From Henricia sp. BOLD:AAB3569 (lineage: Eukaryota; Echinodermata; Asteroidea; Spinulosida; Echinasteridae), in contig JBBELK010000691.1 of assembly GCA_037783545.1 (NCBI GenBank), positions 759,001 through 823,000 of the forward strand: a stretch of DNA of 64,000 bases. Reading direction: 5' to 3'. The translations under genes were made by a program, and so were the position numbers. This document shows positions 1 to 64,000 of this stretch, in pieces. The notes beneath the pieces were generated by a model, which had not been told where the DNA came from, made no database searches, and saw only the letters and a list, made by a program, of their open reading frames with translations. Each line of letters opens with the position of its first letter. Within the stretch, counting starts at the first letter, position 1.

Positions 1-1003
1 AGATCTGTCATTCGTCAAGAACCAAAAACCCACCACCTTTTGCAAAATCACGATGATGCTGTAAACTGGTCTGGCGACTTAAGGAGGAGAAAAATACATA
101 GTACTTACCCCTTTGTCATCTTGTGCAAGGAGTCCCAACTTCTAAGATGGCTTCACCTGCAGGCATCCTTCTCGTGTCTTTGCCATCTTAGAACTGCATA
201 GAACTTTCCACTAAGGTGATGGGCACTACTTATATTGCTGTAAGTTGCTGGGGAACAGACAAAAATCAATAGAGACGTTTTAGATGCCATTGACAATTTT
301 CAAGAAAAGTATGAGGTTCAAATTGGAAAACTGAAATGAAATTTCACAAATATCGTGCACTCAAACAATGAGGGAAAACAGGCAAAGTGACTTACAATCA
401 GAAAAGCAATCCTAAACACCTATCTATAAAGAACTTTCAACTTTTTACACCCTCCTTTCTCTCAAGCACAGCTGTCTTAGACTACATGTCGTTGATTGCA
501 TAGCTGCCTTAAAGCACTGCTTTTTCCTGATCTAGTTTCGGAGAAAACGCGTCCTGTTCTCATCTTGGCATTGTGCCAAGACATCAACCAACCACTTCAG
601 GCCTAGGCCTTGTAGTTTGGCAAAACAACATATCCATGGACATTGAGCAAACATGACAGCTTCCTACGTGCGTGTAACCGGCCAAAACTGGTGAATTGTT
701 TATTTTGGGTATTTTCTGAATAAAAATGTGCCTGAAGCAAAGTATGCCATTTAACAAATATATTTTGACTATTTATTTGATCGTTCTTAACAAGAACAAA
801 CAGGAATCTAGTAGAAATACTTGTTTAATGTTATAATATTAATTCTAACAGCAGGCAAAGGATTACTGGAAAAGTGAACTTATCAAAAATGTATGGGATA
901 AGAAGGAATAAGAAAGATTATCAGGACGTTTTGGTTTTAGAATGACACAGAAAATGCCAAAAGCTACACTTCCATGATTGTTTATTCACACAAAAACGCA
1001 CTA
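1..1003. other. non-coding stretch, nothing recognised
   Basis: AT-rich sequence without a sustained open frame, RNA gene or obvious repeat on either strand. It ends where the first inverted-repeat element begins. Confidence 0.6.
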
Positions 1004-1374
1004 TAAGGCCCGCTTCAAACGTCGTGCTTCTGCCGTGTCGAATTTAATTCCAGTTCGAAGTTGGTCCGCAATTTTGTTCCGACTAGGAATGCGCATGCTC
1101 GCAGCGCGTATGTGAGTAAAGAAATAACCAACAAACAAGTGCATCAAAATAATAAAATGGCGACGTACAATGGACAAAATGGAAAACGCACGTGCACAAC
1201 GTCCATGACGTGCACAATACTCATCCGCCATGTTGGATGTATTTAAGCTCGACTGGGAGTATTTGCAATTAAGTTCGACGTTTGAAGCCACTGCTGTGCT
1301 AACGTCGTACCAACGTCGTGCCAAGTTGAATTTATTTTGACACGGCATAAGCGCGACGTTTGAAGCGGGCCTTA
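1004..1374. mobile_element. MITE with TA target duplication (367 bp element)
   Basis: The ends are inverted copies of AGGCCCGCTTCAAACGTCG and the match continues imperfectly for about 45 bp (through a TGCCGTGTC block on both sides). A TA dinucleotide flanks each end, as for Tc1/mariner-type insertion. No transposase is encoded, so this is a non-autonomous element. Short open frames inside on both strands are incidental. The family assignment rests only on the TA and the end structure. Confidence 0.85.
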
Positions 1375-1678
1375 CTTAACTCTGTCCTGGCTTTGCCTGG
1401 ACTGCAGGGCTATACGCAGCCAGCTGCCCTGCCTAAAACCATTCATACTAAACGTAATACTCAAATTTGCAACCAATTTGTTTAAACCCAACCAACTGAG
1501 GTGGTTTAAATTACAAATTTTATGGAGAAATATAACTTGCCTGTGTACCTTTTAACAACGTTCATAAACTTTGTTAGCTGAAATGTTTTAACCCTCTCAT
1601 TAGCCTTGGTTTAGGCGTTCATCGATAGTCCAGGGCGTGAGCTAACACGCCTGCTGTCTATAGCAGTTGCTCACTGCT
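1375..1678. other. non-coding stretch, nothing recognised
   Basis: No coding potential or strong repeat seen. A small self-complementary CAGGGC/GCCCTG pair occurs near 1405-1432. Confidence 0.55.
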
Positions 1679-1873
1679 CAGGCGCGGATCCAGAGGGGGG
1701 GTTTTGGGGGTCAAAACCACCCCCTGCTCCGACACCCGGGCCAAAAAAAGATAATTTAATGCATTTTGTGTGTGTCCACCTGTCCAAAACGAGCTGACAT
1801 AAAAATTTGACGGGCAAAACCCCTCCCATGGTGGCAAAACCCCCTCCTGGAAAAATTCCTGGATCCGCCCCTG
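1679..1873. mobile_element. MITE with CAGG-GCGGATCCAG ends (195 bp)
   Basis: The left end reads CAGGCGCGGATCCAG and the right end is its inverse CTGGATCCGCCCCTG, one mismatch in 15. The interior is also roughly self-complementary: G-rich GGGGGTTTTGGG on the left against AAAACCCCCTCC on the right. The 5'-CAGGGGCGGATCCAG end belongs to a small element widespread in marine invertebrates (from memory). No clean target duplication is visible. Two overlapping minus-strand open frames here are by-products of the repeat. Confidence 0.8.
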
Positions 1874-2995
1874 CTTCTCCAACGTAAACAGCGACCTCAC
1901 GTGGCACGAGTTTATGCAAATTACCTTCAGCGGTATGAACGCCTTGTGTCAAGCACGACAATCACCTTATGTTTTTCTTTATTTTTGCACAGGAAATCTT
2001 GTTAGCTCACGTACTTGGACTATCCATAAACACCTAACCAAGGCTACCCTCTCGTGTGCAAATTATACCAATTGGTCAATAGGGAACTACAGTTGTTACT
2101 CTGTCCTCATATGAGGACATCTCGCATGAGAGGGATCATGGAGGTAGGAAAAGCCTCCATGGAGGGATATATAGAGAAATAAATTTTTAATTGTGTTTTA
2201 TGAAACTATGGTGTCTCAATGATAACTCCACCAACTAAACAGCCTCAAATTCAAAACAGTTCTTGCTTAAAAATTTGTCAATAAAGAACTACATTCTTTT
2301 ACTACATCCTCAAATGAGATTTAGAGTTTAATCAGCGTTTTCAGCAAATTTAACTTAACAAATCAAACTGCCTTAAAACCAAGAGTTCTTGCTTGTAAAT
2401 CTCAGAGACAGGTGTCACAACAGGTCAAGGAACTTTTATAAAGCTTATTGACATGACCCCATTTAAAAGGTCTCCATGCAACACAGTAATTTAAATCTGA
2501 AAAAAAAACCAATTTCTACGAACAAGATCAAATTCACACAAAGAAAGAATCTGAACAGCTTAGAGGACAGAAGGCTGGCACACGACTACCAAGAGACTGG
2601 CACACTTATGATAAAAAGGTTGGCCAAAGTCACCATTGAATGAAGGGCTTAAGTGGACCTCCCTTGGTTATCCATAAAACATGAGGTTTATACTAACAAT
2701 GCTTTCAATCTGTAAACTCACAAAAAGAGTTCAGTGGAGGGCATGAGAGTGGGACAAAAAAACAAGGTCACAATATGGGGAGGTCTTGACACAGTAGCAA
2801 ATGGCATACAATCAGGCATACTACGGGACATCATGAGTGCTTTGTGCCTTTGAGTGACTGTGGAGGAAATTGCGGCCAATTACACAGTTGGATTCTCAAG
2901 TTTTAAATGCACCAACCTCAGCATGCATAATGAATATACTCAGTTTGGCTGAACTGGAAATGGAACCAGGGATGACACAATTTGGTGTATAGACT
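1874..2995. other. non-coding stretch with diverged direct repeats
   Basis: No coding signal. Two segments, around 2073-2114 and 2276-2320, share a pattern (GTCAATA, then GAACTACA, then TCCTCA-ATGAG), suggesting an old local duplication. A small hairpin (GGAGG-CCTCC) sits near 2140-2165. Confidence 0.5.
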
Positions 2996-3264
2996 ATCGA
3001 ATAGCCGCCATTTTGTGGGGCAGTTTCTTTGTTCCTTGAGGACATGCATGGTTGCACATATTGTGCTTCCATTGTTGAACGGTTTAAAGGCACAGGCTCG
3101 TCAGCAATGCGTGCGCGCCAAATTCATGCTACGAAATATGCAGATCTATATGCCTTTGCTATGGAGCTGCGTATTTCGTCGCACGAATTTGGCGCGCGCG
3201 CATTGCTGACGAGCCTGTGCCTTTAAGTAAAAAAAGGTGCCCCACGAAATGGCGGCTATTCGAT
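2996..3264. mobile_element. outer inverted-repeat element, copy 1 (interrupted)
   Basis: The ends are inverted: ATCGAATAGCCGCCATTTTG on the left and its inverse CGAAATGGCGGCTATTCGAT on the right. The body (GTTTCTTTGTTCC, GGACATGCA, TTGTGCTT, GTTGAACGG) recurs at 61537-61631. The element is interrupted at 3084-3226 by a TTAA-flanked MITE. The second copy lacks that insertion and serves as an empty-site control. No protein is encoded. Confidence 0.8.
3084..3226. mobile_element. TTAA-flanked MITE nested in the 2996-3264 element
   Basis: A near-perfect inverted repeat starts TTAAAGGCACAGGCTCGTCA and ends with the inverse TGACGAGCCTGTGCCTTTAA. The arms are about 58 bp around a loop of about 25 bp. 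TTAA at both ends is the duplication known for piggyBac-type transposition. The homologous uninterrupted sequence at 61590-61593 has a single TTAA, which supports a real insertion with TTAA duplication. The long arms would fold into a strong RNA hairpin if transcribed. Confidence 0.88.
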
Positions 3265-4731
3265 GTGGTTAAATTTTTGAATTTTTTCAAGGTGCGTCTG
3301 TCATGCAGATACAATTGTCTAATCATATACAAAATCATTTAAGTGTAATGCATACCCTCAATAAAATATCTGCGTACACCAAACAATATATCCCCAACTT
3401 ATTTGTGAAAAGTGTAGATTTAGATCCATGTATTTTTAGAAATTTGCATATTTTACGTGTTCTATATTCGTACATTTTGTAACCGATGGTAATCAGTCAC
3501 ACCATGGAGCTATAAAAGGATAGCTCCATGGTCACACAGGAGCAGAATGAAGCAAACATTTTGCTCGATGATCATTCACCTTTGCTCAAACAATTACATT
3601 TCGAGTTTCCTGGTAAAACAAGTTTTGAGTTTCATGGTCACGTATTCCTGATCCTTTGCTGTCATAAGATATGGCAGGCACATCGCCGCCGGAGACAAGA
3701 GACTAGATATTTCTTTCAATGCTCCAATTTTTAAGAAAATGCAATACTTCTAAAAGCTAGTTTGTGTCTAACCCCGACCCCATTTTGTCCGAGTAATTTG
3801 AGCACAGGAATAGATCAACCTCAATCTGCATCCAACGTAACCACACACCATCACGCTAAAGTATTCGGGCCACGAAGATTAAGACCAGGTCACATGATTT
3901 ACCTTGCCCCATTCATGTTAAGCTCAGAGAGGGTGATGCAAATTACCTCTTAAACCCCCATTCAACCCCCAAATTGAGTGTCCCTGGGTTTCCCAAATTA
4001 ATGATGTGATTTGGATGCCCCAAACAGTTCCTCACACACCCTGGGGCAGCTGTCCTGCTATGGAAGAGCTGTTCATACAGTTATCCTTGGGAGTGTACAC
4101 AAGACTTAATCCGCAGGCAGGCTATATATCTGGAGCAGAGGAAGATTCTGTTTTCGAAACAGCTGGCTTCATCTCTGGCTCAGGTTTAGAGAATTTCAAA
4201 AATATTATCACTGCGAAAGAAACATTTGCCTTTTAACACCAACTTTAAATTCCATCTCCATATTTCAGACCAACAGGAGACATTTAAGCAAGTAAACTAC
4301 ACACAGACAAAAAAAATCGCAAAGACTAAGCTTGAATACAGTGATTTCAGAAACAGCCAGAGTAGCCCGTGTGTGTGTGTATAGCCTGGTGCCTGACCAA
4401 ACATCTGTAATTGGGACTTGTATCAATGGGAGGATCAGGTTACCAGGTCATTGAAATATAAGAATACACAGATGTTGCTCCAAGATTACAGATCCAGAGA
4501 GAAGAGCTGACCTAAGGGATGATGACATCCGCAAGACATCTCGTATTTTTGTGACAAATGAATACTGCGTGTTAATACATATTCATGACTTCCTTCATGT
4601 TTATATGTAATTTGAATAATCAATTGTTTATGGAAATTGTAAATTTATATATTTTGGATCGATTTAAATGTACTTGCCAAACTAATTTACTAAGAAAGGT
4701 TCTACTATTTCATTTACATTGAAATACTCAA
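3265..4731. other. non-coding stretch, one perfect hairpin
   Basis: No coding sequence recognised. It contains the hairpin at 3501-3532 and a short (GT)n run near 4370-4382. Otherwise nothing is seen. Confidence 0.55.
3501..3532. repeat. perfect 12-bp-arm hairpin with TATAAAAG across the loop
   Basis: The arms ACCATGGAGCTA and TAGCTCCATGGT are perfectly complementary around an 8-base loop. A TATA-box-like string TATAAAAGG spans the end of the left arm and the loop, but no downstream gene is seen, so no promoter is called. Confidence 0.7.
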
Positions 4732-4876
4732 TAGAGCTTCTGCACCAGCGGCCATGACAGGGGGCAGTTTTTCTTATTTAAATGATGTAACAATAGAACC
4801 ACAAAGCACCTACTCGTGAGTGACACATGGTATCAATGTGACTGCCCCCTGTCATGGCCGCCGTGCAAAGGCTCTA
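4732..4876. mobile_element. TA-flanked MITE (145 bp)
   Basis: The left arm AGAGCTTCTGCACCAGCGGC continues as CATGACAGGGGGCAGT. The right arm is the inverse, with only a few mismatches over about 36 bp, around a loop of about 70 bp. TA flanks both ends. No coding capacity. Confidence 0.87.
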
Positions 4877-5984
4877 TACCCATTTGGTTATAGGTCTATA
4901 TTTGATCATAACCAAATAAGGCATTCATTTTATGTTTCAAATACAGGCTTAATTGTGTTCATTGTTGCAACTTCTCACTGTCCTGTTAGACACAAAATGC
5001 AGTTTGTTTTTATAATGTCGATTAGCACAAAGAATGGTTCTACAATTACCAGAAAAGAAATAAAAAATGTATTAAAAAAGATAAAAACGTAACTAAGAAT
5101 CAATAACTGTTTCCTCATGTGTCATACTTGTTCAACAGGGTAAGCCCTGTCTCTATGGCATGTCTCATAATTGTACAACGGAATAAGCCCTGTCTCTATC
5201 TGTTTAATATTGTTATATTGAAAGTAAAGATCCCACTGATTAAAATTCAAGCATGAAAAATCAGGAGGGGTCGTGTTACAGACTGGGATACCATTAGTAG
5301 TCTAGACACTAGACTATACCATTAGCAGAAAGGCTCTCATGTCTATAGCATTCTTGAATATTCACCTTTTAGGATATTTTTGTTGTTAACTGCCACCCTT
5401 TACTTGCCCATTTTAAATTCATTTCAAAGCAACTAGCCATGCTTAAAGTGACTTTCCAGTGTTTTGACAAATTTACTTCAACTTCTACTTTATATTGATG
5501 CTGTGTTTAGATAAATAAAAAAATCCCAACAACATAAATAAATCTTGAGTTTGTCTATTCAAAATTCAGCACTATCGTCCTACTAATACAATCTGATAGG
5601 CCTATAGGAGCATCCTGGCACAGGGACATGCACCATTAAATTCATGAAAATGCATGAGATCAAATGTCCTTAAATCCAGTATTTTTTTCTTCTACAAATA
5701 CCAAAATTATGCATTCTAACAATGCCACAGGGTAGACTTTCTCTGTGCATACAAAATTACCACAACCTTTCACATTGGTTGCACAAGAATCATAAACCTT
5801 GGAAACTGACAAGTGTAGGCTAGGTCTAATTTGAAATTCAAAGATGGGTGCGTTACTTCATTGCAAATTCATTTCTGGGAGACAATAGATGGAAACAAGT
5901 CAGAAAAGTAAAAAAAATTGATTGGTTAAAAAAAATCCAAGATGGCATTCTCATACCATGGCTGCATTTCATGCAACCAATTCA
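4877..5984. other. non-coding stretch with a short direct repeat
   Basis: No gene seen. AAGCCCTGTCTCTAT occurs twice, near 5143-5157 and 5186-5200, within a diverged duplication of about 40 bp. CCATTAG also recurs around a CTAGAC pair at 5291-5325. Confidence 0.5.
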
Positions 5985-6395
5985 CGTGTTTCTATTGAAG
6001 ATCCGGAACTTTACCAGTAAACCCATTTGCCGGTAAATAGCGGGTGACGCGAAATTTCTACTGAGTCGCTCTATCCGGAAATTGACCTTGCTGGCCTTCG
6101 CCACGCGCATGTGAGTTTGCCGGATAAAGGTCACTTGCAGGGGTCATGCACAGGCATTGGCTCAGTCATTGTGTGGTCACATATTTACGTTTTCTCCACT
6201 GTATGCGCACTCGGGCGTAACAGTGCGCATTTCTATTGGCACTTAACGGATAAGTTCCCCGGCATTTTTCTTCCTCGAGAGGGAAAATTTCCGGAGAAAA
6301 TTCTCTCCGCCATTTGCTTGAAAATACCGGATAAGACCCGTTTCTACTAAGCAAATTTTCCGTCTTTTCCGGTAAATGAGTCTCAATAGAAACAT
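5985..6395. mobile_element. degenerate inverted-repeat element (about 410 bp)
   Basis: The ends carry GTTTCTATTGA (5988-5998) and its inverse TCAATAGAAAC (6383-6393). Inside, TTTACC, TTTGCCGG and TATCCGG motifs repeat in inverted order with many mismatches. It looks like an old foldback or MITE. Short overlapping open frames on both strands are products of the symmetry. No target duplication could be fixed. Confidence 0.65.
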
Positions 6396-7256
6396 GCCTA
6401 ACCAACATTCACAATGTTCACCAACAGCTGGTACCCGTCTTCCCATAAACAAGTGCAGTAAAAACACTAACCAGTGGTAAACATCGGCACCGTTTGCGTT
6501 AAACACATCTTGGCAATAACAGCTGGAACAGCCAGAGTAACGAACTATCCTGGAAATTGCAGGAGAATTTTACTTTATCTCTCCAATCAGAAATGTTATC
6601 GCTAAGCAATCAGTTGTCAGGTGAATGCACTTTTCCCCTTTCATCCATGTGTGTCAAGCAGAAAGCTTCCGCTAAACAAACAAGTCTCTTTCCAGAAATA
6701 CGCTCAAATTTACGTTCAATCAGTTGATACATCCCCTCCTCCATGCAACACAACCTGAGCACTCTGCGATGTACTTTGTCAAAAGCGTCCAGGTGAGATA
6801 ACGAAATTTAATATTGAGTGTGTTAAAGATGGACTCGCAAATGGTTTATAAAGTCATTAGATTCCCATCAAATTGCAGTTGTCTGATCGACCGGTTGATT
6901 GGTACATGAAACACTACAACTCGCCCCGTCTGTATCGGAGATGTTTATTACTGAAGAAGACAAACATTGGTCATTGCGTCTGAGAAAATGAAAAGAGTGC
7001 CTCGACCTTTTACTGCGACAGTTATCGATTTGACTCGTCTTCTTGGGAGGAAGGTTCTTAATGGACCTATTACAGCCCTTCTGCCCCAAACTGGTCTTCA
7101 GAAGCAAAATATATAATGACAATTTTCCCATTTTAAAATTATAATGTAGAAAGAATATTTTACAAAGAATGAATAAATTTAATGAATTAATTTTACGGTT
7201 GAGTGTATCTTCAATGGACAGGATTTCTAAAATGTTGGTCCTTAGAGAAAAGTGGT
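6396..7256. other. non-coding stretch, nothing recognised
   Basis: Ordinary AT-rich sequence. A minus-strand open frame of about 87 codons at 6868-7131 has no recognisable domain. Confidence 0.5.
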
Positions 7257-7541
7257 TGTACTAGGTCTCAGATTCATGATGATGAAAATGGGGGATGGGG
7301 AGGGAGATGGGGAAGAGGGGAGGGGGAGGGGGAGGGGGCACCCCCAGTTGTACTAGGTCTCAGATTCAGTTCATGATGATGAAAATGGGGGATGGGGGAA
7401 GAGGGGAGGGGGAGAGGGGAAGAGGGGAAGAGGGAGGGGGAGGGGGGAGGGGGGAGGGGGAAGGGGGAAGAGGGGAGGGGAGGGGGAGGGGGGGAGGGGG
7501 AGGGGGGAAGAGGGGAGGGGGAGGGGGAGGGGGAGGGGGGC
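7257..7541. repeat. G-rich polypurine repeat with a duplicated head
   Basis: A segment TGTACTAGGTCTCAGATTCA leading into (GGGGA)n-type sequence occurs at 7257 and again at 7349, the second with a small insertion, so the region arose by tandem duplication of about 92 bp. The second block has a 147-base uninterrupted purine run (7394-7540). Such tracts are prone to triplex and G-quadruplex structure. Glycine/arginine- or proline/serine-only open frames across it are low-complexity artefacts. Confidence 0.9.
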
Positions 7542-8590
7542 ACCCCCAGTCCCCAATCTATGGGTCTGATCAGCACATGATTCGGTACTCACAAAATACA
7601 ATGAACTGTGTTCAAGTGAAGACCATTCACTTAGCAATTGCAACAGATGTACATGTATTATCAACAAGTGATGTTCAGTTTTAAACAATTTGTGATTTTA
7701 AGATAAACACCGACTAAAACAAAACCACACGCAAGCGATCAAAGATAAATCAGCTATGCTTTGCACACAGCTCCGAACCTTGCTCTTAAATCACAGCATA
7801 GTCAACAAATTGGAGGCCAATAATTGATTTGGACAAGCAGCCATCTTGAAAACAAAGACGACGGCAGATCTAATTTTCCTTAATGCGCAAGAATTTCTGA
7901 GAAACTCATCGCAACAACGAAAAGGGAGACACTCTTCGATCAGAATCACGTATTCATCATCACTTGCTCATCCAAAGGATGCAAAGAATTGATGTACTCA
8001 GGGAAAATAGCCGCGTGTTGAAAGAATATTTGGAACGAGAACTGTCTGTGGCTTTCAGGGCTTTCTTATTTGATTATGGATTGATGTATTAGATTGCATA
8101 GGGCTGCGTTGTAGTGGTACTGTTGCAGGGAAATTTCCCCCTGGGTTCCAAACACAACATGTTAATAATGCAATCACATTTTGTTGTTGAGAAATAACAG
8201 AGAATAAGCTTTCGATTTCTCAAAGGGGTCGGGATGGGGGAGGAGGTTAGATTGACTAAAGCTTGCATAAGGCAGAACAAACTGGTCTCCGTTGTGGTGT
8301 AATTTGGTATTCTACAAATTCAGATTTGATATTTGTACCATACGTAGGCTCACAAATTGAGGTGTTAATGATATTGTGTGTTGTGTTCAGAGACACGTTC
8401 ATGTGTAAGTCCACAAATGAGGTGTTTTATGATTAGTAGCCAATCACGTGCCTCATCCCAGGATGCACTGCTGCTTTTTTTCACAGAAACTACAGTAGGT
8501 GCGAGCATGACGTACATGTAGGTCTGAGATAATGTCAAACATCACAGGGTTCAATGACATACAAGACTGGTGAGAGAAAAATTGAGTTCA
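7542..8590. other. non-coding stretch with one short duplication
   Basis: No gene seen. A diverged direct duplication (CACAAATTGAGGTGTTAATGAT near 8351, CACAAATGAGGTGTTTTATG near 8412) is the only structure noticed. Confidence 0.5.
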
Positions 8591-8880
8591 GAGGGAAACC
8601 TGAAGGGTACCACTGTGCCTCATAGCTCAACTGGTAGAGCATCTGCCTGGTGTGTCAGTGGTCTTGGGGAAAACCTGAGGGAGTGTACCACTATGCCTCA
8701 TAGCTCAGATGGTAGAGCATCTGCCCGGTGTGTCGGAGGTCTTGAGAAAACCTGAGGGAGTACATGTCACTTTGCCTCCGAGCTCAGCAAATAGAGCATC
8801 TTCCCGGTGCATGAGAGGTCTCGGGTTTGAATCCTGATGAGTCGATATGATTTTTCTCTCATCCCACGTTTAGATGAGAC
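8591..8880 (+). repeat. tandem tRNA-like array and SINE head (three units, about 78 bp each)
   Basis: Three head-to-tail units start at 8617, 8695 and 8774. Each opens GCCTC-(A/G)AGCTCA followed by TAGAGCATC, which is the tRNA 5' half with an A-box-like core. Only the third unit keeps a good B box (GGTTTGAATCC, 8824-8834). The first two have a degenerate GGGAAAACCTGA there. After the third unit comes TTTTTCTCTCATCCCA, also found beside the tRNA head of the minus-strand SINE at 25.9 kb. Units are joined by AAAACCTGAGGGAGT linkers, and a partial one precedes the first unit. Not functional tRNA genes: the anticodon arm and 3' acceptor stem do not pair. Confidence 0.8.
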
Positions 8881-9639
8881 TGGTTAACCAGGCCTCAGTG
8901 ACTGGATGATGAGAGCAAGAAAACAATGTTGACCAGCCAGCCGGCTTGCCAGCCAGCCAAGAAATCTGACACACCAAGTAGCACAATGCTTACGGCTACT
9001 GCCTGTCACTTTAATGCGTGTTACAGCGGGCGGGCGTGCTAGTCTGGCATCAAAGCAATAAAAGTCAGGCATTTTCCTGACGTGAAAATGTAAACCAGGT
9101 TAATAACGGGAATTATCATTTTGGCATTCTTAGCATGCCAACTCAAATATCCATCATTATGCAGCATGACTCAATCTAAACTCAACTACAACTTTTGTAG
9201 TTGTTTTTTATTTCTCTTTTTATTCCTTATAGCCTACAGCAACAGTTTTATACCCTAATGCAAAATGACACTTCAAAAATGCAGCATGCCCCAAAGCAAA
9301 TATGAAGCATTACAGGCAAGACGCAGGCAGTATCTATGTACACAATGCAATCTCAACATGCTATTTTTATAGAGCTAGTCCAATATTGCATCTTGTCTCA
9401 TTATCACTTTGGAGTACTTTTCTTCACCTGTATCTGCATTGTGTCCTCGTTCGTTTCATGAAAACATGACAATCTCGTTCAAACTGCCAACTGTACGATG
9501 GCCAGCTCTAAGTAAACAAACCCAGTGAATTCAATAACACTAAGACACTTCATCCAACGCGATGCGTCGAGGCAGATGGGTAGCACTGGAATCTTAAATC
9601 ACGTTCTTGATCCATTTTGTAGAGATACGTCAACCCTGA
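8881..9639. other. non-coding stretch with a CAGC-rich simple repeat
   Basis: A short GCCAGCCAGC-rich run lies at 8931-8965, and a small hairpin (CAACTACAA/TTGTAGTTG) near 9183-9205. Nothing else is recognised. Confidence 0.5.
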
Positions 9640-9875
9640 ATTATTTGTCCCCAAATCTGGGTTAAAGACCCTATGTATCATTTGCAAGATAAAACCTTTT
9701 ACAGGTTCGTGGAATAAGAGTGTAACATATCTAAGGAAGAATGTTGGTAAACTAGCCTGAAGAGGTTTTAGCTACTTAGATGCATGAATGCTTCAGAAAA
9801 CCTTGAAAATCTATATATGGATTTTGTGTACAAGTGAATGGTAAATAAGAACCGTACACAGGATTTGTTTTTCAG
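9640..9875 (-). mobile_element. 3' body of a dispersed SINE-like repeat
   Basis: The sequence around AGAATGTTGGTAAACTAG, TAGATGCA and CAGAAAACCTT matches 25650-25830, where the same body is joined on the minus strand to a tRNA-like head. Only the distal body is present here. The two copies are clearly diverged. Confidence 0.6.
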
Positions 9876-10320
9876 CAGGAAATACCATAAATTCATGTTG
9901 ATCTTTATCTTTTGAGGTTTACAAGTTCTATATGTTATTTTCGATACTTCCCTTGTCCTTCCATTTCAACTCAAATGAAGGATAAAGAGAGTGCCAACGA
10001 TTGGTCCAATTTAACTGATCGACACAAATGTACACATTTTATTAACTTTTGGAAAGTCAGTCAAAATATTTCTACTCACCTCACATGTTCCTAATGTTAA
10101 TTCATTTGTTGCCAAGGAGACATCTGTACCATGAGTGTAATTCGGTTGCTGTGAGAGAAAAAACATGGACGGAAATACCCAAACTTATTAAAGTTTCGAT
10201 AACAATGAAGTCTGTGTAATATTTAATGGTCATTTTCATGTTTGATTCAATTAATGAAAATGTTTAATAAATTTAAGGCAGAATTGATTTAGCTTGCGTC
10301 GGGGAGACTGAATGTTAAAA
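9876..10320. other. non-coding stretch, nothing recognised
   Basis: AT-rich, without coding potential or repeat structure that could be identified. Confidence 0.5.
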
Positions 10321-10478
10321 TAGGGTTTGTTTTTGCCCTTACCCGACGTAAGACGTCTGCCTTGTTTGCAGGAGGTTGTGGGTTCGAGTCCCACCCGAGC
10401 ATGCTATGAAGTGTCTCGGGAAAGCTCTGAGTATACAGTGTTGATAATTACGTCGGGTAAGGGCCAAAACAAACCCTA
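10321..10478. mobile_element. TA-flanked MITE carrying a tRNA-derived fragment
   Basis: The ends TAGGGTTTGTTTTTGCCC and GGGCCAAAACAAACCCTA are inverted copies, and the match continues through TTACCCGACGTAA, about 30 bp of arm each side. Between the arms lies a tRNA 3'-half sequence with a perfect B box (GGTTCGAGTCC, 10381-10391), related to the tRNA-like repeat at 34.76-34.84 kb. Either a SINE fragment was captured between the ends, or the MITE formed around it. Confidence 0.85.
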
Positions 10479-13163
10479 ATTAACAAAAAGACAATGGACA
10501 GATGTTCAAAATAGTAGAAATTTCAATGGAAACAATTTAATTAATTTCGAGTTTAACACATTTTTGGCAAATGCAATTTTGGAGACATTACATCATAAAA
10601 AAAAAAACCACTTGAATTTTTCACAAATTGTGTGTATAGTTTCCCAAGTTGTGTATATCTGTGTCAGCATGCTAATGTACGTGTAAGGAATATTTAAGCA
10701 ATGAGTTACAGATGGAAAAAAACCTGAATCCAATGCCTGAAGTTATTTAGGCTACAAACCCTCTGATAGCAATACAATGAGCAAGTCTCGTTATGTGGAG
10801 CTCCTAAGGTGTCAGAGAGAACCATGCGTCCTGTTTTAAGGTTAGGTTTTGTAAGTACGCCGGCATACATACGCCGTAATCATATGCGAAAGGCAGACTT
10901 TATGCCGTGGGCCATCCCATCTCGAACAGTGTCGCATTCAGACAGATCGATCACCAGAGGTTTCGCAACCAGGCTCAGCTTGTGTTCTAAATTTGCCTGG
11001 TCTTGTTTAAACGCCAACATTAAAATGTAAAAGACGAGAGAGAAAGAAAGAATGAAATACCAAGAGGGTTGTCCGGCAGGGATGCCTTTCATATTCTCTG
11101 GAGCATCTTACATCGCTGGATGTTCTCAGAACGGCAAAGAACTGATGAAACTGGACGGATCTATAAAATATTGATAGGAATATATCATGTTCAGAGACGA
11201 GAGAAACTTAAGATAACGAGCAACAGCCGCCAACATGAGCTGGCTGAAGCGTGTCAAAATAATGCATTTTACTCAGCTAAAAGAACTTGTTTTATTTTAA
11301 TTTTACTCCTGTCAGTATTTTGTACTTAATGTCGCTCGTTTTCTTTTGATATAATTGCAGTTTTGTTTGTCAAAAACAATACAAATATACTTTATTTGGT
11401 TATAGTCATAATTTTATTAGTGCAATTTTATTTTGCATTTGTACGCTATAATCTAATGTCTGAGGCTGCTTATCCCTAGTAAACTTCTCCAACCTGTTGT
11501 CGTATGTAATAATGCCTTTTCCCATTTCCATGGCAACCTTTTTTTCTTGGCTGTTCAATTTGCATGTTTACTTCTCCCACGTTGCAGCGAGCTTTACCGC
11601 AAGATCCGTACACAGACCAAATGGAGTGGGCTATTGACACAGACGACCGTGTGCTTTAGTTGCGGTGCGGCGTTCGTTTCTTTATACTGACCACCACTGC
11701 ACCCCACCCACCCCCCCTTCCCAAATCTCGGCGTGCACGCACACACATCCCTACACACGTTGTTTGTTAGCTATCTCTTGTACATTTGTCCTGCCTATCG
11801 GCTTACAACGTACTCGTGCACATGTTCTTAAAATTAAATTTGGCCGTGGCTGGTTTGTTTGAGGTGCACATTTGGTGGAATTCAGCGGGCGCGTTATAGC
11901 ACGGTGCGACCGCGGGCTATGAAAGCCGAGCTTACAGCTATTGCCACACGCAGCAGCATACCGTCTGTACTCTATCAACGATACCAAACCATCTAGACCA
12001 GCCAGGAATGGGGTACTGACTGAATAAATGCAACTTGATGAGGTCCAAATTGCTGCCTAAATTTCCACTTTGTGCGGGACCATCCTCAAGCTTTGCTGTC
12101 AAAGACATGCATAATGTTTCTTGAGAATTTACTCTTGACAATAATGCAGGGTTTCGGCTGTAAGTAGCCGTATATAAGAGGATGCTTTATATAAATGCCT
12201 ACCAATTTGGTGTTTGTTCCAGTTGCTCTACTGCCTGTCATAATCCTGCATTTTTGTCTAACATCCACTGTAGGGTAAAAAGATTTATAAAAGTCATTTC
12301 TCAAATATGCATTAATCGCCATCAAAACAACTCATCATCCAAATGTCAGCATACTTGTCAAATTATATTTATATCAAGATATTTTTTTTGTCCCAAGTCC
12401 TTGTTGTTTTGTTTTGAACTCTGGAAGCAACTGTAAAAAAAACCAGGGATCTTAAAGACGATTTAGCTGGATAGCAAGACAAGTTATTTTAAAACAACTT
12501 ATTTTTTTCCCAACAAAGTAAGAATGCATACTTTTTACAAATGACTGACCCAACATCTAGAGTGTCGGTAATCCAACTTAAATTCAGGCAGATGAAATCC
12601 AGACTAATTCCTTCATTTTCCACAATGCCCCTTGACAGGACTGACCTTAATTCTAATTAAACTGCCCATCCAAGTGACCAATAAACTTGTGATGAAGCAT
12701 GCGACCCAGAAGCGCAACCTCCAAAGGGAAACCGAGGCAACCAGCCCAGCTGCCGATGTCATCACTCTACAATGAGAAAGAAAGGCAGTCACGTTAAATT
12801 TTTATTTCAAAATTACTTGTGTAAATAATCAGGCAGGATTTATTTTGCAAGATGGCTGGAGGGCCGGCAGGTGGTGTTTAGGCTTGGGACAGCTGTCGAC
12901 TGATGTAGTGGACAAATGAAGTCTACAAGCATAAAAATGTAGAGACTTGGTATAGTGCACGTTACTGCTGGTGCAGTTGTTCAGACCTTCCCCACGTCCC
13001 CCTGTTTGGAGTTGGGTCTTTCCATAGTAAAGGGGGCATTTTGGCAACACACACCATAATTACCAGAAAATAAAAGAAATAAGTTTCAGTTGTTCTGAAG
13101 AGATAACTTAGGCCCAAAAAGGGTTACAAATAGTGTGACAACATGCCTGTCTAAAAACCCTGT
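10479..13163. other. long non-coding stretch, nothing firm
   Basis: Several open frames of 65-85 codons on both strands overlap without codon structure or domains. Segments at 10.8-11.3 kb and 12.6-12.9 kb have more even composition and might hold regulatory sequence. No repeat family recognised. Confidence 0.45.
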
Positions 13164-13257
13164 GTACAAATTTCCAAAATACCTTCGTAACCGGGACAGA
13201 CACGTTGTGTTACGTTTTAGGCCATCCCGGTTACAAGCATATATTGGAAATTTGTAC
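13164..13257. repeat. inverted repeat, about 33-bp arms
   Basis: The left arm GTACAAATTTCCAAAATACC continues as TTCGTAACCGGGA (13164-13196). The right arm is the inverse with a few mismatches (13225-13257). The loop is 28 bases. A C-rich tract follows directly, so it may be a small foldback element beside a simple repeat. Confidence 0.75.
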
Positions 13258-13295
13258 TCCGGAGTAGCGAGAACTGCCCCTCTATCACCTCATCA

Positions 13296-13452
13296 ACACC
13301 CACCCACCCACCCCCCCCCCCCCCCCCCCACCCACCCCACCCCCCCCCCCTGCTGCCCCCTCCCCCCCCACCCCCCCACCCCCCGCCCCCTCCCCACCTC
13401 CCCCCCCCCGCCCCACCCCCTCTCCCCCCCGCCACACCCCCCAACCCCCCAT
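13296..13452. repeat. C-rich low-complexity tract (CCCCA-type)
   Basis: About 155 bases consist almost wholly of C with scattered A and T (CCCACC and CCCCT units). The proline- or glycine-only open frames across it are not real proteins. The complementary strand is G-quadruplex-prone. Confidence 0.9.
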
Positions 13453-14408
13453 AACACCCTGGTACCTCCCAAGACAAAATTTCCCAATCAGCCTGAATGA
13501 GGGATGGCGTATGCACTGTGTCCTCATTATCAAGTCAACTGACAAAAATAAAACACCACCTTAAGAAAGCTTTGGTACACCATTAAGAAGATAAAAAGCC
13601 AAAATGGATGGATGGATGGGAGAACGGCCTAGCCATGCGCAATTCTCCATTTCCTGCCCCGCACCGAGCCGGCCGAGGGTCGGACGGAGCACTTAAAACG
13701 ATGGTTAATGCATGTGGCGCTTACGCAGCAGTATCAAATTCAGACTCCATATTATTGGTGATAGATGGCAGTGCATATGGTTACCACGGCGATCAGCAAT
13801 GGTGGCAGTGTTCGCGGTAGTCTCCGATTCACCCCCCGAGTGGCGTAAGGCATTCATGAGGAGTTATACCCCCATTCTCCTACTTTCTCTCTCTCGGCGC
13901 GGTGCCCAGGGATGTTTGAATTAGAAGCGGGAAATGTAATTCAAACAACTCGGCATCAGTCAACTCATTTCCGTTGTGCTGGTGTCACCCTAGAGAAAAA
14001 GATGTTATTGTTGCATGCATTTAATTGCAGATGGCAAAAGCTTGACTTACAAGATGTCTTCAAAGAATGAAACAAGCTGACAAGCCTCTGTAGGCCACAC
14101 AGTGTTTGTCTCAAGCTGTACAAAGAAATTGATCCTTCAAACTCATATTTTTCACATTTCTTCACAACTCTGTCAGGTAACACAACACGAGTTCTTTTGC
14201 TAAGAGTATTCAGATTTCAACGACCTTTATTTGAGTGCTAGTCATATAAATGGGATACACGTATTGATTTCAGTTACCGGTATCAAAACATTTATTTTTG
14301 CATTAAAACTATTATTCTATGTGGCTACAAGGCCACTTTACTTCGATGAGATGGCTGATAATAGCATTTTCACAAATGGTGTAAAAACAAGAATTTCAAA
14401 TAAAACTT
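13453..14408. other. non-coding stretch; 13.6-13.95 kb of mixed, less AT-rich sequence
   Basis: A (GGAT)n run of about four units lies at 13604-13618. The segment 13620-13950 is less AT-rich, with two overlapping open frames of 70 codons in different phases. Neither shows a domain. It could be a conserved regulatory element or a small exon, but the sequence alone does not decide. Confidence 0.4.
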
Positions 14409-14742
14409 TAAGGTCAATTTACACAATCATACTTTTGTTCTAGAACTCCATCCAACAAATGTATGACGACGTTCACACTTGTTCAAGGTCACTAGACATC
14501 CCAGAAATTGTTAGTGAATCTTTTATGGCTTCCTTGCAACCTGAAATACCATGTGATCCAATTCTGTAATCTGATTGGTTTAGAGCTTGAACATCGTGCA
14601 ACATGTTCAAATTAATGTGCATGCTCGTACATCGTCCAACATGTTCAAGCTTGTTCACAGATGTTCAAATTCCCATATATACACGATAAAACATATGCTC
14701 CTGAACATCATCACACAAATGTTGGATGTAAATTGGCCTTTA
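14409..14742. mobile_element. TA-flanked MITE with ACATGTTCAA-rich interior
   Basis: The left end TAAGGTCAATTTACA is inverted at the right end (TGTAAATTGGCCTTTA) with one mismatch and one extra base. Inside, ACATGTTCAA-type motifs occur several times in both orientations (CAACATGTTCAA twice, AGATGTTCAA once), giving nested self-complementarity. No coding capacity. Confidence 0.7.
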
Positions 14743-15559
14743 GTCATCTGGTTTAGTGTCTTGCTCTTGTTAATGCCGAGGTGCAAAATGTTAGGATTTC
14801 ATGCAACTGGGCAAATACTGTTTGAAATATATTTATGCTTTGTGCAACCATTAATATCATTTTTTAGTAATCCTATTGGGCTATATTAAAATATCATGTT
14901 TAAATATAACCTTTTGTTACTGATCTATTTCAGTGAATTCAACACATTTAAAAAAAAAGTATACTCAAATATTCCATATGCTATGTGAAACAGACCAAAA
15001 TAATTATAATTCATTCACCTGCCTAGTTGCAAATTTACGGTATTTCAAAGCAAGACAACGAAGAGATAAATTACTTCACTCATGGTTCGAGAAGAGAAAC
15101 TACATAGCTTTGTTTTTTAACAAGTAATGGCTGAGCATAATGTGCCTCCAGGGTGAATAACGTCTTATTGCTTTGACCAGACAAACCAATATATGGCAAC
15201 CCCTTAAGACTTCCCTCAGACTGGAGCAATATTACTAGCCATACGTCATTAATCAGCCCACTTTATTCTGGAGCGTCCACAGTTCACATTTGAAGATCCA
15301 GATCTTAAAACTGAATATCGGATGCTAGTCTTCCTGTCCCAGCCTCCCCCTCCTCCCTCGTCACTAACCTTTATCTGTATTGACAGAAACTGGCATTGGG
15401 CAGACATGTGAGGGCAGCAGAGCTATGATACAGTCAGTGCTCGATCGCCCAGTCTTTATAGATATGCATTCAGTACTACTATCTATACTGAGCAAGAAAA
15501 GAAACACATTTTTCCACACCACACTTGCCATCTGGCTAGGCTTGCTATACCGTGGGATA
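14743..15559. other. non-coding stretch, nothing firm
   Basis: AT-rich to 15.12 kb, then more mixed sequence to 15.5 kb. No gene or repeat identified. Confidence 0.45.
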
Positions 15560-15865
15560 CCGTGGCCACCTGTGCCCTTGAGCAAGGAACTTAAACACAC
15601 TTGCTCCATCCTTCGGAAGGGACGTAAAGCCGTTAGTCCAGTGTGTTGTGTAACGCACTTTAAAAATCCCAGAGCACTCTTTCGTGAAGAGTAAGGGAAT
15701 TTCCCCGGTGTCTCTGGCTGTCGGCTGCCAATTGCACCACCCACCTATGTATCTCGATGTTTAAGTGGAGTATTAGCTTCGTAAAACCCATTATAATGTG
15801 CAGGGCATGTGAACATATCCATATGGAATGTGCGCTATATAAATTTAATAATAATAACAAATAAA
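15560..15865 (+). mobile_element. SINE, 5'-truncated, with TAATAA tail
   Basis: It contains the CCCTTGAGCAAGG block shared by the SINEs at 24.2, 32.3 and 50.2 kb. Then come TCCTTCGG-GGACGTAAAGCCGT, TTTCCCCGGTGT and GCGCTATATAA, closing in AATAATAATAA. This is the layout of a common tRNA-derived SINE family of deuterostome invertebrates (from memory). The tRNA head is missing, and the region before CCCTTGAGCAAGG is unrelated. Open frames over it are incidental. Confidence 0.85.
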
Positions 15866-16640
15866 CCGCAGCAACAAAAGACTATGCCATACCGAAGAAA
15901 TTTGAAAATCATTTTACCTATATTTCGATTAGTTTCAGTTTCAGATTAAACTTATTTCTGAAGAAAATTTGCATTTTCTTTTCTGCCAGTGTATTGAAAA
16001 GAACATTCCTGATGGTTCAAGATGTTGCATTTGATGGAGTATTTGAGACCATTTCTTAAGATGTTCTGATAAAGTTCTTCAAGACATTTTTTCCAACAAA
16101 ATTTGTTGCATTGGCTGCTTAAAACAATCTTGATTAGGCCTACATGCCCATTCCAAGTCTTGACAAAAACATGTAACACATATCCTTACATTAATGAATT
16201 TCTTTTTCTATCACTTGATTATTTGTATTTCTTTGGAAATATTGGAAATGTCTCAAGTAGAACACTCCAAGAAGTATGTGATTACTGATGCAGAGGTTTG
16301 TATGTTTTGTGTCATCACCTCACTAACATCAGGGGAATGACGTCAGACTTACTCATGTAACGCTGAACCTACTAATCAGAGCACAGACCGGTTGAATCAA
16401 TGAATGTAATAAATGCTTCAAGTGCAATTGAGACAAAGAAAAAGACAGAGAGAAAAAAATATGAGAAATGTTATTTTGTGTTTTTAAAGCCCTGAAGAGG
16501 AGTATTAATGGCATGGTGGATGTATACAGTTGCTGAATGAGAACAAGACGAACGTTAAAATGTCAAATGTCAAAGAGAATCGCTCGCCATGTCTAGCTTG
16601 GACTCATTCTCATCAACACATCAATCAAAAATAGAAGGGG
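15866..16640. other. non-coding stretch, one CRE-like site
   Basis: AT-rich, with no gene. A full TGACGTCA palindrome lies near 16338. Its use is unknown. Confidence 0.45.
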
Positions 16641-16940
16641 GTGGGGGAGCGACAGAAACATGGCAAAGACGCAAACATGCAGCAGGCGATTCAGGCCACA
16701 CATTCAGCAGTTACATATTTATACATACACCCATCGATCCTCTATTCCATTAGACAGAGAGAATGCAATGGGAATAAGCAACCAGCCTCAAGTGCCACAG
16801 CCTGCCATATTCCTCCCGATATTTCCACTTAAAGCGCCAATCAATAAGCACTTTATTTCCCAACTTTCATGTTCATGGACAAGTCCGTTTCTGGCCAATG
16901 CGGTCATAAATAATTTGCTTTATGATCCAGGGGAAATAGA
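16641..16940. promoter_or_regulatory. candidate cis-regulatory element (posterior Hox/Cdx-like and CCAAT sites)
   Basis: A non-repetitive block with balanced composition. It contains a symmetric pair TCATAAA/TTTATGA (16904-16925), which resembles caudal or posterior Hox sites, and CCAATCAATAA (16837-16847), a PBX-like half site. Two overlapping open frames (63 and 94 codons) in different phases show no domain. Calling this regulatory is inference from motif density. A small conserved exon is not excluded. Confidence 0.3.
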
Positions 16941-16949
16941 ATGATGCTA

Positions 16950-17026
16950 GTTTTTTTTCTTTTTTTTTCTTTTTGTTCTTTTTTTTCCCCTCTCTTTTTT
17001 TTATCTTTTCTTTTCTTTTTTCTTTA
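16950..17026. repeat. pyrimidine-rich tract (T and C)
   Basis: About 77 bases of almost unbroken T and C. It resembles an extended polypyrimidine tract, but no convincing exon follows it. Confidence 0.8.
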
Positions 17027-18181
17027 ACAAATATGGGTGATCGAACTGAGCTTTTTATTCTTGTGTCACCCTAAAAACAAGTTGATTTAAAAAAACATTG
17101 CAGTACAAATTTAAAATAAACAATTTCAGATAAGTCACACAATGATTTGTCATGTTCAACTAAATGTCAAATGAAATCACATGCAAAAATATCTTGCTTG
17201 AAAAACAAGCGACAAAAAAAAGGCAAGCACAGTTCATCCCGCTAACCACCAGGGACTCTCATCCAATCCAGACTTATTAGCACTTGTCCTTGAAAACCTC
17301 ACTGCTCAAACAACCACGCGAATGTCTCGAACAAAAACCAAAAGAGATTTGGGGAAGAAATGGAATCATTTCACAAAGATGCCCTCCTGTGAATTTAAAC
17401 CGAGGGAATATGACTGACAATCAGAGAGAGAGAGAGAGAGAGAGAAGCCAACAAGTGGAATTCAGAACAAAGGGATCAAAGATGAATTTAAGAATGTTTA
17501 CTGCTTTTTCCCACCCACACAACATTTCTTGTTAACCACTAAAGACAAGACAAAGTATCGTTGCTGAACAACATGAATTCCCTGTGCAGCCAGATCAGTA
17601 TACTGCATTTTTCCTTCCTTCCTCCACTATACTCCTAAACTTATTTTCTTCATTTCATCCAATCCTCCCTCATTTCCCCTTTCTAATGTCCCAACTCTTT
17701 CCAATCGATACCTGCAAGTGCACCAGCTAAGGTCAGAAGCAGTGGACCGGACAGACATACAACATGGGACCGTTTTAGCACATCGCGACGATCTCACGAC
17801 ACAGGTTATTACCAAACGCGACGGCCTGCACACTGTGCAACCACTAAAATGACCACTCTACCGTCACACAGAGTAAGCAACATAAAAAAAGAGTGGGGGG
17901 GGGGAGGTGGTGGGTTTATAAGGTTGGAGAAAGGATAAAGCAAGGCTGCTTCAAAACAAATTCCATTTGCGAATTAAACTGCGCGTATTTTGCACTTGAC
18001 TGAGCTCAATCGTCTATACATAGAAAGATCATTGGGTTATTTTCTAGCAGGAAAAGTGCATTTAATTCGGAAGTAAATATGCCAAAGTGGCAAGGTATAG
18101 GAATCCGCAAGTAGAGCAAGTGTGTGTGTCTGTGTGCATGTTGGTTGGGTAGGGGTGGGGAGAGAGATTGAGGGAGGAGGG

Positions 18182-18184
<3 letters not shown>
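17027..18184. other. non-coding stretch with an (AG)n microsatellite
   Basis: A run of AG dinucleotides lies at 17424-17446, and G-rich patches near 17893-17915 and 18150-18184. No gene seen. Confidence 0.55.

Positions 18185-18223
<39 letters not shown>
18185..18223 (+). repeat. poly-G homopolymer, 39 bases
   Basis: An uninterrupted run of 39 G, preceded by a GGGA-rich segment. Long G runs are rare, form quadruplex structures and are error-prone in sequencing, so the exact length is uncertain. Confidence 0.95.
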
Positions 18224-18224
<1 letters not shown>

Positions 18225-19680
18225 AGTAAATGCCTTAATGTGCAGGCAAATGCTAGAGGTGCTGATGCGTACATCAATTCAATCCACTCTCACAGATTTT
18301 GCATTCAGATGGCCGCATCTTAGCAATAGGTAATCAAATTCTATCCCGGTCAAGAATATAACCAATTACTTGTCCAATAATTGACTTCAAAGGGATGCAA
18401 CAGTCTTCTTAACAACCACCGGAAGAATTCTTAATAGGCCACTTTTGTAATGTATCCAAATTCATGGATGTTTTTTTGTGACATTGCCTAATGATGAGCT
18501 ATTTCATTCACCCGTTACTTTAAATTTGACATTACTCACTTAGAACGAAGCATGTCAACCATTTTTGAAAACAATTTCAAAGTTTTTAATCAAATCCTTG
18601 AGTTGAAATCCTGAAGAATTCAATCTTCTTTTCTCATTTTAGGCGTAATTTTTTTGTTTTTTTAATTTAATACCCGAGGTACATACTTACTGAGCTGCAG
18701 TCTTCATCTTCCCAAACAACTTGACAATAAAACAAATTTTAACAGCGACTTGGCCACTTCCATCAAAAATCCATTTCACTTTGATCAATGTTATGAAAGA
18801 CTACATCTCACAGGATCAAAGACAATATGGATTGTGACTTGTTATAATAATACTGAAGATAAGACGTTTAAATAAACAAGAAGATATATTACTCAAGACT
18901 TGTAATTTGTGTGGAGCAATTTTGATGAAGACAGGTGATATCTTAAGGAGCAGAAATCCATGAGCTAAAAAAAACCCAAGAATTACTTATACTTTTTTCT
19001 TTCTTTGAGACATAGCTCCACATCATTTGCAAGCCATTTATCTAAGAAGGAAAGCCGATTAGAACAAGTCATTGAACTCGGCGTAATAAGCTTTCTGTAT
19101 CATCCTCAAGATTTGCTCTACACAATGAAATGAATATTTAATACTGTCGCGGAAATCACTCAATTTAAATGCCACGGAATCCAACAAGTCCAGATATGGT
19201 TTCCACGGAGGAGCTTGTATCAATAAAAGTCAGGTTTCAAAGTATACAATCAACTAATTAATCTTAAGTTAACTCTACGGGGATGATCAAAATGATTAGA
19301 ACGTGTGGTTAAGGCAAGGAAAATACATGTTTCTGACAAAACAGGCACTTCATTTCAAATTTAAGTAATTAAATTATGGAAGCAATTACATTTTGAGAAA
19401 GCGGTACATCAGAATGTGTGTCCATGAGTGTGGGAGTTTACTGATGGCCATTTTTATTTTTTACGAGAAGCAAAGTGATTTGCAAACTATAGCTAATTTT
19501 CTTTTTGTTCCATTTTCAGGTATCTTGTTAAAAAAATCTTTTGAAAACCAGAAATCATTATCAAACTATAGCTAATTCTCTTCATTTTTCCCAACCTTTT
19601 GGCCATTTAATGTTCTCCATCATTCCTTATTAGCATTTGACTACCTTCAAGAACACCAAATGATATCCTTGAAGCAGGGG
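18224..19680. other. non-coding stretch, one 20-bp direct repeat
   Basis: AT-rich. CAAACTATAGCTAATT recurs at about 19484 and 19561. No gene or other repeat seen. Confidence 0.5.
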
Positions 19681-20345
19681 TTCTTCTCCTTGTCCTGACC
19701 TTTCTGCTTGCAAGCCTCTTCACTGATGAAGAGGTGAGTCGAGTCTTTGTTAAGCTTGGTGTTAATTGCCCCGTTCACCTGACAAACATCCCCATGCGTT
19801 CCCTAGGGATGAAATGCGAGTAGTTTATGACCCTCCAACATTAATCACCACAATCCAGCTCTCCCTAATATGCAGAATATCAGCGTGTGAATTTGAATGG
19901 GCTGGGACTTGGCAAGACTGGAGTTACTTGGACCTTTGTCTTTGTCTTGTGGGAGGTTGTAGGGGGGTGGGGGGGGGTGGGGGGTTGGGAGAGAGAGGGC
20001 CACGAATGTTGCGCTCTGGCGCGGTGGGCTTGCGTTACCAGCCCGGGGAGAGTTGCGGCAGCCCTACGCACCGTGCATTTTCCCTCGTCTTGATTCCTAG
20101 CCACTTCAATGGCAATTTGGCTGGGCACTCAAGTACGTGCCACACATAATGGCCGCGCAATGAGACCCTCTCCAGCGCGCTCCAGGCCGGGCGCGTCAGC
20201 TACTTGACATCTCTTTTTTCGGGTGGGAAGTGGGCCACGGTGGCGTGCTGTAATTACAGACAGGGGAGACGGAGCTAGGATGTGGGGTGTAGAATGCTAA
20301 TCAGTAGCAGAATGCGGCCGACGCGGGCCATTCTAAACCTGTCTA
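19681..20345. promoter_or_regulatory. candidate regulatory block, partly GC-rich
   Basis: Non-repetitive apart from a short G run at 19961-19987. The right half is rich in CG dinucleotides. It holds a 12-bp palindrome CTGTAATTACAG (20248-20259), a homeodomain-dimer-type site, plus GCTAATCAG. A 20-base word at 20145-20164 (CATAATGGCCGCGCAATGAG) matches 18 of 20 positions, inverted, at 47215-47234. The open frames present (up to 127 codons) change phase through low-complexity G and show no domain. Enhancer or CpG-rich element is inference. Confidence 0.35.
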
Positions 20346-21189
20346 ACTCATCCTATTGATGTGTGCATGCATAGAAGATTCTCATCACCACCTACATAAG
20401 GCGAATGTGAGCGCGAACAGACACACAACGAGTCCACCGCATGCACATCGATACGGCATGCATTAAAAAAGAGAGAAAAAATCATAAAAACTACATCATG
20501 AGGAAAACCACAGACTGAAGGTGCACACGAGAGGTCGAGTACCGCGCTGCATGCACGAGACAAATTTAAGGATCAATTTTTACCAATTCTTAAACGAGGT
20601 CAAAGCAAAAACATGCTCCAATTCAGGTGCCTAACCCATGCAAACCAGCCATGTTAACTGGCGATGCATGCATTTCCTTTTTAGGGCAGGCAGTAGATTT
20701 AGAGGATGTTGATAGCATTTGAATATTCAAGAATACCTTTAAGATTGTTCATCTTTATATTCTGACTTCCAGAAATATCCATTTGATATTGTTAACTAAT
20801 TCAGATTTTATAGAACCAATTCAGAGTCCTACATCACTTGAACACTTCTTACCTGTGACCAACGTTTATTATATTTGTTTTGACATTTTGGCCATGGATT
20901 TAACAGAATTTGCCTAAATCTAGAAAGTTTTTGATACACCATAACCACTTTCTTTGCCCCATCCAACACATCTTAAATCTAATTCCCTCTTCTAAAATCT
21001 CAAAATTACAAGTATAAATTCTCCCAAGGTCACTGCAAGCACCTTAGGTCGAGCTGTGCAGTAATTTAAGGCATTTTCACACTAGGAACCAACCTTCCCT
21101 GTTTGCCAGTCGGCAGGCCGGCAGTGATCGGGCACTCGACCAGCAACAACATCGATTCAGCGAAGCGTTAAGAGAAACTCCGGAACTGG
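20346..21189. other. non-coding stretch, nothing recognised
   Basis: AT-rich, without open frames of note or repeats. Confidence 0.5.
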
Positions 21190-21356
21190 GTACAGGGACA
21201 CAGACTGCGCAGTGACACTAGGGACACAGACTGCGCAGTAACAGGGACACAGACTGCGCAGTAACAGGGACACAGACTGCGCAGTAACAGGGACACAGAC
21301 TGCGCAGTAACAGGGACACAGACTGCGCAGTAACAGGGACACAGACTGCGCAGTGA
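21190..21356. repeat. 23-bp minisatellite, about seven copies
   Basis: The unit GGGACACAGACTGCGCAGTA plus ACA repeats head to tail with almost no divergence. The first junction differs (GTGACACTA). Each unit contains the palindrome ACTGCGCAGT. The uniformity suggests recent expansion. There are no spacers, so it is not a CRISPR array, and the leucine/cysteine-rich reverse open frame is a by-product. Confidence 0.95.
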
Positions 21357-22123
21357 CTGTGCCTCTTATTTAATTAGTGCAACGAGCGTGAGCAGTAGCA
21401 GCTGAGATTTGCACTTCGATGAATGGACGAGGAAATCGACATGACAACAGGGGAAAGGGGGGTGGGTGTCGGGGGGACGACCAGGATGCACAGCTTAGAT
21501 GCAGGTTGGTTACTGTTGTCTGCATCCAAGAGGGATGCCGAATAGGGGTTCATCTGTAATAAAGTTTGAAAGCTTAAACTGCTTAAACTTCTGGTGTGTA
21601 TACATATGTATTCACATCAGTGATATTTGACATTGCAGTGTTTTATTATCAATTTATTGTCTGAATCCATTTTAAAAGCAAAATTATCTAGAATCACAAG
21701 CAATGCATCCTTAAGTTCTCTTTTCTGCTGTCTGCCAATCACCGTTAACCACCACATGACTTTTTTTAAAAACTGGACTTCCCTCCCCTTCACCCCTCAA
21801 CCCCATCCTTCACCTCTCAAGATGGTTTTCATCAAGACACTGCTACAAGAGCCACTAGGCTGACGAACTGATTGCATTGGTCGGCCTTGCAGTACCAAAC
21901 CTTCTGATTGGCTAGTGGACAATCGACAGTCGTCGGTGCAATAGGAGTTTATTACCGTTCATGTGGACTGAGCCGCTATAGACAGACACAGTCACTAGGG
22001 TTTGAACATGCTCGGTATAGTCTAATGACCCCAGCCTAGATCTGGATATCAAGCTGCTATCTAAAACTGCTCAAACATGAATTTGAAGCAAGAGAAATCT
22101 TCACTATGAAGTCTCCAGGGGTG
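21357..22123. other. non-coding stretch, nothing firm
   Basis: Contains a small C-rich patch near 21780-21820 with a repeated CACC-CTCAA word. No gene seen. Confidence 0.5.
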
Positions 22124-22707
22124 GATTGCAATAAAGAAAGTTAGGACGTCCTAGCTCTGACATCACTAAGACATCATAGATGATTTTGTCTTGCAATAAA
22201 AATGTATGTGTCCCAACTTGTGTCCTAGGACACATAAAATTTAAGAAACCTAATATGTGTCGTAAAGTTATGTCTTTAGAAAATTGTTTTATATTTCCTG
22301 CTCAATTCCGAGAAAAAGAGCCTTGTGACTAGGATCAAACGGTCGTTATTGATAGTTTGTCTGTCTTACACTCAGTTTTCACTGTAAGTTGATTACGGTT
22401 CAAGCTCGGCCTATATTAATTACGAAAGTTTTCTCAACGTTTTTCACGCCACTACCTCGTGTACGTTCGGCAGCAACAACCGGCAAGTAAAACATGTAAA
22501 ATGCGCATGCGCGACAGTATGCAAACACATCGGATGCGATTGAAACTCTGTTTACAATAGTAAAGACATACAAATGTTTATGTCTCAGCTAAGACATCCT
22601 AACTTTTGGATATTGCAAGACATTTCTCAATGTGTCGCAGCTAAGATGTCATAAGTTCAGTTAGGACAAATGATGTGACTCAGACTAAAGACGGTTATAT
22701 TGCAATC
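22124..22707. mobile_element. long MITE (about 584 bp) with GATTGCAATA ends
   Basis: GATTGCAATA at 22124-22133 is inverted as TATTGCAATC at 22698-22707. A second tier lies inside: GTCTTGCAATA near 22188 and its inverse TATTGCAAGAC near 22612, with AGGACGTCCTAG or TAAGACATC words between in inverted order. It therefore looks like two nested palindromic layers. No transposase is present. Confidence 0.7.
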
Positions 22708-24155
22708 TCGACAGTAAGGGTAAAAGGACAATCGTAATAACTCAATCTGTGGAAAGTCTTGCTACTTAATTACATTAATGCAACAAATTATTTCAAAATA
22801 CCTAAAACAAGGACAGAGGTTTATTAATATTACTTTACTTAATTATAAAAGTGACCAAAATGAGAGGAATTTGATAAATGTCCAAACTCATGGACATTTG
22901 TCCATATTTCTATCAAATTTGATAAATGTCATTACAAAATCAAATTTAGAAATATTGAATGTACAAAGTATTCAAAAATGAAAATTAATTTCTCACTTTA
23001 TTTTTGTGCAGTCATTATTTGACTCTCGTGACTAAGAAGAGACAATACTAAGAATTTGTTTACCAATTTACAATTCCCAACCACACCGCTTATAATAGAT
23101 TCCTATCCCATCTGCCAATTTCGATTTTCCCCTCTCCTTAATTTTCTCCACGGGTGAATCAACCAGATTAAAGCGCTCGGTAACAACCAACTGCATGTGA
23201 CTCGTTAGTCTTGCTAAAAAGAAAGAAGGAAAAAATCTGAAATTTAATATCGGCTGTCATGAGCAAACGTTGAAGCGTATGATTACAAAGCCCAACAACA
23301 TTTAATCTAGGTTCGCAATACATCATTCTTCATACTCCTTGAAAGCTGCAGTCATCACAGGGTCAGTGCCCTTCAAGAACTCTCCAAAACGACTTTATTT
23401 TGACAAGCTCAAATTCCACAATTTTGTAAACACCGCCTTGATTTTTCTTGCACATACATTAATTGATGAATTAATTTGAAAGCCTTAATAACCCTTCCCT
23501 GGCTAGACATCTATTAGTTGTAAAGACAGACAACATTCATTTTCATTTTATATCAAATTTAAGGGACTGTGAAATGAGCAACAAATTCAGGTTCACTATT
23601 TGCATAATATGCTAATTTATTATGCCGACTAGACATTGCAGGTGTTTTAAACACTACCAACTTTTGCCCCAAAAGAGAACGCAGAGGAGTTAAGAGGCTT
23701 CTTCTTATTCACAGGAAGAAGCAAACTTCACTCCTTAGAAGACACTTATCCAGAGAACTTCTCGTTCCCTTTTCCAGTCACAGCTAGCTGCCCCCGATGG
23801 GCAGAATCTTTGACAGTAATAAACGTAAACGCTCTGTCAACATTTGCAAGCGCGGTTAACAAGTCTTAGCCTTATTAGGAAGCCTCAAGTCAAAACAGAT
23901 GCTTGACTTCATCCCTCGCAAGTCGTTCTGCTAATTTGCATTCAGCTCCTGGGTGTCTTACTCCCTCACAATTCCCTCTCAACCTCCTTGTCTTACGACG
24001 TTTCCTCGGTCGCTAGCTCCTTATTTTCCCCCTCCCTGTCCCCCTGTCCTCCATCCATACATCCCAACTAACTCTCTCGTGTAGATTAGTGTCAAAGCAA
24101 GAAACATCGCCAGTGGAAAGATGAGGCTTTAATATCCTGTGAGGTGATTAGCAAG
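22708..24155. other. non-coding stretch with a small hairpin
   Basis: AAATGTCC/GGACATTT forms a hairpin near 22875-22902. The segment 23.6-24.1 kb is non-repetitive and could be regulatory. No gene seen. Confidence 0.45.
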
Positions 24156-24513
24156 TGGAGTGTCAAGGCAGAGCGGTCTAGTGGATCGTATTCAAGACCT
24201 TGGTTAGTTCTAAAGGCTGTGGGTTCAAATCCCGTTCTGGTCCATATTTGCCCTTGAGCAAGGTACTTTGTCATGCATAGTTTTGTTTTCCAACAGGAGT
24301 AAATGGGTACCTGAGAGGGTAGCGAACGTTGATGTGTTCGATTAGCCATTGAGCGCCTGATAGGCAGCCGGGGCTGTATACACTCCGGAGCTGAGATGGT
24401 ATATGGAGTGATGTAATGGAGCCCTATGATCAGGGGTAATGATAATGTAGGCGCCTTGATCAGGGTTCCCCCGGATAAGAGCACGGTATAAGTGATATTA
24501 TTATTATTAAGTC
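24156..24513 (+). mobile_element. tRNA-derived SINE, copy 1 (ATT tail)
   Basis: The head AGAGCGGTCTAGTGGA resembles the A-box arm of a leucine/serine-type tRNA, and GGTTCAAATCC (24222-24232) is a B box. The body has CCCTTGAGCAAGG, ACCTGAGAGGGTAGCGAA, GTAGGCGCCTTGATCAGG and GCACGGTATAA, and the tail is (ATT)n. The copy at 50155-50500 matches along its length. A minus-strand open frame of 144 codons across it is an artefact. Confidence 0.93.
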
Positions 24514-24793
24514 TGCCGATATTCATCTAGCCATCTTGAAGTGCCTAATCTCGTTTGCAGAGAGAGGGTTTCAAAGCCCAGATTTCTAAAGGTTATTTGA
24601 TAAAACTAGTCCATTTTATTTATAATTTGAGAAATGATCAAATGCAATTCAACTGCGACAAAAGAATTAAATTTAATTATATGTTCCCAATTGTACCAAA
24701 AATTATAATAGAATCGCAAGAAAAATACAATTAAAAACATTGGCTAACCACTAACACAATGAACAGATAAACCTTTAACATTTCCCAAATTGT
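24514..24793. other. non-coding stretch, nothing recognised
   Basis: AT-rich spacer between the SINE and a local duplication. Confidence 0.5.
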
Positions 24794-25130
24794 CAAAGTT
24801 CTAAATTCCAAGAACTCTACAGAATGTCTGTTTGCTCAAGCCTGTCCCTAGAGTAACTATCCTAACTACAGGCGACAGATTCAATAATTTCACTAAAAAG
24901 GAGACCTACGCATCTTTACCTTGAAGACAATTCACAAGGAAACTGAAAAGAAATTTTCATCTCGTAAATGGTAAAAGTTCTTTGCAAAGTGATCCTGAAT
25001 TCCAAGATCGTCTGTTTGCTTAAATCTACCCCTAGAGGTAACTACAGGTGACACATTCAACATTTTGAGTAAAGATGAGGTGCAACTTTACCTTGAAGAT
25101 GTAAATCATTTAAGTTAACTCACAAGGAGG
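24794..25130. repeat. diverged tandem duplication (about 180-bp period)
   Basis: Two adjacent segments (24794-24940 and 24970-25130) share, in order, AATTCCAAGA, TCTGTTTGCT, CTACAGG-GACA, ATTCAA, AAGATGAGG or AAAGGAG, and TTTACCTTGAAGA, then TCACAAGGA. Divergence is considerable, so the duplication is old. Confidence 0.7.
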
Positions 25131-25639
25131 ATTCTAAGACCGAGTCTGATCCGGGGCCAATTTGGTTCCGAGAGCGTTTACACTCAGTTTGTAATCCGGG
25201 GCTGATCCCGAGCTCGGTGTTCGACTTCGAGCTATAGGGATCAAGTGTAAACAAGGTGTCAATGATACAAATTTCCCAACACATGCCCAGACATTAAGGC
25301 CAATTAAAAAGAAATGTGGCAAAAATTCAGAAATTAGATAGCAGAGACTTGTGAAGAGTTTTTGTAAACATGTACTCCTGTTCACCTGCTCAAGACATCA
25401 ACATGTATTGAGATTAGTAGGTCACAGCTGGACCAGGTGAAGGGGTCGTCTTAAGTTGCATCTTGCACAACATCAGGAGTCTTATTTCCATAACAACAAT
25501 CTTATCTACATAGTCTAAGACTGTTACAAAAGAGATCTTATAGTCTTTCAACAGTCTTATAGTCCTTTCAACAGATCGTTAATTGAGATGCTGCAATGAA
25601 TTCAGATAACTTTACATCAATGAAAGGGACCTTAGTTGG
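25131..25639. other. non-coding stretch with a GTTTACACT inverted pair
   Basis: GTTTACACT near 25176 and AGTGTAAAC near 25247 are inverted, with GATCC/GGATC words between. It may be a remnant of a small MITE. CTTATAGTC-TTTCAACAG is repeated near 25537-25575. Confidence 0.45.
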
Positions 25640-25965
25640 GCGTTCTGAGATATGACTTGAATTTCCACTTTTTTGCAAGATGAAATATTTGTATGGATTC
25701 CTGGAATATGGGCATAATATATTTTAAGAAGAATGTTGGCAAACTAATCGGCAGAAATTTCAGCCTTATAGATGCACCAAAGCTAACAGAAAACTTTTAA
25801 AATCCATCTATGGTTTTTCTGTTTCGTGAATTGTAAAGAACACAACATCTGGTATGGTGCCTGATCACCATTGAAATGAAACAACCAAACTTGGGATGAG
25901 AGAAAAATCGTAAGAGCCTTATCAGGATTCGAACCAGAGACCTCTGATTCAGTTGTAAAGAAAAA
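25640..25965 (-). mobile_element. tRNA-derived SINE, second family (minus strand)
   Basis: On the minus strand a B box GGTTCGAATCC (plus coordinates 25925-25935) is followed by TTTTTCTCTCATCCCA, the junction also seen after the tRNA-like array at 8.8 kb. The body runs through TTTGGTTGTTTCA to CATTCTTCTTAAAATATA. The distal body recurs at 9640-9875 and the proximal part at 57831-57885. Open frames of 64 and 107 codons over it are artefacts. Confidence 0.8.
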
Positions 25966-26020
25966 GTGTGTACACACACACTTAAAAAAAAAAACACCTC
26001 CAGTTGTTGATTTCTTACAG

Positions 26021-26352
26021 AAATAAATGTGGTCAATGACCCCGTTCTCACTAGAGAAATCACTTCGTTCGACGATGATTCGACGAAGAGATTTCCTAAT
26101 GTGAACGCACGCCTCTTCATTCGACGATGATTAGAATCGCTTCATTCGGTGAAGCAAATCGCTACATTCGACGAAGCAAAATTGTATAAATAAATGTGGT
26201 CAATGACCCCGTTCTGACTAGAGAAATCACTTCGTTCGACGATGATTCGACGAAGAGATTTCCTAATGTGAACGCACGCCTCTTCATTCGACGATGATTA
26301 GAATCGCTTCATTCGGTGAAGCAAATCGCTACATTCGACGAAGCTAAATTGT
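26021..26352. repeat. near-identical 167-bp tandem duplication
   Basis: 26021-26187 is repeated at 26188-26352 with about two differences (CTCACT against CTGACT, and GCAAAA against GCTAAA). The unit contains 17 bases of flank (AAATAAATGTGGTCAAT), the whole left terminal repeat and the first part of the MITE. The high identity makes it the youngest event visible in the window. Confidence 0.95.
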
Positions 26353-26570
26353 AATGTGAACGCTCCCTTCGTTCAACGAAGCGATTTGACACGTAACGCG
26401 ATGGGGGCTTCATTCGATCTTCGTTAGTGATTATCTAATGTGAACGGTGACGATCTTCATTCGATCTTCGTTCGATCTTTTGAAGTGATATATGAAAGCA
26501 CGCTTCATTAACTAATGATGATTAACTAATCTTTGTCGAACGAAGCGATTTCTCTAGTGAGAACAGGGTC
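26038..26570. mobile_element. MITE with 36-bp terminal repeats and a duplicated left end
   Basis: The left end GACCCCGTTCTCACTAGAGA continues AATCACTTCGTTCGAC. The right end is the inverse with two mismatches over 36 bp. The interior is made of TTCGTTCGA, TTCATTCGA and CGACGAAG words and four AATGTGAACG words. A second left end lies at 26205 because of the 167-bp duplication. No target duplication could be fixed. No coding capacity. Confidence 0.88.
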
Positions 26571-26814
26571 TTTGTTACCATTGCTATCAACCAGTTGAGT
26601 ACCAGTTTTTTTCTTGTCAATTCATGAAGCACAATTTGGGGTCTCTGCAAACGATGGGCCTATAATATGGAGCTTAAGACAGGACCAAAAATGTAATTAC
26701 CGGAAATGTGACCATTTCTCTTTGCATGTATACAGACAATCAGGACTGCTTCCTTTAAACAAGTTATACTTGTAATATCAATGTTTCTCTTCTTTAAACA
26801 TGCTGGGGTTTTTT
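26571..26814. other. non-coding stretch, nothing recognised
   Basis: AT-rich spacer between the MITE and a candidate regulatory block. Confidence 0.5.
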
Positions 26815-27040
26815 GCTTTCATTTTATTGAGAACACAACTCAATCAGTCGACGTGAAATTTGTCTGATTACAATTTAATCTGCCGAAATCCAGCACTGCA
26901 CGATTGTCCCTAATTAATTGAAAAGCACACAAGAGACGATCTTTTCAAATCTTCTGGCAGGCATCATACGTTTCCTCAAAATCTGCTGATTAATTTGCAA
27001 ACCAAGGCAATTCCAGTGATTGGAGTCTTGGGATTATTAC
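26815..27040. promoter_or_regulatory. candidate enhancer, homeodomain-site cluster
   Basis: Within about 200 bp lie CTGATTACAATTTAATCTG (26864-26882), TAATTAATTG (26911-26920) and TGATTAATTTGC (26987-26998), with CAATCAG and GATTG words. The 12-mer CAATTTAATCTG recurs at 31652-31663 in another candidate block. Non-repetitive and non-coding. The enhancer role is inferred from site density only. Confidence 0.35.
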
Positions 27041-27640
27041 AGAGACAAACACACAAAAAAATAAATCCCTGGGACTCTGTTCTGAATTGCATTGTCGCTA
27101 AGTGTGGCTAACTGCAGCAAGCCGAAATGCGTACAGCTGAGTGTGATTAATTTGCTGATGTCAAGTCGGGAGCAGATGTACTGGAAAAAGGTGCCCGTAA
27201 GAGAGAAATTGAGTCTATGAGAAAGACACAGAAGACAAAAGTTCCTGGAAAAAAACAAGAAGGCGCGAGTTGACCAGCAGACAGTGGCGGGAAAGAGCAG
27301 GCCCGGGGTGAACTTGAGTTGAAAGAATAACATCCTCCGAGGTCTGACGGAGACCACTTGTGACAGCGCTCATAATTGTATTTCATGTGTTGTGACGCCT
27401 GCCCAGGGCTCATAGATACGATATGGCCCCAGTGCCGATAATGACACGACCGGTACCACACAGGTGCTTCGGCATGTCTCGTGTTTAGTCTCCGCGGAGA
27501 GAATCTGATTCCTTGCACTGTCGAGCAGAGGGCAAAAGGAGAGAAATGATGCAATGATGGGGAGGGTTTAATACTGAGCAACAAGAATGGAAAACTGTCC
27601 GATCCAGGCAACGTAGCAAGATCTATAGAGCTCTGCAAGC
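27041..27640. promoter_or_regulatory. candidate conserved non-coding block, less AT-rich
   Basis: Non-repetitive with even composition and several CG-containing words (ACGACCGGTACC, TCCGCGGAGA). The longest open frame of the window (163 codons, minus strand, 27147-27638) lies here, next to a 106-codon one in another phase. Neither shows a domain. The frame has no matching splice or composition support, so it is not called as a gene. A conserved element or an unrecognised exon are the alternatives. Confidence 0.3.
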
Positions 27641-28259
27641 GGTAAAAACCATGAGGAAAATGACACCAAAGTAATTGAGATCTCTGATAATGAACATTGG
27701 TGTAATTTAGAATGAGTTGAGCGAATTGGGAGTTGGAGTACTGAAGATCAGAAAACGGAGATGTTTGGTCTTTAGGGAAAAGGTGCTTTCGATCTGGAAA
27801 ACAAAATGTAAAAGAACAAAAACAATACCGGAAGGCAACGTTTCACAGGTAACAGGAATGCATTGTCATAATTTGGAGACTAACTTTGATCCTTATTTGT
27901 ATCACTTGTAAAAGGAATTAAAATGAATTATTGGCAAATTTAATAAAATAACACAAATATGAAAAAGTGGTAAAAATAAAGATAAAAAGCTCAGTGCAGC
28001 TTCTGACAAAGGCTCTGATACTACATTGCCGTAAAATGTTATGATTCCAGACATGAACGTCTTTATGGATTTTCTTTAAGATGCTTTGTGACACCCACCA
28101 TCAGTCCACCTTCCTCTCTCAATTTTATCTCACGAAGAAAAAAACAATTTAATATATTTTTACTAGTCATTTTATAATGTACAACTGATTATACTCGAGC
28201 CAATCCACAAAAAGCTCTCAAACAAAATGAGCCAACAAAAAAGAACAGCTACAACAAGG
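27641..28259. other. non-coding stretch, nothing recognised
   Basis: AT-rich, with A-rich runs. No gene or repeat seen. Confidence 0.5.
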
Positions 28260-28570
28260 CAATGTCATCGGACTTTGCAAACTTGGCAGCTTCGTCTTCT
28301 TTCCGGTCACTAATTGTCTGCCTCTTGTTAAAATCCAGGCAATCAAGGGGGGACGCAACGAGCGCGCATTGTCCGAGAAGACGAGCCAATCACACTCTAA
28401 TAATAGCCGCCACTCATCGCCTGACAATCGGCCGACAGATGAAAGCAGTCTAGAATTGGGGACTCATCACACCTCTTAACAATGGCCAAGAGTTGATTGC
28501 TTGCGCAAGCCGAGCGGCGCGGGGCAAGGAGCAATGCATAGCGTGTCGTTAAGCGTAGAAGCCGATGTCA
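28260..28570. promoter_or_regulatory. candidate enhancer with SOX and CCAAT/PBX-like sites
   Basis: It contains AACAATGG (28478-28485), an exact SOX-type site, plus CACTAATTGTC, CCAATCACAC, CTAATAATAG and CAATCAAGG within 300 bp, and CG-rich words near the right edge (CGAGCGGCGCGGGG). Non-repetitive. Overlapping antiparallel open frames of 63-69 codons show no domain. Confidence 0.35.
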
Positions 28571-29940
28571 AGCTAACCTTGAGAGAGTGGTATTACGGGC
28601 AGCTTGGCAAACAAGCAGAATCTAACATGGGCACATCTGTTGAAAGTCAAATCATATTCACAGTCAGGTCTGTAAATTAGAAATCTTACAGGAAAAAATC
28701 CAATTTAATTTAATTCTGTAAACTGATTATTATAATGGTCATGACCTATGAATGCAATTAAGATTTATTCTTGTGGATTTAATAATCTATATGTAATAAT
28801 TGTACTTTTTTAAAAATGTACTGTACTGGCATCTACAGTGAAAGACACAATAAAAGAGGAATATTGACAGTGTTCGTTATCTTCCATTCTTCACAAAAAA
28901 ATACTGACTAGAAAAAAAGGAAACCTTACACTTATGTCTGTTCAGGTGTGAAAATAAATACGAGACACGAGGAAGCTCCAGATTCCAGCGGCAAATTTCT
29001 TCCTTTGCTCAAATTTCATCGCAGCCATCCGTACAATAAATACACCCCGCAATCAAAGTGAGCAATTTTATTAATCACGTTGACTTGTCCTTTTGCGACT
29101 GGCCTCTCTGAAACAAAACACCCACGTGGCCAATCGCGTAACCCATTCCTAACTCGCTCGGCCTGCTATATACATCAGCAAGATGGGGAGTGTGTTGGAA
29201 GATGCTAGTGACCCATCGAGGATAAAAAGAAGAAAGCACTGTTGGCTGAGCATCTTGAAAGGAAAGCCGCAACCCGATCAGTAATCAGGAGTAATTAAAT
29301 GCCCCAGTGACAATACGGACCAAAGGAGTGCACGTCGTGAAACCTTACCCCAGCGAGTAAATGTCAGCTCGTCTCGCATCCCGTAATATGCAACATCTTC
29401 GTTCTGATGTCTACGAGATGCAACCGCCACTACCAATAAGGAAAGATCCTTCAGGAGCGGTTTGACAAGGAAACTCTCTTACTCTGCTCTTGGCATATTT
29501 ACCATTTTGCTGTTTAATATTTACAGGGTTCACATTTGGGACTGTGCTGGTGGTTTTTTTTTTACGATAGTTCTGTCGAGGCATTCTCTAATTGATGTGG
29601 AAAGATTTGCAGCGGAGGGATTTCGCCGAGAGTAATTGGCTCTTTCGTCCTGTGCTCTTCTTTTCCACCATTCTGAGATATAAAGGGGCTTTCAGGGTTT
29701 GAGTTAAGGCACGACAGTCTGGGAGAGAGAAGTCATAATTTGTGGTGTTTGGAAATGCTGGTAATTGGCGTGAAATGAGACAGGCAGATGGCATGGAATG
29801 TTCCTTGTGTTTCACATTCATTGGATATAAACTGAAATATTCAAAGCCAACCGACGTAAATCCAGACATAAGAATCAATACCAATTCTCCAAAAACTCAA
29901 TGACCAAAGAATGTTTTACTCAATCTGAATCGTTTATATT
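28571..29940. other. non-coding stretch, possibly regulatory from 28.97 to 29.46 kb
   Basis: AT-rich to 28.95 kb, then balanced non-repetitive sequence to 29.46 kb, then AT-rich again. Open frames of 65 and 98 codons (minus strand) have no recognised features. Confidence 0.4.
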
Positions 29941-30182
29941 TGGGGGAGTATGGAAGGGGTGGGTAACGAGGAGTGGGAGAAGGGGTTGGGAAGGGGTAGG
30001 GGTTGGGGAAGGGGTAGGGGTAGGGGTAGGGGTTGGGGAAGGGGTAGGGGTAGGGGTAGGGGTTGGGGAAGGGGTAGGGGAAGGGGAGGGGTAGGAGTTA
30101 GGGGTTATGGGTTAGGGATTAGGAGTAGGGGTTGGGGTAGGGGTTGGGGAAGGGGTAGGGGTTGGGGGAAGGGGTAGAGGGA
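29941..30182 (+). repeat. telomere-like G-rich hexamer array
   Basis: About 240 bases of GGGGTA, GGGGTT and GGGGAA units in mixed order, with a few TTAGGG-type words (GGGTTAGGGATTAGG) near 30108-30123. Runs of four G every six bases are ideal for G-quadruplexes. It may be an interstitial, degenerate telomere-like repeat, or simple G-rich expansion. Glycine/valine/arginine open frames are artefacts. Confidence 0.9.
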
Positions 30183-30448
30183 GAAAAGTGAAGGTTCTTA
30201 ACGAGTTTCTTTTAAAACTTATGAAATTTGTTAACAGACAATATAAATGAAGAAAAATTACTTATTATTTTCCTGTTATAAATGCCTATATTTATTTTTC
30301 ATTAGATTGGTGAATCTTTTTGGCTGCTGATTTCTGCGTAGTTTGTGGCTACAGAGCCATTTAATATTCTAAGAGCAAGTTCGATCAACGTCCATAGTTT
30401 GACTAGGAATCCCTCCAAGTATAGTTAACTATAGCTATTTCTTAAACT
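30183..30448. other. non-coding stretch, nothing recognised
   Basis: AT-rich spacer. Confidence 0.5.
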
Positions 30449-30495
30449 TGCCCTAAAGTGCCCTAAAGTGCCCTAAAGTGCCCTAAAGTGCCCTA
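30449..30495. repeat. 10-bp tandem repeat, four copies plus a partial
   Basis: CCCTAAAGTG occurs four times without change (30451-30490), followed by CCCTA. The CCCTAAA core resembles a plant-type telomere word, but with only four copies this is probably chance. Confidence 0.95.
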
Positions 30496-30599
30496 TTGTA
30501 CTCTTTGTATTGCCACACTGAAGTTCAATGCAAAAACGTGGAGAACATAAAGAAAAATGTCGACCTAACAGAGCATTTTGAAATGAATCGATATCTTAA

Positions 30600-31120
30600 A
30601 CAGCGATGGCCACAAGGAAAAAACAGACAAGACAGGACACTGTAACATTTCTCTCTTGTGTAAGCGGCATCAAGTTCTTTTTTTCTTGTCTCAAATCATT
30701 CGGGAGTTTGCCAGCATTAAACCTTGCGTTTCCTCACACCTGTCATTACAGGGACGTTCAAACTGGTTTGAGGGGGAGAAACGGCGTTATTCTTAGTCCA
30801 TTCTTCTTTTTTCTGGCAATCAATACGAAGAAACAAAGACAAGAATGAGATGGGAACTGAAGGCCAAAAAAACGGCCGGACTGTGCCGCTACAAATCAAT
30901 GCCTGTCTGTCATGGATAAATCCTCCAGGCATTAGGGGTCCTCTCATCCGTTATTGTGAAGCCGAGGGAAGAAAAGCCAAAAAAGAGCAGCCGATGGGAC
31001 AGTTGAACAATTCTTTCTCTCTCCTATTTTTTTACGGCTGGGATGGAGGTTCAGAAAATTGGAATAATGGCAGCGCTTTAAGCAAGCCAAGAGGACCCAA
31101 GCGACTATAATTTTGTCTGT
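30600..31120. promoter_or_regulatory. candidate conserved non-coding block
   Basis: Non-repetitive and evenly composed, with ACACCTGTCATTACAGGG (30737-30754), GGCAATCAATACG, GGATAAATCCTCC and ATCCGTTATTGTG in 500 bp. These resemble homeodomain, PBX-like and SOX-like sites. Open frames of 76-86 codons on both strands overlap with no domain. The regulatory reading is inference. Confidence 0.33.
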
Positions 31121-31619
31121 TTTCATAGATCAAGGTGCTAGACACACACACAGCCTGTTGGCAAAGCTTGCATCCTGAACATGCCGTCCCAAAAGGGCTT
31201 GCTGTTATTAGCTACTGTGGGATATTTACATTTCTTTATTCAGTATCATTTTATTTGATCAAAATGTTGCTTCCATTTCGGTGCAAGTTATTCCTCAAAT
31301 CTTCAAGATGGATTAAGATGACAAGAATATATTTGTGAGAAATCAAATAACTTAATAATGAGATGTGGTCAAGTAAAATGTGTTATTTCTTAGGGATTTG
31401 GATCTCAAGATATAGCCCAAAATAAATTATGTGGGTAGAATTTTTTCAAAATAATGAGACTAGACATGTGTTTGTTCAGACTGTCAGTATGATTGTCTTT
31501 TATCAAATATCAAGTCTGAACAATCAATAATTAAAAATTGAATAAACATTTTGTTGGGAAAAACAGGAAAACATGAACAAACAGGGTGGCTTTTATTGAG
31601 GTCAAAGCACAAAATTACT
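31121..31619. other. non-coding stretch, nothing recognised
   Basis: AT-rich; nothing seen. Confidence 0.5.
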
Positions 31620-31880
31620 GCCTAATTGCAGGCTTTGGGTCGGTCCCCGTTCAATTTAATCTGATCATGAAATGTCCAGTTGTCTTTACGACCAGACCCG
31701 AGCTGCGGACCCGCTGCAGAACGAGGTATTGATCATCTGCCAGATTAACCCCCCATTGTTTAGATGGGGTTCCCTTAATTAGACTAGTCGGTGGATACAA
31801 TTTAATTAAAGTGGAGTGTTTGTCCTTTTCTTTGATTGACTGTCTTGTTCCTGTTCAAACTACACAGTTCATTTACCAAG
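31620..31880. promoter_or_regulatory. candidate enhancer: SOX, PBX/MEIS-like and homeodomain sites
   Basis: It holds CAATTTAATCTG (31652-31663, shared with 26871-26882), CCATTGTT (31753-31760, SOX-like), CTTAATTAG, the palindrome TTTAATTAAA (31801-31810) and TGATTGACTG (31833-31842), one base from the PBX-MEIS consensus TGATTGACAG. Site density, lack of repeats and lack of an open frame favour an enhancer. Nothing here proves function. Confidence 0.42.
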
Positions 31881-32239
31881 TAAACTCTGTAGGGCTTTTA
31901 GGGGTGGGGAGTTTGGGAGAATGGCTCCGACAAAAAGGGCACTAGCTACCTGATGAACTTTATAAATTAAATGCAGTTAATTGATCCCTTTAACCTGTTA
32001 CGAAACAAATACAAGTTCTTGTTTTTAAACAAGAACAAGAACATGTCTAAGACAACTTGCTGGTATTTTCTTCCTGAAGATGGTGAATGAAAGATTGGTA
32101 AACAGGAAGAGGTCAAGGGGAGAAGACGAGGCCAAGAGGAACAACATGGGGAATGAAGCCAGTTTATTGGTTAATTGGGATCGACAGTTGACCATCCCAA
32201 GTTACAGAGTCCTATGTAACACTGATGCAGTGTCCACAA
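31881..32239. other. non-coding stretch, nothing recognised
   Basis: Mixed sequence with an AACAAGAAC-type inverted pair near 32010-32045. No gene seen. Confidence 0.45.
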
Positions 32240-32459
32240 TAAGTGTGTTTCTTATTTTTTTATTTATTTTTTTATTTACCACATCCAACAGCGGAGGGAA
32301 CCGCCAATTACAGGAATGGGAGCAAGTGTGGTTGAGTGCCTTGCTCAAGGGCACAGGTACCACAACCCGTCGCGTCCCGGAATCGAACCTACATTCTAGT
32401 ACTATATAGCACAGGAACTTAAGTTTGACGCACTAGACCGCTCGGCCATAACACCCCAC
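32240..32459 (-). mobile_element. tRNA-derived SINE, third family (minus strand)
   Basis: On the minus strand it begins with a leucine-tRNA-like head (A box TGGCCGAGCGG, plus 32438-32448; B box GGTTCGATTCC, plus 32379-32389). Then come CCCTTGAGCAAGGCACT and AATTGGCGGTTCCCTCCG, ending in an A-rich (AAATAAA) tail. It shares the CCCTTGAGCAAGG block with the SINEs at 15.6, 24.2 and 50.2 kb but has a different body and is shorter (about 220 bp). Confidence 0.9.
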
Positions 32460-33409
32460 CTATTACGGGCGTCGGCTTTAAACTTTTTTGGTGATGCGAC
32501 TGGCAATGCCTATAAACCGTTTTCATAGCTATTTCTTCTGCAGACAAAAATACCAGTATTTGATGCCCTACACAGTTGAAATGACATGTCACACTAAAAG
32601 TGTTACCGGCTGTGTTGACTTATATACTGTTGTGCGCAAAAACATTCTCCAAGCATAATTTGCCAATGCATGCATCAGCAAATAATTATTTAAGGCCATT
32701 TCTATACAAAGGTAATTACCGTATGCTCAGTAGAAACACATCCAATTAGAGTAACATGCCACAGTTTGCATTTAACAGCGCCAGATGCTGTTGGTGTATA
32801 CTTTGCATTTGTTTCCAATAAAGAAGTGAATCTTCGTGGCAACAAAGTAAGCATTTTTTTATTTTGCTTCTTGGGACTTAATAAATCTTCATTAAATGTT
32901 TATTAGGAAATTCGTCAGAAAAGTGCCAAAGTTCACAAATGTCAGTTGACAAGCCCAGCTTGTTACGACTGCAATTAACCACAAATGCAAATAATCCTTG
33001 TAATTATATTTGTTAGGCAATTGTGACTCACATTGGATGATTGGTTTTAAAATAAGAGTTTTTGATTTCTGTTTGTTCCTTCCTCCCTCCATGTTTATAG
33101 TAATAGAAAAAATAGAACATATAGGAAAACGGAAACATACATGTTTCAGCTGTATGATATTCTAAACAATACTAAAAATCTTATTCATTTATCAAAATAA
33201 ACAAATCATTTCAAAATTGTTTCAAAAGCTATTTATAAATGGACTCAGGATAAACAAGTGTGTGGCAGTTTCATGATGTGGGCTAGCTCTGATTGGCTTT
33301 CACTTTCAGCAATTTACTTTATCAGGTATTAGCTTAGGGAAGTAATAATTCTTAAAATAAAATATTTCTTAACTGTACACAAACGTATTTCAGTTTACTT
33401 CTCTTCAAC
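32460..33409. other. non-coding stretch, nothing recognised
   Basis: AT-rich. No gene, and no repeat beyond short self-complementary words. Confidence 0.5.
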
Positions 33410-33680
33410 CCTTTATCACGGTGCGTCCATATTTGTTCCGCATAGTACGTGTCGGGTACGATCACGGTGCGTCTGCGTGACCGTGCAATAGCGCGTGTAA
33501 TCTCCCGTTGAGAATCACTGTCCACGCTGCGCGCTCTCTTGATCGCACGACGCCTGTGTCATTGTGAAGCACACAATGAACAATTTCAAAACGGGACCAA
33601 ACTATTTTTTCTGCAAGCCTCACTTTGGTTACGTTCATTTTAATAGGAGAAAAAGTAAGATGGCCGCACCATGATAAAGG
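33410..33680. mobile_element. MITE with CCTTTATCA-GGTGCG ends (271 bp)
   Basis: The left end CCTTTATCACGGTGCGTCCA and the right end TGGCCGCACCATGATAAAGG are inverted with two mismatches in about 21 bp. The interior is CG-rich (CGTGCAATAGCGCGTG, GCTGCGCGCTC). The word ATCACGGTGCGTC occurs twice near the left end (33416 and 33463). No clear target duplication. Confidence 0.75.
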
Positions 33681-34289
33681 TCTATAAGTTGGCCTACTTG
33701 ACACTATTTGGTGCTTCTGCAACAACCACACCTTCACATCACTGTACAAGATCTACCAAATAAATCTCATTCTTATGCCCAGAAGAATTCATTATCCAAA
33801 TCTAAATTGATTCTTTAAAAGATAGAAACCCTTTCTCTACCCACCATTTTCAATAAGTTCTCATTACCAAGAGCAATTTACACAAGATTTGCACCAAATG
33901 GTGCTTCCTCCCCATTCAAGCGGACCACGGAACCGTGAATGATTCCCACTTGGTTCAGCCGGACAACTACCAAAATAGGATTCTTTCATTAACCGCTCGG
34001 CCATCCCACGGACAATTGGATTTGCGGAGCAATAATTGCCCAAACCGTGGCTGAAAATGTCCCCAGCAATAGCCCTGTTTTTTCTTGGTGTTGGGAGAAG
34101 GAAGGAATGGTACGACAAAACAATAAGGCTGGATAATCTTCTCACCCTGTGATTGGCCAATTAACTTAGTTTAGACTAACAAGCTTTATATTAGAGTCTT
34201 CATGTGTTCAGCTGGAATGGCTTACCGTGGTGCGCTGCTGCACGAATGTGCTGATATTATCAATTATGTTGCACGCTCTGGACATTCTG
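33681..34289. other. non-coding stretch with a lone tRNA A-box-like word
   Basis: On the minus strand GATGGCCGAGCGGTTAA (near 33991-34007) looks like a leucine/serine tRNA 5' arm, but no B box follows at the right distance, so no tRNA or SINE is called. An open frame of 98 codons (minus, 33864-34160) has no domain. Confidence 0.45.
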
Positions 34290-34406
34290 CAGCCGATTTC
34301 ACGAAACTTTACGCAATTGCGCAAGTCCACTTATGCCATTACTTGCGCAATAATTTATGGCACAAGTGGACTTGCGCAATTGCGTAAAGTTTCGTGAAAT
34401 CGGCTG
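34290..34406. repeat. foldback with perfect 43-bp arms
   Basis: The left arm (34290-34332) starts CAGCCGATTTCACGAAACTT. The right arm (34364-34406) is its exact inverse, 43 of 43. The 31-base loop itself has TGCCAT/ATGGCA. The GATTTCAC-AAA core resembles the ends of the foldback at 41086-41199. Perfect arms suggest a young insertion or ongoing gene conversion between arms. Confidence 0.95.
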
Positions 34407-34762
34407 CTGGTCTTACAAATTTTGCAAAAAGGGAATAAAGTTCCCACAAAATGTCATTATTGTCGTCAGTTTTGAAACCATGTAGTCCTTTGACAAATAC
34501 TTTATCTGTTATGTCATTGATAAGAAAATCTGGCTTAAAAAGGGAGAATTTTAAAGTAAAGAGAGGGTATATTTCGAAAATTCTCTTCCATCTGAAAATC
34601 ATACTTTAACTGCAAACAGAAATTGAAGTTCAGTACTATCCGAGCTTGTGACAAAAAGAAAATTCCCAAACATTTTTAACCGTAACACTCATCAATCCTC
34701 ATGATTTTACATACACCCTTGGGAGTTACAGTGGCCCGCTGTAGGACCATCGAACCCGCCAT
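34407..34762. other. non-coding stretch, nothing recognised
   Basis: AT-rich. A minus-strand open frame runs from here into the foldback and is an artefact. Confidence 0.5.
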
Positions 34763-34845
34763 CGGCATGCTCGGTGGTCAAGGGGTTAAGCAGCTGCCTA
34801 GTATGCAGGAGGTCGTGGGTTCGAGTCCTGCCCTAGCACGCTAAG
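34763..34845 (+). mobile_element. tRNA-derived pseudogene or SINE head
   Basis: GGTCAAGGGGTTAAG followed by a perfect B box GGTTCGAGTCC (34818-34828) is tRNA-like (leucine/serine type). It resembles the tRNA-derived fragment inside the MITE at 10321-10478 (shared TGCAGGAGGT, GTGGGTTCGAGTCC). The acceptor ends do not pair well, so a working tRNA is unlikely. After it, AATAACTTCCATG repeats twice. Confidence 0.65.
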
Positions 34846-34938
34846 AGTTTTTAGCGTGTCCGTGGGAAATAACTTCCATGGGCGAATAACTTCCATGTAT
34901 CATCATATTGAACAACGCAATATTTACTTAGTTAAAAG

Positions 34939-35230
34939 TTATGCACCTATCAATTGTTTCCCCCACCCCTCTATCCCCGGGCTACCCCACCTAAGAGGTG
35001 GGGATTGTCACTTTTTTGTGACAAAATCCCCACCCCTGGGGCAACATTTAGGTGACAAAAATCCCCACCCTTGGGTGCAGAACATGCCCGTCTTGTATAC
35101 AAATACACAGGTCAAATGCCCCACCTTTGGGCCTTGAAAAATTTGACCAAACTCCCACCTAGGGGGTGGGGCATTACAGGGGGGGTGGAGGGGGAGGGAT
35201 GGGTGGGGGAAACAATTGATAGGTGCATTA
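34939..35230. mobile_element. Harbinger-like MITE with TTA target duplications
   Basis: The element (34942-35227) begins TGCACCTATCAATTGTTTCC and ends with the inverse GGAAACAATTGATAGGTGCA. The arms continue as CCCCACCC/GGGTGGGG. TTA lies directly on both sides, the 3-bp duplication typical of PIF/Harbinger insertion. The interior has several CCCCACC words (one pair inverted: CCACCTAAGAGGTGG). No coding capacity. Confidence 0.9.
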
Positions 35231-35757
35231 GGATTAATGTTAAATTCTTTTTATTATATTATTGTATGTCTTTATGTGCATGTCAGGCAGTTGAGAACAA
35301 ACAAAATCTAAATCCAACAGCAAACCAATTCCAATTCAAAACTTGAGAAACCAATCTAAATATTAGTCAACTGAATTTCCAGTCTAGAAGACTAGCACAG
35401 TAAACACACTACCTCAAATGTGGGTCAAAATCTGGAGAGACAGAGAGAGAAAGAGACGGACATGTAACATAATAAAGGCATACACATGGGAAGCGAGTCC
35501 GATGTCTTTGCTACGCAAATGTTATTTCAGGGTAGGCCATGAAGTTTATCGTACAACAGCAGAATACATACATTCATGCATTCATTCATGGGTACTCGGT
35601 CTGGCCTGGTGTCATATGCACCTCTTATTGCACTTCTCAATTGGAGTGATTTGCTTGGCACAGAAATCGGCCGCAGTAAAAATAGTTCACTGGCCTCGGA
35701 GACAAGTTACAGTTAAAAGTACGGATGTCATGTGACTTGTTAGCTTGTGAGACGTCA
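35231..35757. other. non-coding stretch, nothing recognised
   Basis: Mixed AT-rich sequence with an AG-rich patch near 35435-35458. An open frame of 105 codons (plus strand, 35418-35735) has no recognised domain. Confidence 0.45.
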
Positions 35758-37830
35758 TGTGGACATTTTCACGTTTTGTAACATTACATGTAACGTCAGT
35801 TACCGTAAAAATGGCCTTATAGTGATCCAGGGATCTACATGTAGCATGTCATCATATGACACAACATATTCTGCATTCTATGACATGCTACATGTAGCTG
35901 TCCCATTCATATAAGGGCGTTTTCAGGGTAACTGTTACATGTAACGGCAGTTACCGTCAAAATGGCCTTATAGTGATCCAGCGATCTACATGTAGCATGT
36001 CATCATATGACACAACATATCCTGCATTATATGACATGCTACATGCGACATGTAGCTGTCCCATTCATTATTTATAAGGGCGTTTTCAGGGTAACTGATG
36101 TTACATGTAACGGCAGTTACCGTAAAAATGGCCTTATAGTGATCCAGCGATCTACATGTAGCATGTCATCATATGACACAACATATCCTGCATTCTATGA
36201 CATGCTACATGCTACATGTAGCTGTCCCATTCATTATTGATAAGGGCGTTTTCAGGGTAACTGATGTTACATGTAACGGCAGTTACCGTAAAAATGGCCT
36301 TATAGTGATCCAGCGATCTACATGTAGCATGTCATCATATGACACAACATATCCTGCATTATATGACATGCTACATGCTACATGTAGCTGTCCCATTCAT
36401 TATTTATAAGGGCGTTTTCAGGGTAACTGATGTTACATGTAACGGCAGTTACCGTAAAAATGGCCTTATAGTGATCCAGCGATCTACATGTAGCATGTCA
36501 TCATATGACACAACATATCCTGCATTCTCTGACATGCTACATGCTACATGTAGCTGTCCCATTCATTATTTATAAGGGCGTTTTCAGGGTAACTGATGTT
36601 ACATGTAACGGCAGTTACCGTAAAAATGGCCTTATAGTGATCCAGCGATCTACATGTAGCATGTCATCATATGACACAACATATCCTGCATTATATGACA
36701 TGCTACATGTAGCTGTCCCATTCATTATTGATAAGGGCGTTTTCAGGGTAACTGATGTTACATGTAACGGCAGTTACTGTAAAAATGGCCTTATAGTGAT
36801 CCAGCGATCTACTTGTAGCATGTCATCATATGACACAACATATCCTGCATTCTCTGACATGCTACATGCTACATGTAGCTGTCCCATTCATTATTTATAA
36901 GGGCGTTTTCAGGGTAACTGATGTTACATGTAACGGCAGTTACCGTAAAAATGGCCTTATAGTGATCCAGCGATCTACATGTAGCATGTCATCATATGAC
37001 ACAACATATCCTGCATTATATGACATGCTACATGTAGCTGTCCCATTCATTATTGATAAGGGCGTTTTCAGGGTAACTGATGTTACATGTAACGGCAGTT
37101 ACTGTAAAAATGGCCTTATAGTGATCCAGCGATCTACTTGTAGCATGTCATCATATGACACAACATATCCTGCATTCTCTGACATGCTACATGCTACATG
37201 TAGCTGTCCCATTCATTATTGATAAGGGCGTTTTCAGGGTAACTGATGTTACATGTAACGGCAGTTACCGTAAAAATTGCCTTATAGTGATCCAGCGATC
37301 TACATGTAGCATGTCATCATATGACACAACATATCCTGCATTATATGACATGCTACATGTAGCTGTCCCATTCATTATTGATAAGGGCGTTTTCAGGGTA
37401 ACTGATGTTACATGTAACGGCAGTTACTGTAAAAATGGCCTTATAGTGATCCAGCGATCTACTTGTAGCATGTCATCATATGACACAACATATCCTGCAT
37501 TCTCTGACATGCTACATGCTACATGTAGCTGTCCCATTCATTATTTATAAGGGCGTTTTCAGGGTAACTGATGTTACATGTAACGGCAGTTACCGTAAAA
37601 ATGGCCTTATAGTGATCCAGCGATCTACATGTAGCATGTCATCATATGACACAACATATCCTGCATTCTATGACATGCTACATGTACATGTAGCTGTCCC
37701 ATTCATTATTGATAAGGGCGTTTTCAGGGTAACTGATGTTACATGTAACGACAGTTACCGTAAAAATGGCCTTATAGTGATCCAGCGATCTACATAGCAT
37801 GTCATCCTATGACATAACATATCCTGCATC
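35758..37830. repeat. 13-copy palindromic satellite with a 325-bp dimeric higher-order repeat
   Basis: The marker word ATGGCCTTATAGTG starts near 35811, 35962, 36128, 36294, 36460, 36626, 36785, 36951, 37110, 37276 (variant), 37435, 37601 and 37766. Spacings are 151, 166, 166, 166, 166, 159, 166, 159, 166, 159, 166 and 165. From copy 6 to copy 12 the units alternate 166 + 159, that is, a 325-bp dimer repeated three times. The 159-type units are marked by TTACTGTAAAAA and TCTACTTGTAG. Each unit holds two palindromes. One runs from TATAAGGGCGTTTTCAGGG to CCGTAAAAATGGCCTTATA around GTTACATGTAAC. The other pairs CTACATGTAGCATGTCAT with ATGACATGCTACATGTAG. Repeated open frames starting at ATGACACAACATA are artefacts, because 166 and 325 are not multiples of three. 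Confidence 0.97.
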
Positions 37831-38560
37831 AAATTTGGAAAACAAATCTTAGTATTTCATTAATTTAATGGAACTCAAGAAACAAGTCAAACTGAGAAGC
37901 AAAACGAAGCCAACAAATATTCCGATCTACTTAAAGAAAAAGGTTTTTCTGTGTTTTGGTTGGACTAATCCTGATCATCCCGATCGCAGAAAATACCCGT
38001 CTCTGCTCTGGCAGTGAGTAAATGTTATCTTCGTGGCGAAAGCACGGCACAGACAACAAGTCAAATACAGTAATTGTATTATGTGGGCTTGCGACGTTAT
38101 TTGGTTAATAGATAAAAACGCATGCCGATCATCCTAGCACCCCCACCACTGAAGAATTATTTCATGGCAAATTCTAAGCTTACTTTCCCGCAGTCCAGGC
38201 ACATTGCCTAAAATTGAATTTGTTGCTCAACTGTGACGTGAACTGTAGAAATATTTGTCACTCTAAAATAAGCAGGAGAAAAGACATGTTTGCCCATTGC
38301 CAATTTGGGGATAATAAATGTTATGATTTGGACATGTAGCCTTCTTTAATACATGTATTTGGAAGCAACATCAGCACATTTATCTTAAGTACCCTAAATC
38401 CTTCAAAATTTACTCCTTAACTTTGCAATATTTTAGAACAGTGCATTTAGCATTGCCCCAATTTAATTTAAGTCCAATTTGCACTAAAGCAGATCTCTAT
38501 GTGCCCATTTATCACGTTTATAATCATTGAACTATTTATCTTATTGTTAAAAATTTAACA
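37831..38560. other. non-coding stretch, nothing recognised
   Basis: AT-rich flank of the satellite; no gene or repeat seen. Confidence 0.5.
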
Positions 38561-38978
38561 TTAAAAGTAGTCTACAAGATTGATAAACTATTACAAATAG
38601 TTTTATCTCCCTGTATGATTGAAGATATGCATTATTAAAACCAACCTGAGTAAAAGTCAGCTCCGTACTTTGTCTAACTTTTGAGAAAACAGTCAAAAAA
38701 AGCTTTACAGTCACTTCGCCCAAAAACCACTTCACCCTGAACCTGTGCATGAAGTTGTTTTTGGGCGAAGTGGCATATGGGCGAAGTGGTGTTTTGGGCG
38801 AAGTGGCTTTTGGGCGAAGTGAATTTTCAATCTCTTGAGATAAAAATTAATTGTTTTACTTATTTCTCAAAGACTATAGCACTTCAGACAAAACCATTTT
38901 ATCATGTTTATATTGTGTAAGTGTAAATCTGTGAACATTTCTGATTTTCGAGATACCAATTATGTGTTTTACCTTTAA
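38561..38978 (+). mobile_element. TTAA-flanked element with internal GGGCGAAGTGG minisatellite, copy A
   Basis: It begins TTAAAAGTAG and ends CCTTTAA. The left body has CTATTACAAATAGTT and CTTTGTCTAACTTTTGAGA. The centre is made of GGGCGAAGTGG units, partly in inverted order (CACTTCGCCCAAAAACCACT against TTTTTGGGCGAAGTGG). The right body has TCTCAAAGACTATAGCACTT and TCTGATTTTCGAGA. Copy B at 41651-42161 is the same element in the opposite orientation. TTAA ends suggest piggyBac-type mobilisation. No protein is encoded. Confidence 0.87.
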
Positions 38979-40683
38979 TTCTCAGACATAAAAATGAAAG
39001 AATAAAAGGTTTTAAAAACAACAAAGATTTCGAAAGAAGGCTTCTAGTTCTGTATCCTTATTTGTTTACTTCCAACTTCTCTCAAGATGTTAAAACATGT
39101 TACTAATTTTAGATTTTTGGTTTTTAAAATTTGTGTCAATGGCCAGCTTTTCACATAGGCCTACTATTTGTTTTACTTTAGTTTGGACTTTTCATCTAAA
39201 ATTAGTACAAACGTACTGATTTTTTACACAAAGACTCGAGTGCGATGTAAGCAAGGACAAGGGAATACTGATTATTTTGAACAGAAACAAAAAGAAACTG
39301 TTATCGCTCACCAATGATACATCATGATGTAATCTTGCCTAGGGCTGGGATTGTGTGTCACAGCATGCAAAGCAGGGTGAAAACAATGGTCTGTCAAAAG
39401 AGCGCCCTCTGCTGACTCATTGCATCCATGCCTAGCAACTACATGACTAATGTGATGCATACAGAATGCATGGGAGGACCCTAGAGTTTTTGTTGTCTAA
39501 ATTAAATGAACAATAATTAAAAATGAACAATTAAATAAATACTAAAATAAACAAATGACTCATTACACATAGTACTTTGGTCTTTCCTTTAGTTAATACA
39601 TCATTTGACACTACATTTCTGATGTGTTTAAAATTTGTGTCAATCTATTTATGAACAACGCATTGTTTGAGTTACTTTCTGCAACGTGTTACATACCAGT
39701 AGCTCGCCTCTACAGAAATAGACAAATTAAAGAACTTGAGAACATTTTCTGGATAGAGTTGCTCCGTACCAATGTGAAACATGTCTTATGTGAACTTTGC
39801 GACCCGGTAAACTAAGAAACCAGAATCCATTTTGCAACGAGAAAGACGACCAAGGAGTGGGGAAAGTGGAGACCCTCGGGCAAACAGGTTCTGAACTTTG
39901 TCTAGCATTTCCATCCACCTTATTGGCATTGCGTGGCATGCTCGCGTATTGACACTGCTAAGCTTTCCAAAGAGAGTATCAGTAGCAACCCAAGTGGAAA
40001 TTAATCTCCCAAAATGGCCTTTTAAACCGGGGTACTTAAATGAAAAGGTGGCTTTACCCCGATCAACTGACTCGTGGTAATACACAACCACGGGAGGGGG
40101 GTCGAGCCTGAAGCATCTCTCTCGGATTCTGTTGATCAAAAACATGATCTAAGATCTCCCCACGCAACTCTCAGTATTCTAAGATGCTTAAAAATGTGAA
40201 TGCAAACAAGAAAAAGGATTGAAGAAGCTTTGGGGGACATTATGACTACGTCTTGGTAAATACGCCTTGCAGGAAAACGACAAACAGGCAAAGACAAGGG
40301 GGAGGGGCAGGGGGATCGAAGTTGAAGAAAAAACTTGTACGAAAATGAGGAATTACGAATTTGTATGTAAGAATGATTTATGGCTGTATCTAGATTTGAC
40401 GACATGGTGGCCACGCAGAGAGCAATTATGGAGACGCAACGCGACGAGTATGATTGCTTGTAAACACTGAAGCAATACTAAGCTGAGATTTCTAGTTTGA
40501 TACGTACGCCTCCTCAGCATATTAAACTGTCTTGCAGACGTTATGAAGAGGTGGACAGGCTCCAAATCCTCCCCCACTACCGGCCCCAAAACATACAAGA
40601 ATCTTGGCCAAAAAGTGGAGCATGTGTGATAAAAACCGAAATATACGACAGAAGAACCAAATATTGCATACCTGTAAGAGACT
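38979..40683. other. non-coding stretch; 39.78-40.15 kb less AT-rich
   Basis: AT-rich to 39.7 kb. Between 39.78 and 40.15 kb the sequence is balanced, with a 119-codon minus-strand open frame that has no recognisable domain. This could be a conserved element (it contains GGAAATTAATCTCC) or a small unrecognised exon. No gene is called. Confidence 0.4.
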
Positions 40684-40820
40684 TAGGCTGGATCCGAATT
40701 AGTGGCTTTGGCTGCGGCTATGGCTGTTGCTATGTCGTTGCTATGGGCGGACAATGACAGTCCTTAGAAACAGCATAGCAACAGCCACAGCCACAGCCAC
40801 TAATTCGGATCCAGCTTTAA
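40684..40820. mobile_element. foldback element with GCTGGATCCGAATTAGTGGC arms
   Basis: The left arm runs GCTGGATCCGAATTAGTGGC, then TTTGGCTGCGGCTATGGC. The right arm is the inverse with few mismatches over about 48 bp. The loop of about 30 bases holds GGGCGGACAATGACAG. The outer edges read TTAGGC and GCTTTAA, so TTAA-type flanks are possible but imperfect on the left. Internal GGCTNTGG units give it a minisatellite look. Confidence 0.82.
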
Positions 40821-41085
40821 TCTCAGTTAATCAATACACAGTCTGTTCCAAAACTGCTTCGTGATTAAAGAAACGTGCAGTAGAAAGTCTGTACTTTTCA
40901 AGGGGGTTTTCAACCTTTTAGAAAGATCATAGTCGGGTCAAGATGTCTAAGATCATAAATTATGTCCGATCTTATCACAATGCAGATATTAATCCTATTT
41001 TATCTCATTTATCCCATTTTAATCCTGCTCAATCCACAACTGCCTATACACCATTGTACATACAGGAGATAACCCTAAAACTCCA
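40821..41085. other. non-coding spacer
   Basis: AT-rich; nothing recognised. Confidence 0.5.
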
Positions 41086-41199
41086 GGGGTCGATTTCACA
41101 AAACGCTAAGATTCGTCTCAGGAAGGGTTACTCGTTTTATCTTGATACAAATACTATGTAGGATCAATCCTAAGATAAGAGTTTTGTGAAATCGGCCCC
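41086..41199. mobile_element. small foldback, GGGG-CGATTTCACAAAAC ends
   Basis: GGGGTCGATTTCACAAAAC is inverted at the right as GTTTTGTGAAATCGGCCCC (one mismatch). The arms continue through CTAAGAT/ATCCTAAGAT-type words. Elements with this end are very common in deuterostome invertebrate genomes (from memory). The 34290-34406 foldback shares the CGATTTCACRAAAC core. Confidence 0.87.
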
Positions 41200-41650
41200 A
41201 GGTACAACAAGGATTGTGTATTATTCCCTTTGCCACAACCAAGACATTTGACTGAACATTACAGAAAACCAGCTTAATGTGAAATGCCTACGATCCAAAC
41301 CAGAATCGCGCTTTTTCCTGCAGGGGATGCGCATATTTCTAACTGGAAAAGCAGAGACCAGACTGTCAAAAAACAACGGCAAATGTATTCAAGGGGAACA
41401 TTCTGCTTCAAACCACATGATGGTGAGCATTGCAAATTGCCATTTGTGTAACCTAAGGGAAAACGAATCCCAACCTTCTGTATAATTGCGGTGTAATGTA
41501 CAGAGCTAAGTGTAGCAATCGTTATAAAGATTAGGGCTTGAATGTGATTGTACGGGGGCAGAGTGGAATGGCTGGGGGGAAACTTTATTAGGCCCCCTCT
41601 AACTCTGCTCCCCCTCCCCCCAAAAAACAAACCCTTTTGTTTAGCTTCTC
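41200..41650. other. non-coding stretch, nothing recognised
   Basis: Mixed sequence with a C-rich patch near 41609-41625. A minus-strand open frame of 118 codons has no domain. Confidence 0.45.
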
Positions 41651-42161
41651 TTAAAGGCAGTATACAAAATCTCGAAAATCAGAAATGTTCACAGATTTAC
41701 GCCTAACTTACACAATATAAACATGATGACCGTAGAAAACTTCCCCTGAAATGGTTCTGTCTGAAGTGCTACAGTCTTTGAGAAATTAGTAAAACAATTA
41801 GTTTTCAATTCGAAAATTCAATTCGCCCCAAAACCATTTCGCCCAAGTGCCATTTCGCCCCAAACCACTTCGCCCGAGTGCCATTTCACCCCAAATTACT
41901 TCGTCCAAACACTACATCGCCCAAATGCCACTTCGCCCCAAAACCACTTCGTGCACAGGCCGTGGTTCTGGGCGAAATGGTTCAGGGCGAAATGGTTTTG
42001 GAACGAAATGACTGCAAACCCTTTTTTGACTGTTTTCTCAAAAGTTAGACGAAGTATGGAGCTGGTTTTTGCTGATGTTGGTTTTAATCATGCATATCTT
42101 CAATCACACAGGGGGATACAACTATTTGTAACAGTTTACCAATCATGTATACTATCTTTAA
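41651..42161 (-). mobile_element. TTAA-flanked element with internal minisatellite, copy B (inverted relative to copy A)
   Basis: The ends TTAAAGGCAGTATACA and TGTATACTATCTTTAA are inverted with two mismatches. The centre (about 41815-42000) has some eight units of CATTTCGCCC or CACTTCGCCCCAAA type, turning at GTGCACAGGCCGTGG into GGGCGAAATGG units. It is about 90 bp longer than copy A, mostly from extra minisatellite units. Open frames here are artefacts. Confidence 0.9.
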
Positions 42162-43508
42162 TGCTTTTAAACACAGCACAATCTGGCAGAGAGAGCCTAC
42201 TGTCCCTATACCTCAACACACTGTTGAGGATGCGCAAACATCCCACCCATCCAAATTATCCCACCCCCCTCCCCACCAAAAAAAAAGCCCGAAAATAATT
42301 CCTTTAAAGTTCCTTGCATGTTTGAGATACAATGAGGGAACAATGGAGTGGGAGTTTCCTTTTCCACTTATTGTGCACCAAATATTACTTTTGGTCTACT
42401 GGCCCCAACTCCCCTAACCCTCTGACCCTCTAACCCCCTCAACCACCACCCCCAAAACAAATCTTATTTTCAGTTCGAATGGAACTTGAAATTTGCATTT
42501 CTTTGTTGGCATGAGTATTATCTGTTTTATACCCGTTTCTAAATTAAACATGAAACGGGAGGAGAACCTGGGGTAGGGGGGCACTTGCCCAATCATGTCC
42601 AATCGGTCAAATGGTTGCAGATGGGTAGACTTCCTGAGTTAAGGTTGGGGTAAACACAATAGATGGATGGGAGTCTCCTTTGCTCGTGACAAAAGGGGAA
42701 GGTAGGGAAACAACTATACCCACGATGATTGAAAGTATCAATTCCATCCGCAACTGGACAAGTCATCTAAATGATGAAATATTCAACAGGAAAAAACCAA
42801 GGCAGACTTTTTTGTGGGGACTTATCAATTATATTTTCTTTATTTTCCCCCTCCCCCAACCCCCTAGATACTGCACAGACCTACAGCTTCAAAAGTGAGT
42901 TAAACCAAGCCAAAACGGATGAACAAAAGAAGACAAAATTCAAGACATTTTAGCAGAGTTTGTTAAAATTTTGAGGTTACAATACTTCAAATATTTTACT
43001 CACAGACAAAACTGCTACACAAAAAATATTTTCAGATAAATCCTTACTTGTTTGCGTAGTCAGTTTCTTCAGAGTGAAAGCAATCCGCTCAGCTGGGACC
43101 CACATACGCAAAAATGAGCCTTGGAGTTGAATAAAACAAGTTTGCTTATTGCAATAAAAACATCTTAAAGCAAGTCTTTGTGTTTGCTTTTGAAATGATT
43201 CCTTTTGAATGATTCCTGGCATATCTTCAGGCAATAAACCACACATTGGCTCAGTCTAAATATCAAGATTAGAGTGGGCAGCTGGTAACGTTAATGCCAA
43301 ACAAGCATTGCTTTATCTCTGCATAAACTGCAACAATTCCTTTACAAATTCTCATTCATTTCCGATCAAATTAAATGGCAAATGGGGGGAGGGGGGTGGG
43401 GGTTGATTTAAATTTCAAACATGGATGTCATCATCAACCTTTACAAAGGAGCCACATCAAGTAGGGAGTAAAGAGACAAATTGGGAGGTTTTATAGTACA
43501 AGTGCAGT
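42162..43508. other. non-coding stretch with C-rich patches
   Basis: Short C-rich runs lie near 42245-42275 and 42410-42450, and G-rich sequence near 43385-43402. No gene or repeat family seen. Confidence 0.5.
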
Positions 43509-43824
43509 TTAAGCTAAGTTCATCTTCTCCACCGAACTCACTCGCCGCACCTCGCCGAGTGTAGTCCCCGTCGAATTTTTATGCGATCATAAAAATCTGC
43601 TTTGCGCATAGTAGTCGCCGAGGTATAAACGGGCTCTGCGGCGCACTTTGTATACGCGTTTTCATTCAGAGCGCGCGCATAGAAACGGGTGGAAACGACC
43701 CGTCCGCTCAGATGCGGACTGACCGCGCACTGTTGAACTTGTTTGACCCTACTCGCCGCAACTGCGTTGGACAAAATATCCGTTCCGCATGTAGGTCGCC
43801 GAACGAGTATGGATTGGGCTTTAA
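43509..43824. mobile_element. CG-rich MITE-like element between TTAA sites (tentative)
   Basis: The outer ends TTAAGCTAAGTTCAT and (inverted) TTAAAGCCCAATCCAT are similar. The interior is rich in CG (CTCGCCGCACCTCGCCGAG, GAGCGCGCGC, GGTCGCCGAACGAG) with inverted CGCCGA words. Its composition is unlike the neighbours. The arms are poor, so this is a tentative old element. A 105-codon minus-strand open frame is not called. Confidence 0.5.
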
Positions 43825-44439
43825 AGAAAAATGTGACATTATTCAAAAAGAGCAACCATATTGGAAACAGCAGGACAAGAATACTTCAACACAGATGACA
43901 AAATATGAAATGCAGTACATTGAAGGATAAGCTAGGAAAAGAATAACGGATTGTCCATTAATCTCAAGGAAATCTGAGGATGGCTCAATTTAAGGAGGGA
44001 GAGTTTCTCAAAATCAAACCTAGCAAAATGTTTTTTTTTATAGGCCTAAATGTAGGCAGGGGAAGACAACTAAAAAGAATATACATGTATTCACAAATGG
44101 TGATTTATTCCACAGGAAAGTATGGCTGTTACCACTAATAGCGAGGAATAAATCTTTGGACACAAATCACTTTTAACCACTTGGGTTGATAAAAAGTTCA
44201 ACGACAGAGGCTATGGGATAAAAAAGGACTTGAAATCAACAATTTGACTATGGATACACTTAAGGAATCTTGTCCTCTTTCTCTTTTGTTCCTGTCTCCC
44301 CTTCCCCTCCCCTCCCCTAACCCTTCCCCCTCCCCCTCCCCAGAGTAGAACATTCTTTTAAAAAAATTTAACAAAAGACTTTGATTTTTCAAATTGAGAA
44401 CATCTATTCTTAAATAAATAAAAACAAGAAGAAATCAGC
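43825..44439. other. non-coding stretch with a CCCCT-rich patch
   Basis: AT-rich. CCCCTCCCCT-type sequence lies at 44298-44341. Nothing else seen. Confidence 0.5.
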
Positions 44440-44730
44440 TGATTTGAGGAAAAGCTCCATGTTCTGGTTTTATCTTTGTATTTACATCATCCAACTGCAC
44501 TACATTTTGTTTCATTTCAGCCTTAATTCATCAGCTCCTCTCATCAGGCGAACCAGGCCTGGTGAGCGGCAAGTAAGATTTGTGGTTTAGATGTTAATAA
44601 CCAAGCAAGTGATGAGATGGTTCCTTCTGAGAAAAAGACGGAGAAAATCCAAAGTATCACTTTGGCTTGAGTAGCCTCGGGCCATAAATTAATTCATGTA
44701 GTGAAGGAAACATGACACACTGGGATCGGT
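44440..44730 (+). promoter_or_regulatory. candidate conserved block; contains a possible small exon
   Basis: Non-repetitive. A good acceptor (TTTTGTTTCATTTCAG, ending 44520) is followed by 52 bases and a donor-like CAA/GTAAGA at 44573. Two frames are open across those 52 bases (starting LNSSAPLIRR or LIHQLLSSGE). Neither was recognised. Around it lie AGATGTTAATAACC and CATAAATTAATTCATG words, which fit an enhancer instead. See findings. Confidence 0.3.
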
Positions 44731-46381
44731 TTTCCCAATGCTGACGACCAAGGGAAGAAAAAGCTGCCTGAGGCGGTTGCGTGGGGTGGAACGAGCTGGA
44801 ATTGTGGTGGGGAAACTGTTTAACACTTTTGAGTCAAAATGCACTGCAGAAAATTGCTGTCACGATGGTGTTACCATGGAAATACAAGATCTTTTCTTGA
44901 TGATATCATCTACGACTCGTCGTCATCCCTACACCCTCCCCCTCCCGGCCCGTCACCACTTCAAACGCTAATTTGCAGCGTAGGCTGACATGTTGACATT
45001 TCTACGACTGAATCTAACGCAATTTCCCCTCGCCTGGCGCTGGTGTTGAGAACCACTCTCATCAATTATAGACACTTCGGAAAAAACAACGGCTTCTGTT
45101 TCAAACTTAATACCTCATCTCAAGTTTTAAAAAATGGAATGCGCTCCTTCAAAATGGCAAATGGTTCATCCACAGATGTCAGCACTCAACCCTTGCTCCA
45201 TGAAAACTCTCTCTCGAAGACAGACTTCCAGAAATGTGCAATGAACTCAACAGAATACCATTCTGGCTAATAACATGACAAACTTGTTAATCACAGTGAC
45301 TGGGTCAGTGCCAGAAGTGAGATGGCGCACTATAGAGGAAAGCCAGGAAGCACTTTTATACATTTGTTCTGTTCTTCTTTTGGCTGCTTAAAGCAAAAGC
45401 AAAGCCACACGTATACTGTTGTATCTCAAAGATTAGACAGTTCATAGAAGCACAGACCATTAATACTGACTGATACTTGCACTATACAAGATTATAACAA
45501 AAAAAGGAAACTTTACTGTAACAGGATAATTTTACAAATGTCAGAGACAAGCCTAACAAAGACAAAAGATTAGTCCAAAATGTCGGTATCTTACTTTCAC
45601 CTTTGTCAAATTTCTATTTTAGAAAGTTTCTATAGGACAATTATTAACTGCCACAAAGATAATCGCTGGATTTCATAATTTGTCAAAGGACCTGATATGG
45701 AATCGTGAGTTTATCGTTATCAAAGTTGTAAAGAACACGACAACAGTGGTATCCTCATCAGTTTGGAAGAGGACGGAGGGGCAGAAGGGGGAGGGGCAGA
45801 AGGGGGAGGGGCGAGGGGGGTTGGGAATTGGAGAGATTAATATAAACTGTGAAGGCCTCCATCTTGTAGCCACTGCAAGAATCAAGTCACGATTCAGGCG
45901 ACTCATTAGTCAAGCCAAGCACCTCATCAAAGGGTGCAATAAGATACCCCCAGTACCACATTAATCATAATGAAATGGCTTCGTATGCACTCACAACCTC
46001 ATCAATAAATTAAGCATGCGTATTCTCGGCACCAGATAAGTATGATATTTAGCAGCAGCGTACTGCTTTGTTAACCCAATTTTTTTATCTTTTCTCTGAC
46101 CAAAAGTTGATGGTCATATTCATGATTTTGGCACCCACTAGGAGAGAGAAAGGATGAGAGGAAAGATAATTTCTGAATAAATTTAATCAGTAGGCCAACC
46201 AATGATCATATAAATCATGATGGTTTGACACCGAGATGAAATCTTGCCTTTGTCATTAACCTTTTGCAAAGTTTGAACAAACACAGACTTAGGAAATAAC
46301 ACATAATCTGAGAGTAAAATGGCACCTTCTGTAAAGTACTAAGAATACACAAACCTGTGGGCTGAAAAGAAAAACTGATGG
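44731..46381. other. non-coding stretch with a G-rich minisatellite patch
   Basis: At 45776-45822, GAGGGGCAGAAGGGG-type 16-base units repeat about three times. The rest shows nothing firm; open frames of 75-94 codons have no domain. Confidence 0.5.
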
Positions 46382-46730
46382 TTAAAGGCCCAGTGGATCA
46401 TTTGCAATGACCCCAAAAAGTAGTAGAGTATACAGGGGAAAAGTTCTGAAAGTAAAGATTGAATTAATAGCAACTACCCAATGAAAGGTTTTCGCTCAAA
46501 ATGATATAATTTTACCAGAAAATAATCCGTAAAGATGAAATTATTTAGATCGTTTGCAAACGATTTACTTATTTTTGGTTCGCATCTACGCAGTCCAAAA
46601 TGCATGGGCGCTGTGTACTCCGTGTGCGTGTTCCAACGCGAAATTTGGTGTCCAATCGATGTCTTTTAGCTGAAATTTCGGTGGTCGTTTGGTAAAGTTT
46701 TACCGGCGGGTCGCCCCTTTGCTGCATTAA
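46382..46730. mobile_element. possible TTAA-bounded repeat (tentative)
   Basis: It starts TTAAAGGCCCAGTGGATCAT, an opening typical of TTAA-type small repeats, and a TTAA lies at 46727-46730, but the ends match weakly. The centre has the palindrome CGTTTGCAAACG (46551-46562) and CG-rich words. Low certainty. Confidence 0.3.
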
Positions 46731-46949
46731 GTGATATTATTATATTTATTCCTTCTGAACTTTCAGATCAAAGAGCTGCCATTTTAACCTATTTCCTCCA
46801 CCTCTACCCCACAACCCCCACCCCCACCAGCACCCCACCCCCCGCCCCCAACCCCCCACCAAATTCCCAGTGGAGTTTTACATTCACCAACACCAATTAG
46901 CCATAACCATTGATGTAAAAACTGGTGCCCTGCGTTAGCTGAGGTGCAT
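46731..46949. repeat. C-rich low-complexity tract
   Basis: CCCCCACC and CCCCGCCC-type sequence lies at about 46801-46862, with ordinary flanks. Confidence 0.7.
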
Positions 46950-47400
46950 CAATGTAAATAACAACCAAAGCAGACCAAACCATCTGTGACTGGTGCACAT
47001 CTGTTAGTCGTCGCCGCTGTCGCGCATGCTACAAACACCGAACATGAGAAAACGCAGCCCTCTACCCCAAGAGCAATACGTAAGCCAGTCTAGGCCAAAC
47101 ACTCCCTACTTCCCAGTCCACCAATGCACATCTAGCTTGTCTGTGTTTAACAAGATACGCCGTGTGGCTATGTGTATCAACTCAGTTTTGTTGTCACCTC
47201 GGCGCGCCAATGCACACATTGCGCGGCCATGATGAATGGATGCCGCTTAGTTAATAATCCATGAACGCTTCCGTTTCGACCGGCGTCTACGGCCACAGAC
47301 CCGGATAGGCGGCTGTTTGTATAAAGTGCCTGCTGCATCCTGTGTACGCGCTTCCACTATCTGGATTGGTTTTCTTACAAGTTAAAAAATGTCTTCATTG
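46950..47400. promoter_or_regulatory. candidate conserved block with a GGCCGCGCAATG word
   Basis: Non-repetitive, with ATGAATGGATGCCGC, TTAGTTAATAATCCATGA and CG-rich words. The inverted word at 47215-47234 matches 18 of 20 bases of 20145-20164. A 68-codon open frame (47026-47232) has no domain. The regulatory role is inferred. Confidence 0.3.
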
Positions 47401-48489
47401 TTTTTGTCTAATTTCACTGATCTAGCTCATCATTTTGCCTAATTTAGCAGACCTATAATGTAATATTATAGGTCAGCTAATATGTTATGAAAATGTAGAT
47501 TTTAAGATAGTCATTCTTAATAAGACTTCCCAAAAACACCAAGATTTAATACTTTTTAATTTTTGAAATTAAGTCTAAAAGTGAAAGTGTGAATGTTCTT
47601 TTAAAAATGTTTTCAATCAAATAAAACAATGATTTTCAAATCCTATGCAAAATAGCACGAGAACTGCTGTCAACCCGAGTCAAATCCAGAAGAGAACACA
47701 AGCAATGGGAAGAAAATGCCCGATCAATAGGAGTAAAAAATAAAGACAAGTAGGAAGGGGGAGAGCGAGGTCTTGAAGACAGCGAAATGTCAGCACACAA
47801 CATCATCTAAGATGAACACTCTTGAATTCTGTGCACGCCTGTCTGCACTGCCTTGTCCCGTTAACCGAGTCCTGTGGCTAAGTTACTTACCAATGAAATA
47901 TTTATGACGGTGCCAAATGGCCGTTGGATGTGTGAAAAGTTGCTTCCTGTCAACGAACTGCTTGTCGTGAACTCCAATGAGAAACAAGACAAATTGGTCG
48001 TCGTGACAATGATAATGATGATGGTGCATATAATGAATATTCAAATTAGTTTTTGCCCAGGCAATTTTTAAGCATGCCACCAACTCATTTTTATTACCTC
48101 GTCTCTCATGCACTCAATTTCCTTCACGACGAAGCAATTTGACTTTTAAATTCCTACCCTTGATATTTTACTCCTGTTTACAAGAGCACCACGTAGGCGA
48201 AGACTGGCCCACATAAATACCACGTTGAACAACAATAAGATCCTTGATATTTGCAAAGATGTTAAGGAGGATTTGTGACAATACGCAAGCAAGACTAAAC
48301 ACACTTATTTCATCTGAGATTCTAATTTTAAGACATTGTCCGAAATGAGACCAGTCGGAGGTTGAAATTTCACAACTGACATTTTGGTCGAGTTCGGGCG
48401 ATCTGTTCTTGATACAGGTAACTTGTTCTCGTTGGATAGGTAGTGTGTGATAGGTAGTGGTGTTCCCACCGTTCGGGCGTGAGAACATT
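47401..48489. other. non-coding stretch with a small hairpin
   Basis: GACCTATAAT/ATTATAGGTC (47450-47474) forms a 10-bp stem around a 5-base loop, extended by TTAGCA/AGCTAA. Otherwise nothing is recognised. Confidence 0.5.
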
Positions 48490-48727
48490 CAGGGCTCGAA
48501 TTTCATAAAAAAATCTGCTAGCTAGACCACAGGGTTAGTAGCTTTAATCATTTACTGGACCGATGCTATTTTTACATGACCAAAGCCACAAGGAACGTGG
48601 ATTTACTGTTCGTTAGTTTAAAAATGCACTGGACCACTGCTCTAGTACGGTAGAGAAAGCACTAGACCGAGGCTTAAATAACTGGCCTCGGTCCACCGGT
48701 CCAGTGGGTATTTCGAGCCCTGACATT
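48485..48727. mobile_element. hAT-like MITE with exact 5-bp target duplication (233 bp)
   Basis: The element 48490-48722 has ends CAGGGCTCGAATTT and ATTTCGAGCCCTG. ACATT sits directly before (48485-48489) and after (48723-48727). The interior has CTAGACC/GGTCTA-type and TGGACC/GGTCCA pairs, so it is loosely self-complementary. CAGGG-type ends fit hAT or related superfamilies. A 5-bp duplication is shorter than the usual 8, so the superfamily is uncertain. Confidence 0.87.
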
Positions 48728-50154
48728 TTTTACTTGTCAAGAACAAACTACCCAAAATTGACCTTTAAATCAACTCAAAGTCTCTTTTTCCCACATAACC
48801 TGGAAACTTTTAAGCAACAAGCTTGAAAATAAAAATATCAGACTGCTAGGGCAATCATGTATCTATTTCTTCACATTACGTCAAAGACAAAAATGAAGTT
48901 ATAAGAAAGAGCAAGACGTTCCCTCACACCGCTTCAACACCGACAGTGTCGCTCTAACCAGCATAAGGCGAGGATTTACACAAGAAGATGTTGTTAGTTA
49001 TTCATAACCAATTACAAAGGATCAACACTTTTGTCTCAGAACCGGCAAAACTCCGGGGTACTCTAGCAATTTCATGTTGTAAAAAAACGAACGAATATCT
49101 TGTCACTGTGGGGATAAGGACTGCAAACTATCGTCCGCGTTGTGTATATACTATGGCCCCGGGGACGCTAAGAATACAGAAGATTGCGTTTGCACATGAT
49201 TCAAAAGGAATAATATGGGATTAGGTCTCTGATTGCTCGCTCTGTCTGAAGTGAAAAAAAATACAATTCAAAGTTATTCACAAGAGCCCCCAGTTAGTAT
49301 TGACACAGAGTTATAACACCAAGTTTGCCATGCAAAGTCTGACAACGGGGGCGAGAGCATTGTGCATGCCAACGTCTTGTGAGAGGTATTGTAAGGTTTG
49401 TTGCAAAAAATGCAATTACATGAAAGGTTTAAGATTTTGAAGATTAGCCAAACGTGGGTGTGATCACCAACCCTGGACGTTGAAAGCTCTCTACTGATCA
49501 ATAAATAGCCACAAATGTACAAATTTTAGAAACTTCACACCAAGACAATTTCAAAGGCCACTCTTCCAGTTCAACAGAACACACAGCATTCCTCAGATCC
49601 AGCACTGTGACATTCTGAAGAACCAAAAAGGTTGATATTAATTAATAAAAGCAAAGACTGGAGTTTATTGGAAGCGGAAACAGTAAGACGAGGAGTAAGA
49701 GGCGAAGGCGCTACTGGTGAAATAAGAGCAAATACCAAATAAACCCAAACCAATTATTAATCATTTGTGGCTGTCATCTTGGGAGTTTATTCGTCAATTG
49801 AGTGAAGTAGAGCTGTCAGTCAAAATACAGTTCTATTAATGACCATTTGGTTCAATAAGTTCTAGCGTGAAGGCCATAAGAGGTTTGCATTTTTCCTGCC
49901 AAAGTCTGAAGGAATCAGGAAACTTGTCTTTTTTTATCAAGATATTGTAATTTGACAGTTCTTAATGAATGGCAATATTTATTTTGTGACTGCTTGCTTT
50001 GATTAAATGATCCAGGCAGCAACGGCACGTCCTCTGTCAAGTTTAATCTTCTATCTCTAAGGTCAGAAAAAATGAAAGTTTTGATGTTTGGAGAGGGTGT
50101 GGATATATTGTTTAAGTACAGTATAACAATGTTGCCAAAAGCCACTCTCTAAAT
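48728..50154. other. non-coding stretch, nothing recognised
   Basis: AT-rich mixed sequence. Open frames of 60-82 codons show no domain. Confidence 0.45.
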
Positions 50155-50500
50155 TGGAGTGCTGTGGCGGAGCAGTCTAGTGGATCATATTCAAAAGGTA
50201 GTAGGTTCGAATCCCGGTCCGGCCCATCCATGGTGCGTGTACCCTTGGGCAAGGTGCTTTACCACGCATTGCTTCTCTCCACACAGGAGCAAAAAAGGTA
50301 CCTGAGAGGGTAGCGAAAGTTGATGTGTTTGATTAGCCGTTGAGCGTCTAATAAGGCAGCCAGGGGCTGTATACTCCCCAGGGTGCTGAGATGGTATATG
50401 AAGTGATTTAATGGTCAGGGGTAATGATAGTGTAGGCGCCTTGATGAGGTTTCTCCCGATAAGTGCGCGGTATAAATCTATATTATCATTATCATTAAGA
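50155..50500 (+). mobile_element. tRNA-derived SINE, copy 2 of the 24-kb family
   Basis: It matches 24156-24513 along its length. The head is GGAGCAGTCTAGTGGATCAT, the B box GGTTCGAATCC (50204-50214), then CCCTTGGGCAAGG, ACCTGAGAGGGTAGCGAA, GTAGGCGCCTTGATGAGG and GCGCGGTATAA, with an ATT/ATC-rich tail. Small indels separate the copies, so the two insertions are independent and not recent. Confidence 0.93.
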
Positions 50501-51622
50501 ATTCAGTTAAACTGTGGTGCAATGAGAAGTTTTGAAGGCAGGTTAAAAATAATAATAAAATTCTCACCCTCCATAATTTTCAAGAGAGAAACTGCAATTT
50601 ATTACCTACCAAACTAACAAATTTTTTGTTGGAATGAATAAAGCATCTTCAACAGAACAATGGCTAATTGACCTTCATAAGGTGCAGCCATCTTCCCTTT
50701 AATCCTATTAAAACCAATAACCAGATTGAGGCTTGCAGGAAAAATAGTTTGGCCTCTTGGTGAAACTGTCTCATGTGCATACCGCAATGGCACACACCTT
50801 TGTGGGCGATTCATTCACTCACAACGGTAGGCCAGATGCGTTATCGCGCAGGTGCACGGATCGGGCCCGACACGTACGAGGAACAAGATGAAGATGATTG
50901 AGGCATGATCAAGGTGTATGAACTCAGGTATGACAATTCACCACAGCGCAAACTGCTCTTTAAATCAATGTCCTCAAACAGGAGCATGTCACCAATAAAA
51001 TGACAGTTGACAACTTCACCGACAGCCTCACAGAACTCAGAAGACATAGCCCAATTCATGAGCAAAAAAAAAAACTGTTTTATTGACATCAAATATTGAA
51101 AATGTCTCAACTCCGAGATGACATAATAACAATGAGCATACCACCAGTGTCTCATAGCAGCTGCTTAGTCACAGACACGGCAAAGAGAGTTTGTAATTAA
51201 TTTGGGTTCACTCACCCAACAAGGAAGAAAAAAAGGGTCTTGCAATTTTCCTTTGCCTCTTCCTGCACACAGTGACTGATAGATGATGAATCGGGAATCG
51301 GATCAAATTCACCCATACCCCATGACCCCACCTGACCTCTTAGATCAATGGCACGAGACCGGCGAATCACGAAATCCATCTCGCTGAGCTGGCCTGGATA
51401 GATTGGTAGACTGGCGGCGTTGAAATGGAACCCTAATCCCTGATAATTGAATGACATGGATATGTTTTCATTGTGCCAAAAAGAAAAAAGAAAAAAAAAA
51501 TCATCATCCCTAATGATCCTGATCTAATTTCTAAGTACTTTGGGTCCGAGAGGTTTTCTGTTTCCAAAAAAGACAATATGTGCTCATATGTGCTCAAATT
51601 AATTTAAAATATTTAGAGATGA
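50501..51622. other. non-coding stretch, nothing firm
   Basis: Mixed sequence. Balanced non-repetitive parts at 50.82-51.15 and 51.2-51.45 kb (open frames of 104 and 81 codons, minus strand, no domain) could be regulatory. Confidence 0.4.
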
Positions 51623-51713
51623 CACTATGAACAACTAACAATGGAAATTGGGCACACACCATTGTTAATAACAATGGTTTGTGCACAATTTCCATTGTTA
51701 GTTGCTCATAGTG
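51623..51713. repeat. foldback, about 44-bp arms
   Basis: CACTATGAACAACTAACAAT then GGAAATTGGGCACACACCATTGTT is inverted with three mismatches, with almost no loop. It lies 27 bp from the perfect palindrome at 51741-51778. Confidence 0.9.
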
Positions 51714-51740
51714 TGAAAAGGGCTGTTTGTTTTGATGAAG

Positions 51741-51778
51741 TGCATGGATAATTATATCATGATATAATTATCCATGCA
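51741..51778. repeat. perfect 38-bp palindrome without loop
   Basis: The half site TGCATGGATAATTATATCA is followed at once by its exact inverse. Zero-loop palindromes of this length are unstable in cloning hosts and rare by chance. It could be a very small foldback element or a cruciform-forming site. Confidence 0.95.
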
Positions 51779-54180
51779 AAAGCGTAATTTTGTTGGGCCA
51801 ACTATGAATCAACACATATTTCCATCATCCTTACAACACCTTCTCAAAATCATATAAATACAGATTTCCTCTTTTAAAGTATCAAACATGCACTTAAAAT
51901 GCAATTTACAAGTCTTTCTTTTAATAACCTCTTATTCGAGGTGTGACTTTGCAACCCAACCCTGAATAACAGTCTCAATCCTAGCTCTATCCTTAGCTGA
52001 AGCTCCAATACTGGAAACGGGACTAACTCATGTCTCCAATCTTCTAAAAGGGGTGGTTTGCCCCAGGGAAATGCCTACACAGAGTGGGAAGCCAATTCAG
52101 TGCTAGCTTCCAAATTTCTCTAACAAACTGAAAGTCTGTTGGGCCTTCGCTCTCCGGTGAAGCTTTAGAAAATAACTCATAACTTTAATCCTTTAAAATA
52201 AATTAGAACACTGCACACTGCAAATTTCAAGCAGAAAATAGCACACTGTGCATTGTACATGAGAGTTTACGTGGGAGTTTTACATCACTAATTTCGCTTG
52301 ACTAAAGGGAAAATTGTCCCAAAAGCAGGAAACGTGCTCACACATTTTTCACAACTTGTGAAACAGATTTCTCGGGAGAATTCAAATTTAACACCGTAAT
52401 AACAAATAACATGTTCCCACCTTTTCCCCCACCTTTGTCATTGCTTTTTCATGGATGTGTTCATTTTTTTAAAAACGTTTTTTTTTCAAATATTTTTATG
52501 CAAATTTTATGACGGAAATGTAGTGAAAAGTTGTCTAAGCGAAAGTTGTGAAAGCTGTCTATGTACACATACTAGATAGCTGTAAAAATGTTTTAAAATT
52601 TGTACAAACTAAGCACAAAATTGTACTATTATAATGACCATCTTGCCACGAAATCTAGCCTGTTTGTTCAAAATTAGAAAGTAATCCAAAAAAGATGGAG
52701 ATATTTTCCCAATTTTCACAGGGAAAACCGAAGTGAACTGAGATTTTGTTTTACTCCAAGTTAAGGATGACCAAGTTGTGTAGACATAGCACCAATACAG
52801 AGAGCAAAGGGGTCAATGAATGCTAGGTAATTTCTGATTAATTGTTGTAGCCTCGCACTTTAGCCGCAAGGAAGGGTAAACAAGCAGACGCTGCGAAATA
52901 GGACATGTCTGCGCCACTTGAAAAATATGCAAATGACCCCCCTGGGGAGGAGCAGCTGTCATAATGATTGGCAGGTGTGTCCTTAGGGTCACACTGGCAT
53001 CTCCCCAAGGGTAGACAAGTGTGTGAAGGGGTGGGGGAACGGAACGCTGCTACATATTGCATGAGCGAGCTTGGACGTAATTACAACCTGCGTGCTGATT
53101 GGTAGGCTAGTCGATGGCCGTTTGGCAGATACGAAGGGCCCGAGACGAGTTGCAGACACGCAACATAGTGCCCCGGGGAACGAGCGACACAGAATTATTC
53201 TCTCTTCTCCTGGCAAAATCAATTTTCATTTATCACGTTTGGCTGGTGGAGGTGTTGTTCACACTATCCCGATTAGACTTCTGTTTTTTAGGACAAGATG
53301 ACAAGCAGTTTAGGAATGGGAAAACGGTGCTTTGGACTTCAACATTCTAATATTCAATCAATTTACAAAATACCATTAAATAAATTGGTTTAGGAAATGC
53401 AATTTCAACGACACAAAAGAAAGCAGTTACAAAACATATCATAAAGTAGAGGGTACGGTAGCTGGCACTGACTGGATTATACGTAAAACACCCAATAACG
53501 AAACTGCCGGATAATATCAAATTATTTTGCATTTACATGTACAAATATCTCATTTTACAATAAAAACATTTATACTTTCGCCACAAAATTTATCACAGCA
53601 AAAAAATTCAGACTCTAATCAATCAAAGACTGTTAAATCAAAGAGCCTCACACCATTACGCTAAAAGCTCCCTGATTAAATAAACTCTTTTGGGCAAGCC
53701 AATAATTCAGACGAGAGAAGCCTGCTATGTTAGCATGGAGTCTATCATGGAATGAGCTGTGGTTTTACGTTCCTCTTAAGAATGCTGTGCTTATCATTGC
53801 TCTAGGTTGCCGATGATAATGCAGCAATTAGATTTTCAAGTCATAAAAAGATCTTATTTTCAAAAACGCGATTAATTACTAGTTTATCTTTAAAAAGTGA
53901 CTACCAACTTTCCGTTTCAATCATTTACACACAATTTCCTGGGTTCCTGGGGTATAATCCCTTTAAAAAAATACAATCACTTATTTATACAATTTCTTTA
54001 CGGTCTGCAAAAAATAGCATGTGAACCATGTGAGATTTTTAATCAATTAATTTAGCCTTAAAACAAAGACAAAAGGAGCGGCAATTCTTTAATCTTTTAT
54101 ATCTGGGGCACAGCTGTCCTATACAGAGACTTCTCTAATTTGCCACCAGTGTTGCTGGAAGGGAGAGTGGGGAAATCGAG
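51779..54180. other. non-coding stretch; 52.84-53.3 kb possibly regulatory
   Basis: AT-rich except 52.84-53.30 kb, which is balanced and non-repetitive with overlapping antiparallel open frames of 74-78 codons and no domain. No repeats were recognised. Confidence 0.4.
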
Positions 54181-54460
54181 GTCCCGCCCCGGGGTGGGGT
54201 TGGGGTTAACACACCAAAGAATCGATATAGGCCTGGTCTTTTATCAATGAAAGCCTGTTGGGACTGATGTTGCTGTAGGGTCTGAGGGGTGCAGCAGGGT
54301 CTGGAGGGGGTGCAACAGGGGATGGGGTGGGGTGGGGTGAGGAGAAAGGGGGAGGGGCAGAACCATCAAAAATGTTCCTTGAGTGTATGGAGGCAATAGG
54401 TGCATTGACATTTAAAATTGGGGGGATGGGTGGGGGGTGTAGTTTCGGGGGAGGGTGCAG
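54181..54460 (+). repeat. G-rich low-complexity region
   Basis: Several GGGGTGGGG and GGAGGGGGTGCA patches lie between 54184 and 54458, with GGGGTGCARCAGGG repeated at 54287 and 54307. Quadruplex-prone. Proline- or glycine-rich open frames are artefacts. Confidence 0.7.
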
Positions 54461-57319
54461 TAGTGTAGTGATAGAAAGCAAACGTGACAAAAACACAATT
54501 CATGAGGGGCCCGGTTTCAGAAAGAGAACAATTTTGAAGGTACGAAGGATGGGCATCTTAGAAAAGATTTCTGCAAAATAGAGAAAATGACAAACATTTA
54601 ATGGCTGCAAAATGGTCATTAATACTGGCTATATTATGGCCGCTATTGAAATTTCTCAACAATAGAAGCACAAGTTGCATTTTAATTTCATTTTCTAGCC
54701 AAGGAGAATTGGTTGGCATTTCAATTTTCATCGGGAATAAAAACTCACAAGGGATTATTTTATCTTAATGACTAGATTACCATAAACCCCACATCACGAT
54801 AAAATGTAGATTAGGAAGTGTTTCATTATGATGTCAAATTATCTTTATCATAGAGAATATTTGGGGAGATTTCCCAACTGAATTGTCCATTTCTCAAATT
54901 TCCTCTGCTTGGACTAACACATCCAGAGATTTTCAACAACGTCAAAAGTACAATTTGTGGGGGCGCGATGTCCCTCCCAATAATCTCAAATTGCCAGTCT
55001 GTGATTTCCCGAGCAGAGAACACGGAGGTTATTTAATCTGGTTATTCTCAAACCCTGTCAGCGACCTTATGCATCCTAATGATGGTCATTATGGTCACTC
55101 ATAACGAGGTCTCGTTCACAGTTGATGGAATCCGTTTTCCGTCCCAGTGACGTCCAATCTCATGAACGGCAGGGTAGCGCGGTCAACGGAAGCCATTTAC
55201 TGTTGTCATCATAAAACCTTTCTTGTTCTAGAATGCTGATTTTGCCCCTCTCCCCACCGTTAACCGTCCACTTGAACGCTTTTCGAGTGTCGTCTTTATT
55301 AGACAGAGAATTGCATTCCGACATTAACAGCTTATAACAAAAGCAGATCCGTGATAATTAATACTGACAGAAAGCAAAACACTGCAGGACCAAACAAAGA
55401 ATTCTGCCCTATGAGAGTTACACATATGGAATTTTAGGGAGATAAAGAAATTTAAAATTGGCATAAAAACGAGAGTCTCGGTGCTTTCTTTTGTGATAAA
55501 ATTTGCAAATGAAAAGACGTGTGACGTAATACAATGGCTCAACATCTGAAATGAGGCTACCAGTGCCAATTTGAAATTTGTCAATAAATGTACCCTTTTG
55601 GAGAGTCATGAAAAACCAAAAATTTTAAGCAGTTAAAAATCAAAGTTTGAAATATACTGACATTCTTTTAACAAGCAAGCTGTAAGTAACCTTTGACCTT
55701 TAGTACATAGCATCTCACATAGACTCACAAGAGCAGAGAGAACGCCAACAAAATAAGACCACAGTCAAGTCTGAAGTTCATCTGGTTTTTGCCTCACCAA
55801 CAAATTAGAAATTCCAATTTAGACAATTTGGAGTGTGTTTACAACCCGACCACGAACTCCAAAATTAAAACTGGAAGAACTAGATCTGTCTCGATGTGAC
55901 TTACGATCGTTTATCGTTGCTCGGTCCAAGGTTGTAAATAACAGGAAAAACACAAGTAGGGAGGGAGGAGAGGGGCGTGCTTAATTATCATGAAAGGTTA
56001 TTTAGAGTTACTCCTTAAAGAACGGAACTAGAGAGAGACAGAGAGTCACTAGATGTAAGCGAATATTAAACTGGATGTTTGCTTTGATCGTTATTTACAG
56101 ATCTCGTACTGTCGTAGTGGTTGACAAACTGCGAAGGTGGAGAAAACCCATTTTCTTGAAACTAAAAGGAGTGTTTGCTTTTAGATAATCTGAAGGAACC
56201 ATCGCAGAATGCCAGGTACTCTTATCTGTCTATGTATATACTTTGGGAAGCACAGTTGTTAAACCTTTGACAAAATGAAACGTGAATTATTTAGTTTTAT
56301 TAGGACATTCCGATTTCCTCCTTTTTTGGCATACTAAAACGTCTTCTTTTCATCCATAATGGAAACTCTAAAAGTGTCTTTGCAAAAACAAAATTCAGAG
56401 GTGATGCACTATATATTTTTCTTTTCTTTTTAAAGCAAGCTTGTTTTTCTGTTGGTTTTCCTTTTCTGCAAGTAATAAAATACTTTTGGACAATTTAACA
56501 AGATTTCCTAAGAAGGCCGGCAACTAAACATAGTAATCTTTGTTCAAGGCATTTTATAATAACAGTTAATCTAAATATTCAATGAACTCAAAATCCGTTT
56601 GAAGAATCTGCAATATTCTCTTAACACCCCGGAGTCCTATAATTACATCTGAATAATGAATGAAACTATAAACTCAAGACTTAAATGAAAAAAATGCCCC
56701 ATTTAAAAAAAAAATGTTTATTTATTTATTTTGATTGTTCATGGGTCAGTAACAAAATAATAATTGGTTCTACCACAAATTGCTCAATCTGTTATCCACA
56801 ATTGCTAGGGAAAAAAGACAAAACAGAATAAAAACCTTGAAATTCATCAGCTGTTAATCTTCTCATCTTGAAAACGTGTATGCAAGGACTCACGGGTGGC
56901 GGAATGATTAATGCATGTGCTTTACGAGATGGACAAGGAGGAGAAAAAAATCAAATTGCAGTCATTAACTGAAATTGGAGCGGAGATGAGGCCACGCATG
57001 ATATCCCTGTCATTAATGTAAATTGCAAACATCATCGCCTTTCACGGCATGGTGCCTACAAGAAGATTTGGGTTACATGTGGGTGTATTTATATGGAGAA
57101 ACGGTTCTTATTAATATGCGATTTGACATGGATCTCATTGAGTTCAGAACAATGAAAGAGAAAAATGCAACACTGGCATTTGTTGTTGTTTTGTTTCGTT
57201 TGTTTTTCCTTTGTTTTTGTATGTTGGGTTGTTGGGTGGGTTGTTTGTTTTTTATTTATTTATTTGACTGGATTTGAAAGATAATAAATTCGTACAGTAA
57301 ACTCTTTTTTTTTTTACAG
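54461..57319. other. non-coding stretch, nothing firm
   Basis: Long AT-rich stretch with many TAAT-type words. The parts at 54.85-55.3 and 55.8-56.25 kb are non-repetitive and could hold regulatory sites. A short splice-like unit (TTGCTTTTAG, 31 bases, GTACTC) is seen at 56185-56215 but is too weak to call. Confidence 0.4.
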
Positions 57320-57368
57320 ATACACATCACAAATATTGTGATGTCCACCTCGCCTACACAACTGAATG
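57320..57368 (+). other. possible small exon (49 bases), tentative
   Basis: A strong acceptor (11 T, then ACAG, ending 57319) precedes 49 bases and a donor-like AATG/GTAACC. Two of three frames are open (IHITNIVMSTSPTQLNG or THHKYCDVHLAYTTEW). No family was recognised. Chance occurrence is quite possible. Confidence 0.15.
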
Positions 57369-57830
57369 GTAACCAAAAATTACATGTAGGTATTAAATAA
57401 TACCATACACACAAAAGTAACTTTACAAATATTATCATTATTTTGAAGACTGATGGGTCAGAAGGCTATTTGCTTCTTGACGCCATCCTGATGAGGCTGT
57501 CCCACGATCTCATTTGGTTATAATGGCAACTCTGGTTATAATGCCCCCTGATAACAATCTTTCTGATATAAAGCTCCTTTTTAAAAGTCCCAGCTGTTAA
57601 TCTACTCACTGTGTATGCACTGTTAACAGAGACGGAAAAATTGCAATTTGAAAAAAAGAGTAATTTGCCACGGGGCACCCGCTTTGGACATGGATTTTAA
57701 GGCCAAGCCCTTTAACCCCACATTTGAAGCTATGCATTATTGAATTAAGTCACAATACTGATCGTCATTGGCTGAAACAATTGTACAAACTACGCCTATA
57801 TCAAAGATGTTGGCATCTCTGTTCAACGCA
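57369..57830. other. non-coding stretch, nothing recognised
   Basis: AT-rich. A GGTTATAATG word occurs twice near 57515-57542. No gene seen. Confidence 0.5.
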
Positions 57831-57885
57831 GTAGTTTGTATAGTGCTTAATCAACATTGAAATTAAACAACCAAACTTGGGATGC
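57831..57885 (-). mobile_element. SINE fragment (family of 25.6-25.97 kb)
   Basis: GTTTGTATAGTGCTTAATCA, then ACATTGAAATTAAACAACC and AAACTTGGGATG match 25850-25900. Only about 55 bases survive. Confidence 0.6.
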
Positions 57886-58872
57886 GTTGGTTTTAGCACT
57901 TGCATTAGTTTGGTCGCTCTAACAATGGTTTACTGTGAACTATTCCTTTGACCTGTATAAATCTGTGTACAAAGCTGCCAGAAAAAGCCTGACAAAACCA
58001 CGAAGCTGTGCTAGGCAGCACAAACTTTCGCTTGCACTAGATCCTTAAACTTTAGATACTTTGCATGTCTCCCATGGACCATGTTTACAACAAATACAAG
58101 CCAAGACATGCCAAGACGATTATAACGACTCATCTTCTTATTTGTCTGAAGTATCATCACCCGCCCTTCCTGTTTACTCCCCAAAGATGAAGACCAAAAA
58201 TCAGACGCCTTGTAAATTACGTACATTTGGCAAATGATTCCGGGCTGTGGTCAACCGACGACATCTGGCCGAGACAAAAGTCTACGGATGTAATTTGAGA
58301 TTTGGTCTTCACCCGAGTTTCATTATTTGCCTCCCCACTCCCCATCGCACCCCCCCCCCCCCCATTCCCCCTCCCATCTTAGTTTAGATTGATATAAGGG
58401 GTCTGTGCATGGTATTAAAAGTACACTCATTACTCACCGAGCGCCACAGATTCATCAGGTTGAACCACAAAACTGCGCTCTGGTTTGAATTTTGGTTGGC
58501 ATGTTAAAGATACATGTAATGGTTAACTGGGCTCAAGAAGAATTTCATCTTGAAAGTTGATCTTAAATAATACAGTAATAATTTACAATTGGTTCTTGGT
58601 TAAAAAAAAAAACAAATTCAACCAATGAAACGTTATTGTGGCAGAAGAGCCAGTTTTTAAACTTGCCAATATATTAAACTTCTTATTCCAAGCCTTCCCA
58701 TTGGAGGACTTTTTAAAACCAATATCTCATTTGAGAGCTAAACTGATTAGAAGCTTAGTCAATTTATACAGATTTAAATTTGCGATGTGGTATTTGCTCA
58801 GGTGCAGACAATGCACCTTTAAGTAAATTTGGGGGGAGGGAGCATATTGAAAGCTGATACAGCTGATGGCAA
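57886..58872. other. non-coding stretch with a C homopolymer
   Basis: A run of about 16 C lies near 58349-58364. The rest is AT-rich with no recognised feature. Confidence 0.5.
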
Positions 58873-59213
58873 TAGACCGATCCAGTAAGCCCCGCCCATA
58901 TTGGAATTGACCAATCACAACCTCATGTTCAGGTAGCCAAAAAGTAGATCGCCGTTTTGGCTACCCGAGTCCTCAACATTTTGTGCGTTACTCGTAATGC
59001 AGGCGTGTTGTACGTGCATGCACACGACCGGATACTTAAGTGAACATTTTGCTTTCGAGCGTGCAGTTTCTGTGTGCGTGTTTCAATACGCGCTGACCAG
59101 GGCACAGACGCTGACGCACGGCACGGCAATGCGACTCTACTGCACACGTGCCTCACATGTGTGGCATGTTGCTAGGCAATTTCTAAATGGGCGGAGCTTA
59201 CTGGATCGGTCTA
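58873..59213. mobile_element. TA-flanked MITE with GACCGATCCAGTAAGC ends (341 bp)
   Basis: The left end TAGACCGATCCAGTAAGCCC and the right end GGAGCTTACTGGATCGGTCTA (minus its first base, 20 bp) are inverted with at most two differences. The arms continue as CGCCCAT/ATGGGCG. The interior is mixed, with GTGCGTGTTTC and GTGCATGCACACG words. TA sits at both ends. No coding capacity. Confidence 0.9.
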
Positions 59214-61536
59214 ATGGCTCTGCTAAATGAAAAATATGAAAACATATTTCAGCAATATTAATTCATACTTCAGCAGAACTGCATGTATTTTCTGTTTATT
59301 CACAAAACAAGCCTTTACAAAATATACAGAAATTCTGTGATTTCCACAAGAAGATTTATCAAGTATATAAAGTCTTAATGCAAAATTTACCTTCATAGAG
59401 ATATTTGAAGAAAACTCTTTTCTGCATTTTTAAGAAGGCACAAGTTTGAATTTACAATATACCAACAACAAAAAATCTTCTGGTCACATGACAAGATTCA
59501 TTGGCACAAATCAAATTTTGCACAAATGTAAACGCCAAGTGTCTGTCTGAACACGAGTAGACTATGGCCAGTATCTAGTACCACTCACAAAGCCACTCCA
59601 AAAAGCATCTTCCATAACAAGGTACCATGCATGCTGTCTCAATGAGAATAAACAGACTTTGTCTACAACTACATGTATTGTTGACTCAATCACAACTAAT
59701 CTAAGATTTTACATCCCTGTCCCATTTTCTTCCGTAAAAAAAGTCAACTTTGTCAAGAGATTGTTTCTACCAATAGGAGGCGTGGTATCAGACATGATTA
59801 CACACTGATTACATTTAGTCTGTTGAGTCTGCGATGATTTGAATCAAACAGGTCTCGTGCTGTTATGGTCCGAACACGTCTCGGGCAATTAAAATAAAAA
59901 CCACAAAATCGATGAATTATGGGCACTTATTAGTTTGGCCAATCACATTGACTCTAAACAGAACATGCATGATCTAGTTTTCATTTATTTGTTCAAACAG
60001 AAAAAAAAAATTAATTGGTTGAGGTCTATTCTAATACCCTAGTTCAGAAAGACTGCAAGTTCACATTTTTAAATATTTAGGCCTAAAGCCTGTATTAGCA
60101 AGAACTGGGACAAAATTTAGGTCTCTCAGACTCGCTCTAAATTGCTTTTTAAACAAATGAAGTAGATGGCACAGTCTCACTAATTAGCCCAGATACGGTC
60201 ATAAACAGCGACAAAGCTCGTGTTTGAGTTAAACTATACAAACATTCAGACTATCAGCAACACTGCCAGGGGCTAGATTCTGTTGGGTGTAAAACCACAG
60301 CAAAATACAAGCAACAGCGTTAGCAGCTTTTGCTCAACGTTTAAATCCCTCCCACCCATTACCATCGGAAAAAAAGCAGATCCACGTATGTTTGTTTTGA
60401 TGTTAGAAAGCGACAACTCCAGCGACTGTTAAATGGAAAGGAAGAAAATGAAACTATAATGGTATGCAGAGTGCACAATTCTGATACACCCGTCCCCGAG
60501 CTAGGAAAGAGAAGGGAAAAAAACTGGTAGCCGCCACAGAAGCAGTCGAGTGAAATTCACAATCGAGGGACGTTGAATGAAGAGAATATGATTCAGTAAA
60601 GTCAACAGTTAATACTAGATACAACAGGTTTGAGTCACGGCTTCCCTGGAGGGGAGAGCTGACGAATTATTAGTGTGACTTGGCACTCGGTCGTTATTGA
60701 AGAAAACAACCAAAATCAGCTTTGACAAGATATTGAAAAGGAGGTCTGAGGAAGGAACGTTGATTCAGTATCCATTATTTGTGTGATTAACTTTGACTCC
60801 AAAAAGATGGCTTATGCTGCATTGTGACAGAGGCCTGTAATATGTTTCATGACAAAATTCTCTGTTATTTAATATTTCCACACATAAATAATGGAAAAAT
60901 GCCAAGGTGCACATTGGATCTCACAAAAATGTTTTTCCCCTTAAAGCAGTATTTTTCTTAAAACAGCATTTTGGACTTGGACTGCCAATTTCCTTCTGAA
61001 TTTTTAAACATTCACTAAATTTCCACTCAGCAACTTGTCGTCGGTTTACTGAGCATCTTCAGAATTCATGCAAAATTGCCCATTTTGCCCGAGCAGGTGC
61101 ACAGACGGTAAAATTAAACTTTTTCCTCCAGTGTTGTTTTGCCAGAATGAAATTTGCAAGAGCCATTTGCGGCCCGTGGGAACTAGATGTTACATTGCAG
61201 GTCGTCAAACTGGAATCGTCCCAGGCAATAATCAGTGATGTTCAAGACATCGGTTGGCCAGACAACAGGCTCAATCGGTCAAACAACTCGTTCTCGAGCT
61301 GTTGTCAACGTGAGTCACATCATGCGTTTAGAGTTTGGCGGACTGGACATGCTGTAATTGTGCCACGGTCGCTGAATGTGTAATGATATTTATTTCATGA
61401 ACTTTAGGGTACAATGTTGGGGAATTACAGGTTCGGCGCAGACAGGTTTATAAACTTTATTATGTCTCTGTTTGTGGGTAAAGTGACTTCTTGTTTGGGC
61501 CCTCGTACATTTAGTTCGTTTCTTTCTTCTATAGAA
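59214..61536. other. non-coding stretch; 61.14-61.4 kb balanced
   Basis: AT-rich overall. The part at 61141-61383 is balanced with a 78-codon open frame without a domain, and could be regulatory. Confidence 0.4.
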
Positions 61537-61631
61537 GTTTCTTTGTTCCCCGGGGACATGCACATTTTGTGCTTACATAGTTGAACGGTTTAAATGTCAA
61601 AAGTTGCCCTACAAAATGGCAGCTATTCGAT
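61537..61631. mobile_element. second copy of the 2996-3264 element, uninterrupted
   Basis: GTTTCTTTGTTCCCCGGGGA, ATTTTGTGCTTAC, GTTGAACGGTTTAAATG and AATGGCAGCTATTCGAT match the outer element at 2.99-3.26 kb in order. A single TTAA (61590-61593) stands where copy 1 has the nested MITE. The left terminal repeat of copy 1 is not found here, so this copy is partial or the element has only one conserved end. Confidence 0.8.
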
Positions 61632-62120
61632 AAAACGGTTTATAGTTGTAAAGTTTCCCAATATAATTCACCTTTCTATTGACTCACGCTCAATACATAG
61701 CCAAATAATATAGCAAAGACTAAACACACTGTTGAGTTAATACAACCAAACATTGTGTGAGAAAAGTGACGTGATCCTGGTCAGAAAATGAACTTAATCA
61801 CAACCGTGTTCTCAAGGCTTTGCCCAAATTGTGGAAGATTTTGCTTATTTTTACAAATTCCCAAAAGTAAACCACTTAGATAAGATGAGCCAAGTTCTTT
61901 CATACAAGTTGAAAACAGGATTTGCAAACTGCCAGCTCACGATATATAAAGGACGGTCACAAGCCCTTTTCCAATTGGTAACATAGTTGTAAATTTGTAA
62001 GGAGAAACTATAAATCTGTGATAGAAAAACAAAGAAGGAAAGAAAGATGAGCTAATAAAGGCTGAAAGACAGGAAGTGGCAAACAAGTAAAATGTCACAA
62101 CGCACCTGCAAAGAACACCT
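61632..62120. other. non-coding stretch, nothing recognised
   Basis: AT-rich; nothing seen. Confidence 0.5.
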
Positions 62121-62192
62121 GTTAGCCTGGTACAGCCACCTCCCCCTTCAACCCAATACTGGGATGGAGCAAGGAGGGTGTCCCAGGCTAAC
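62121..62192. repeat. small foldback, GTTAGCCTGG ends
   Basis: GTTAGCCTGGTACAGCCACC is inverted as GGAGGGTGTCCCAGGCTAAC with some mismatches. The loop includes CCCAATACTGGG, itself a small palindrome. Total 72 bp. Confidence 0.8.
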
Positions 62193-63447
62193 GCTTGCTC
62201 TCCAATCATTTGATAACATAATACACCTTGCGGAGAGTTGATGCAAGGACATCCAATACTCTTGAATTAATGTCGTGGAATCCGCAGGGGGAAACGCGGA
62301 CCCCTGTCAGTGCAAACATTTCTGGTGCACTGTTTGATGTATATATTACGACGAGACAAGAAAAGGGCTTGGAAAAGAAAAATAAACGCCGTCTGAGAAT
62401 TTTAAATTAACAATTTTACGTGTAAAAGAAAAGTAAACGACTCTTAGGTAACTGTAATGAATATCTTACACATAGCAAACTGCTCATTTCCACCTGTGGG
62501 GGTTTCTAGCCAATTCCAGGGTCTAAACAAGAGAGGGAGTGGAAGGGGGAGCGATATCTTCTGTGATTCAAGACAACGAAGATGAATCTTTCATTGCATC
62601 TCTCGCTCCCTCGTCCTTATCTCAAGATATTGAAGATGGCACCGACCACGAGTGCACTGGTGATTGACAACTCATCCCATTATGGATTCAAATGACATCA
62701 TCAACCCCTCGGCGTCACATGTTCCCAAATGGCCAATCAGGGGTTCCATTTCCACCGGTCAGCAGCCACTTGTTGTTTAGCCAATCAGCAAGCTACTCGA
62801 TGTATTCACTAAGACGTGTGCAATTATATTCTGTGTCAGACTCCGCCTACTCAAGGAACTACTTTCTTGACATTTTAGTGGTGACGACATTCGATATTCT
62901 GCGGACAAGATGGCGGTTTTCATGATTAAACAAACGGTTTCTGAATTCCCGAGCAAACATAAAAAGGACAAAAACTCAAAAGGAAAAAAAATTGACAGTT
63001 GTGTGGGAAAAGCAAGAGTAATTGTCTTCAATGTTGAATGTTTAGGTATGTTTGGATGTTGAAAGGAGATGCGGTAATAAACCAGACATTTTAGTCTTGT
63101 AATTTGAGACGTCTAATCCATAAGACTTGACCGACTTCATCAACCTGAGATGCTAGACAGGAACAAAGGGCTTCTATTTCTTACAAAGACACAGTGAATG
63201 ATTTATGTAGACAACGGATACTAAAATTGCCAACCACTTACGAGACACGAAACGAAGATGGTTTTAGTACCAATTTCTGGACCTAGGTCTCCAATTACCA
63301 ATGCTTCACATTCCCACAAAACAGTGGTCCACGGAACATTCAGAAAAGCATTTTTAATTGCAAACCCTCCGAGGTCTATATAAAAGCAGCAAGAATATCA
63401 TTTGTGTAAATGTTCTTGCCTTTAGCAAATCTGACTCTACAGCAAAT
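62193..63447. other. non-coding stretch, nothing recognised
   Basis: Mixed AT-rich sequence. The part at 62.6-62.95 kb contains a few CCAATCA words (62731, 62780) and could be regulatory. No gene seen. Confidence 0.4.
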
Positions 63448-63894
63448 GTACGTGGGTCTGTCCACAGTAATGGGGTACATTTGAAAAATAAGTCAATAAT
63501 TCCTTTCAGATGTCTTTAGTTTATCTCATAATTAAAGAAATTTTCTTGTTTTGTTCTCAGGAGATAACTTTTGCCCAAAAAAGAAAAAAATTGCTGCCAC
63601 AACATACATTTTTGAAAAGCAAGTGCACAAATTTTCCTATTACGCATGTAACGTGGACAGACAATTTTGTGACTTTTTTTCCGTCTTTGTTACATGCGTA
63701 ATAGGAAAATTTGTGCACGAGGTTTTCACAAATGTATGTTGTAGGACTATTTTTCTTACTCCTTGGTGAAAAAGTTATTTGCTCAGGTTAGCTTGATAAT
63801 TTAAAGATAAAATTAAGACATTTGAAGTGAACTGGGACCTAAGATCTTGAATGTTACAGAAATGTACCCCATTACTGTGGACAGACCCACATAC
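63448..63894. mobile_element. long foldback element, about 450 bp, arms over 200 bp
   Basis: The outer arms GTACGTGGGTCTGTCCACAG and CTGTGGACAGACCCACATAC are inverted, followed by TAATGGGGTACATTT on each side. Pairing continues with more mismatches (TCAGATGTCTTTAG, GATAACTTTTGCCC). The inner arms are perfect for 30 bp (63623-63652 with 63689-63718, GTGCACAAATTTTCC and so on). The loop is about 36 bases. The perfect inner and imperfect outer parts suggest gene conversion or selection near the turn. No protein is encoded. Confidence 0.92.
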
Positions 63895-64000
63895 ATATTA
63901 GGCCCTATACCGTCTGTTGTTTACACCCATCTGACAATAAAGACACAATGCAGCAGCGTCAACTGACTTTTGAAAGTGGGGGCCAAGGGGCTACAATACT
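63895..64000. other. non-coding edge of window
   Basis: Nothing recognised; the sequence ends inside unannotated DNA. Confidence 0.5.

Follow-up and report, generated by a model that had tools for sequence, protein, structure and literature searches.

The window, by which we mean the whole stretch of 64,000 nucleotides analyzed here, contains a tandem array of palindromic units 2 kb in length, and the question raised by this locus is how such an array begins. The beginnings of satellites are hard to observe, because finished arrays conceal them. We consider it probable (roughly 0.8) that the array is a non-autonomous DNA transposon (MITE) that turned into a small satellite in place.

We delimited the array by TRF, unit cutting and alignment, a pal2 profile and the location of its ends (coordinates of the array and its parts refer to the forward strand). 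TRF reported an array at 35784–37829 with a period of 166, 12.6 copies and 94% matches, and a period of 325 scored slightly higher (96% matches). Cutting at an anchor yielded 13 units with spacings of 154, 163, 166, 166, 166, 159, 166, 159, 166, 159, 166 and 165. The expanded element accordingly consists of 13 tandem modules at 35761–37829 (2069 bp), each composed of two palindromes, pal1 and pal2, with module 13 truncated; adjacent units have one pal1 in common. Throughout the window, the pal2 profile detected 13 modules within the array and 0 outside it. The first-pass annotation had described 13 units with two palindromes each, at 35758–37830; TRF, anchor cutting and folding bear out this description and the array is real, with its left end at 35761 rather than 35758. 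No open reading frame of at least 150 aa was found in the array. Rfam gave no match to the array at the gathering score, and a permissive search returned five weak MIR6217/MIR7996 matches (26–33 bits, where the cut-offs are 110 and 119), which we took to be hairpin look-alikes. Elsewhere in the window, a tRNA-Thr(AGT) gene on which ARAGORN and Rfam agree lies at 34768–34839, ~0.9 kb upstream of the array, and a 78-bp tandem repeat (2.7 copies, 8607–8821) has a unit that looks tRNA-derived by eye (TAGCTCAAATGGTAGAGCAT...), with no tRNA call by ARAGORN or Rfam in that interval.

The two borders of the array differ in kind. Unit 1 opens with a diverged terminal variant, and the left border at 35761 is the MITE's own left end, with the asymmetric TTTGTAACA variant known from the left ends of dispersed copies; this left terminus and the first pal1 (GGACATTTTCACGTTTTGTAACATTACATGTAAC..., an asymmetric 5΄-end variant at 35761–35816) are like the terminus GGGCATTTTCACGGTTTGTAAC at dispersed loci. 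The right border, at 37829, falls inside pal2 of unit 13, and the truncated last module (37716–37829) stops at the junction CCTGCAT/CAAATTTGG. Since the array ends within the last pal2, the right MITE end is missing, so that no target duplication is demonstrable at the window copy, and the copy is probably no longer able to jump.

We computed the folding of the unit as DNA, and the 166-bp unit formed two hairpins (–38.3 kcal/mol; average of the shuffles, –15.65; z = –8.0). For example, pal1 of unit 8 (36899–36958), the equivalent of the terminal inverted repeat of the MITE, has a 4-nt loop (fold of 36899–36965, –16.8 kcal/mol, z = –6.75), and pal2 of the same unit (36976–37036), the centre of the MITE, is a 17-bp inverted repeat, TACATGTAGCATGTCAT..ATGACATGCTACATGTA, around a loop of 27 nt (fold of 36976–37059, z = –4.27). 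According to these folds, cruciform extrusion could be possible at pal1 with its 4-nt loop, and the ~27-nt loop of pal2 does not favour it. Two pal1 copies of the window were 0.71 (the first, 35761–35816) and 0.79 identical to their own reverse complements, compared with ~0.50 for shuffled sequences (0.51 for the first copy; 0/200 shuffles as high in each case), and nine exact-ended pal1 palindromes were seen. Among eight chosen dispersed copies, 11 of the 16 ends surpassed 95% of their shuffled versions in this identity, and five fell short of this mark (the 5΄ end of L021, the 3΄ ends of L031 and L060 and both ends of L044); the palindromic end is thus a family trait that has been worn away in some present copies. 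As whole sequences, seven of these eight single copies were 0.62–0.72 identical to their own reverse complements (shuffled, 0.50–0.53), and the eighth, L060, reached 0.54, hardly above its shuffled value of 0.50. In the structural sense, then, the element is a foldback, since most of it can pair with itself. A separate foldback-like element of ~3.6 kb lies at 38559–42163 of the window, with inverted arms that align over 496 bp at 70% identity and contain 16-bp minisatellites (TTCGCCCCAAAACCAC) oriented oppositely in the two arms; its outer left part (38545–38700) matches at least 37 other places.

The units are also organized at a higher level. A 325-bp dimer (159+166) is repeated three times at 36489–37463, with 0/325 and then 2/325 differences between successive copies, as the first-pass annotation had recognized, and near-identity at a lag of 325 spans ~36373 to 37686. 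The alternation of 159 and 166 covers units 6 to 11: units 7, 9 and 11 are identical, as are units 6 and 8, and unit 10 differs from the latter two at 2 sites. Over units 2–12, the mean difference was 4.9 between neighbours and 2.1 at a lag of two, and an equally strong alternation arose in only 76 of 100,000 shuffles of unit order, so that the A/B alternation suspected at first sight was recovered by unit alignment. The array is therefore a satellite with a higher-order repeat, in that a multi-unit block is more alike between its copies than are the neighbouring units inside it.

A two-unit probe was then run against the window's own assembly (740.7 Mb in 2104 contigs) and gave at least 133 matches, with the window array and matches on both strands counted in; this number is a lower bound because scoring covered the best 40 of the 123 first-look candidates, namely the window and 39 other contigs. 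Sequences were taken from all 39 scored places on other contigs and from 20 of 21 further places that matched an end pattern. Dispersed single copies were indeed present in the genome, with the structure pal1-pal2-pal1 and mostly 204–215 bp in length: of 15 one-module elements for which both ends could be placed, 10 fell in this range, and the others measured 178, 227, 329, 431 and 509 bp. They begin with GGGCATTTTCACGG and finish with CCGTGAAAATGCCC, with some variation, and their inverted ends read GGGC..GCCC. Short, dispersed, nearly constant in length and bounded by terminal inverted repeats, these copies have the features of a MITE. At the 20 end-pattern places (~1 kb each), copies were complete, diverged, interrupted or truncated at the 3΄ side, and no coding partner or transposase was seen in these stretches. 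A search for an autonomous partner through the end patterns (at most one mismatch; 31 and 79 sites, compared by eye) revealed no facing pair at 0.5–15 kb. The full-length pattern with exact ends occurred at six genome sites, two of which (C308:2286543-2286749 and C852:206676-206888) combine exact GGGCATTTTCA..TGAAAATGCCC ends and MITE-like spacing with a different interior, either by chance or as a relative sharing these ends. Another repeat of ~290 bp with inverted ends of ~38 bp, at 34938–35231 of the window, is likely a separate MITE family and has 38 other places at 82–89% identity among the best 40 of 3972 candidates scored.

Flanking sequences were compared for 20 elements whose outer ends, picked by eye, were both located; the second members of paired loci (L022, L038, L040 and L045) and loci without both outer ends placed were left out. 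The identity of the two flanks at a length of 4 bp was 0.68, compared with 0.31 between loci, and at lengths of 2, 3, 5, 6, 7 and 8 bp it was at most 0.02 above background (for example, 0.27 versus 0.25 at 3 bp and 0.26 versus 0.25 at 5 bp). Six of the 20 elements had a perfect 4-bp duplication, six matched at three of the four positions and eight at none to two, and 0 of 20,000 shuffles reached six perfect duplications. For example, L018, an array of two modules, has the perfect duplication CTAT on both sides. The family is a MITE with 4-bp target duplications and is not flanked by TA. The TA duplication of Stowaway and Tc1/mariner elements was absent (2-bp identity 0.30 within and 0.30 between loci), and the 8–10-bp duplications of Mutator-type foldback elements were likewise absent at 8 bp (0.22 versus 0.27 between loci), the longest length compared. 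Superfamilies besides Sola also make 4-bp duplications. The family agrees with Sola in the length of the duplication, Sola2 being described as producing 4-bp duplications (PMC3627910).

These ends and duplications bear directly on two other explanations. The first-pass annotation had regarded the palindrome as a TA-flanked MITE with TATA...TATA ends and the unit as this MITE plus its flank, that is, a Tc1/mariner-type element amplified together with host sequence. The origin from a foldback element holds, given the dispersed foldback copies, and the boundaries and the TA reading do not. Although pal1 of the array reads TATAAGGGCG..GGCCTTATA, the dispersed copies end in GGGC..GCCC and are flanked by 4-bp duplications, and at 2 bp their flanks are no more alike than background; the TATA of the array is part of the internal TTATAATGACCC segment of the MITE, where TTATAA adjoins pal2; and the unit corresponds to the MITE without one of its two terminal repeats and contains no host flank. 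We therefore find amplification of a TA-duplicating MITE with its flank barely credible. Helitrons and Helentrons, for their part, are not known to have terminal inverted repeats or target duplications, and the present family has both, with a repeated module that is the element itself and no cargo. A satellite carried by such a rolling-circle element is thus very improbable here, despite the short satellite-like arrays that, according to PMC7492417, are dispersed with Helentrons in the Pacific oyster; the likeness is that of small arrays scattered with a mobile element, and the difference is the rolling-circle carrier.

It is improbable, too, that an ordinary satellite came first and that the single copies are fragments seeded from arrays. 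Arrays and single copies do coexist, and some arrays mix modules of different tree clades; however, the single copies have defined ends with 4-bp duplications, and the modules of the window and of L009, the second copy of the locus on C105, form one clade, as local expansion predicts. The manner in which the extra modules were added is less clear-cut, and we regard it as rather unlikely that they came from an excised circle amplified by rolling circle and re-inserted, or from MITEs inserting into each other's ends. Both routes have been published for satellites derived from transposable elements (PMC12628747), and runs of pal1-pal1-pal1 at L011 indicate more than one kind of rearrangement. Against these routes, neighbouring modules share one pal1 that is flanked on both sides by internal element sequence alone, repeated insertion should leave duplications, and the borders are equal in both copies of the locus.

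We examined whether arrays exist elsewhere by running the pal2 profile on 60 sources (the window, the 39 scored places and the 20 end-pattern places). The pal2 module was present in 56 of the 60 sources, and 17 of these 56 contained two or more modules, a proportion that is not a genome-wide rate, because the sample is biased toward good matches to the two-unit probe and paired loci are counted twice. The other arrays have two to six modules, and at L046 the two modules are ~0.7 kb apart. L011 (C797:224900-230200) is a compound array in which a separate higher-order repeat of 428 bp is present in 2.7 copies and some stretches consist of pal1 alone. A tree was built from 72 of 98 modules (26 were dropped as too short) over 108 usable columns, with a bootstrap that had not settled. 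The 12 full window modules and the two full modules of L009 formed one clade (100/100); the modules of L011, L013, L018 and the pair L019/L029 grouped by locus with starred support, and those of L015/L020 grouped with weaker support (99/75). Modules of L010, L012, L014 and L017 formed no single locus clades; these arrays may have been built from different copies, or 108 columns may be too few. Other loci thus carry separate small arrays. At L010:1241-1645 (C15), a further repeat of ~405 bp has at least 39 other copies at 96–98% identity among 40 scored, and is probably a recently active family.

The second copy of the window's locus provides a comparison. C105 is collinear with window positions 1–63451, in pieces ~90–99% identical with gaps between, and to judge from this alignment it most probably represents the second haplotype of an assembly that retains both; we infer this status, and C105 may alternatively be a segmental duplication. 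At L009, the element shares its left terminus and its right junction with the window copy; it is 432 bp long with three modules, the last truncated, compared with 2069 bp and 13 modules, a difference that could in principle be an assembly error. Of the three array loci with two copies fetched, two differ in module number, namely the window's locus and the L019/L029 pair (three versus two modules), and the L015/L020 pair has two modules in each copy. No second copies of L010 and L011 were found among 40 scored candidates, all of which were filled by abundant flank repeats. The flanks of five further contig pairs (L021/L022, L026/L027, L031/L038, L036/L045 and L040/L043) align at 88–99.9%, and the assembly seems, from such alignments of paired contigs, to keep both haplotypes. 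The same assembly has three COX1 copies on C955, spaced by 16,221 bp, and a single one on C2104, and the gene contains 11 in-frame TGA codons; probably, a mitochondrial genome was here assembled as a concatemer, plus a separate contig.

The two locus copies also allow a relative date for the higher-order repeat. In the nearest flank pieces, 26/2004 and 20/1008 positions differ between the window and C105 with gaps left out, and 14/389 and 9/589 differ in two further pieces on the right-hand side. By a hand calculation from the nearest pieces, which assumes equal rates and no conversion, ~10 differences per 650 positions are expected if the 325-bp blocks date back to the split between the locus copies. 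Successive blocks differ at 2/650 positions, so that the higher-order repeat, or at least its last duplications, is probably younger than this split.

The structure of pal1 suggests a route from single element to array. Because pal1 approximates its own reverse complement, the two ends of the MITE would be at once inverted repeats, available to a transposase, and direct repeats, available to recombination or replication slippage, and (pal1-pal2)n would result if they exchanged or slipped against each other. Such events, with exchange being unequal, first between the pair of pal1 copies in a single insertion and later between any two pal1 copies, may have gained or lost whole pal2-pal1 modules, giving pal1-(pal2-pal1)n and leaving the ends untouched. 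Exchange at pal1 is consistent with the pal1 common to adjacent units, with the equal borders of both locus copies and with the two modules of L018 between its CTAT duplications. The identical right junction in the window and C105 implies that the right end would have been lost before these copies separated, and module number changed further after this loss, standing at 13 in one copy and three in the other. A block of two modules may later have been duplicated, as the near-identity of the blocks suggests, to form the 325-bp higher-order repeat. Exchange, slippage and rolling-circle re-insertion look the same in these sequences, and the step by which module number changes is one that we infer. 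The array is most likely neutral, unstable DNA, for which we propose no host function.

MITE-derived satellites and allelic changes of copy number have already been published (Xstir, miDNA4 and Tetris), and comparison with them shows what is particular here. As described in PMC4079207, Tetris of Drosophila virilis is likewise a foldback, non-autonomous element without an autonomous copy found, whose TIR repeats (TIR-220) became satellite arrays and which offers an allelic pair with three versus four repeats; its ~220-bp repeats lie inside the TIRs and its duplications are 8–10 bp, whereas the module of the window's family comprises all of the MITE except one palindromic TIR, and its duplications are 4 bp. 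The reviews PMC12628747 and PMC9659126 list further cases along with the routes proposed for them, among them two from Xenopus. Xstir (Hikosaka and Kawahara 2004) resembles the present family as a tandem array on MITEs with mixed forms coexisting, and differs in its source, internal or TIR sequence, and in the stem-loop mechanism proposed for it; miDNA4 of Xenopus tropicalis is a satellite that occurs within a MITE either as a single monomer or as an array of variable length, and differs in being of the Tc1/mariner type with a proposed capture of a pre-existing repeat. The window's MITE family was not named in titles and abstract openings of the open-licence literature, searched without the organism name. 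Its distinctive features are a module that is the whole MITE less one end, palindromic ends and a 4-bp duplication.

The MITE family presents, within one genome, many stages of satellite formation: single copies flanked by duplications, arrays of two to six modules, the window's array with its 13 modules and higher-order repeat, and paired loci whose module numbers differ. A broader idea, which we put forward tentatively and hold at somewhat less than even odds, is that the MITE is self-tandemising, in the sense that palindromic ends let every insertion grow into a satellite with a higher-order repeat, even after transposition has ended. If this is true, the arrays at several loci and the contrast of 13 versus three modules would constitute a natural time series of satellite birth in one genome. 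These results raise the question of whether tandem growth is more frequent in MITEs whose ends are palindromic than in those with ordinary inverted ends.
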